Assembly: GCA_024228555.1 (NCBI GenBank)
Contig: JAAETI010000142.1
Span: 1-37,987 of the forward strand
From: a bacterium
GTDB lineage: Bacteria > Actinomycetota > Acidimicrobiia > Spongiisociales > UBA5794
Reading direction: 5' to 3'
DNA: 37,987 nucleotides
The position numbers were made by a program, and so were the translations under genes. The notes beneath the pieces are model-generated. The model worked only from the letters and a program-made list of their open reading frames with translations, was not told the DNA's origin and did no database searches. Below are positions 1-37,987 of the stretch, piece by piece (position 1 is the first letter of the stretch; each line of letters opens with the position of its first letter).

Positions 1-153
1 CCGATGGCGTTCCTTGCGACTTTGCTTCGCAAACTCGAGATGGTCGGTTCGTGTTCTGTCCTGTTAGGCCCACGGGAACGCCGATGGCGTTCCTTGCGAC
101 TTTGCTTCGCAAACTCGAGATGGTCGGTTCGTGTTCTGTCCTGTTAGGCCCAC
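1..153. repeat. Two tandem copies of an 80-bp repeat
   Basis: A 73-bp segment at 1-73 recurs without a mismatch at 81-153. The 7-base linker after the first copy makes the period 80 bp, and after the second copy the sequence diverges. Each copy carries a small hairpin (TTGCGA, 7-nt loop, TCGCAA at 14-19/27-32 in copy one). A 10-base segment at 122-131 (GGTCGGTTCG) is also complementary to 165-174 just outside the array. The first copy starts at the window edge, so the array may continue to the left. The period is too long and the copies too uniform for CRISPR spacers. No coding gene is evident in 154-453. Confidence 0.9.
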
Positions 154-353
154 AAGCGCTGGCGCGAACCGACCGCGCGTAGTGGGTGCAGATTTCGGGC
201 ACTGAGCGGAATGGGCGAAATGGCTTGCCGGGCCACGAGCGTCGCCGCGATCGCACTAATCGTCACCTACTGCGACGAGTGCGCACCCGTACGAAGGAGC
301 CATCCGAACAGCCCGCACCTGGGTCTCCCTGCCTGCTAGGTTTCTCTGCAAAT

Positions 354-405
354 CCGGTCCTCTCAGGTGTAGACTTTTGTTTTGACACCTGTGCGAGAGG
401 ACTGG
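354..405. promoter_or_regulatory. Long imperfect hairpin upstream of the membrane protein/patatin operon
   Basis: GTCCTCTC (357-364) plus AGGTGT (365-370) pair with ACACCT (385-390) plus GAGAGGAC (395-402). A 14-nt T-rich loop (371-384) separates the arms, with a 4-nt bulge on the 3' arm. CCG at 354-356 extends the stem against TGG at 403-405 with one G-T pair. The structure ends about 50 nt before the ATG at 454. A TTGACA hexamer at 382-387 lies in the loop and 3' arm, but its -10 partner is weak. It could be an operator, a leader structure, or a terminator for an upstream gene. Confidence 0.5.
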
Positions 406-453
406 TACACCAGTTGGAGCCGCATTAGGCGGCCCACCGGACACGGGGGAGAG

Positions 454-1389
454 ATGTCCGAGAGCAGCAACCCGAGCGACCACGCGTCGGCCGGGTCCCT
501 ACAACGTCTACGACGTCGGGTCCTCGGTGTTCCGGCGGCTGGGTTCTTGGTCATTGTGCTGGCTGCGATCGCGACATACGCGGCATGGAGGACTTGGTCC
601 GCAGCCGAGGGCTTCTGTGTCGTCTGCCTTGAGCTCGCCGGTACGGAGGCAGCTGCGCGGGAGCTTGTCGACTCTCTCAGCGGGGCCGAGTTGGCCGACG
701 TGAGGACTGCGATTAGGTACGACTCCTGGTATTTCATTCCAGCGTATGCGTCGGCGCTCTGGGCTGGGTGCCGGTGGGCGGCCGGGGAGTTCAGGACGCC
801 GCGCTTGAACCTCGCCGGTATCTCGCTCGGTTGGGGTGCGCTTGGAGCTGGTGTCCTTGACTATGTCGAGAACCTAGCGATCATCCGCATGCTGAGCGGA
901 AGCTACGGAGTGTGGCCTCAGGTGTCAGCGGCGGCGGCTGTGCCAAAGTTTGTTCTTGCCTTCCTAGCCGTCTTGTGCGTCGTAGCCGGACTCTTTGCGC
1001 AAGGTAGTGGCCGCACGTGGAGAAGGTTGGCGGGGGAGTGGCGTGCGGTCGGTATGGCTCTCAAACCACCCCCTGGAGCTACCGCAGCCCCGGTGAGTGT
1101 GCGAGACGCGCCAAATCCCCTCGCGGTCTACCCGCCGGAAACGGCTCTGATAGAGGCTGCGCAAGCATTCAGGGACGATCGGGACCCGCGTCTCCAGCTG
1201 TGGGCCAAATGCGTATTGAGCTCAGAGAAACGTGAACCCGGTGCAAAGCCCGCCGGGGAACTTGATTTTCTCGCTTACCTCGATGTCGACGGTCTCGTGG
1301 AACAGAAGATCCGCGGCCGACTCGAGATTGAGCAGATAAGGGATGAGCTCGACCGACGCATCCGGGAGCAGGAGGGGGGCGAATCGTGA
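454..1389 (+). CDS. Four-helix membrane protein, partner of the downstream patatin
   Basis: I do not recognise a named family for this 311-residue protein. It has about four hydrophobic segments at roughly residues 26-45, 93-110, 118-140 and 165-186. A soluble tail of about 120 residues follows, ending in a charged heptad-like stretch (about 280-308) that could form a short coiled coil. I chose the ATG at 454 because a GGGGGAGAG ribosome-binding site precedes it; the reading frame is open from 382, but nothing supports an earlier start. Its TGA overlaps the GTG of the next gene (GTGA at 1386-1389), so the two are almost certainly co-translated. A role as membrane anchor or regulator of the patatin-like enzyme is inferred from position only. 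Confidence 0.75.
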   Translation: MSESSNPSDHASAGSLQRLRRRVLGVPAAGFLVIVLAAIATYAAWRTWSAAEGFCVVCLELAGTEAAARELVDSLSGAELADVRTAIRYDSWYFIPAYASALWAGCRWAAGEFRTPRLNLAGISLGWGALGAGVLDYVENLAIIRMLSGSYGVWPQVSAAAAVPKFVLAFLAVLCVVAGLFAQGSGRTWRRLAGEWRAVGMALKPPPGATAAPVSVRDAPNPLAVYPPETALIEAAQAFRDDRDPRLQLWAKCVLSSEKREPGAKPAGELDFLAYLDVDGLVEQKIRGRLEIEQIRDELDRRIREQEGGES

Positions 1390-3965
1390 GCGAGGAACAC
1401 ATCGCACTAGAGCAGTTCGCCGAGCTCTTTCTTCTGTTCCCCGATTACACGGATCGTGACTGGTCCAGGATCCTCGTCGAGGAGCGCCTCGTCGAAGGGC
1501 GGTTGTATGGAGCCGAGAGCGAGATCTCGCGTGAGGAGCGAGAGAGGCACGCCCAAGCATGGGTCAGTCGTTTGAGAGGTGCTATTGACGATGTGGGGCT
1601 ACGCCGCGAGTGGCAACCGAGGAAGACCGAGCAGGGATCGCCAGCAAAGCTCGGAATATCGTGCTCAGGCGGAGGAGTGCGCGCTGCCACCTACAGCCTG
1701 GGGGCTCTCCAGGCGCTCACTCAACAGGGGGAGTTCCAGAAGGCTCGGTACCTATCCGCAGTATCGGGTGGAGGTTATGTAGCGGCGAGTTACGCAACAG
1801 TTGCCAAGACATCATCCGTGCCCGTGCCATTGGAGCCGGGCGGGAGCGAAGACCCCTGGATCTTCCAACCCGAAACAGCCGGCCAGGCAGGTTCGCCTGA
1901 GGCGAGATACCTGCGAAACAACAGCTCCTACCTCCTTCCCAGTGTCGGGATGTACCTATGGGGAATCTGGCGGATCCTGCTTGGGTTGACGATGAATCTG
2001 ATCGGAATAGCCCTGATCCTGCTTCTGGTCGGCCTGCCGCTTGGCAACATGTTGAAGCAGGATTACCTATACCCGAACCTGGGTACTGTTGACTGCCGAA
2101 GTATCGATCCCGAGGCCTATCTCAGCGATAAGGGTCTCTCCGGCGAAGACCGGTCTGCCAGATTGGAGAACCGCCTTGACCGGGAGGCCACTGAGGCCGA
2201 GGCGGAAGCGGCCTGTGAGGATGGCACATGGACACCAGACTACAGAGACTCGCTGTCCCGGACCCGGGTCGATGTTCCGCGCGCCGGCACCTGGTGGATA
2301 GTGCTCGCCGCAGCAGGTATCGCCTTGGTGCCAGGATTAGTTCTCATTGCGGTTGGGCACCCGCCACGAAGACGACGGGCTCTGAAGCGGGCAACCATCC
2401 TCGGCTCGGTCGTATTGAGCGCAACAGTGTTGGTGTTTGTGATCCTGCCGTATCTCGTCAACCTGCTCTTGGTTCCGTCCGAGGTGGCGTTTCGTGGCCT
2501 GGACGGGATTACTCGAGCAGTCGTAGGGTGGATGAACCAGTTCAAGGGCGTACTCGCGGCGGTCGGCATCGGTGGCACAGCGGCTGGTGTCGCTGCAGCT
2601 GCTGGAGCCGCGAAGCCCAACCGCCTCGTGAGACTTGCGGTGTATGCGGCGTCTCTGCTTGTTCCTCTGATGGCGTTCGCTGGCCTGGTCTGGTTTGCCA
2701 GCATCGGTGCAAAGGGCATCAACTGGCTGGTGTGGTTGGGGCTCTTGATCGTACTCCTTGTACTCTTGGGATCAGTCTCGGCCCGTGACTCGTCGCTGCA
2801 CCCGACGTATAGACGGCGACTCACCTTCGGATACCGAGTCCGGCGTCAATCCGCTTCGACGCTCAGGACCGCAAAGCCCGGGATGGAGGATGAACTGGAC
2901 TTCGAGCTGGACTCAGAGGATGAGGACATCTATGGCGTCAAGCCAGCCGGTAGGGGGGCCGACCTCCTCTCGACTTACGCGTACCAATCCGGGCGGAGCC
3001 ACGAGCCGCCCGAGTTGATCCTCTGCGGCACCGTCAATCTGTCTGACGTGGGCTCGGCTCCTTCCGGGCGCCATGGCGCATCATTCACGTTCTCCGGAGC
3101 AGAAATCCGGATGCCGGGAATCACAATCCCGACCGTGGACCTAGAGAACCAGTTGAGCCTACGAAACCGGGAGTCGTTTACTCTCGAGGCGGCGCGAGCC
3201 ATTGTCGGTGCCGCGGTTTCCCCAGGAATGGGCAAGGCACACTCCAAGATGTGGCCATTCCGAAGCCTTCTGGCCTTGGGCAACGTTCGGCTAGGGGTCT
3301 GGCTTCCGAACCCCGATTGGGTCCAATATCAAAGTCGATTCGCGTCGCGGCCCCGATTCCACTACCTGTTCCGGGAGATGTTCGGGTTACACAGTCGTAG
3401 CGCTCCCTTTGTGTATGTGACCGATGGCGGCCATTGGGAGGTGCTCGGCCTCGTCGAATTGCTACGGAGGGGATGCACGGAGATCTACTGCCTTGATGCA
3501 TCGGGAGATGATCAGGATCAATACGCGGCGATCGGAAAGGCTGTCGCCATCGCGCGTTCTGATCTTGGTGTCGAGATTGATCTGCGGATCGAAACGATGC
3601 TCCCCGACCCACCCCTCGCGTCGGCGGACAGCGAAGAGGATCCGCCGCCCCTCAGGTCGAAACGCAATCACCTCTGTGGGAAGATCACCTACCCGGACGG
3701 GACAGAGGGGATCCTCGTGTACTGCAAGGCCGCAGTAAGAGACGGCGATCCAGCTGACGTGCTGGCGTACCAGGATCGTTATCCCGACTACCCATCACAT
3801 TCCACTGGAGATCAACTCTTCGACCATGAACAGTTTGAGGCGTATCGGAAGATCGGCCACGCGGCCGGGATGGATGCAGTGTCGACGATGTCCGACGCGA
3901 GGGACAACGGCCGTTCCTGTACCGATGATGCTGCTGGGCTAGCTGCAGCACCGGAGCAGACCTGA
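1386..3965 (+). CDS. Membrane-embedded patatin-like phospholipase
   Basis: This 859-residue protein carries a split patatin catalytic domain. A glycine-rich oxyanion loop (SGGGVRA, about residues 94-100) is followed by the nucleophile elbow AVSGGGY, with Ser127 as probable catalytic serine. The second half of the dyad is the DGG motif at Asp680. Between the halves lies a long insertion with about six hydrophobic helices (around 196-218, 305-325, 335-365, 390-405, 415-435 and 445-465). Patatins hydrolyse acyl esters of glycerolipids with a Ser-Asp dyad, so a membrane-lipid acyl hydrolase is likely. Classic patatin domains are about 200-300 residues, so the membrane insertion is the unusual part. 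The GTG start overlaps the upstream stop by 4 nt. No cyclic-nucleotide synthase is nearby, so a CBASS role is not supported. Confidence 0.85.
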   Translation: MSEEHIALEQFAELFLLFPDYTDRDWSRILVEERLVEGRLYGAESEISREERERHAQAWVSRLRGAIDDVGLRREWQPRKTEQGSPAKLGISCSGGGVRAATYSLGALQALTQQGEFQKARYLSAVSGGGYVAASYATVAKTSSVPVPLEPGGSEDPWIFQPETAGQAGSPEARYLRNNSSYLLPSVGMYLWGIWRILLGLTMNLIGIALILLLVGLPLGNMLKQDYLYPNLGTVDCRSIDPEAYLSDKGLSGEDRSARLENRLDREATEAEAEAACEDGTWTPDYRDSLSRTRVDVPRAGTWWIVLAAAGIALVPGLVLIAVGHPPRRRRALKRATILGSVVLSATVLVFVILPYLVNLLLVPSEVAFRGLDGITRAVVGWMNQFKGVLAAVGIGGTAAGVAAAAGAAKPNRLVRLAVYAASLLVPLMAFAGLVWFASIGAKGINWLVWLGLLIVLLVLLGSVSARDSSLHPTYRRRLTFGYRVRRQSASTLRTAKPGMEDELDFELDSEDEDIYGVKPAGRGADLLSTYAYQSGRSHEPPELILCGTVNLSDVGSAPSGRHGASFTFSGAEIRMPGITIPTVDLENQLSLRNRESFTLEAARAIVGAAVSPGMGKAHSKMWPFRSLLALGNVRLGVWLPNPDWVQYQSRFASRPRFHYLFREMFGLHSRSAPFVYVTDGGHWEVLGLVELLRRGCTEIYCLDASGDDQDQYAAIGKAVAIARSDLGVEIDLRIETMLPDPPLASADSEEDPPPLRSKRNHLCGKITYPDGTEGILVYCKAAVRDGDPADVLAYQDRYPDYPSHSTGDQLFDHEQFEAYRKIGHAAGMDAVSTMSDARDNGRSCTDDAAGLAAAPEQT

Positions 3966-4315
3966 ACGCACGGCCAGGGAGGACCCACGACATAGGTGTC
4001 CCGGCTCACGCAGCAGTCGCGCGAAGCCGTGATGTCCAACCTAGCGTTGCGAAGGTGAATGACCGACACGAATCCCTCCTCAACAAGTAGGCAAGCTCTC
4101 GCACCGGACCGTGTCTTGGTTCGCGTTCTTCCCGGCTAGGTCCACAACCATATGCGCGAACAGTGATTCGCCTTTCTGGCCACTGGGATTCGTGGCGATT
4201 GCGGCCAGGGGCCGGTTAGGTGGGTTGCCGGACATGTTCGAACCAACAACGTTCGGATGTGTCGATCGGCCGCAAGAGAACGGTCGGCGAGAGCAATCGG
4301 AGCCGTTCTGCATGC
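3966..4315. other. Gene-poor stretch after the patatin gene
   Basis: No convincing gene, terminator or RNA is visible here. Open frames on both strands are short and have poor composition. An ATG followed by Arg-Glu-Gln and then a stop near 4152-4166 could be the remains of a HypA N-terminus. That match is too short to rely on. Confidence 0.4.
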
Positions 4316-4609
4316 GTCGACATCAGGGTTCCTTTCGCTACCACCAGAAGTCGTCGAAACTCGCTTGGTCCTGGGATGCATCGCGAGGCAACCATTGCGG
4401 CCTGGGAACACATAGCGGCCGGCACCACCATCGGAGATGCGAACGTTGAATGGATTGGTGTCAGGCACCAGATGCGGTGTCTCACTTGTGCTGCTGAGTT
4501 TCCAGGGGAGCACGCCGATCCCAGCCCACGGTGCTCCAATGTCGGCCTCGTTGTCGAATCGGCGCCGCAGATTGCCGTTGAGGATTGGGTCTTGGAGGAA
4601 CCAACCTGA
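4316..4609 (+). pseudogene. hypA: Degraded hypA (hydrogenase nickel-insertion protein)
   Basis: The in-frame tail from about 4400 reads like the HypA C-terminal half. It has an AWEHIAAGTTIGDANVEW segment, then the first zinc motif CLTC (Cys codons at 4478 and 4487). The second CPxC motif survives only as SPRC, so one zinc-binding cysteine is missing. The frame then ends with an acidic tail. Upstream, VDIRV at about 4316 fits the strand that precedes the PE..V motif, but a PEVVE segment occurs in another frame at 4344-4358, implying frameshifts. No start codon with the usual MHE opening is in frame. HypA delivers nickel to [NiFe]-hydrogenase; this copy is probably dead. Its TGA overlaps the ATG of hypC (TGATG), the coupling of an ancestral hyp operon. 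Confidence 0.6.
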
Positions 4610-4851
4610 TGTGTCTCGGCTTGATCGTTTGTCTGGAGGAGATCTGGGATTCCGGGGGTATGCCGATGGGGTGCGGCGAGCGTGCTGATGACGACGCCGT
4701 TTGCCTGGCATACGTGCCTCATTTGAGGATTGGTGATCACGTGCTGGTGCATCTGGGATTTGCACTTGCGGTGCTCGAGCCAGAGGCTGCCGCCGAGGCA
4801 GTCGCAATGCGAGAACAGCTGTCCGGCGGAGCGTCCACCACCGACCCATGA
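4609..4851 (+). CDS. hypC: HypC/HupF-family hydrogenase maturation chaperone, orphan
   Basis: This 80-residue protein begins Met-Cys-Leu-Gly, the HypC signature in which Cys2 contacts HypD and the large-subunit precursor. It ends with the family's typical block GDHVLVHLGFALAVLEPEAA at about residues 42-61. The middle departs from the common MCLGIPG opening, with LIVCLEEIWDSGG after the first residues. An AGGAGG-like site (GGAGGA at 4594-4599) lies inside the hypA remnant, and the start overlaps its stop. HypC shuttles the Fe(CN)2CO precursor during [NiFe]-hydrogenase assembly. No hypB, hypD, hypE, hypF or hydrogenase subunit is in the window. The frame looks intact, but it may be a relic or may serve a hydrogenase elsewhere. 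Confidence 0.75.
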   Translation: MCLGLIVCLEEIWDSGGMPMGCGERADDDAVCLAYVPHLRIGDHVLVHLGFALAVLEPEAAAEAVAMREQLSGGASTTDP

Positions 4852-5419
4852 TGCAGCGCTCGCCGGACATACCGGCCGGCCTCGCGTTGTTCGCGCTATG
4901 CGTCCCCACCAAACGAACACGGCTACTGCGGCCCAGATGACCATGGCGAGCACGCGACCTGCCAGCAGCAGGCTCGATCCGCGCAGCTGGAGGGTCTCCT
5001 CTTCCCGGGGAGGATCGACTGGTATTGACGTGTTGCCGGCGCCCATGATGTTGGTACGCGGTCTTCGATGCTCCCCGTCGAGTTTCCCGGCTCGAGTATC
5101 TCGAAACCGCACAATGTTGCGCGGGATCGGAAAGCGCGGCGATGGCACGGCATCACCCAAGCAGTGTCGAGCTTGTCTTCTTTCTCACGACCGTGACATA
5201 CAGTGAGATTTGCGTTTTGGGTTGGCTGGTTGGGGGGGTGTGGTCGGCACGAAGGAATCAAATCTACGAGACACGGGTTAGTTCGTTGATTTGTCTACTT
5301 CGTACCCAGAGAAGATGACTTGCCGCAACTCTGGGAACCCAAATGGACACGGCACCGGGCAGTAAGTGGTATCACGATGGGAAACTCACCTTCCCTCACT
5401 GTGTGAAGGCCGGATATCA

Positions 5420-5431
5420 GTTCCGCGGAAC
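5420..5431. promoter_or_regulatory. 12-bp perfect palindrome upstream of the H-NOX remnant
   Basis: GTTCCGCGGAAC is fully self-complementary and lies about 120 bp before the ATG at 5552. It has the size and symmetry of a repressor half-site pair. No promoter can be placed next to it with confidence, and it could be chance. Confidence 0.3.
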
Positions 5432-5480
5432 CGCCGACAGACATCCCCGGTCGCGGATGTAGAGAAGACTCAATTCTGGG

Positions 5481-5504
5481 TCCGATAGTCCGATAGTCCG
5501 ATAG
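5481..5504. repeat. Three tandem copies of TCCGATAG
   Basis: The 8-base unit TCCGATAG is repeated exactly three times, 48 bp upstream of the H-NOX remnant's ATG. It could be slipped-strand expansion or a cluster of binding sites. No similar array is seen elsewhere in the window. Confidence 0.8.
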
Positions 5505-5551
5505 CACTGGAGGAACGGCCAATTGCCTGGATCTAGTGATGGAGGATTGCA

Positions 5552-5785
5552 ATGAAGGGCGTCGTGTTCACCGAGTTCGTTGAAATGGTGGAGGAGAAAT
5601 TCTCACCGGAGATAGCCGAGCGGATCATCGAGTCCTCGGACCTGCCCTCCCAAGGGATCTATACGGCGGTGGGCACCTACGGACATACCGAGATGCTGCA
5701 ACTCGTCACCCGGCTCAGCGAAGAGACAGGAATCGAGGTTCCCGACCTGGTAGGGGTGGAGCGGGCGTTGATACCGACCCGCTGA
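5552..5785 (+). pseudogene. Truncated H-NOX (heme NO-binding) domain gene
   Basis: The 77-codon frame opens MKGVVFTEFVEMVEEKF and continues through IYTAVGTYGH and a helix ending VPDLV. This matches the N-terminal subdomain of bacterial H-NOX/HNOB proteins, which usually have about 180 residues. Similarity stops at about residue 67 (near 5752). The last ten codons are unrelated, and the region with the proximal heme histidine (near residue 102 in the family) is missing, so heme binding is not expected. A good GGAGG site at 5541-5545 precedes the ATG, so the fragment may still be translated. Downstream, the minus-strand signal peptidase gene occupies the space where the rest should be, pointing to a deletion junction. 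Confidence 0.7.
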
Positions 5786-6355
5786 TTCTGTCCAGGGATC
5801 GTATCTCGGATCGAAGGCGAACTGGCTCAGCCAAAGGGCCAGAGCAGTCACCGCGAAGTCAAGGAAGACGAGCGCCCACTGACGTTGCGCCACCCAGACG
5901 CGAGGCAGTCCGACAAACGGGACGATCCACTGCGCCTTACTGTGGATACTCGCCGCGGCCAGCGGCGCACCGTCGTCGAATCCCGTCCCATCTCCCCTGG
6001 TGACATATAACCCTTCTGCAGTGGTGGAGACGACGCGATGCGTAACCAGGTCGTGCCCACGTGGTCCGTCGTAAACGATGACGGTGCCGGGGACAATCCC
6101 CGTGCCGTCGTGATCGGATGCAATGACCACGTCACCGACGGAGAGGGTCGGTGTCATGGATTCCGATGTGATTGATGCCGCCATATAGCCGGGAACGATC
6201 ATTGGCAGTACGGCCATCACCGACAGCATTCCCAAGACGAGCAGGGCGGTGAATGCCACGAGACCGCTGTAGAGCAGCGCCTGATCGGCGCGAGTGCTCT
6301 TAGGGTCCTTGCTAGGACCGGGGAGTCGATCCCGTGGTTTTGTGATGACCGCCAT
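5603..6355 (-). CDS. sipW: SipW-like (ER-type) signal peptidase I with aberrant C-terminus
   Basis: This is a 250-residue membrane serine protease. A hydrophobic segment spans about residues 29-57. The catalytic serine motif SESMTPTL (Ser66) follows, then VTHRVV with His106 replacing the lysine of ordinary bacterial signal peptidase I; a GDG..DD block and a second membrane segment (159-180) come after. The Ser/His pattern marks the SipW/archaeal/eukaryotic type, which processes TasA/camelysin-type fibre proteins. A TasA-like gene lies 32 bp upstream, and CGGAGG precedes the ATG. From about residue 190 to the stop, the frame is simply the antisense of the truncated H-NOX gene, so the native stop seems to have been lost. 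The catalytic part is complete. Confidence 0.85.
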   Translation of the reverse strand: MAVITKPRDRLPGPSKDPKSTRADQALLYSGLVAFTALLVLGMLSVMAVLPMIVPGYMAASITSESMTPTLSVGDVVIASDHDGTGIVPGTVIVYDGPRGHDLVTHRVVSTTAEGLYVTRGDGTGFDDGAPLAAASIHSKAQWIVPFVGLPRVWVAQRQWALVFLDFAVTALALWLSQFAFDPRYDPWTESAGRYQRPLHPYQVGNLDSCLFAEPGDELQHLGMSVGAHRRIDPLGGQVRGLDDPLGYLR

Positions 6356-6387
6356 GGGGCCTCCGAAAGTGAATTCGGGTCAGCTGA

Positions 6388-6979
6388 CTAGTTGTTGGTC
6401 GCGAGCCATTCGAGTTCGACGTCATCGACGGTGCTGTCCTGGACAGTGTTCGGGGCGCCTGCATCCAACGTGACGGTGATCTCGTAGTAGCGGCTTTCAT
6501 CAACAACCAGGCGTAGCTGGCTGCCACGCCGTCTCGGTGATGCCCGGTGCGGATAGTGTCCCACTGGCAACAGCGACGGGGGAACCGTCGGCACAGGTCG
6601 CTGACGTGTGTCGGTCGATGGTGAGATTCAACTCGTCACCGATACCGTTTTCGTTCACGCCGGCGATTATCACCGAGTCCAACAGGATGTCGGCGTCCAC
6701 TGAGCCTTCGTAGATCACCTCGAAGCATGTGGTGTTGGTATCGCCCGGCACCATATCGGTGATAGTGAATAGGGCCGACCCAGTCTCGTCGAACGCCGGA
6801 GATCCCCCATCGACTATGGCGAGCTCGTTGACCAGGACAACATTTCCTGAGCTCCAAGCGTTGGCATCATTGGACGTTGGATTAGTGAAGAGCGCCCGCG
6901 AGACTCCCATCACCATGAGCATGGCGATAAGGAAGCCGCTCATTACGGCGCCAACTCGTAGGGTGGTGGTTCGCGACAT
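6388..6979 (-). pseudogene. tasA: TasA/camelysin-like secreted fibre protein, frameshifted
   Basis: The N-terminus is a signal peptide (hydrophobic at about residues 9-29), followed by SRALFTNPTSNDANAWSSGN, which fits the start of SipW-dependent TasA/CalY proteins. Beta-rich sequence with a PGDTNTTCFEV block follows. The frame stops after 159 codons, at the TGA near 6499. The expected remainder, QLRLVVDESRYYEITVTLDA and on to the TAG at 6388, continues in another frame. The switch coincides with GCTGGCTG at 6516-6523; removing one GCTG joins the two parts cleanly. The product would be about 195 residues. It forms an operon with sipW. The event may be a true mutation, a phase-variable tract or a sequencing error. 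Confidence 0.75.
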
Positions 6980-7663
6980 TGCCTATCTTTCTCTCGAAGT
7001 CTGTTCCGATCCTGTCAGCGAGTCGGACCTCTACGTAACTAGATAGGGAGGAACGGATCCTGTGGACTCGGGTAGACCAGTCGAAGATCCAGATCGAGAT
7101 GGCGACGGGAGCTGTGCGTGAAGTGCTCCACAGTTCCAACGTCACCCCGCCACGAGCATGCGCGACGCGTACGCATACATGTCCGCGGCGCAGCGCTGAG
7201 TCGCTGGTATTCAGCTGAGATCCCCACCGGTGTGCCGAGGGAACGGAACCGGGCCTCACTCTTCCGGGCTCTTCAAGTGTGAAAGCCGTCCTGCCGGGCC
7301 CACCCGCAAATGCCGCTTGTATTGATTGGGTTGGACGCGTGGGTGGTTTTGAACACGTAGCTCGTTGCAGGCGCTGTCGGAGTCGAAGGTGGCGGCAGGC
7401 CGGGGCGCAGCTCCTTCCGGAGACTGGGCTAGGTATCGCGCCTGAGAGTCGACAAGCTCGAGTTCTTGCCCGCATGACTGACAGCCAGGTGAAATGGGGC
7501 CGATGGTCACATCGTGTCCCAATCTGACCAGATTCTGCCGCAACCGCCCTTTTTTTTGCGTAGATCGGACTAGTATGCAGTTGCTCTATGGACATCCCCG
7601 GATCGTATGGTCCCGGGAGAAGGCGAAGGCGGTGGGGAGCCTTCCAGGATCGAGGAGGAAATC
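6980..7663. other. Divergent intergenic region between tasA-like gene and nucleotidase
   Basis: No gene is supported. The region holds one copy of a dispersed repeat (7150-7249). It also has two small hairpins: CGATG/CATCG with a GTCA loop at about 7500-7514, flanked by TGGG (7495-7498) and CCCA (7518-7521), and AATCTG/CAGATT at 7521-7534. A run of eight T follows at 7550-7557. A minus-strand frame at 7256-7543 contains a CQSCG motif but no recognisable domain. The promoters of both flanking genes must lie here; TAGTAT at 7571-7576 is a possible -10 box for the nucleotidase. Confidence 0.45.
7150..7249. repeat. Dispersed repeat, copy 1
   Basis: This ~100-bp segment resembles 10129-10222 in the same orientation. 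Shared blocks in order are CCACGAGCAT, CGACGCGTAC, GGCGC..., TCAGCTG.GATC and GGAACGGAA. By eye, identity is roughly two thirds. On the minus strand both copies encode a similar short peptide, ISAEYQRLSA here and ITAEYLRVSA in the other. No full gene is associated. Confidence 0.6.
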
Positions 7664-9823
7664 GTGAGACGAGCCAATACGATCGTGTTGGCCTTTGCGC
7701 TCGCCATCGCCGGTCTGGGCCTAGCGGCCCCGGCGTTGGGAGCAGGCCCATTCACGGACGTGGATACCGACAACATATACGCCGACGACATCTCGTGGTT
7801 CGGCGACGAGAACATCACTTTGGGCTGCAACCCGCCCACGAACGACGAGTTCTGCCCCGATGACCAGGTCACCAGAGGGCAGATGGCGGCGTTCTTCGTG
7901 CGGGTGCTTGCGCTGACGGAGACGGCCGGCGGGACTGACTTCAGCGACACCGACGGTATCGTGTTTGAAGACGACATCTTGAAGCTGTCGGCGGCCGGCA
8001 TCACCCAGGGCTGCAACCCACCCACCAACGACCAGTTCTGCCCCGATGACCAGGTCACCAGGGGGCAGATGACGGCCTTTTTCCATCGGGCAATCGGTGG
8101 ATCATTCGATCTGACCATCGCCCACATGAGCGACCATCACTCGAATCTCGAGCCACGGTCACAGACGCTGTTGCTCGACGGTGAGGAGACCGATGTCGAA
8201 ACCGGCGGATTCGCTCGAGTTGTGGCCAAGTTCGGCCTGATCGAGGAATCGGCCACGAACCTGATGAAGGTTCATGCCGGTGACGCCATCACTGGAACCC
8301 TGTTCTACACGCTGTTCTCTGGTCGGGCCGATGCCGACGTTATGAACGAGGTTTGCTTCGACGTGTTCGAGTTGGGGAACCACGAGTTTGACGACTCAGA
8401 CGCCAATCTCGCCCAATTCCTCGACTGGCTCAACGAGGGAGGCTGCGGAACGGTGACTCTCGCCGCCAACGTCGTCCCCGCCGCCAGCACTCCGCTGGCC
8501 GACGGCTATCTCGAGCCCTACACGATCGTCAACTACCTTGGTCGCAACGTGGGCGTGATCGGGATCGATTTCGCCAACAAGACAAAGAACTCGTCGCAGC
8601 CACTCGCGACCACCCAGTTCTTGGACGAGGTGGAGACCACCCAGGACTACGTTGACGAACTAGAGGCCGCGGGCGTCGACCACATCGTGGTTGTGACCCA
8701 CCACGGGTACGGCAACGACCAGGCACTGGCGGCTGCGGTCGACGGGGTCGACGTGATCATCGGCGGCGACTCCCACACGCTGTTGGGCGACGGATTCACC
8801 GCCTTTGGGCTTGGGCCGGCCGGTCCCTATCCGACCATGGCGACCGACGCCGGAGGCGATCCGGTGTGCATTGCACACGCCTGGCAGTACTCGGAGATTG
8901 TCGGCCAGCTCGACGTGACTTGGAGTGAAGACGGTGTCGTGACCGAATGTGGCGGCGCTCCGACGCTGCTGTTGGGCGACACGTTCACCAGAGAAGTGGG
9001 TGAGGACGACGTGGAGCTCACCGGTGCCGACCTTGCCGCCGTCTTGGCGGAGATCGAGGGGACATCGCTGCTCGAGGTGGTGGAACCAGATGCCGCTACC
9101 GCCGCCATCATCGCCGACTACGCCACCGAAGTTGACGCGTTGGCCGCAGAGACCATCGCCACGTCGAATAGCCACTTCTGTCTGGAACGGATCCCCGGTC
9201 AGGACTACCGGGTCTCGCCCGACTGCGAAACCGGATACGGGGCGGCCAACGGTGGTGATACCCAGCAACTGGTGGCCCAGGCGTTCCTGGCTCGAGCGTT
9301 TGAGGCCGACTTGTCGATCCAAAACGCTGGTGGCGTCCGGGTCGAGATCGAGGTAGGCGATTTCTCTATCGCCGATGCCTACACGGTCCTGCCGTTCTCG
9401 AACACCCTGGTCAACATGGAGCTGACCGGACAGGAAATTGTCGACGTGCTCAATGAGGCGTTCACCTACGCCCTCGATCCCACCGGCTCAACCGGTGCCT
9501 ATCCCTACGGGTCGGGTATTCGCTGGACCACGAATTTCGATACCGGTGAGATCACCGGTATCGAGGTGAATCCACGCAACGCCGGCACGTGGGGACCCAT
9601 CGACCTGACGGCTACCTACACCGTGGCGACGAACGACTTCATCGCCCAGGGTCGGGACGGCTACCTCACCTTCGGGGCGGCCTGGGACGCGGGTCGGTTT
9701 GTGGACACGTTCATCAACTATGCCCAGGGGCTCATCGACTATGCCGAAGACGATGCGGCTGGTGTCCTCGAGCTGCCCACGGACTACTCGACGAACGCGG
9801 TGATCGGCACCTACAGCCCGTAG
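7664..9823 (+). CDS. Secreted 5'-nucleotidase/metallophosphatase with two S-layer-like repeats
   Basis: This 719-residue exported protein opens with a signal peptide ending ALGA-GPF at about residue 27. Two S-layer-homology-like repeats follow (about 30-85 and 88-140), each with a Phe-Thr/Ser-Asp opening, a GCNPPTND.FCPDDQVTRGQM core and an FF..R tail. The metallophosphatase domain (about 147-430) shows HMSDHHSNLEP, GDAITGT, LGNHEFD, VVTHHGYGND and GGDSHTLL as metal-binding motifs. The C-terminal nucleotidase domain (about 470-690) shows IQNAGGVR and LPFSNTL. UshA/NT5E-family enzymes hydrolyse nucleotides outside the membrane, so phosphate or nucleoside scavenging at the cell surface is likely. 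I chose GTG 7664 over ATG 7607 because GAGGAGGAA precedes it and the signal peptide then starts cleanly. A perfect terminator stem follows. Confidence 0.9.
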   Translation: MRRANTIVLAFALAIAGLGLAAPALGAGPFTDVDTDNIYADDISWFGDENITLGCNPPTNDEFCPDDQVTRGQMAAFFVRVLALTETAGGTDFSDTDGIVFEDDILKLSAAGITQGCNPPTNDQFCPDDQVTRGQMTAFFHRAIGGSFDLTIAHMSDHHSNLEPRSQTLLLDGEETDVETGGFARVVAKFGLIEESATNLMKVHAGDAITGTLFYTLFSGRADADVMNEVCFDVFELGNHEFDDSDANLAQFLDWLNEGGCGTVTLAANVVPAASTPLADGYLEPYTIVNYLGRNVGVIGIDFANKTKNSSQPLATTQFLDEVETTQDYVDELEAAGVDHIVVVTHHGYGNDQALAAAVDGVDVIIGGDSHTLLGDGFTAFGLGPAGPYPTMATDAGGDPVCIAHAWQYSEIVGQLDVTWSEDGVVTECGGAPTLLLGDTFTREVGEDDVELTGADLAAVLAEIEGTSLLEVVEPDAATAAIIADYATEVDALAAETIATSNSHFCLERIPGQDYRVSPDCETGYGAANGGDTQQLVAQAFLARAFEADLSIQNAGGVRVEIEVGDFSIADAYTVLPFSNTLVNMELTGQEIVDVLNEAFTYALDPTGSTGAYPYGSGIRWTTNFDTGEITGIEVNPRNAGTWGPIDLTATYTVATNDFIAQGRDGYLTFGAAWDAGRFVDTFINYAQGLIDYAEDDAAGVLELPTDYSTNAVIGTYSP

Positions 9824-9883
9824 GCGCAGTTCTAGCGACTCGAGCGCATCACATTCCGATGCGCTTGCGTTGCGAAGACAGCA

Positions 9884-9913
9884 GGAGGGCGGCCCGGCAT
9901 CGGGCCGCCCTCC
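9884..9913. terminator. Strong hairpin terminator after the nucleotidase gene
   Basis: GGAGGGCGGCCCG (9884-9896) and CGGGCCGCCCTCC (9901-9913) form a perfect 13-bp GC-rich stem with a GCAT loop. No U-tract follows, which is common in actinobacteria. A weaker hairpin, AGCGCATC/GATGCGCT (9843-9850/9858-9865), lies between it and the stop codon. Confidence 0.75.
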
Positions 9914-10128
9914 CAGTCGGTGCCTGTCACGTGCCCTGTAGGCCCGTTGTTTCAGTCTTCGGTCGGGCCCGGCGGCTGGACGTCATTGATCGGCGTTGAT
10001 ACGTTGCGGTTGGCCCGACCGTACCGGGGTCGAACTTGCGGCCTTCTTTACGACAGCGTTGATCGGGGTCGCCGCAAGCATCCGTGCTGAGACACCCCCG
10101 GAGCAACTACGAGATGCGAGCACAGTGG

Positions 10129-10222
10129 CCACGAGCATCCTCGACGCGTACCAGCCCGCGACCCGGCGCTGACTCTCAGGTACTCAGCTGTGATCTCCGC
10201 GGGCGTCGCGGCGGAACGGAAT
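10129..10222. repeat. Dispersed repeat, copy 2
   Basis: This is the second copy of the segment at 7150-7249, in the same orientation and about 3 kb away. It lies between the convergent nucleotidase and acyltransferase genes, so it is unlikely to be a leader of either. Minus-strand frames here are protein-like but broken by stops. Nothing else is seen in 9914-10301. Confidence 0.6.
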
Positions 10223-10301
10223 CCTCCGCAGTCGCTTTGCCCGACCCAAGCCTCGCTCATCGACTAGAGCCTCGGCGGATTCATCGCTGTAGGCGTGCGG
10301 A

Positions 10302-11603
10302 TCAGCTACGTCGGTGCTCTTGTGCCCCTTGGGTCGAGCTGAGCCCGGACGATGGAGGTGAGGCTTCGGTGCTGGCTTTCATCCCGAAAAGGAATCGGGC
10401 TATCTGCGTCCGACGCACCAGTTGAAAGAGCATCAATGTGACGGCGAGCGAGGATGTCGCCACGATCACGTACTTGAGGCCCGCTGGGATCGGGTACGAA
10501 ACGACCGCAAAGGCGATGGCGACGATCACAGTCTGGTGGAGAACATAGACCGGAAGAACGGCTTCGTTGGCCATCTCGGCAAACCGACGCCACAACGTGG
10601 GCCGGGGGTCAACGTGCTCTCGAGGGCGAGAATCTCTCCGACGTGCAGCAGTGAAGCTCAGGATCGACGCCACCCAGCACCAGCCGCCAATCGCAAACGA
10701 CGTGCGAAGTACGAACCCGTCTGCGTCGTAGTCCACCAGCGGGTCGCTCCCCACTACGTCGGAAGTGGCGATGTGGGTGCCGGCGAACGTCAGGAAGCCC
10801 ACGACCGCCGCGGCGAGTATCCACCATCGAGCCCGGTGGAGGAGTTCTCCAAGTCGTCGGTCGGATGCAAATGCAAAGCCGTAGGCGATGAGTACGAGGT
10901 AGCTCCACTTGCTCCATAGTGCAATCTCGGGTCGCAGCGGCAACGAAACACCGAGCAAGGCCAGGATTGCCACTGCCCCCGTCGCTATCGGCCACGCTCC
11001 GTACCGATCGATGGTGCGTTCGACAAGGCGCCGGCGGCGTAGCAGCGCAAAGAACGGGATCAGCAACAGCGACCATCCGAACAGCAGCACAAGAAACCAG
11101 AGCTGGCCGTACTCGAAGTAGTCGGTCGCCGGTGAGGCTCGAACTATGAATGGAAAGCCTTTGAGGTTCACCTCGACGTCGAGGAAACTCCGGTAGAAGT
11201 CCAGGTAATCCGGCCAACGCCCTGTTTCCACTCGTATTCGATGCCAAACCTGTGGGGGCACAACGACCAGTGTCCCGAAGATCAACGGGACCAACAGGCG
11301 CTTGGTCCGTTCCGCCGCAAACGATGCAAGATCCCGTGACCGCAGCGAATGCCAGATACCGATGCCCGCGATGACGAACAAAAGCGGCATCCCCCACATG
11401 ACCGCAAACGCGATGACGGCATCGACGCTCTCGCTGGGCGGGTCGTTCTTGACGTAGAACTCGCCGGTGTCGAACACCCTGGCCGAGTGGAAGAAGACCA
11501 ATCCAATTACGACGAAGACCCGGAGGGCGTCGAGGTCGCGGCGTCGCGTCGACTTGGTCCCCGGGACTTGCGCTTCATGGATGCTTGGCTTCGGACTAGA
11601 CAT
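10302..11603 (-). CDS. Acyltransferase family 3 membrane protein
   Basis: This integral membrane protein of 433 residues has about ten hydrophobic helices. It carries the family opening RRDLDALRVFVVIGLVFFHS, whose Arg and His residues are conserved in OafA/NolL-type O-acyltransferases. These enzymes move acyl groups onto extracytoplasmic sugars or lipids, but the substrate cannot be read from sequence. A later WFLVLLFGWSLLL segment and a C-terminal YVLHQTVIVAIAF segment are typical. I favour ATG 11603, which overlaps the upstream stop by 8 nt and has GAGAG upstream; GTG 11627 is possible. It forms an operon with the paralogous gene before it. Confidence 0.8.
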   Translation of the reverse strand: MSSPKPSIHEAQVPGTKSTRRRDLDALRVFVVIGLVFFHSARVFDTGEFYVKNDPPSESVDAVIAFAVMWGMPLLFVIAGIGIWHSLRSRDLASFAAERTKRLLVPLIFGTLVVVPPQVWHRIRVETGRWPDYLDFYRSFLDVEVNLKGFPFIVRASPATDYFEYGQLWFLVLLFGWSLLLIPFFALLRRRRLVERTIDRYGAWPIATGAVAILALLGVSLPLRPEIALWSKWSYLVLIAYGFAFASDRRLGELLHRARWWILAAAVVGFLTFAGTHIATSDVVGSDPLVDYDADGFVLRTSFAIGGWCWVASILSFTAARRRDSRPREHVDPRPTLWRRFAEMANEAVLPVYVLHQTVIVAIAFAVVSYPIPAGLKYVIVATSSLAVTLMLFQLVRRTQIARFLFGMKASTEASPPSSGLSSTQGAQEHRRS

Positions 11604-12828
11604 GGTGGCTCTCTCGCTGCGGGCCACCCTTCGGAGCCGTGGGGCTGGTTCCCAAGACTGTCCTCAACCCTGGTACACGACGCGACAAGTGACCGGCACC
11701 GAACGCAAGAACGATGCCCAGGCTCGCCACAATCCCGAACTTGATGCCAGCCGAGAGATCGACCTCCTCGAGTCCGGCTTGCAGACCGATGACGATCGTG
11801 ACGTGCAGCATGTATGCGGCGTAGCTTGCCGCAGCCATCGCTTCCAGCATCCGACTGGAACGCTGGAATACCTGCCTGCCGATGACCGTCATGCCCACAA
11901 CCATGCCAGCACAGATCAGCGCCTCCAGCATGCTCCACAGCAATGCTTGCCAGGTGAACCCGCCACCCTCGATGATGTCCGATCCCGGATCATTGGCGAG
12001 CATCACCGCGGTGTAGACGGCGGCAGACGTGACCAAGCCGACGCTCAGCCAGATCGCTCCGAATTGCGTAGGCCACCGGCGCAGCCAGTCGCCTCGGTAT
12101 GCGACGACACCGAGCGCAAACAGGCTGACGTACTGGGGGAGATGGGCGGGCTCGGCGGCAACGACGAACAGCAGCGGTACCCATTCGTCGATCGGGTACC
12201 AGCCCCGCACGATCCAAGTGATGAGACCCAGCGCGACAACAAACCCCATGACCGCTGCGTAGCTCGGCATCGGCCAGCTCGTTGGCGGCCGGTCGGAGCG
12301 ACGATCCCTCAGTGACCGCCACACCACGTAGCCGGCCGAGTAGAGCACCAAGTGTCCGAGAAACCACAAGTGGAGATACGCGTCGCGCCATCCCGAGTCG
12401 TACAGAGAGCGGACGAACTCGCCGAAGGTTGCCCCCGGAGAGTCGATCAGGTACACGACCGGCACATGCACCACCAGCACGAACACAAGGAGCGGCAGCC
12501 CAATCCGCACCCACCGCTCCCTGAGGAACTGCGTAGGCCCCTTGCGGTCATAGGCCCTAGGGACGAAGTAGCCGGCGAGGAAAAACAGCAGGCCCAAACC
12601 GAAGGCAGCGCCGAGTGGGTAAAGAGGCCGCAGCCACTCGAGATTGCCGGGATCCGCTATCGGCCAATCTCCACTCGTGGGCCCGTACGGCTGAGCAGCA
12701 TGGTGAGCAATCACCCAACCAATGACTACGACGCGCAACGCGTCGACAAAGACCATCCGTTGGCCCGCTTCAGCCTGGTGACCGGATCGCGACTCAACCA
12801 GATCGGGCGGAGCCTTTCCGGTGGCCAT
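11596..12828 (-). CDS. Acyltransferase family 3 membrane protein (paralogue)
   Basis: This second acyltransferase-3 protein has 410 residues. It carries MVFVDALRVVVIGWVIAHHA as the family signature and roughly ten membrane helices, ending in SYAAYMLHVTIVIGL and a GHLSRRVPGLRTVL tail. The frame is open upstream to 13194, but I place the start at ATG 12828, preceded by GAAGGG. The upstream part of the frame is not its own N-terminus but the C-terminal stump of another copy. It is translationally linked to the next acyltransferase by an 8-nt overlap. The substrate is unknown. Confidence 0.8.
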   Translation of the reverse strand: MATGKAPPDLVESRSGHQAEAGQRMVFVDALRVVVIGWVIAHHAAQPYGPTSGDWPIADPGNLEWLRPLYPLGAAFGLGLLFFLAGYFVPRAYDRKGPTQFLRERWVRIGLPLLVFVLVVHVPVVYLIDSPGATFGEFVRSLYDSGWRDAYLHLWFLGHLVLYSAGYVVWRSLRDRRSDRPPTSWPMPSYAAVMGFVVALGLITWIVRGWYPIDEWVPLLFVVAAEPAHLPQYVSLFALGVVAYRGDWLRRWPTQFGAIWLSVGLVTSAAVYTAVMLANDPGSDIIEGGGFTWQALLWSMLEALICAGMVVGMTVIGRQVFQRSSRMLEAMAAASYAAYMLHVTIVIGLQAGLEEVDLSAGIKFGIVASLGIVLAFGAGHLSRRVPGLRTVLGTSPTAPKGGPQRESHHV

Positions 12829-12996
12829 GACGGTCTGCCCTTCCGCGCGTGGCGATGCGCCTTGCTCCTCTTTGTACCCAATGCGCCCGACACGTGCAAG
12901 AGGCAACGTTCGATCGGCAGCCGAAGTCGCGACAGCCTGTGGGGACGCTCTCTGCACCGCATCGGCTCGTTCGTCGCGCCTAGCGTCAGCTCGGTA

Positions 12997-13194
12997 CGTT
13001 TCTCGACGTGTCGGCCGTTGCTTTGGGGCTGCTGATGTGCACAGGACGTCGCGCAATCGCGGCACCGACCGGGAAGCGTAGGCAATGCCAAACGAAATCA
13101 GAATGCCCGGCGCAGCTAATAGTAGGAATTTCGTACGAGCTGATGCTTCAACGTCCAGGATCGCTGTTGCGGGAGTCGGACGATTTCGAACCAA
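12997..13194 (-). pseudogene. C-terminal stump of a third acyltransferase-3 gene
   Basis: The translated sequence ASARTKFLLLAAPGILISFG, continuing through YASRSVPRLRDVLCTS, closely parallels the C-terminus of the downstream acyltransferase (SAGIKFGIVASLGIVLAFGA, then HLSRRVPGLRTVLGTS). It also ends with a similar Pro/Arg/Glu-rich tail. The rest of the gene is absent and the stop has been lost, so the frame reads through into the intact copy. This indicates an old tandem duplication followed by deletion. Alternatively it could be a real N-terminal extension, which seems unlikely. Confidence 0.65.
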
Positions 13195-13221
13195 AGACGC
13201 CCCGTCATGCGCGGCCGTTTA

Positions 13222-13542
13222 CTACGGAGAGACCGAAGCCGAATCGCTGATAGCGACTAGGCCACCATTTGCGTCGAATGCGGCGACCCTCCAGGTCATC
13301 GTTTCATGGAGGACGGCCGTCTGGTTGGTCTCGGGGCTGTCGCCACCACCGAAACGCACGCTCGTCTCGGTGCCTGTCCACGCCCAATACGGTCTGGCGT
13401 CAGCGTCTCTAATAGTCAGCCAGTATGAGGCTGCACCATCAGCGGGTTGCCAACTCAGTGTCGGATGACTGCCCGACTCGTTCGTCGGCGTCATCGCCAT
13501 AAACGCGGCGGAGTAGGGCAACCGCCGACCGCTGTCGATCAT
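13222..13542 (-). CDS. Small fibronectin-III-like domain protein, possibly truncated
   Basis: The 106-residue product contains one beta-sandwich-like domain: HPTLSWQPADGAASYWLTIR, then a WAWTGTETSVRFGGG strand and TWRVAAFDANGGLVAISDS. This is the spacing of an FnIII-like domain with the usual W and Y core residues. It has no signal peptide and no clear ribosome-binding site for the ATG at 13542. An internal ATG at about 13500 is an alternative. The product may be the C-terminal domain of a longer secreted protein whose front was lost; the ~100 bp upstream show no matching sequence. Neighbours are an acyltransferase stump and an SRPBCC gene. Confidence 0.45.
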   Translation of the reverse strand: MIDSGRRLPYSAAFMAMTPTNESGSHPTLSWQPADGAASYWLTIRDADARPYWAWTGTETSVRFGGGDSPETNQTAVLHETMTWRVAAFDANGGLVAISDSASVSP

Positions 13543-13642
13543 GCTTGCAGCGTGGGAAATCCGAGAAGCCCCACCTCGACGAACTCATCAGCGAACTCGG
13601 GGCCGTCGTGCCTGGCTCCTGATCGATCGAGTGTCCTGCCGC

Positions 13643-14134
13643 CTAGCTACTGCGGGCAACGCTCGCGTCGAAGTTCTCCCCAATGGTCTCGCCGGTGGCG
13701 AGATAATGGTCGAGTCCAGCAAGGACCCGACTCGCCATAGTGGCTAGGCGACGACGCACGACTGTGGTGCCCATCATCCTGCCGAGGAAGCTCATCTTCA
13801 TCTCGTAGAACACGGTGAAGGTCACCTGTGTCTGATCTTGGCCAGACGGTACGAGCGTGAATTCGGCCTCCATGCGATTCATGGGCATTTCGAATTCGGA
13901 GAGTCGTATCCGCACTCTTGTGCCTTCGTCGAGTTCTACAACTTCCTCGCGGACGCTGGTGCCGTCGTAGAAGAAGCAGCGGCGAGTGGCTCCGATGCCG
14001 GTGGCCTTGGGGCTGAGCAATTCAGCAGAGGCGACATCGGGATGCCAGCCGTCGACGGTGGAAACATTGCCGACGAGCGCCCACACCTCGGCTGGGTTTG
14101 CATTGACAGTCCTGGTGGCACCGGAATGCCGCAT
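13643..14134 (-). CDS. SRPBCC (START-like) ligand-binding protein
   Basis: This 163-residue protein begins MRHSGATRTVNANPAEVWAL and has the alternating strands of the polyketide cyclase/START-like fold: VWALVGNVSTVDGWHP, then GATRRCFF, VREEVVELDEGTRVRIRL and a long C-terminal helix MASRVLAGLDHYLA. I chose the ATG at 14134 because AGGAAGG precedes it; the longer open frame crosses the divergent tetR promoter. SRPBCC proteins bind hydrophobic ligands or act as cyclases, and the substrate here is unknown. It is transcribed divergently from a TetR regulator 139 bp away, which probably controls it. Confidence 0.8.
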   Translation of the reverse strand: MRHSGATRTVNANPAEVWALVGNVSTVDGWHPDVASAELLSPKATGIGATRRCFFYDGTSVREEVVELDEGTRVRIRLSEFEMPMNRMEAEFTLVPSGQDQTQVTFTVFYEMKMSFLGRMMGTTVVRRRLATMASRVLAGLDHYLATGETIGENFDASVARSS

Positions 14135-14168
14135 GTCTGGTTCCTTCCTGCGTTTCGACACAACTGCA

Positions 14169-14184
14169 CCGGTTTGCCGGTTTG
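14169..14184. promoter_or_regulatory. Tandem 8-bp repeat in the divergent SRPBCC/tetR promoter region
   Basis: CCGGTTTG is repeated back to back between the two divergent starts. A promoter-like TTGGAT...TAACAT pair lies next to it at about 14190-14215 for the tetR side. The repeat is a candidate operator, though TetR proteins usually prefer inverted repeats. Confidence 0.3.
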
Positions 14185-14273
14185 CATCTTGGATTGGTCG
14201 GGCTTGAGGTAACATAGCTGAACGATCGCTTGGAAACAAGGGCGTCCAGGCCTGAACTGAAGAACGGAGCGAC

Positions 14274-14897
14274 ATGGGTCGACCGAAGATGTACGACCGG
14301 GAGGGAATCACCGACCGGGCGATGAACCTGTTTTGGGAGCGTGGTTACCACGCCACCTCAACGCGAGACCTAACTGAGGCGATGGGAGTTAACCCGTACA
14401 GCCTCTACGCAGAGTTCGGAAGCAAACAGGGCCTATACAGCGCAGCCGTCGAACGCTACGAGAGCACCGTGATGGTGGGGCACTTCGGAGGGTTGGAAGC
14501 CGAGGACGCATCTCTTGAAGAGATCCGCGACGTGCTGGATTTCTTTGGAGAAAGTGGTGACCGCAAAGGCTCCTATCGCGGTTGTCTTCTCTGCAACGCC
14601 AGCACCGAACTTGCACCAACGCTCGAAACCAGCAGAGAATCGACGGCCCGCTATGTCGAGTATTTGATAACGGTCTTCACCAACGCTCTTCGCAACGCTG
14701 CCAACCAAGACCGACTTGTCGAAGCGGCGCCTATAGACGAGCTGGCGGCCTTCTTTGCCACTGTGCTCATGGGCCAGTTCGTCATGATGCGCGCCCAAGT
14801 AGACAGGGCAGTTGTCCGATCGGCAGCCAATCAGGTTGTGGTTCGGCTCAACGAAGTCGTACTCTCGCCCGACTCGCGACCCCCACAACGGGCGTGA
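14274..14897 (+). CDS. TetR/AcrR-family transcriptional regulator
   Basis: The 207-residue protein opens MGRPKMYDREGITDRAMNLF. It continues with a classic TetR helix-turn-helix (ATSTRDLTEAMGVNPYSLYA, then EFGSKQGLY) at about residues 20-60. The C-terminal helical ligand domain includes RGCLLCNASTELA, which resembles the TetR subgroup with a conserved RGC(L)..N..E motif. CGGAG precedes the ATG. It is divergent from the SRPBCC gene, an arrangement typical of autoregulation plus control of a neighbour. The ligand is unknown. Confidence 0.9.
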   Translation: MGRPKMYDREGITDRAMNLFWERGYHATSTRDLTEAMGVNPYSLYAEFGSKQGLYSAAVERYESTVMVGHFGGLEAEDASLEEIRDVLDFFGESGDRKGSYRGCLLCNASTELAPTLETSRESTARYVEYLITVFTNALRNAANQDRLVEAAPIDELAAFFATVLMGQFVMMRAQVDRAVVRSAANQVVVRLNEVVLSPDSRPPQRA

Positions 14898-15068
14898 CGC
14901 AACCTTGACATGCCGGGAGTCACCGGTCCGTAGGAGCGAGCGCTAGACAGCGTCCCGAGGGCGAACTCACCTGAAGGCGGAAGACCATTGGGTGGGAGAC
15001 CACAACACGCTCGAACCCACTCGTCTCGGTGAAGCGCTCCCTTTCCCGCACGACCGGCGAGCCGGTGC

Positions 15069-15251
15069 TCAGACGTGGTCGTCTGCCCGTCGGAGCACGC
15101 GGAGTGCACGCAGGGTGATCCATCGCGAGGGCAAACCGGGACGTTCATCGATGTCGAACCAGGTTTGCCCTTCCGGGGTCCAATCGAAGTCCCACCGGCC
15201 GTCGTAGCGGCGTCTAGAGCGGATCTTGATCTGTCTCCGCTGTCCCGGGTG
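15069..15251 (-). pseudogene. C-terminal stump resembling a prenyltransferase/squalene-cyclase repeat protein
   Basis: This stop-to-stop frame of 60 codons lacks a start codon but is strikingly protein-like: YDGRWDFDWTPEGQTWFDID, then ERPGLPSRWITLRALRVLRR. The DG.W.F.W...PSRW.TLRALRVL pattern fits the alpha-alpha-barrel repeats of terpene-cyclase and prenyltransferase-like proteins. Its upstream end is only about 25 bp from the amt stop codon, in the same orientation, so the rest was probably lost when amt came to lie there. An inverted repeat GGGCAAACC/GGTTTGCCC (15129-15137/15162-15170) falls inside it and may be incidental. The rest of 14898-15275 holds no recognisable feature. Confidence 0.5.
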
Positions 15252-15275
15252 TCAATTGATAGGGAGAACTCAGCT

Positions 15276-16592
15276 TCAGTGACCGTTGGATCCGACCGGG
15301 TCGAGTTCTCTTGGATCGGCGACTTGCTCCCGGAACACGAACTCCGGATACGAGTCTGCACCATGCTCGGACCGGTCGAGGCCGGATAGCTCCTCTGCGG
15401 CGCTCACCCTCATTCCGACCAGGCTGTCCACAAGTTTGAATACGACCAGGCTGGCAATCAATGTCCAGGCGATGATCGCCCCAGCTCCTATAGCCTGGTT
15501 CACAAAGCTGCCTCCACCGAAGACGCCGACGGCCAGTACCCCCCACAGCCCGGCTGTTCCGTGCACTGAGATAGCGCCGACAGGATCGTCGAACCCTGCC
15601 CGTTCGAGTCCGATTACCGACAGGACCATTAGGACGCCGGCAATTGCTCCCACCAGGATCGAAGCGCTGAATCCGATCGAAGCGGTACCGGCGGTGATCC
15701 CGACCAAGCCGGCCAACACGCCGTTGAGGGTGAAACCGACATCGGGCTTCCCTGTGATCGCCCACGCGGCGGACATCGCACCCATTGCGCCCGCACAGGC
15801 GGCCAAGGTGGTGGTGACCGCCGGGTAGGCGACATCCTGGCCAACCGCGCCCAGGGTCGAGCCGGCATTGAATCCGTACCAGCCAAACCAGAGGATCATC
15901 ACGCCCAGGGCACCGAGCGTGAGCGAGTGGCCGGGGACGGCACGCGGCTTGCCGTTGTCGTCGTACTTGCCGATTCGGGGTCCCACGATCAGGACTCCGG
16001 CGAAGGCAGCAACGCCACCCAACAAGTGGACAACACCGGAGCCGGCGAAGTCGATGTAGCCAAGCTCCGCCAGCCAGCCACGACCATCCCACACCCAGTG
16101 GGATACGACGGGATAGATGAGACCGGTAATGAAGGGTGTGTAGATCAGATAGGAGACGAACTTCACGCGTCCGGCTACCGCACCGGAAACAATCGTGGCC
16201 GCAGTTGCGGCAAAGACAACTTGGAACAGCCATTCCGAGCCTCGACTTGCATCGTTGAAGAAGAATCCGTCACCGAATGCAAAGAGACCACCGACCGAGG
16301 TCCCACCGTAGGCGAGGCCAAAGCCAAGGGCCCAGTAGACGATTCCCCCGACCGAAAAATCCATGAAGTTCTTCATGATGATGTTCCCTGCGTTCTTGGC
16401 GCGTGTGAATCCGGCTTCCACGAGGGCGAAACCTGCCTGCATGAACATCACCAGGGCTGCGGCCAGTACAAGCCACATCTCGTCCACTCCCGTGGCGACA
16501 GTCTCAATATCGGTCTTCGCCGACGCTATGCCTGCCAGCGGACCGAACATCGCCAGGGCAACCAGGCCAATTCCCAAGATCCCTTTTCGCAT
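15276..16592 (-). CDS. amt: Ammonium transporter
   Basis: This 438-residue Amt/MEP/Rh-family channel has a cleavable-looking N-terminus (hydrophobic, ending GIASA at about residue 25) and about eleven helices. Family marks include FALVEAGFTRAKNAGNIIMK, the periplasmic Asp in YIDFAGSGVVH (Asp183), and the twin pore histidines His189 (VVHLLGG) and His344 (SVHGTAG). I chose ATG 16592 because GGAGGT precedes it by a normal distance; 16604 is in frame but lies inside that site. No glnB/glnK gene accompanies it, unlike in many bacteria. A GlnR-like direct repeat lies about 50-67 bp upstream. Confidence 0.93.
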   Translation of the reverse strand: MRKGILGIGLVALAMFGPLAGIASAKTDIETVATGVDEMWLVLAAALVMFMQAGFALVEAGFTRAKNAGNIIMKNFMDFSVGGIVYWALGFGLAYGGTSVGGLFAFGDGFFFNDASRGSEWLFQVVFAATAATIVSGAVAGRVKFVSYLIYTPFITGLIYPVVSHWVWDGRGWLAELGYIDFAGSGVVHLLGGVAAFAGVLIVGPRIGKYDDNGKPRAVPGHSLTLGALGVMILWFGWYGFNAGSTLGAVGQDVAYPAVTTTLAACAGAMGAMSAAWAITGKPDVGFTLNGVLAGLVGITAGTASIGFSASILVGAIAGVLMVLSVIGLERAGFDDPVGAISVHGTAGLWGVLAVGVFGGGSFVNQAIGAGAIIAWTLIASLVVFKLVDSLVGMRVSAAEELSGLDRSEHGADSYPEFVFREQVADPRELDPVGSNGH

Positions 16593-16642
16593 GTTTACCT
16601 CCAATGTATGGAGGCAAGCTATGCGATCCGAGTGTCATCGCC

Positions 16643-16659
16643 GTTACTGCTCGGTTAAC
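16643..16659 (+). promoter_or_regulatory. Possible GlnR-type site upstream of amt
   Basis: GTTAC at 16643-16647, six bases, then GTTAAC at 16654-16659 resembles the spaced half-sites (gTnAc-n6-GaAAc) bound by the actinobacterial nitrogen regulator GlnR. The first half fits fully; the second departs at several positions. The position, 51-67 bp before the amt start, is appropriate. No glnR gene is in the window. Confidence 0.3.
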
Positions 16660-16706
16660 GGTGTGCAACGTTCTTGTTTCGGTTGCGTTTCAGGGTTTCG
16701 GTGCTC

Positions 16707-16727
16707 GGCGGGAGAGAAGCTCCCGCC
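16707..16727. promoter_or_regulatory. Perfect 8-bp hairpin in the amt/nifJ divergent region
   Basis: GGCGGGAG, loop AGAAG, CTCCCGCC forms a stable stem about 115 nt upstream of the amt start and about 260 nt before nifJ. It could be a leader structure for amt. No known riboswitch core is recognised. Nothing else certain is seen in 16605-16985. Confidence 0.3.
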
Positions 16728-16985
16728 AGTTGGCGACTTGCTGGTCGGCAGCCGCCGACACCTGGAGACCTTCTCCGGTCGCAACGGTCGCCGGCCACCG
16801 AAGCCGAACCAAGCCAGATGTCCGTTCGCACCGTCGAGAGACTGCTGAAACTCGGCGATAGTCCGGCTGCCAACGCGGCTGTGATTGACCTCGCCACGGC
16901 AGTCGGCACCCCGACCGACCGTCACCAAAGGGCGCCACGGCGGGGTAGCCTCGCAAGGAACTTGCGTCTGACCTGAAGGAATCCA

Positions 16986-19900
16986 TTGTCCACACCTCGC
17001 TTTCCCGGTATCCGCGTCACGACAAACGGCAACCAGCTGGTGTCCTATCACACTGAGGCCCGCATCACCCAAGGTGGTGTGTTCTACCCGATCACGCCCT
17101 CCACCGAGATGGGTGAGAACTATCAGTTGTCCTATGCGGAAGGGAAGCTGGACGTCTTTGGGCTCCCGAAAATCGCTATCGAGGCCGAGGGGGAGCACGC
17201 CGCCCAGGGCGGGGCGATAGCGTATTCAGCCGCGGGTCATCGTGTCGTCAACTTCACCTCCGGCCAGGGCATTGTCTACGGGATCGAGCAGTATTACCAC
17301 GCTCCCGGCAAGCTCTCCACCATGGTGCTGGAAGTGGCCGCCCGGGCCCTCACCAAGCACGCCCTCAATGTGCATTGCGGCCATGACGATGTCTACGCCG
17401 CGCTCGACACCGGGTGGATCATGCTGTTTGCCCGTGATTCGCAGCAGGCGGCCGACCAAGCGCTGATCCTGCGCAAGGTCACCGAGCTTGCCCTCAACCC
17501 TGGCATCAACATCCAGGATGGCTTTCTCACCTCGCATCTGGAGCGCACCTTCTACAAAGCTGAGTCGGATCTGCTGCGGGAGTTCCTCGGGCGGCCGGAC
17601 GACATCATCGACTGCCCGACGGAAGCGCAGCGACTGCTGTTCGGCCCGACCCGTCGTCGAGTGCCGGTGATGGTCGATTTGGAGAATCCACTCCTGTTGG
17701 GGCCCGTGCAGAACCAAGAGCACTACATGAACGGTGTGATCGCACGACGAAGCAACTTCTCCGAGCCGATCCTCGGCTTCCTTCAGGAGGCCTACGACGA
17801 GTTCGCCAACCTGACCGGACGCAAGTACGGCATGGTCACTGAGTACAAAACCGAGGATGCAGACACGGTATTCGTCTCGCTCGGCTCAGCTGCCGAGAAC
17901 ATCGAGGCGGGCGTCGACTATCTGCGCGCCTACGATGAAGCCAAGGTGGGTTCGGTCCACCTCAACGTCATCCGACCGTTCCCTGTTGCGGCAGTGGTTG
18001 AGACCCTTGCGGGGAAGAAGCGAGTCATTGTCCTCGAACGTACCGACGAGCCCTTGGCCCACGACAATCCAATCACCAGGGACATCCGGGTCGCTCTCAA
18101 CAAGGCGGTGGAGGCGGGCCGGGAAGGATTCGAGAATGACGTCCCTGCAATAAGTCCCTCTGATGTGCCGTTGATCGTCAGCGGATCCTACGGGCTTGGT
18201 TCGCGTGACTTCCGACCTGAGGCGATTCTCGGAGCCTACGAATACGTGACCGGGCAAACCCGTCGCGGCGACGGTTCCGGCGTCGACGACGGAGCCACGT
18301 ATTTCACTCTCGGAATCGATCATCCTTACGCCGTGTCTTCGGAGCGCACTCCGTCGCTGCTCCCTGACGATTCTGTGGCTGTGCGCCTGCATTCGATCGG
18401 TGGTTGGGGCATGATCACCACCGGGAAGAACCTCAGCGAGATCATTGGCGCCGTCGGTGACGATTTGATTGCCGCATCAAACGATACCGATGAGTTTGGG
18501 CGACCCAAGGAGATCATCCACGTCAGCGCCAACCCCAAATACGGGTCGGAGAAGAAAGGCGCCCCCACCTCATATTTCCTCGTCGCAGCACCGCAGCGGA
18601 TTCGAGTCAACTGCGACCTCCACCACGTCAACGTCGTTTTGTGTTGCGACCCCAAGGTATTCACTCACACGAACCCGCTTTCTGGTCTGACCGACGGTGG
18701 CATCTTCGTGTGGGAATCCGAGGAGGACCCTGAGACAGTTTGGGAACGGATCCCAGTCAAATACAGACAGGAACTGATCGACCGCAGGATCCGCATCTAT
18801 ACGTTGCCGGGATTCAAGATTGCTCGGGGTGCTACCGACCGGGAGGATCTGCAGCTACGGATGCAGGGCAATGCGTTCCTCGGTGCGTTCTTTGCAGTCT
18901 CGGGGATCCTCGAGGATTACGACGTGACTCAAGCCAGGTTCCGGGAGATCGTGCTGGCTCAGTACAACAAGAAGTTCGGCCGATTCGGCGACGCGGTCGT
19001 CGAATCGAACATGCAAGTGATGACCAGCGGCTACGAGTCGGTGCGCGAAGTTGCGTACGGTGATCTCGACGCGACCGATCGTTCGTCGATGCGCGAACCA
19101 GCTCTGGCCGTGTGTGACGGTTGCTCCCCGGACCTTGCCTCATATCTTGCCCCGGAGAGCAATGAGGTGAGGATCCCGCTGGCGAGGATCAGGACGTTCG
19201 ACAAGGAGTACCGCAACGGGTTCGGCTACGACCAACCCTCGACTCCGCTCGCTTCGATCGGTGTAATGGCTGCCGCTTCGGGACGAACCGCTTCCAAGTA
19301 CGTTGCCCGTCGTGAAACACCGGTCTGGATAGCGGAGAACTGCACCGCATGCATGGACTGCATCACCGCCTGTCCCGACACCGCCCTGCCCAACACCGCC
19401 CAGGACATGAGCACCATCTTGGCCACAGCGGCCAAGGCCTACGTAGCCGACCGAGGGGAGCGGGACATCCTGCTGCGGGTCCTGCCCGAGCTGGAAGATC
19501 GGGTCCGCACCAGGATGACGGCGATCCTGGGCGACAAGGAGAAGGTGCCGTTCAAGGACATTCTCCACATCGAGCTAGAGGCGCTCGATGTCGACGACGT
19601 GGCCCGCAAGCAGTACCTGGAGCTCTTCGACCGAGTGCCGTTCGCCTATACCAAGACAGCCGGCATCTTCCGCACCAAAGAGCGCAAGGAAGAGGGGTCC
19701 GGGGGCCTGTTCTCGATCATGGTCTCCGACTTGTGCAAGGGCTGCGGCGAATGCGTGTTTGAGTGCCCGCATGAGGCGCTGGAAATGGCGCAGGAGACTG
19801 CTGAACTCAATGCAGACCATGTGAGCGGGACGAACTTTCTCGACCTGCTCGAGGACACTCCTGCGAAGTACCTGGGTCGGTTCGACCCGGAGGATCCGGT

Positions 19901-21644
19901 CGAGTCGGCAGCAGCACATCTCAAGAACCACTTGATGGTGCGCAGCAACTACGAGGCGTTGGTTAGCGGCGATGGGGCGTGCGCCGGTTGCGGGGAGAAG
20001 AGCGTGCTGCACGCGGTGACATCACTCACCGAGGCGTACATGAGGCCGCTCTATCACGCCAAGGCACAGCGTCTCGAGGCGACCGCCGTTCGGCTCGACG
20101 ATGGCGGCGCTACTCGACTAGAGCAGCTGGCGGCAGCGAGCCCGGGGCAATACCAGCTCTTCAAGCGGACCGTGGCCCACATCTTGCTCGGTCTTGGCGG
20201 AGAGTCGGAGGAGGACACAGATGCCCGACTGGCGGCGCACGGTCCCATCACCGACCGTGAGGTGGTCACTGCGCTGACGACGGTTATGCGGCAAGACGCC
20301 TTCAACCACCGTGACCTGCAGGCGGTCGACGGGATGATGCCGAATGGGATGTCGGTGATGGCGATGGGTGCTCACACGGGGTGCAACACGGTTTATGGGT
20401 CAACTCCGCCCAACAACCCGCACCCGTACCCTTGGATGAACTCGCTCTTCCAAGACGGTTCGACAGTGGCGTGGTTGCTCGGGGAGAGTTTCATCATGGA
20501 CCACGCCCGGCGTTCGGTGATCCCGGAAAGGTTGGCGGACATGCTGCTGGACCAAGAAGATGCCGTCATCACCGAGGCCGACTATTTCGAACTGACACAT
20601 ATGAACGACGCAGCCATGACTGCCCGCGAGATACGAGAGTTGCCCAAGGCATGGGCTGTTGGCGGTGACGGCGGGATGGGCGACATCGGATTCCAAAACG
20701 TCTCCAAGGTGGTCCTGCAGAACCGCCCCAACGTGAAGCTGCTCATGCTGGACACTCAGGTGTACTCAAACACCGGTGGCCAGAACTCGGACTCGTCACC
20801 GATGCCGGGCGGTGGCGACATGAACCAGTTCGGTGTTGCGTCAGAGGGCAAGTTCACTGAAAAGAAGAGCGTCTCCGAGACGTTCCTCGGCGGTCACGGG
20901 TCACCATTCGTCGCACAGGTGTCGATGGCGAATGTTGCTCAGTTCTACAAAGCGATCATTGAGGCTCTGGACTACAGAGGCACTGCGTTCCTGCAGTCGT
21001 TCACTACGTGCCAACCCGAACACGGCGTACCGGACAATATGTCGACGATCCAGGCGAATCGAGCCCGTGACGGACGCAACATGCCGCAGTTCGTGTTCAA
21101 CCCACAACGAGGCGAGACCTATGCGGAGGCTCTCGATTTGGCAGGCAACCCCAGTCGGGATCGGGACTGGGCCGAAGTTACATCCAAGAGCAGCGGTGAG
21201 AAGTACTCGTACACGGTGGCCCATTGGGCGGCCACCGAGGCAAGGTTCCGTAGGCACTTCCGTCCGGTGAAGGACACGACGGGCCTGACCCACCTCGACG
21301 ACATCCTGACGCTGATCATGCAGGACGACGTTGTGCAGCGGCGGGTGCTCGACCCTGCACATCGGTCCTATGTGGAGGACTTCGGTGTTTACCTCGAAAC
21401 CGACGACGAGAACGGCCAACGCACCCTGGTCCTGTCTCGCCAGATGGTCCTGTTTTGTGTCGAGCGGCGCAAGGCGTGGCGTCTCTTGCAGAGCAGGGCT
21501 GGTGTCGTCAACCCGGACTACGAGGCCCAAAGGGCTGTACTGGCAACGCTGGAGGAGGACCCGGTGGCTGCTGAGGAGCTGATAGCAGTTGCTAGGGAAA
21601 GGCTGGCGGAGCGGGTCGCAGCGCTGGGCGACGCAACAGGGTGA
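16986..21644 (+). CDS. nifJ: Single-chain pyruvate:ferredoxin/flavodoxin oxidoreductase, enlarged
   Basis: This 1552-residue fused 2-oxoacid:acceptor oxidoreductase converts pyruvate and CoA to acetyl-CoA and CO2, passing electrons to ferredoxin or flavodoxin. The N-terminal domain shows YPITPSTEMGE (about residues 33-43). Two [4Fe-4S] ferredoxin motifs follow, CTACMDCITACP (from Cys786) and CKGCGECVFECP (from Cys917). CAGCGEK (about 999) provides ligands for the TPP-proximal cluster, and GGDGGMGDIGFQN (about 1225) starts the TPP site. Typical NifJ has about 1170-1230 residues. Here the ferredoxin motifs are about 131 residues apart, roughly 75 more than usual, and the N- and C-terminal parts are also longer. 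The TTG start is preceded by GAAGGA. Confidence 0.9.
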   Translation: MSTPRFPGIRVTTNGNQLVSYHTEARITQGGVFYPITPSTEMGENYQLSYAEGKLDVFGLPKIAIEAEGEHAAQGGAIAYSAAGHRVVNFTSGQGIVYGIEQYYHAPGKLSTMVLEVAARALTKHALNVHCGHDDVYAALDTGWIMLFARDSQQAADQALILRKVTELALNPGINIQDGFLTSHLERTFYKAESDLLREFLGRPDDIIDCPTEAQRLLFGPTRRRVPVMVDLENPLLLGPVQNQEHYMNGVIARRSNFSEPILGFLQEAYDEFANLTGRKYGMVTEYKTEDADTVFVSLGSAAENIEAGVDYLRAYDEAKVGSVHLNVIRPFPVAAVVETLAGKKRVIVLERTDEPLAHDNPITRDIRVALNKAVEAGREGFENDVPAISPSDVPLIVSGSYGLGSRDFRPEAILGAYEYVTGQTRRGDGSGVDDGATYFTLGIDHPYAVSSERTPSLLPDDSVAVRLHSIGGWGMITTGKNLSEIIGAVGDDLIAASNDTDEFGRPKEIIHVSANPKYGSEKKGAPTSYFLVAAPQRIRVNCDLHHVNVVLCCDPKVFTHTNPLSGLTDGGIFVWESEEDPETVWERIPVKYRQELIDRRIRIYTLPGFKIARGATDREDLQLRMQGNAFLGAFFAVSGILEDYDVTQARFREIVLAQYNKKFGRFGDAVVESNMQVMTSGYESVREVAYGDLDATDRSSMREPALAVCDGCSPDLASYLAPESNEVRIPLARIRTFDKEYRNGFGYDQPSTPLASIGVMAAASGRTASKYVARRETPVWIAENCTACMDCITACPDTALPNTAQDMSTILATAAKAYVADRGERDILLRVLPELEDRVRTRMTAILGDKEKVPFKDILHIELEALDVDDVARKQYLELFDRVPFAYTKTAGIFRTKERKEEGSGGLFSIMVSDLCKGCGECVFECPHEALEMAQETAELNADHVSGTNFLDLLEDTPAKYLGRFDPEDPVESAAAHLKNHLMVRSNYEALVSGDGACAGCGEKSVLHAVTSLTEAYMRPLYHAKAQRLEATAVRLDDGGATRLEQLAAASPGQYQLFKRTVAHILLGLGGESEEDTDARLAAHGPITDREVVTALTTVMRQDAFNHRDLQAVDGMMPNGMSVMAMGAHTGCNTVYGSTPPNNPHPYPWMNSLFQDGSTVAWLLGESFIMDHARRSVIPERLADMLLDQEDAVITEADYFELTHMNDAAMTAREIRELPKAWAVGGDGGMGDIGFQNVSKVVLQNRPNVKLLMLDTQVYSNTGGQNSDSSPMPGGGDMNQFGVASEGKFTEKKSVSETFLGGHGSPFVAQVSMANVAQFYKAIIEALDYRGTAFLQSFTTCQPEHGVPDNMSTIQANRARDGRNMPQFVFNPQRGETYAEALDLAGNPSRDRDWAEVTSKSSGEKYSYTVAHWAATEARFRRHFRPVKDTTGLTHLDDILTLIMQDDVVQRRVLDPAHRSYVEDFGVYLETDDENGQRTLVLSRQMVLFCVERRKAWRLLQSRAGVVNPDYEAQRAVLATLEEDPVAAEELIAVARERLAERVAALGDATG

Positions 21645-21771
21645 GGACTACGACGACTGCGGCTTCAGCCAGCTCACGGAGATGTCGCATCACCTGCTCC
21701 AGAACCGTCGCTTATCCGCAAGACGGAAGAGTCGTCGACATATCAGGATCCTGCGACAGTAGGGTTGCAGA

Positions 21772-23679
21772 GTGAGTCACGACCCGTTCCTAGCCATGTA
21801 TCGCAGGTCGCTGGATGACCCGGAAGAGTTCTGGGCATCAGCTGCTGCGGATATCGACTGGGCCAAGCCGTGGGATACGGTGGTAGACCCTTCAGCTTTG
21901 CCAGCTGCCCGGTGGTTTGTCGGTGGCGAGTTGAATACTTGCTACAACGCCGTCGACCGGCACGTTGATGGTGGACGCGCCGAGCAAGCGGCATTGATCT
22001 ATGACAGCGCCACAACTGGTGAGGTCCGCACGTTCACGTACAGAGAATTGCGAGACCAGGTTGCGCTCTTCGCTGGTGTCCTCAGCGCCCACGGTGTCGG
22101 TCGCGGCGACCGCGTCATCATCTACATGCCGATGATCCCGCAAGCGGTCATCGCAATGCTGGCGTGCGCCAGGATCGGTGCGGTTCACTCCGTCGTGTTT
22201 GGCGGGTTTGCATCCAAGGAGCTCGCAGTTCGCATCGACGATTGTCAGGCGAATGTCGTGGTCACGGCTTCGTGTGGGATCGAAGTCGATCGCATCATTG
22301 AATACAAGCCGCTCCTCGATGCTGCAATCGACATGACAGCAAGTCAGCCGGAGCATTGCATCGTATTCCAGCGCCCGATGGTGAGCGCAGACCTGCAAGT
22401 TGGGCGAGACTACGACTGGGAAGAGGAGATGGCGGTCGCCACACCTCACGACTGTGTTGACGTTCTGGCCACCGATCCGCTCTACATCCTCTACACCTCG
22501 GGCACCACCGGGCAACCCAAGGGAATCGTTCGCGACAACGGGGGGCACGCCGTTGCTCTCAAATGGACAATGGGGAGTGTCTACGACGTGCGCCCGGGAG
22601 AGGTCTATTGGGCGGCTTCCGACATAGGGTGGGTCGTTGGCCACTCCTACATCGTCTACGGCCCTCTTCTGCACGGCGCTACGACCGTGCTGTACGAGGG
22701 CAAGCCGGTCGGTACACCAGATGCGGGTGCGTTCTGGCGGGTCATCGCACAACACGGCGTCGCCAGCATGTTTACTGCCCCAACTGCACTCCGAGCCATC
22801 CGGCAACGAGATCCGGAAGGAACGTTGATCCAGGGCTACGACCTGAGCCGGTTCCGTTCGCTCTTTCTTGCAGGAGAACGGTGCGACCCCGACACGTTGG
22901 CTTGGGCGGAAGAGCAACTTCGAGTGCCCGTGATCGACCATTGGTGGCAGACAGAAACCGGTTGGGCGATAGCAGCCAGTTGCCTGGGGATCGATGAGCC
23001 GGACGTCGTGCCTGGGTCACCGGGTCGGCCCGCCCCGGGCTGGGATCTCGTCGCGCTGGGACCCGATGGGAGACAACTACCGCCGGGCGATGTTGGTGCA
23101 CTATGTGCACGATTGCCTATGCCGCCGTCGGCGCTGTACACCCTGTGGAACGCAGAAGAGCGATTCGTCGAGACCTACCTGTCGAAGTATCCAGGGTTCT
23201 ACGAGACCTCAGACGCCGGTTTCATCGATGACAGCGGGTATGTCCATGTCATGGCGCGCACAGACGACATTATCAACGTGGCGGGGCATCGGCTGTCGAC
23301 GGGTGCGCTCGAGGAGGTCCTCACGTCGCACCCTGATGTCGCCGAATGTGCGGTGGTAGGTGTAGCCGATCAGCTCAAGGGCCAACTGCCAGTCGGCTTC
23401 GTTGTGCTCAAGGTGGGCGCAGCCGGCAGCGATGACGAGGTAGCCAGCGACGTCGTTGCCTTGGTGCGCACCGCCATCGGTCCTGTCGCCTCATTCAAGT
23501 CTGCGGTAGTGGTCGCCCGACTCCCCAAGACGAGATCCGGCAAGATCTTGCGAGGCACTATTGCGCAGATCGCCGATGACGAGCCGTGGACCATGCCGGC
23601 GACCGTCGACGACCCAGTGATATTCGAGGAGATCAGCGAGGCGTTGTCAACGATGGGGTATCCGAGATTGGCCGATTAG
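21772..23679 (+). CDS. prpE: Propionyl-CoA synthetase (propionate/acrylate-CoA ligase)
   Basis: This 635-residue AMP-forming acyl-CoA synthetase of the acetyl/propionyl group shows the P-loop YTSGTTGQPKG and the stretch DIGWVVGHSYIVYGPLLHGA, the form seen in PrpE and ACSS3. It also has DHWWQTETGW and the C-terminal PKTRSGKILRGT with catalytic Lys591. PrpE activates propionate to propionyl-CoA and in some bacteria also acrylate to acrylyl-CoA. The convergent neighbour is acrylyl-CoA reductase, which favours a propionate/acrylate role. A GTG start is used with a weak ribosome-binding site. The 127 bp from the nifJ stop to this start contain nothing recognisable. Acetate as main substrate cannot be excluded. 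Confidence 0.88.
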   Translation: MSHDPFLAMYRRSLDDPEEFWASAAADIDWAKPWDTVVDPSALPAARWFVGGELNTCYNAVDRHVDGGRAEQAALIYDSATTGEVRTFTYRELRDQVALFAGVLSAHGVGRGDRVIIYMPMIPQAVIAMLACARIGAVHSVVFGGFASKELAVRIDDCQANVVVTASCGIEVDRIIEYKPLLDAAIDMTASQPEHCIVFQRPMVSADLQVGRDYDWEEEMAVATPHDCVDVLATDPLYILYTSGTTGQPKGIVRDNGGHAVALKWTMGSVYDVRPGEVYWAASDIGWVVGHSYIVYGPLLHGATTVLYEGKPVGTPDAGAFWRVIAQHGVASMFTAPTALRAIRQRDPEGTLIQGYDLSRFRSLFLAGERCDPDTLAWAEEQLRVPVIDHWWQTETGWAIAASCLGIDEPDVVPGSPGRPAPGWDLVALGPDGRQLPPGDVGALCARLPMPPSALYTLWNAEERFVETYLSKYPGFYETSDAGFIDDSGYVHVMARTDDIINVAGHRLSTGALEEVLTSHPDVAECAVVGVADQLKGQLPVGFVVLKVGAAGSDDEVASDVVALVRTAIGPVASFKSAVVVARLPKTRSGKILRGTIAQIADDEPWTMPATVDDPVIFEEISEALSTMGYPRLAD

Positions 23680-23730
23680 GACCGATCTCCCGTGAGAGAT
23701 GGAAACACGACGAGGGCCTTGGCCGGTCCT
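23678..23730. terminator. Bidirectional hairpin between prpE and acuI
   Basis: AGGACCG (23678-23684) pairs with CGGTCCT (23724-23730). An inner hairpin, ATCTC/GAGAT (23685-23689/23696-23700), lies between. The structure sits exactly between two convergent genes, overlapping the prpE stop, and could stop transcription from both sides. Confidence 0.5.
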
Positions 23731-23737
23731 GTGTGCG

Positions 23738-24727
23738 CTAGGCGTTTAAGTCGACCACGACCCGCCCTCTGACCTCACCTTTCAGGATCGCGGGTCCAAG
23801 GTGGGCGACCTCAGCCAACGATACGGACTCGACCATTGCATTGAGCTTGTCGAGCGGTAGGTCGGCACCGAAGCGGGCCCACGCAGCCACACGATTGGCA
23901 TACGGCTGCATAACGGAGTCGATGCCCAGCAGGTTGACTCCACGCAGGATGAAAGGGATCACGGTGGTCTCGAGACGCGGGCCTCCCGCAAGGCCCACCG
24001 CGGCGACAGATGAGCCGTACTTCATCTGAGTCAAAGCTCGCGCAAGGACGGCTCCACCTACCGCATCGACACATCCAGCCCATCGCTCGGACTCCAGCGG
24101 CCTGCCTGCAGTCTCCATGTCCTGGCGCGCCACGACGCTACTTGCTCCCAGATCCCGCAGATATGGCTCCAGCTCGGGACGACCAGTCAATGCGGCCACC
24201 CCATAACCACGGTTGCTGAGGATGGCGGTCGCTATCGAGCCCACCCCACCGGTCGCACCGGTCACGAGGACCTCGCCCTGTTCCGGTTCCAGACCGTGGT
24301 CTTCTAGCGCCATAACGGAGAGCATCGCGGCGAAGCCGGCCGTGCCGATGGCCATTGCGTTTCTGGTCGAGATGTCTTCAGGAAGAGGGACCAGCCAGTC
24401 AGCTTTCACCCGCGCCAGCTGCGCATAACCTCCCCACCGAACCTCGCCGACTCGCCAGCCTGTCAGCACGACTCGGTCGCCCTTTGCGTACCGATCGTCC
24501 GTTGATTCCTCGACTGTCCCCGCTAAGTCGATGCCAGGCACATGCGGATAGTCTCGAACCAGACCGCCGCCACCTGTGAGACAGAGGCCGTCTTTGTAGT
24601 TCAGGGTGGAGTACTCGACTGCAACGGTGACTTCACCTTCCGGCAGCTGGCTTGGTTCGATCTGTTCGACCGATGAACTCACTGCACCTTCGGGATCCTG
24701 CCGCACGACAAGGGCGTTGAAGCTCAT
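23738..24727 (-). CDS. acuI: Acrylyl-CoA reductase (NADPH), AcuI/YhdH family
   Basis: This 329-residue zinc-free medium-chain reductase opens MSFNALVVRQDPEG. It has the family's STLNYKDGLCLTG and YPHVPGIDLAGTV segments, the NADPH-binding VLVTGATGGVGSIA, and the C-terminal LGIDSVMQP. AcuI reduces acrylyl-CoA to propionyl-CoA, detoxifying acrylate made from DMSP. The ATG is preceded by GAGGAG. It converges on prpE across a 58-bp gap. With PrpE as ligase, the pair would convert acrylate to propionyl-CoA, as known in marine alphaproteobacteria. Other small enoyl-CoA or quinone substrates are possible for this family. Confidence 0.85.
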   Translation of the reverse strand: MSFNALVVRQDPEGAVSSSVEQIEPSQLPEGEVTVAVEYSTLNYKDGLCLTGGGGLVRDYPHVPGIDLAGTVEESTDDRYAKGDRVVLTGWRVGEVRWGGYAQLARVKADWLVPLPEDISTRNAMAIGTAGFAAMLSVMALEDHGLEPEQGEVLVTGATGGVGSIATAILSNRGYGVAALTGRPELEPYLRDLGASSVVARQDMETAGRPLESERWAGCVDAVGGAVLARALTQMKYGSSVAAVGLAGGPRLETTVIPFILRGVNLLGIDSVMQPYANRVAAWARFGADLPLDKLNAMVESVSLAEVAHLGPAILKGEVRGRVVVDLNA

Positions 24728-24985
24728 ATCTCCTCTTCGAAATCGCGCTCAGTGGACACTCCTCGTATCGTAGGCGAATCGTCAACCTCCACGCCGTGAA
24801 ACCTCCCGCAGCGTTCCCTTCGTCGTGCGTCGTGCGTCGTTCGGCTTGCCGAGGTGTCATAGCGTGCGAGCGTGGAAGGGGAGTGCGACCTGGCGTTAGG
24901 TGGTCGATTCATTTGCGAGGACTGCGACGAGTCTCAGGACGTCATGCCGGCGGCTTGGGCTTCTACTACGCGGACCTTCTTGCCC

Positions 24986-25204
24986 AACCGTGAACGCGCT
25001 CTCGGTCGGCTGCTGGCCCGGACCGGCTGCGCCACGTCCCTGGTCCATATCCCGATCGTCGTCCATACCGCGGTGTTGGTCAGCGATGTCGGTCTGTCAA
25101 AGCCGGGCCGTTTGCTGCTGGCGGCTGTGATCACAATGCCTGCGTCACTTGCAGTCGCCACCGCGGTGCGAAAGCTGCCAGATGCCTCTCGTGCGCTCTT
25201 GTGG
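24986..25204 (+). pseudogene. C-terminal fragment of an acyltransferase-3 gene
   Basis: The reading frame contains NRERALGRLLARTG, a short gap, SLVHIPIVVHTAVLVSDVGL, then two hydrophobic stretches ending VATAVRKLPDASRALL. This is the usual end of acyltransferase-3 proteins, in which a conserved YxxHxPVVV helix is followed by two helices and an R(R/K)xP tail. Upstream matches fall in other frames (DSF...SL near 24903), so the gene is frameshifted and truncated. No start or proper stop is present; the frame runs antisense into the sugar dehydrogenase gene. The stretch 24728-24985 also holds a 7-bp tandem repeat (CGTCGTG, near 24823-24840) and the acuI promoter region. Confidence 0.45.
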
Positions 25205-25226
25205 TTGACGCTCAGCGAGAACCGGC

Positions 25227-26465
25227 TCAGGCCGACTCGACTCTCCAAATGCCCTGTGCGATATCGACAACGTAGAGCTCGCCGTTTGGCCCAACGACGA
25301 ATCCGACCGGAGATACCGTGTCCTTCTCAATTTCCTGGAGCGCCCCAGTGTCGGTGTCGTACGAGATGATGGCCCGCCTGCAGAAATCGCCGAAGACGTA
25401 TTTCCCGTCAAGAGCAGGCAAGGCGTCGCCGTGATAGACGTGGCCACCGATGACCGCACACAATCCGGAGCGATGGCCATATGAGAAGGTCGGGGGAGTG
25501 TGCGACTCGATCTCCTGCTCCATGAATGGCAGGTTGCCCTCGAAGGCGTTCCAGCCAAGGTGCTCGCCGCCGGCGCCACCATCGGGCAGCATGGTGACCT
25601 CTTCAACGCACTGCTGGCCGACGTCTGCCACCCACAGATCGCCCGTGGCCGAGTCGAACGAGAAGCGGTACGGGTGACGCAGACCCCACAACCACACGTA
25701 CTCGCTGCCGGGGGCGTCTCCGATGAACGGGTTGTCTGGAGCTGCCATCAGCGCGGGTGTCGGATCGTACAAGATGGCAAAGCGGAGCAAGGATCCAAAG
25801 GCATGTGCCTCCTGCTGGTCAGTCATGAACGGTCCGCCTTGGGCGCCGCCGTCACCGACAGTGAGGTAGAGGTGGCCATCGGGACCGAACACGACATCTC
25901 CACCGTTGTGTTCCCCTGAAGGCTGGTCGGCTCGTAGCAGCTCAACCAGCCCGTCGGTCTGGGGGACCCCATCGACCAGTGGATAAGCCTCGATGACACT
26001 GTCGCCGTCGTTGTCGGTTCGATTGACAAAGAGGTAGCCGTTTTCGACCGTCAGTCCGAGCAGTCCCTGGTCACGTTCGGCCGAGGTGTCCTTGGTCAGA
26101 TCGAGCACGATTTCGGGTTCGCTTCCCTCAACCCAGCCAAGGATCGCACCCTGCCGGGTACCCACGAAGGCGGTTCCATCCGGGGTGAACGCCAACGCCG
26201 ATGCTTCAGGGACCTCGGCAACGTGGGCAAGCGTAACGGCAGGCACGCTCCCTGGGCCGGCGTTGTCCACCGAAGTCACGCTGTCGACTGGGAGGTCGTC
26301 CGGGCAACTGATGTTGGACCGAGCCTTTTCGGGAGTTTCGTCCCATGGGATGTCGGGCCGCGTCGGGCCGTCGATCTCGATTGCGACGTCCGGGGTCGAG
26401 ACCGAAGAGCCGCACGCGGAAACTAGTAGTGAGCCGGCGATGAGTACGGCAGTGAATCTGCGCAT
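25227..26465 (-). CDS. PQQ-dependent sugar dehydrogenase-like lipoprotein (glucose/sorbosone dehydrogenase family)
   Basis: This 412-residue lipoprotein has a signal peptide ending in the lipobox LVSAC (lipidated Cys18). The rest is a six-bladed beta-propeller of the soluble aldose dehydrogenase (Gdh/Asd) family. SGEHNGGDVVFGPDGHLYLT contains the expected active-site His186; DQGLLGLTVENGYLFV, RHPYRFSFD and FGDFCRRAI are blade motifs. Such enzymes oxidise aldose sugars with PQQ and pass electrons to the membrane chain. No PQQ biosynthesis gene is in the window. The ATG at 26465 has only a weak ribosome-binding site. It is divergent from ltrA across 140 bp, where no clear operator is seen. Confidence 0.85.
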   Translation of the reverse strand: MRRFTAVLIAGSLLVSACGSSVSTPDVAIEIDGPTRPDIPWDETPEKARSNISCPDDLPVDSVTSVDNAGPGSVPAVTLAHVAEVPEASALAFTPDGTAFVGTRQGAILGWVEGSEPEIVLDLTKDTSAERDQGLLGLTVENGYLFVNRTDNDGDSVIEAYPLVDGVPQTDGLVELLRADQPSGEHNGGDVVFGPDGHLYLTVGDGGAQGGPFMTDQQEAHAFGSLLRFAILYDPTPALMAAPDNPFIGDAPGSEYVWLWGLRHPYRFSFDSATGDLWVADVGQQCVEEVTMLPDGGAGGEHLGWNAFEGNLPFMEQEIESHTPPTFSYGHRSGLCAVIGGHVYHGDALPALDGKYVFGDFCRRAIISYDTDTGALQEIEKDTVSPVGFVVGPNGELYVVDIAQGIWRVESA

Positions 26466-26605
26466 GGCGGCAGGATATGCGGCTTCCGTCAGAATGCGAA
26501 CTCAGGAAGCGGGCCCGTGGCGGCCGGCGGGCTTTCCGAGCCTTCGCGTCAACTACGTTGTTCCTCGCTCTCTATGGTTCATTGCTCACTAGGGAGGGTT
26601 GATTT

Positions 26606-27757
26606 GTGAACGAGGATCGCAGCGCAAGTTTTGTAGAGCTGTTCTTTGATCTGGTCTTCGTATTTGGCGTGACTCAGGTTGTGGCCTCAATCCACGGTCA
26701 CCTCGACTGGCCAACTCTGTGGCGAGCGGCCGTGGTTCTTGGGCTCATGTGGTGGGCGTGGACTCAGTACACCTGGCTGGCGGGGTACGCCGATTTCGAT
26801 GAGATTCGACCACGCATTGTCATGTTGATTGCCACAGCAGGTACGTTCATTCTGGCTGTCTCTGTGCAGGGCGCTTGGGCGGACGAAGGTCGCTTCTTCG
26901 GCATGGCCTATTTCGGTGTCATGGCGTTGGCTGGTGCGTTCATGTGGTTGAACGTCAGAACCGGTGACGGAGACGGCCAGACCGATCGTGACCGTCTGGC
27001 GGGGACCGTGGTGTATATCGTGCGGATGATGGCCGGGTCGCTCCTTGTACTGGTTGGTGGCTTCGTTTCTGCCGACTACCGAGCCTGGTTCTGGGTAGCG
27101 GCTGTCGTTGTCAACCTGCTCAGCGCGCTATCGGTGGAGCGGTATGAGTACGACGTCAATGCCTCCCACTTTGCAGAACGGCACGGATTGTTCGTGATAA
27201 TCGTGCTCGGCGAGGGCCTCATCGCTATTGGCGTAGGCCTGGTCGGCCAAGACGGTTCGGCTGCGTTCTACGTGGCGGGCACAGCGATGCTCCTGATTGT
27301 CCTGGCGCTCTGGTGGTCGTACTTCGACTGGCTGTTCCAGACCGGCGAGAAGGCACTTGAGGCCGCAACGGGGCTTGCTCGAGGTCGCTTGGCGCGCGAC
27401 GCATACTCGATTGCCCACTATCCGCTGGTGGCCGGAATCATCCTCTTTGCGCTAGGTACAGAAGAGCTCCTGGTCCACCCGGAAGCTTCGCTGGAGCCAG
27501 CTGGCCGATGGGCATTCGTTGGTGGCCTGATGTTGTTCTTCGCCGCAGAATCGTTGATGGCTTACCGTTTCACCGGCTCCACGACGTGGGAACGCTTCGC
27601 ACTCATTGGCTTGCTGCCTATCGCCGGCCTAGCGTTCGGAGAGGTGAGCGGAGCCACTTTGGTGGCACTGGTGTGTGCCGGTTTGCTGGTGACACTTGGA
27701 GTCGAATCGATGCGACACCGAGAGGAACTCAAACAGCTGCGGACGACGCCGGGTTAG
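26606..27757 (+). CDS. ltrA: Low-temperature-requirement A (LtrA) family membrane protein
   Basis: This 383-residue protein has about ten membrane helices. It begins with the family signature SFVELFFDLVFVFGVTQVV, followed by LMWWAWTQYTWLAGYAD and a conserved HGLFVIIVLGEGLIAIG. LtrA was first linked to cold growth in Listeria; its biochemical function is unknown. The GTG start has AGGGAGG upstream. It is followed at 54 bp by the cellobiose phosphorylase gene in the same direction, but no functional link is evident. Confidence 0.88.
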   Translation: MNEDRSASFVELFFDLVFVFGVTQVVASIHGHLDWPTLWRAAVVLGLMWWAWTQYTWLAGYADFDEIRPRIVMLIATAGTFILAVSVQGAWADEGRFFGMAYFGVMALAGAFMWLNVRTGDGDGQTDRDRLAGTVVYIVRMMAGSLLVLVGGFVSADYRAWFWVAAVVVNLLSALSVERYEYDVNASHFAERHGLFVIIVLGEGLIAIGVGLVGQDGSAAFYVAGTAMLLIVLALWWSYFDWLFQTGEKALEAATGLARGRLARDAYSIAHYPLVAGIILFALGTEELLVHPEASLEPAGRWAFVGGLMLFFAAESLMAYRFTGSTTWERFALIGLLPIAGLAFGEVSGATLVALVCAGLLVTLGVESMRHREELKQLRTTPG

Positions 27758-27811
27758 GTCTCAGATTGCCCGGGTCGCCGAGCACCTATGCTGCGGCTCG
27801 GAGGTCACACG

Positions 27812-30229
27812 ATGAGATATGGGCACTTTGATGATGCAGCGCGCGAGTACGTCATTACAACGCCGCGCACCCCATATCCATGGATCAACTACCTCGGAAC
27901 TGAGGAGTTCTTTGCGCTGATTTCCCACACCGGAGGCGGCTACAGCTTCTACAAGGATGCTCGGATGCGTCGGCTTACCCGCTACCGCTACAACAACGTG
28001 CCCATCGATCTCGGCGGTCGCTACTACTACATCAACGATGGCGGCGACGTCTGGGCACCGACTTGGTCGCCGGTCAAGGCCGACTTGGATCACTTCGAAA
28101 CACGCCATGGATTGTCGTACACCGTGACTACTGGCGAACGGGGCAACGTGCACGTGGAAACCACCCATTTCGTTCCGCTGGGAATCACCGCCGAGGTTCA
28201 CCGGGTTCGGATCACCAACAAGGGCGACTCTCCCAAGTCGGTGAAACTCTTCTCGTTTGCCGAATTCAATCTGTGGAACGCGTTTGACGACCAGACGAAT
28301 TACCAGCGCAACCTCTCGCTCGCCGAGGCTGAGGTCGAAGGCTCTGCCATCTATCACACCACCGAGTATCGGGAACGGCGCAACCACTACGCCGTCTACG
28401 GCGTCAACGCCCCGATTGCAGGGTTCGACACCGATCGAGACACGTTCATGGGCTTGCACAACGGGTTCGAGGCACCGGCGGCAGTCGTGGAAGGTGGCTG
28501 CCGGAATTCGATGGTGAGCGGATGGTCGCCGATCGGTGCCCATCAAATCAACGTGGAGCTGGCGCCTGGGGAGCAGCGCGACCTGGTCTTTGTCCTTGGC
28601 TATGTCGAGAATCCACAGGAAGAGAAATGGGAATCGCCTGGGGTTGTCAACAAGCAACCGGCCCGCGAGCTATTGGCCCGTTTCTCCACGAGCGAACAGG
28701 TGGATGCTGCGTTGGCTGCGTTGCGGGAGTACTGGGATGGAATGCTTGCTGCCTACACGGTCGACAGTGGTGACGAGCGGGTGGACCGCATGGTCAACAT
28801 CTGGAATCCATACCAATGCATGGTCACGTTCAACATGTCCCGGAGCGCCTCGTACTTCGAAAGCGGAATCGGCCGTGGGATGGGATTCCGAGACTCCAAT
28901 CAGGACCTCCTGGGCTTCGTGCACCTGGTGCCGGAACGAGCTCGGGAACGCATTCTCGACATCGCAGCAACCCAGTTCCCCGACGGTAGCGCCTACCACC
29001 AGTATCAGCCGCTCACCAAGAGAGGCAATCACGAGGTTGGGACCGGCTTCAACGACGACCCGCTGTGGCTGATCGAAGGGGTCGCCGCCTACATCAAGGA
29101 ATCCGGCGACACGGGAATCCTCCATGAAGCGGTCCCGTTCGACAACGAACCGGAGAATACCGGGACGCTATTCGAGCACCTGCGGCGATCCTTCCACCAT
29201 GTCCTCCACAATCGAGGCCCGCATGGTCTCCCGCTTATCGGGCGAGCGGATTGGAATGACTGCCTCAACCTGAATTGCTTCTCCGAGACGCCAGGCGAAT
29301 CGTTCCAGACCACCGAGAACCGAGAGGGCGGCACCGCAGAGTCGGTGTTCATCGCTGGTCTCTTTGTGCATTGCGCCCCCGATTACGCCGCAATGGCCGC
29401 GATGATGGGCGAGTCTGCCGAGGCTGATGCAGCGCGCACGGCTGCCGATCAGATGAGTGCGGTGGTGCTCGACCACGGCTGGGACGGCAACTGGTTTGTC
29501 CGGGCCTATGACTTCTATGGCAACAAGGTTGGCTCGGCCGAGCGTGAAGAAGGCCAGATATATATCGAACCGCAGGGCTACTGCGTCATGGCGGGGATCG
29601 GAGTCGAGACAGGCGAGGCGCGGCGCGCACTCGATTCAGTCCGTGAGATCCTGGATTCAGACCACGGCATCGTCGTGCTTCAACCGCCCTACACCCGTTA
29701 CTACCCGGAACTCGGCGAGATCAGCACCTACCCGCCCGGCTACAAAGAGAACGCTGGCATCTTCTGCCACAACAACCCGTGGGTGGCCATCGCCGAAACC
29801 AAGCTGGGACGCGGCAACCGGGCCTTTGAGATATGGAGCAAGATCGCACCGGCGTTCCGCGAGGAGATCTCCGAGGTCCATCGTCTGGAGCCCTATGCGT
29901 ATGCCCAGATGATCGCAGGCAAAGATGCCCCCAAACACGGTGAGGCCAAGAACTCGTGGTTGACTGGAACGGCAGCATGGAACTTCGTCGCCATAACTCA
30001 GCACATCCTGGGGGTTCGTGCTGAGTTCGACGGTCTCCGCATCGAACCCTGCCTACCTGACAGTCTCACGGACCTCACGATCACTCGTCGCTGCCGGGGA
30101 GCCGACTATCGGATCTCGGTGAGCCGCGGGGACGCCTCTGGCGTTTGCGTGGACGGGGTAGAGATTGCAGGCACCGTCATTCCCTATGCGTCTGCAGGCG
30201 AGACCGTTGCAGTCGAGGTCACCGTCTAG
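27812..30229 (+). CDS. Cellobiose phosphorylase (GH94 family)
   Basis: This 805-residue GH94 enzyme phosphorolyses cellobiose to glucose 1-phosphate and glucose in the cytoplasm. Visible marks are [14 protein letters not shown] at the start, the beta-sandwich segment [27 protein letters not shown], and [13 protein letters not shown] containing the catalytic aspartate of the DWND motif (Asp480). [15 protein letters not shown] and the C-terminal [13 protein letters not shown] follow. I moved the start to ATG 27812, eight codons inside the longest frame, because CGGAGG lies at the right distance. It overlaps by 4 nt, tail to tail, with a GH5-like hydrolase. Together they suggest use of beta-1,4-glucan oligosaccharides. 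Confidence 0.92.
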
Positions 30230-31467
30230 TCGGTTGATGATACGAAATCCGCATACAGGCGTTGGGCGTGTCCGTTCGGATCTGCGTAATAGTCGTCGGG
30301 CGACACACCCAGGCTCACCGTCCGGCTTGCCTCCTGAACGGTTGGCGATGACTCGGCGAACCTTCTGAGTACATCGGCATGGGGCTTGAGGCTCCCGTCG
30401 GGACGGACCAACCCGAAATGGCGCTCGTGGCGGGCACCATTGTCGTCGCAGGGAGGCCTGTTCCACAGTTCCTCGGAGTAGTCGGCGAAGCACCACAACA
30501 TCGAACCGGGAGAGCCGACCTCGACCAGTCCTGGCAGGACCTCGTTGACATAGGCACCGAAATCTTGCTCTCCGGCCATGAATTGCTGCCGACGCACTCC
30601 GCCGTAGGACTCCCATTCCCAAACATGAGATTCGCCAGGCGAGGTGCAACCACCCCACTCCTCAGCGATGCAGGGCTTCCCGCTCAGGGCGGCAGTGAGC
30701 GCACACAAGAAGGGGACAAAGTCAGGATCAAGGGGGTGGCGGGTCCACGGGACATACATCGGGTATCCGTGCATCACGGCCCTGTCCACCTCGGCGAACA
30801 CTTGGTCGACCCGGAATCCATTGTCCCCAAAGAGGCTGTCTGCGTGCAGACCACATGTGACTGGGTGGACCGGATCGCTGTCCTTGATCAGGGCGGTCAT
30901 CTCACGAACCCACAGCTGTCCGGCAACGCTGGAGTGGGGGCGGGCGAACAGGTCGGGTTCGTTGCCGAGGTTCCACATCCAGATCGCATCGTGATCCCGA
31001 AATGTCTCGACAACTGTGCGTAGGAGCTGTCGAGCCGAATCCAGAGCGACAGCGTCGTGGAGGGGGTTGCGATACCCGCGGTCGGTAACCCGCCCTCCGC
31101 TCACCAACTGTTGCACGTCGGGCGCTGGGTACTGTCGCTCATCGGTAAGCAGCCAGTCTGGGGCCCAATTGGGGCCGCTCATGTGGCCCGTGAAGAAGGT
31201 CACATCAAGCCCAAGGCCCCGGTCTGCGGCCAGGTCCGCGACGGTTTCCAAATCCCGCAGCCGCTGGATAGGGACACGGCCCGGTTCTGGTTGCCAGTCG
31301 TCCCAGAGCAAGAACAGCCGAACGACGGTCATCCCGATTGCAGCGATGACGTCGAACTCTGCAGCGACTTCTTCCGAGTCGAAGTCAGACCACCAATACA
31401 TCGCCTTGCGGCGCGGCCAGTAGTTGACCCCGAGGACGAACGGCTCAGACGGGTCGGAGTCGATCAC
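30226..31467 (-). CDS. GH5-like (cellulase/mannanase-type) glycoside hydrolase
   Basis: This 413-residue (beta/alpha)8 hydrolase shows [16 protein letters not shown] and [18 protein letters not shown] in early strands. [10 protein letters not shown] carries the acid/base Glu170, and CIAEEWGG carries the nucleophile (Glu269 or Glu270). There is no signal peptide, so it probably acts on oligosaccharides inside the cell. The GTG start overlaps the phosphopantetheinyl transferase stop by 4 nt, making it the last gene of the carboxylase operon. That is odd for a sugar hydrolase and may point to glycolipid or glycosylated product processing. The exact family and substrate are uncertain. Confidence 0.75.
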
Positions 31468-32249
31468 GCCCCAGATCCGGACCGCGACGACGGCTGGTCC
31501 GACCTTGCCCTCATTTCATCCATCCAACGATGCGAAGGGATTGCTGTAGCCAACGCAGGAGGGACCTCAAGCGAAACAGGGACAACGGTGGGGGACGCGG
31601 CGGTGCACGTCAGGACAAAGTCTCCGTACCTAATCCACCATCCGGGGAAGACGCGTCCGGTGTTCTCGCGCACCTCGAGCGGCTGCCATTCGGGAGTTCC
31701 CACGCCGGAGAGGCTCACCTCGACCGTTCTCGTGTCCTGGCGAAGTCCAGTCCTGAGGACTTTGAGAGCACTCTCTTTCGCCGACCAGATCGTATTCGTC
31801 GTGACTGCTGGTTCGGTGCTGCGAGCCACGATGTCCTGCTCGGCCGCTGTCAAATAGTCGGCAACGAAAGCTGGGCTGCGGGGCTCAACGAGTTCCAGGT
31901 CGCATCCCACCCGGGTGTTTCCGTGTATCAGCGCACACACTGCCCAGTCGGCACGGTCTGTCATAGCAATGACGGCATCGATGGGCTCGCCGTTCACGTA
32001 TGCCTCGGGGGCCCCGTCCATGGCGTTGCCGACAACGATCGATTGCAGCGTGGGGCTATCAACGGTCATTCCCAGAGCCATGGCGATCGCCCGCTTGGCG
32101 GTCCATCGAGCCATGCGGGTCTCGGAGTATCGCTTTGCATATGACATCCGGGCGAGTCGCCTGGCAAGTTGCTCATCGACCCAACTGTCACCCTGCGGCA
32201 CCTCGTCCAAGCCAACCGAGAGCCAGCTCACCTCCGTCGCTGTTGTCAT
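31464..32249 (-). CDS. 4'-phosphopantetheinyl transferase (Sfp type)
   Basis: This 261-residue protein has the two hallmark motifs of Sfp-type transferases: VGCDLELVEPR (magnesium ligands Asp117, Glu119) and WSAKESALK (Trp155, Lys158, Glu159). Such enzymes attach the pantetheine arm of CoA to carrier proteins of fatty-acid, polyketide or peptide synthases. The usual SxSH segment before the first motif reads VIAMTDRADWAVCA here, so that part deviates. The ATG overlaps the carboxylase stop and the TGA overlaps the next GTG, both by 4 nt. Position in a malonyl-CoA and megasynthase operon fits a dedicated carrier-protein activator. Confidence 0.85.
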   Translation of the reverse strand: MTTATEVSWLSVGLDEVPQGDSWVDEQLARRLARMSYAKRYSETRMARWTAKRAIAMALGMTVDSPTLQSIVVGNAMDGAPEAYVNGEPIDAVIAMTDRADWAVCALIHGNTRVGCDLELVEPRSPAFVADYLTAAEQDIVARSTEPAVTTNTIWSAKESALKVLRTGLRQDTRTVEVSLSGVGTPEWQPLEVRENTGRVFPGWWIRYGDFVLTCTAASPTVVPVSLEVPPALATAIPSHRWMDEMRARSDQPSSRSGSGA

Positions 32250-35200
32250 GCGTCGGTGACTTTGGCAGTGCCTCGGGCGACCGCATCGATCAGATAGGGG
32301 CGCAGGTCTCCTGCCGGCAGGATCACGTCGATGGAACCCATCTGCTGGGCGCGTTGCACCGAGTGAACCCGATCGAACTCCTCAGCGACCTCACCCTGTT
32401 TCTCCGCCGCCACCGTGCTCCGCAGTTGGTCGAGTTCCTGTCGTAGCTCCCCACGGTTACCGCGCGGGCTTTCCTTGAGACGACGATCCAGTGTGACCAC
32501 ACGGGGGTCTTCGTCCGTTAGGGAACGGACCTCGGGAGTGAATACCACGGCTGCAGCTGGGGCACCGCCGATGACTGATGCCCGTGACCCCTCGATGGCG
32601 GCCACCTCCATGTTCTCGTTGAGCGTCTTTGAGAAGACCACGAATGCGCCCCCGTGGTACCTCGACACGACACAGAAAACGATCGGACCGTCGAAATTGA
32701 CGATTGATCTCCCGATCTCGGCGCCGTATTCGAGTTGCCAGCGTCGCATCGACTCGGGTGAACCATCAAAGCCTGAGAGATTGGCCAACACGACCAGCGG
32801 ACGGTTGCCTGATGCGGCGTTGATGGCCCGGGCGATCTTCTTCGAGGCGACTGGGAACAGCGTGCCGGAGGTCCATTGTGATGGGCCGTCTGCGGGCACA
32901 AAACCAAGGCGAGGAATGGGCTTGGACTCGAGGCCGATCATGGCGACAGAGTGTCCGCCGATGAACGCATCCATCACTACCGCGGTCTCGGCGTGTTGCA
33001 TTCCGTGCCACCGTTCCATGGTGGGGAGATCGTTGTCGGTGACGGCTTCAATAACCTTGCGGATTTCGAACGGGAGCTTGCGGGCGGGATTATGTTCGAG
33101 GGAGAAGACGTCGCCGATGGTGGCGAACGCACCGCCATGGTCGGCCTTGCGGATATCACGCTCGATTGGATCGTCGGTGATCGCGACACGTGGGAAACGT
33201 TCTCCAGGGTTGGTGTAGGTGAACCGGTAGTGGTCGAGGAGGATGCGGCAGGCCTCCGAGATATCCCCGGCGAAGTATTGCGCCTGCCCATTGGGACCCA
33301 TGATCCGTTCGTAGCCCCCGATGCCGCGGTCGTCTTCGGCAGACACGCCACCGGAGTAGTCGAGGGCTCGCTTCCCCGTGAGAACCATTGCTCCATCGGG
33401 AGTCATCACCAAGATGCCCTTCGTGTGCATGAGCATGGTTGCCTCGGCGTTCCAATACGGCTGAGCGCCGACGTTGATGCCGACAACGATGACATTCAGT
33501 TCGTGACCGCGTTGGGTGAAGTCGACGATGCGCCGCAGGACCTTTGCGATCCAGTCCATGTTCTCTGTCCCGGACTCCATCGAGATCCGCGCCCCGGCCG
33601 ATACCGCAAACCACTCGAGCGGTATCTGCTCCCGCTCCGCCAAGTCCATCGCAGCGATGATCCGTCTGCACTCCGGTTCGGCAAGGTTGCCCATTCCCCG
33701 TGAGGGATCGCCAAGGATGATTGCTCGCCGCATCCCTTCTGGGTAGCGATCGGCGGCATTGGTGATGACGCCGACGACTACGTTTGATGCGTTCTGCGCA
33801 GGCGGTCTCGAGACCGGTTCCAGGTTCCCATCGGATGACATGTCGTACTCAACGAAGCTCCCGAGGTCATCCCCGTTTCCGTTGGTGCGGCCGGAGTGCC
33901 GGAGTATCTCAATGATTTCCGACGGGTGAATCAGGCCGCGACGTCGTAGTCGGACGATGGATTGATCCAAGGCGGAGAGCGGTTGCATTGGTCCCTCGCG
34001 CGGGTCTCGGATTTCCAGTCGGAGGCTGCTTCCACCTGGGTTGTTGGCCACGAGCACCTGTTCGATGATCTTGCCTTCGTCATCGGCGACCCGACCCCGC
34101 ACCAGCACTCTTTCGATACCGAGTCCCTTGGTTTCGCGGGCAAGCCGATATACGAGAGCTTCGACCTCGGCAAGGCTGAAGTTCAATACGGGCCAGACGT
34201 ACAAGATGACGCGGTTCCAGTGCAATCGACGACGAGGTGCCAACCGTGACTGGTATCTCCGGATTGGGCCAAGCGTTTCGCGGAAGACACGTTCGAATTC
34301 GGGCACGCGAATAACCTTGCCGGTCTCGTCCCGAACGGGGGTGAGGTCGCGCACCTCTGCCTGTGCGAAGAGCCGTTCGTCGGCTGGGTTGTCCTTGGCG
34401 ACTGCATGGAAGAGGTAGACATCAGACAGGCTGGTCAGGCGTTGGTGATCGAAATTGGAGAGACGCCACAACTCGAGTCTCTTACCCATCATCGGGTGCA
34501 GGTCTCGGTAGGTAGTCTCTTCGACGTATCGACAGTCGCCAGAGGGGCGGAAGGTGAAGTTCAACACACCACTCATGGATTGATCGCTGCCCGGTCCTGA
34601 AACCGCAACCACGATTCGGCGTAGCGCAAGCGGCCCCAATGCCTTGTCGAGCGTCTTCCTGATCTTCTTCTCCGTTTTCTTCGGAGAACCGTGGGAGCGG
34701 GTCCGGCGTACATAGATCTCGAGGGCGAGGTCGTACTCGGGCCCGATGTCCTCGAGTGCGGAGCGGAGTGTGGCGGCACCGCGTCGCAGGTCCCCATAGG
34801 TGAGGTGGGTGCTCGCCAGGTGGATGGGTCGACCCTCGTAGACGTATTCGGTGGTCGAAATGACGAAGCCGTCGATGTGTCGACTCGAGAATGGGCCTAG
34901 TTCCCTGATGCGGTAATACCTCCGCGTCATGACTTCGAGGAGCGTCTCTTGTAACTCTGGTGATGCTCCTGCGAATCGCACCGAGAGAGTTGGCTTGAGC
35001 GGCTGGGGGCACGCTACGAGATCCGCCACGATGGCGGAGCGTTCCGTGTCGTCCGGATTGCTCTCGAGTCGGGCGAGCAGATCGTTGACCCTCTCGTACT
35101 CATGTTGTCGGACCTGTTCGAGGAACGGAAGGTCAAACCCGGCGTAACGAAGCTCGAGGGCGATGTCGTGGACTGCCGGATATCGGTCCTGGGACTCGTA

Positions 35201-37780
35201 GATCAGGCGGTCCAGCAGTTCGCTGAAGTGTTCGTCCGGCTCGCCAATGTGGGCAAGCCGATCTTCGAGGACCGTCAGCAGCGCCGACACCTGAGCGTTC
35301 ATCCGTGCGTGTGATCTTGTCAGCCGAAAGAGCGCCTCGACCAGTTGCGGAGTCGTGTGGTCGAGTGAGTCAACATCGAAATGGTTCAGAGCTCGAAGCA
35401 ATTGATCGGTGAATTGCTTCGGAAGGGTTCCGCGGTGAGCGCCGAGATCCCGCATATAGTCGAACAGGTATTCCTCTGTAGTCCGTCTCTCGCCATCAGC
35501 ACTGTCGGCGGTGAGCGCTCTGCGAAAGAGAGAAATCACATCGACGAAGATGCCCAGGACATCGTCTTCGAGTTGGCGGATGGTCGGATCCGCGGCGCCC
35601 GCAGCACAACGTTCACTGCCTGGTGCGATCATCGAGTCGAGATAGTGCGGATCGATGTCCCAGCCCAACAGCATTGATTGAAGCGCTTCGAGGTAGTGGC
35701 GGCAGCCGTGATGAGTGACGTCGTCATCGGCGACCGCATATGGGGCGATGTCGACGATGGTGCCGGACGGCCCTGTGGTATCCGCGTTGCCTGGGTCGAC
35801 GACCAGCAGCGCGGCGCCCGAGCCAACTTGCGTGTTCTCTTTGACCAGCACGTCGGTGACGGTTCCTCCGAATTCTGCCTTGATTGACGTCTCCATCTTC
35901 ATCGCCTCAATGACCGCAAGACGATCGCCTGGTTTCACTTGATCGCCGGGGGAGACGTTGATCGCGACAACTACAGCAGGGGAAGGCGCCCTGACGATGC
36001 CACCTTCGTCGTGGGTGATCCGGTGTGCCACGCCATCGACTTCCACGAAGTGAGTGGCACCGTGGACGACTGACATCACCTTGTAGTCACGTCCGGCGCA
36101 GGTGAGCCGGTTGCCGGTGCGGCCAAGTTGCTGAAGCGTGGCTTCTACATCGTGTCCATCGGACACGATGCGGTAGTTGGTCGGGCCGGTGCGCTCCACG
36201 GTCAAGTCGTAGTGATGGCCAAGGAAACCGAGTTTGATGCTCTTGCCGTATCCCGATTGAATCTCGGGGCGCCCATGGTTCGCTGCATTGCGGAACGCAA
36301 CAATGTGGGTGGCTGTCTGCTCGTGATAGGCATCGATGGCCGCAACTATGAGTGCCGGACCCGCCGCCGAGGTGTCGGCAGGCTCGGTTGCGACCAGTCG
36401 GTCGACCCAGCCTGTGTCGTAGTCCGCAGCCACGAACTTGGGGTCCGTGAGCAATGTGTGCAGGAACGCCTTGTTGGTGGCACCTTCTCTGACGACAACC
36501 TTGCTTTGGCTCAATGCGCGCAGCAGCCGGCCCCGCGCTTCCTCGCGGGTCGAGCCGTGTGCTATCACCTTTGCGATCATCGAGTCGAATTCGGGAGGTA
36601 TCTCATCGGTTTCCTCCACGCCTGAGTCCACCCGAATTCCAGGCCCCGCAGGGAAGCGAAGTAGTTCAATCTGGCCGGCCGTCGGCAGGAAATCTCGGTC
36701 GGGGTCTTCTGCATTGAGCCGAGCCTCGATTGAGTGGCCGTTCGTTGCCGGCGGATCTCCCTCGAGAAGACCGCCACCGGCGATGTGGAGCTGGAGTTTG
36801 ACTAGGTCAAGTCCTGTGGTCACCTCAGTGATGGGGTGTTCGACCTGGAGTCTTGTGTTGACCTCCATAAAGGAGAAGGTGCCTTGGGCGGGGCTATACA
36901 GAAACTCCACCGTGCCCGCCCCAACATAGCCAGCCTGGCTACCCAGCCGGGCGGCGGCTTGCCGTATCTCTAGGTCCTGAGCATGGGACAGAGCCGGTGA
37001 GGGGGCCTCCTCAATGATCTTCTGGTTTCGTCGCTGCACAGAGCAATCTCGCACCCCCAGCGGCCAGACCGTCCCCACCGAATCGCCCATAATCTGAACC
37101 TCGACGTGACGTGCCGCCACAAGCGCCTTCTCGAGAAAGACCGTGTCGTCGCCAAAGGCTCCGAGCGCTTCGGCGCGGGCCGAGGAGTACGAATCCGCCA
37201 CGTCAGCTGGAGATTCGACCCGCCGGATGCCGCGACCGCCGCCTCCCGATGTGGCCTTGATCATCACAGGGTATCCAAGCTCGCCTGCGATACGAGTCGC
37301 TTCTTGCGGTGTCTCGACCGGGCCTCCGCTCCATGGAGCTACCGGGACACCGGCCTCAGTTGCGATGTGCTTCGAGGTGATCTTGTCTCCAAGGCGTTGC
37401 ATCACCTCTGGGTCAGGTCCGATGAACGTGACATCGAGACGCTTGCACAATGAAGCGAACTCAGGGTGTTCGGCGACGAATCCCCATCCAACCCAAGCCG
37501 CATCGGCATTGGTCTCGACTAGGGCACTTTCGAGGAGCTCGTAGTTGAGATACGCGGCGTGTCGGCCACCGTTGCCGTCGCCAACGATGGCCGGACCCAA
37601 GCTGAATCGGACATCAGCCTCTCGTACGAACAGCGCGTTCTGGTCTGATTCTGTGTAGAGCGCAATCGTCTTCAGGTCGGTTTGGTACTCAACGTTGTAC
37701 TCGGCGACGGCGTTGATCAGGCGAACCGCAGGTTCACCGCGATTGACGATGGCGATTCTATTGATGGCCGTGAGCGTCAC
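32246..37780 (-). CDS. Eukaryote-like single-chain acetyl-CoA carboxylase (BC-BCCP-central-CT)
   Basis: This 1844-residue biotin-dependent carboxylase is predicted to make malonyl-CoA. Domains in order: biotin carboxylase (1-460; MIKATSGGGGRGIRRV, EVQIMGD, FMEVNTRLQVEHP), biotin carrier (about 595-662; IEAMKMETS, biotin on Lys628), and a long central region (about 670-1330) like the non-catalytic part of eukaryotic ACC. A two-part carboxyltransferase follows (about 1335-1844; VSAGARIS, GINVGAQPYW, then GSRASVIGGAPAAAVVF). RRGLIHPSEIIEIL and VVVGVIT before the CT domain match eukaryotic ACC layout. Most bacteria have separate subunits. The GTG start overlaps the upstream stop by 4 nt, with AGAAGG unusually close. 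Other acyl-CoA substrates remain possible. Confidence 0.85.
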   Translation of the reverse strand: MTLTAINRIAIVNRGEPAVRLINAVAEYNVEYQTDLKTIALYTESDQNALFVREADVRFSLGPAIVGDGNGGRHAAYLNYELLESALVETNADAAWVGWGFVAEHPEFASLCKRLDVTFIGPDPEVMQRLGDKITSKHIATEAGVPVAPWSGGPVETPQEATRIAGELGYPVMIKATSGGGGRGIRRVESPADVADSYSSARAEALGAFGDDTVFLEKALVAARHVEVQIMGDSVGTVWPLGVRDCSVQRRNQKIIEEAPSPALSHAQDLEIRQAAARLGSQAGYVGAGTVEFLYSPAQGTFSFMEVNTRLQVEHPITEVTTGLDLVKLQLHIAGGGLLEGDPPATNGHSIEARLNAEDPDRDFLPTAGQIELLRFPAGPGIRVDSGVEETDEIPPEFDSMIAKVIAHGSTREEARGRLLRALSQSKVVVREGATNKAFLHTLLTDPKFVAADYDTGWVDRLVATEPADTSAAGPALIVAAIDAYHEQTATHIVAFRNAANHGRPEIQSGYGKSIKLGFLGHHYDLTVERTGPTNYRIVSDGHDVEATLQQLGRTGNRLTCAGRDYKVMSVVHGATHFVEVDGVAHRITHDEGGIVRAPSPAVVVAINVSPGDQVKPGDRLAVIEAMKMETSIKAEFGGTVTDVLVKENTQVGSGAALLVVDPGNADTTGPSGTIVDIAPYAVADDDVTHHGCRHYLEALQSMLLGWDIDPHYLDSMIAPGSERCAAGAADPTIRQLEDDVLGIFVDVISLFRRALTADSADGERRTTEEYLFDYMRDLGAHRGTLPKQFTDQLLRALNHFDVDSLDHTTPQLVEALFRLTRSHARMNAQVSALLTVLEDRLAHIGEPDEHFSELLDRLIYESQDRYPAVHDIALELRYAGFDLPFLEQVRQHEYERVNDLLARLESNPDDTERSAIVADLVACPQPLKPTLSVRFAGASPELQETLLEVMTRRYYRIRELGPFSSRHIDGFVISTTEYVYEGRPIHLASTHLTYGDLRRGAATLRSALEDIGPEYDLALEIYVRRTRSHGSPKKTEKKIRKTLDKALGPLALRRIVVAVSGPGSDQSMSGVLNFTFRPSGDCRYVEETTYRDLHPMMGKRLELWRLSNFDHQRLTSLSDVYLFHAVAKDNPADERLFAQAEVRDLTPVRDETGKVIRVPEFERVFRETLGPIRRYQSRLAPRRRLHWNRVILYVWPVLNFSLAEVEALVYRLARETKGLGIERVLVRGRVADDEGKIIEQVLVANNPGGSSLRLEIRDPREGPMQPLSALDQSIVRLRRRGLIHPSEIIEILRHSGRTNGNGDDLGSFVEYDMSSDGNLEPVSRPPAQNASNVVVGVITNAADRYPEGMRRAIILGDPSRGMGNLAEPECRRIIAAMDLAEREQIPLEWFAVSAGARISMESGTENMDWIAKVLRRIVDFTQRGHELNVIVVGINVGAQPYWNAEATMLMHTKGILVMTPDGAMVLTGKRALDYSGGVSAEDDRGIGGYERIMGPNGQAQYFAGDISEACRILLDHYRFTYTNPGERFPRVAITDDPIERDIRKADHGGAFATIGDVFSLEHNPARKLPFEIRKVIEAVTDNDLPTMERWHGMQHAETAVVMDAFIGGHSVAMIGLESKPIPRLGFVPADGPSQWTSGTLFPVASKKIARAINAASGNRPLVVLANLSGFDGSPESMRRWQLEYGAEIGRSIVNFDGPIVFCVVSRYHGGAFVVFSKTLNENMEVAAIEGSRASVIGGAPAAAVVFTPEVRSLTDEDPRVVTLDRRLKESPRGNRGELRQELDQLRSTVAAEKQGEVAEEFDRVHSVQRAQQMGSIDVILPAGDLRPYLIDAVARGTAKVTDA

Positions 37781-37987
37781 CCTTCTTGTGTCATCGCGTC
37801 CCGCAATGGGGTGGCGAGGTCGGCGTCGAGCGGTGTCGGGAGTTGTACGGTCCGATAGCCGGACATCCGAACGAAGGTGGTTCCTGTCTCATCCACAACC
37901 GCAGCGTCGAACGCTCCTTCGTCCGTTGGCTGGATAACCGCCCGCAGATTTCCTCGAGCCAAGGCCAAGTCTCCGGCATACACCACC
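37777..37987 (-). CDS. C-terminal end of a probable polyketide/fatty-acid synthase (dehydratase-like), partial
   Basis: Only the last ~69 residues are in the window; the gene continues beyond the right edge. YAGDLALARGNLRAVIQPTD, a short link, then FDAAVVDETGTTFVRMSGYR and TVQLPTPLD resemble the closing strands of polyketide-synthase dehydratase or double-hotdog domains, where a D..G....RM.GYRTV.LP pattern is common. The TGA overlaps the carboxylase GTG by 4 nt, so it is the first visible gene of that operon. The assignment rests on a short sequence plus context. Confidence 0.5.
   Translation of the reverse strand, partial: VVYAGDLALARGNLRAVIQPTDEGAFDAAVVDETGTTFVRMSGYRTVQLPTPLDADLATPLRDAMTQEG

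Follow-up and report, generated by a model that had tools for sequence, protein, structure and literature searches.

The 37,987-nucleotide stretch analyzed here (the window) raises the question of why a hypA-like segment and a hypC gene stand side by side, and whether either of them is still in use. The initial annotation had offered two readings of the pair, namely what is left of a vanished [NiFe]-hydrogenase cluster or a HypC kept for another use, and had remarked that no other hydrogenase gene lies nearby. The latter statement holds, as no hydrogenase gene was recovered among the other open reading frames scanned in the window, and neither a large nor a small structural subunit was found in it. 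We interpret the region from 4364 to 4944 (Table 1) as the decaying 3' end of an operon for a respiratory, membrane-bound uptake [NiFe]-hydrogenase of group 1, a reading to which we assign a probability of about 0.84.

Table 1. Remnants recognized in the window and intact loci of the same HypC subtype without an adjoining hypA
Feature	Location	Strand	State or match
hypA remnant, C-terminal two thirds, stop codon included	4364..4609	+	one open frame
hypC, variant subtype, open frame	4609..4851	+	PF01455 45.2 bits
DUF6390 (PF19927) N-terminal fragment	4869..4944	+	frameshift near 4893, ends after GPDDH
variant hypC + DUF6390 locus, G023	L035 8523-9698		intact
variant hypC + DUF6390 locus, G273	L101 9831-10919		intact

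The resemblance of the hypA segment to HypA is genuine, with a frameshift-aware profile score of 134 across 4364-4606 where shuffled DNA does not exceed 31, and its closest relatives are the HypA proteins of group-1 operons. This similarity runs in a single frame free of insertions and deletions, which removes the mixed frames formerly ascribed to the gene, and the recognizable portion starts further downstream than the left edge of 4316 first proposed. With the standard HypA profile (PF01155) the remnant reaches only 25.1 bits, under the cut-off of 28.9, over profile positions 40-109. The N-terminal approximately 30 residues, including the MHE nickel motif, are not detectable in any frame at the locus, similarity to residues 1-29 being absent throughout. 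The zinc site (CxxC...CxxC) is also broken, as already suspected from the first inspection: the third of its four cysteines, invariant in all nine intact operon HypA proteins compared, is replaced by serine (C85S in alignment numbering). More generally, the remnant has lost 5 of 13 invariant residues, against no more than two in intact members, and ranks lowest in leave-one-out profile comparisons (72.9 bits, versus 80.7-112.7 for intact members). A remnant of the HyaD protease gene was sought upstream, and nothing clearly over chance level emerged.

The stop codon of hypA and the start codon of hypC share the sequence TGATG (4607-4611), in agreement with the overlap initially described. The identity of the second gene as a hypC is likewise borne out, as its product matches PF01455 (HupF/HypC) above the cut-off of 28.5 bits over profile positions 1-63 of 65. 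The more restrictive TIGR00074 gives 36.8 against a cut-off of 48, and the intact copy of the same subtype in genome G042 similarly falls under this cut-off. Compared with five intact members of its subtype, the window HypC is 39-46% identical; its gene remains open from a start codon over the full length, and the N-terminal MCLG with Cys2 and the conserved histidine (H50 in alignment numbering) are retained. The cysteine of the N-terminal Met-Cys has been shown to be an essential residue in E. coli HypC (PMC10847431). The glycine following the MCLG motif (Gly7), which is invariant in 12 of 12 intact HypC proteins compared, is a valine in the window copy. Leave-one-out profiles also rank the latter lowest within the subtype, at 77.5 bits as compared with 93.2-113.4 for the intact copies, and it lacks 5 of the 22 residues shared without exception by the other five members, as opposed to 0-3 losses among intact members. 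The open frame of hypC is no evidence of function, given that the frame of the hypA remnant is equally devoid of stops and indels. A branch codon model rejects neutrality over the whole branch for both genes (2dlnL 5.5 for hypC and 5.1 for the hypA remnant), although synonymous change is saturated and such dN/dS tests are consequently uninformative; the near-equality of the two values suggests that both genes were under selection for the greater part of the branch and that the decay is recent. Taken on its conservation pattern, the window hypC is probably dead or dying, most plausibly a recent pseudogene on which selection would have ceased.

Downstream of hypC and on the same strand lies a third remnant, which had been overlooked in the first reading. 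It reads as IPAGLALF-(frameshift)-RYASPPNEHGYCGPDDH and corresponds to the start of DUF6390, the family name being assigned from intact relatives. The match is supported both by tblastn (E 2e-6, 78% identity across 18 residues) and by frameshift-aware scoring (86.5, against at most 32.3 for shuffled sequence), and nothing recognizable follows it after 4944. Lesions are clear in hypA and DUF6390, while hypC is counted as damaged by conservation only. Further along, at 5552-5785, we observed a truncated N-terminus of an H-NOX domain (HNOB, PF07700; profile 1-64 of 163), which terminates in a stop and shares bases with the end of a signal-peptidase-like frame read from the opposite strand. The entire segment 3966-5785, including the hydrogenase-related remnant, appears to be a run of dead genes. 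A plasmid search returned a sole match, namely this H-NOX fragment adjoining the remnant.

The origin of the three remnants becomes apparent from comparisons across 138 genomes of the same Acidimicrobiia order, among which the HypC subtype of the window is present in six, counting the window's own genome. In G042 (CAMYMH010000013.1) and G259 (JAJCYA010000004.1) it is encoded by the last gene of an operon with the order small subunit-large subunit-cytochrome b-HyaD-hypA-hypC (gene names by NCBIfam), and in G294 it ends the equivalent order from the large subunit onward, the contig beginning inside that gene. Similarity to the subunits of E. coli hydrogenases 1 and 2 identifies all three as group-1 uptake hydrogenase operons. 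HybE and DUF6390 adjoin the intact operon in both G042 and G259. Further operons in the order have hypA followed by a canonical HypC and accompanied by hypD, to which hypF and hypE are added in the family of the window. The arrangement in the window matches the variant-HypC form rather than the canonical-HypC form: as in G042 and G259, hypA is followed directly by the same HypC subtype with DUF6390 nearby. Unlike these operons, the window lacks the small and large subunits, cytochrome b, HyaD and HybE; its hypA is without a start and one zinc cysteine, and its DUF6390 is reduced to about 25 residues and placed downstream of hypC on the same strand. The gene order of the intact relatives thus leads us to regard the window locus as the tail of a group-1 operon that has lost its enzyme genes. 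In a separate observation based on sequence reading, the intact uptake operon of G042 was seen to lie among genes resembling aerobic carbon monoxide dehydrogenase subunits (L034 1-1302 and 13071-13979).

The remainder of the assembly, which totals 5.4 Mb at 97.7% completeness, is in line with this reading. No group-1 large subunit was found in it, which, together with the gene order in relatives, supports the proposal of a lost [NiFe]-hydrogenase cluster. Two large subunits are present, both short and of group-3 type, one of which shares a cluster on contig C162 with a small and a NuoF-like subunit. Maturation genes are likewise encoded elsewhere: contig C519 bears hypF-hypC-hypD and then a frame readable as hypE, which in alignment falls where operon copies have their hypE, and contig C921 bears a separate intact hypA. 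This hypA (L037 9227-10370) adjoins a gene for an Mrp/ApbC-like P-loop ATPase, not an obvious hypB. Given this intact maturation set, the hypA-hypC pair of the window is redundant, and the locus can be understood as an ordinary pseudogene remnant.

These statements on the rest of the genome depend on the assignment of the window contig to its bin. Both the fragmentation of the assembly (1027 contigs) and its size relative to genus-mates (about 3-3.6 Mb) could point to an artefact, in which the damage is an assembly error or the contig derives from another member of the family. A side observation bears on contig membership: a PFOR-type 2-oxoacid oxidoreductase gene at 16986-21641 is matched at the DNA level (70-73%) by sequences from six further genera of the family, while the genus-mates show matches of only about 55 bases or none. 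This gene may have been imported or the contig misbinned, and the PFOR matches taken with the larger assembly imply that the contig may be misassigned within the family. On the other hand, its GC content agrees with the values for four further contigs in the bin, and single base errors cannot explain both a lost hypA start and a truncated DUF6390. Moreover, a misplaced contig would alter the host but not the fact of decay, and the remnant status of the locus does not depend on the bin. We accordingly hold an artefactual origin to be improbable.

Neither the operon nor a remnant of it was found in the six genus-mates, and a DNA search of these genomes with the remnant region gave no match. This distribution, along with the patchiness of the variant subtype in the order, would also be expected if recombination had inserted part of a hydrogenase operon from a foreign source, which never functioned in the host. 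However, no repeats were found at the edges of the fragment, and most of the genus-mate assemblies are incomplete (76-92%), which lessens the weight of the absences. The GC content of the fragment (60.7%) equals that of the rest of the window, against an insertion, yet three loci bearing the subtype have values of 63-67%. We consider such an insertion very improbable, and infer that a resident operon was lost rather than a fragment imported; as the six genus-mates are without the locus, the ancestral presence of the operon in the genus, and its loss there, are putative.

A more serious alternative, if still an unlikely one, is that only hypA and DUF6390 have died, and that hypC persists as a second HypC for the group-3-type hydrogenases or in some other use. 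Beyond its open frame and retained Cys2, it draws on the situation in G023 (JASJAX010000134.1) and G273 (UBA4744, DHIO01000008.1), where an intact HypC of the subtype adjoins DUF6390 beside an ABC transporter comprising a solute-binding protein, a permease and an ATPase. No group-1 large subunit was found in either genome and no second HypC in G023 by our search, suggesting that the subtype can outlive its enzyme. Most simply, these two cases can be read as a loss of the enzyme genes in which hypC was retained for the group-3 enzymes still present. The window resembles them in combining the HypC subtype and DUF6390 with the lack of a group-1 hydrogenase in the genome. They differ from it in keeping both genes intact where the window has DUF6390 destroyed, and in possessing the ABC transporter and no adjoining hypA. 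In addition, their HypC proteins score 103 and 113 bits against the above-mentioned value for the window copy, and a canonical hypC exists in the window's genome. The latter, coupled with the excess loss of conserved residues, argues against the earlier suggestion of a HypC kept for another use; as far as this can be tested, the combination that the initial annotation had named as refuting also speaks against that use, in that a second intact hypA, hypFCDE and two group-3-type large subunits occur elsewhere, and the window hypC shows signs of decay. A variation on this theme, whereby the variant HypC, once freed from the group-1 enzyme, serves the assembly of other iron-ligand or metal centers with or without DUF6390, a task in which the window copy would still be engaged, has in our estimate only a slim chance of being correct.

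Apart from the status of the window locus, DUF6390 recurs beside one type of ABC transporter (with a PhnS2-like binding protein, permease and ATPase) at L051, L052, L053, L095, L101 and L035, irrespective of the presence of hydrogenase genes in the vicinity. This transporter also stands after the intact hydrogenase operon in G259. No paper on DUF6390 turned up in the literature library searched. Its location beside both hydrogenases and an ABC transporter offers a lead on what this domain of unknown function may do. This wider pattern, to which the association of a separate HypC subtype with these operons also belongs, is slightly more interesting than the remnant itself.

On the reading preferred here, namely a decayed uptake-hydrogenase operon, the functions of the intact state can be predicted from the known families: HypA would have delivered nickel, the HypC-type chaperone would have taken over the Fe(CN)2CO moiety from HypD and brought it to the cognate large subunit, which HyaD would have trimmed. 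Deletion would then have removed the structural genes, cytochrome b, the protease, the start of hypA and most of DUF6390, leaving the remaining pieces to drift. This accounts for an otherwise odd orphan hypA-hypC pair, and records what is probably the loss of hydrogen uptake from a lineage of Acidimicrobiia; among the papers listed by our literature search, none was seen to describe a comparable orphan HypC. HypC-type proteins pass Fe(CN)2CO from HypD to the large subunit, and the dedicated paralogues HybG and HupF each serve one uptake enzyme (PMC10847431, PMC3534401). By analogy, the variant subtype, being tied to the group-1 operon, most likely had such a dedicated-chaperone role. As with HupF (PMC3534401) and HybG (PMC10847431), the genome here encodes, in addition to a canonical HypC, a HypC-family protein associated with a single uptake hydrogenase. 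Unlike those systems, the window preserves just the HypC part, in degraded form and without its cognate large subunit.
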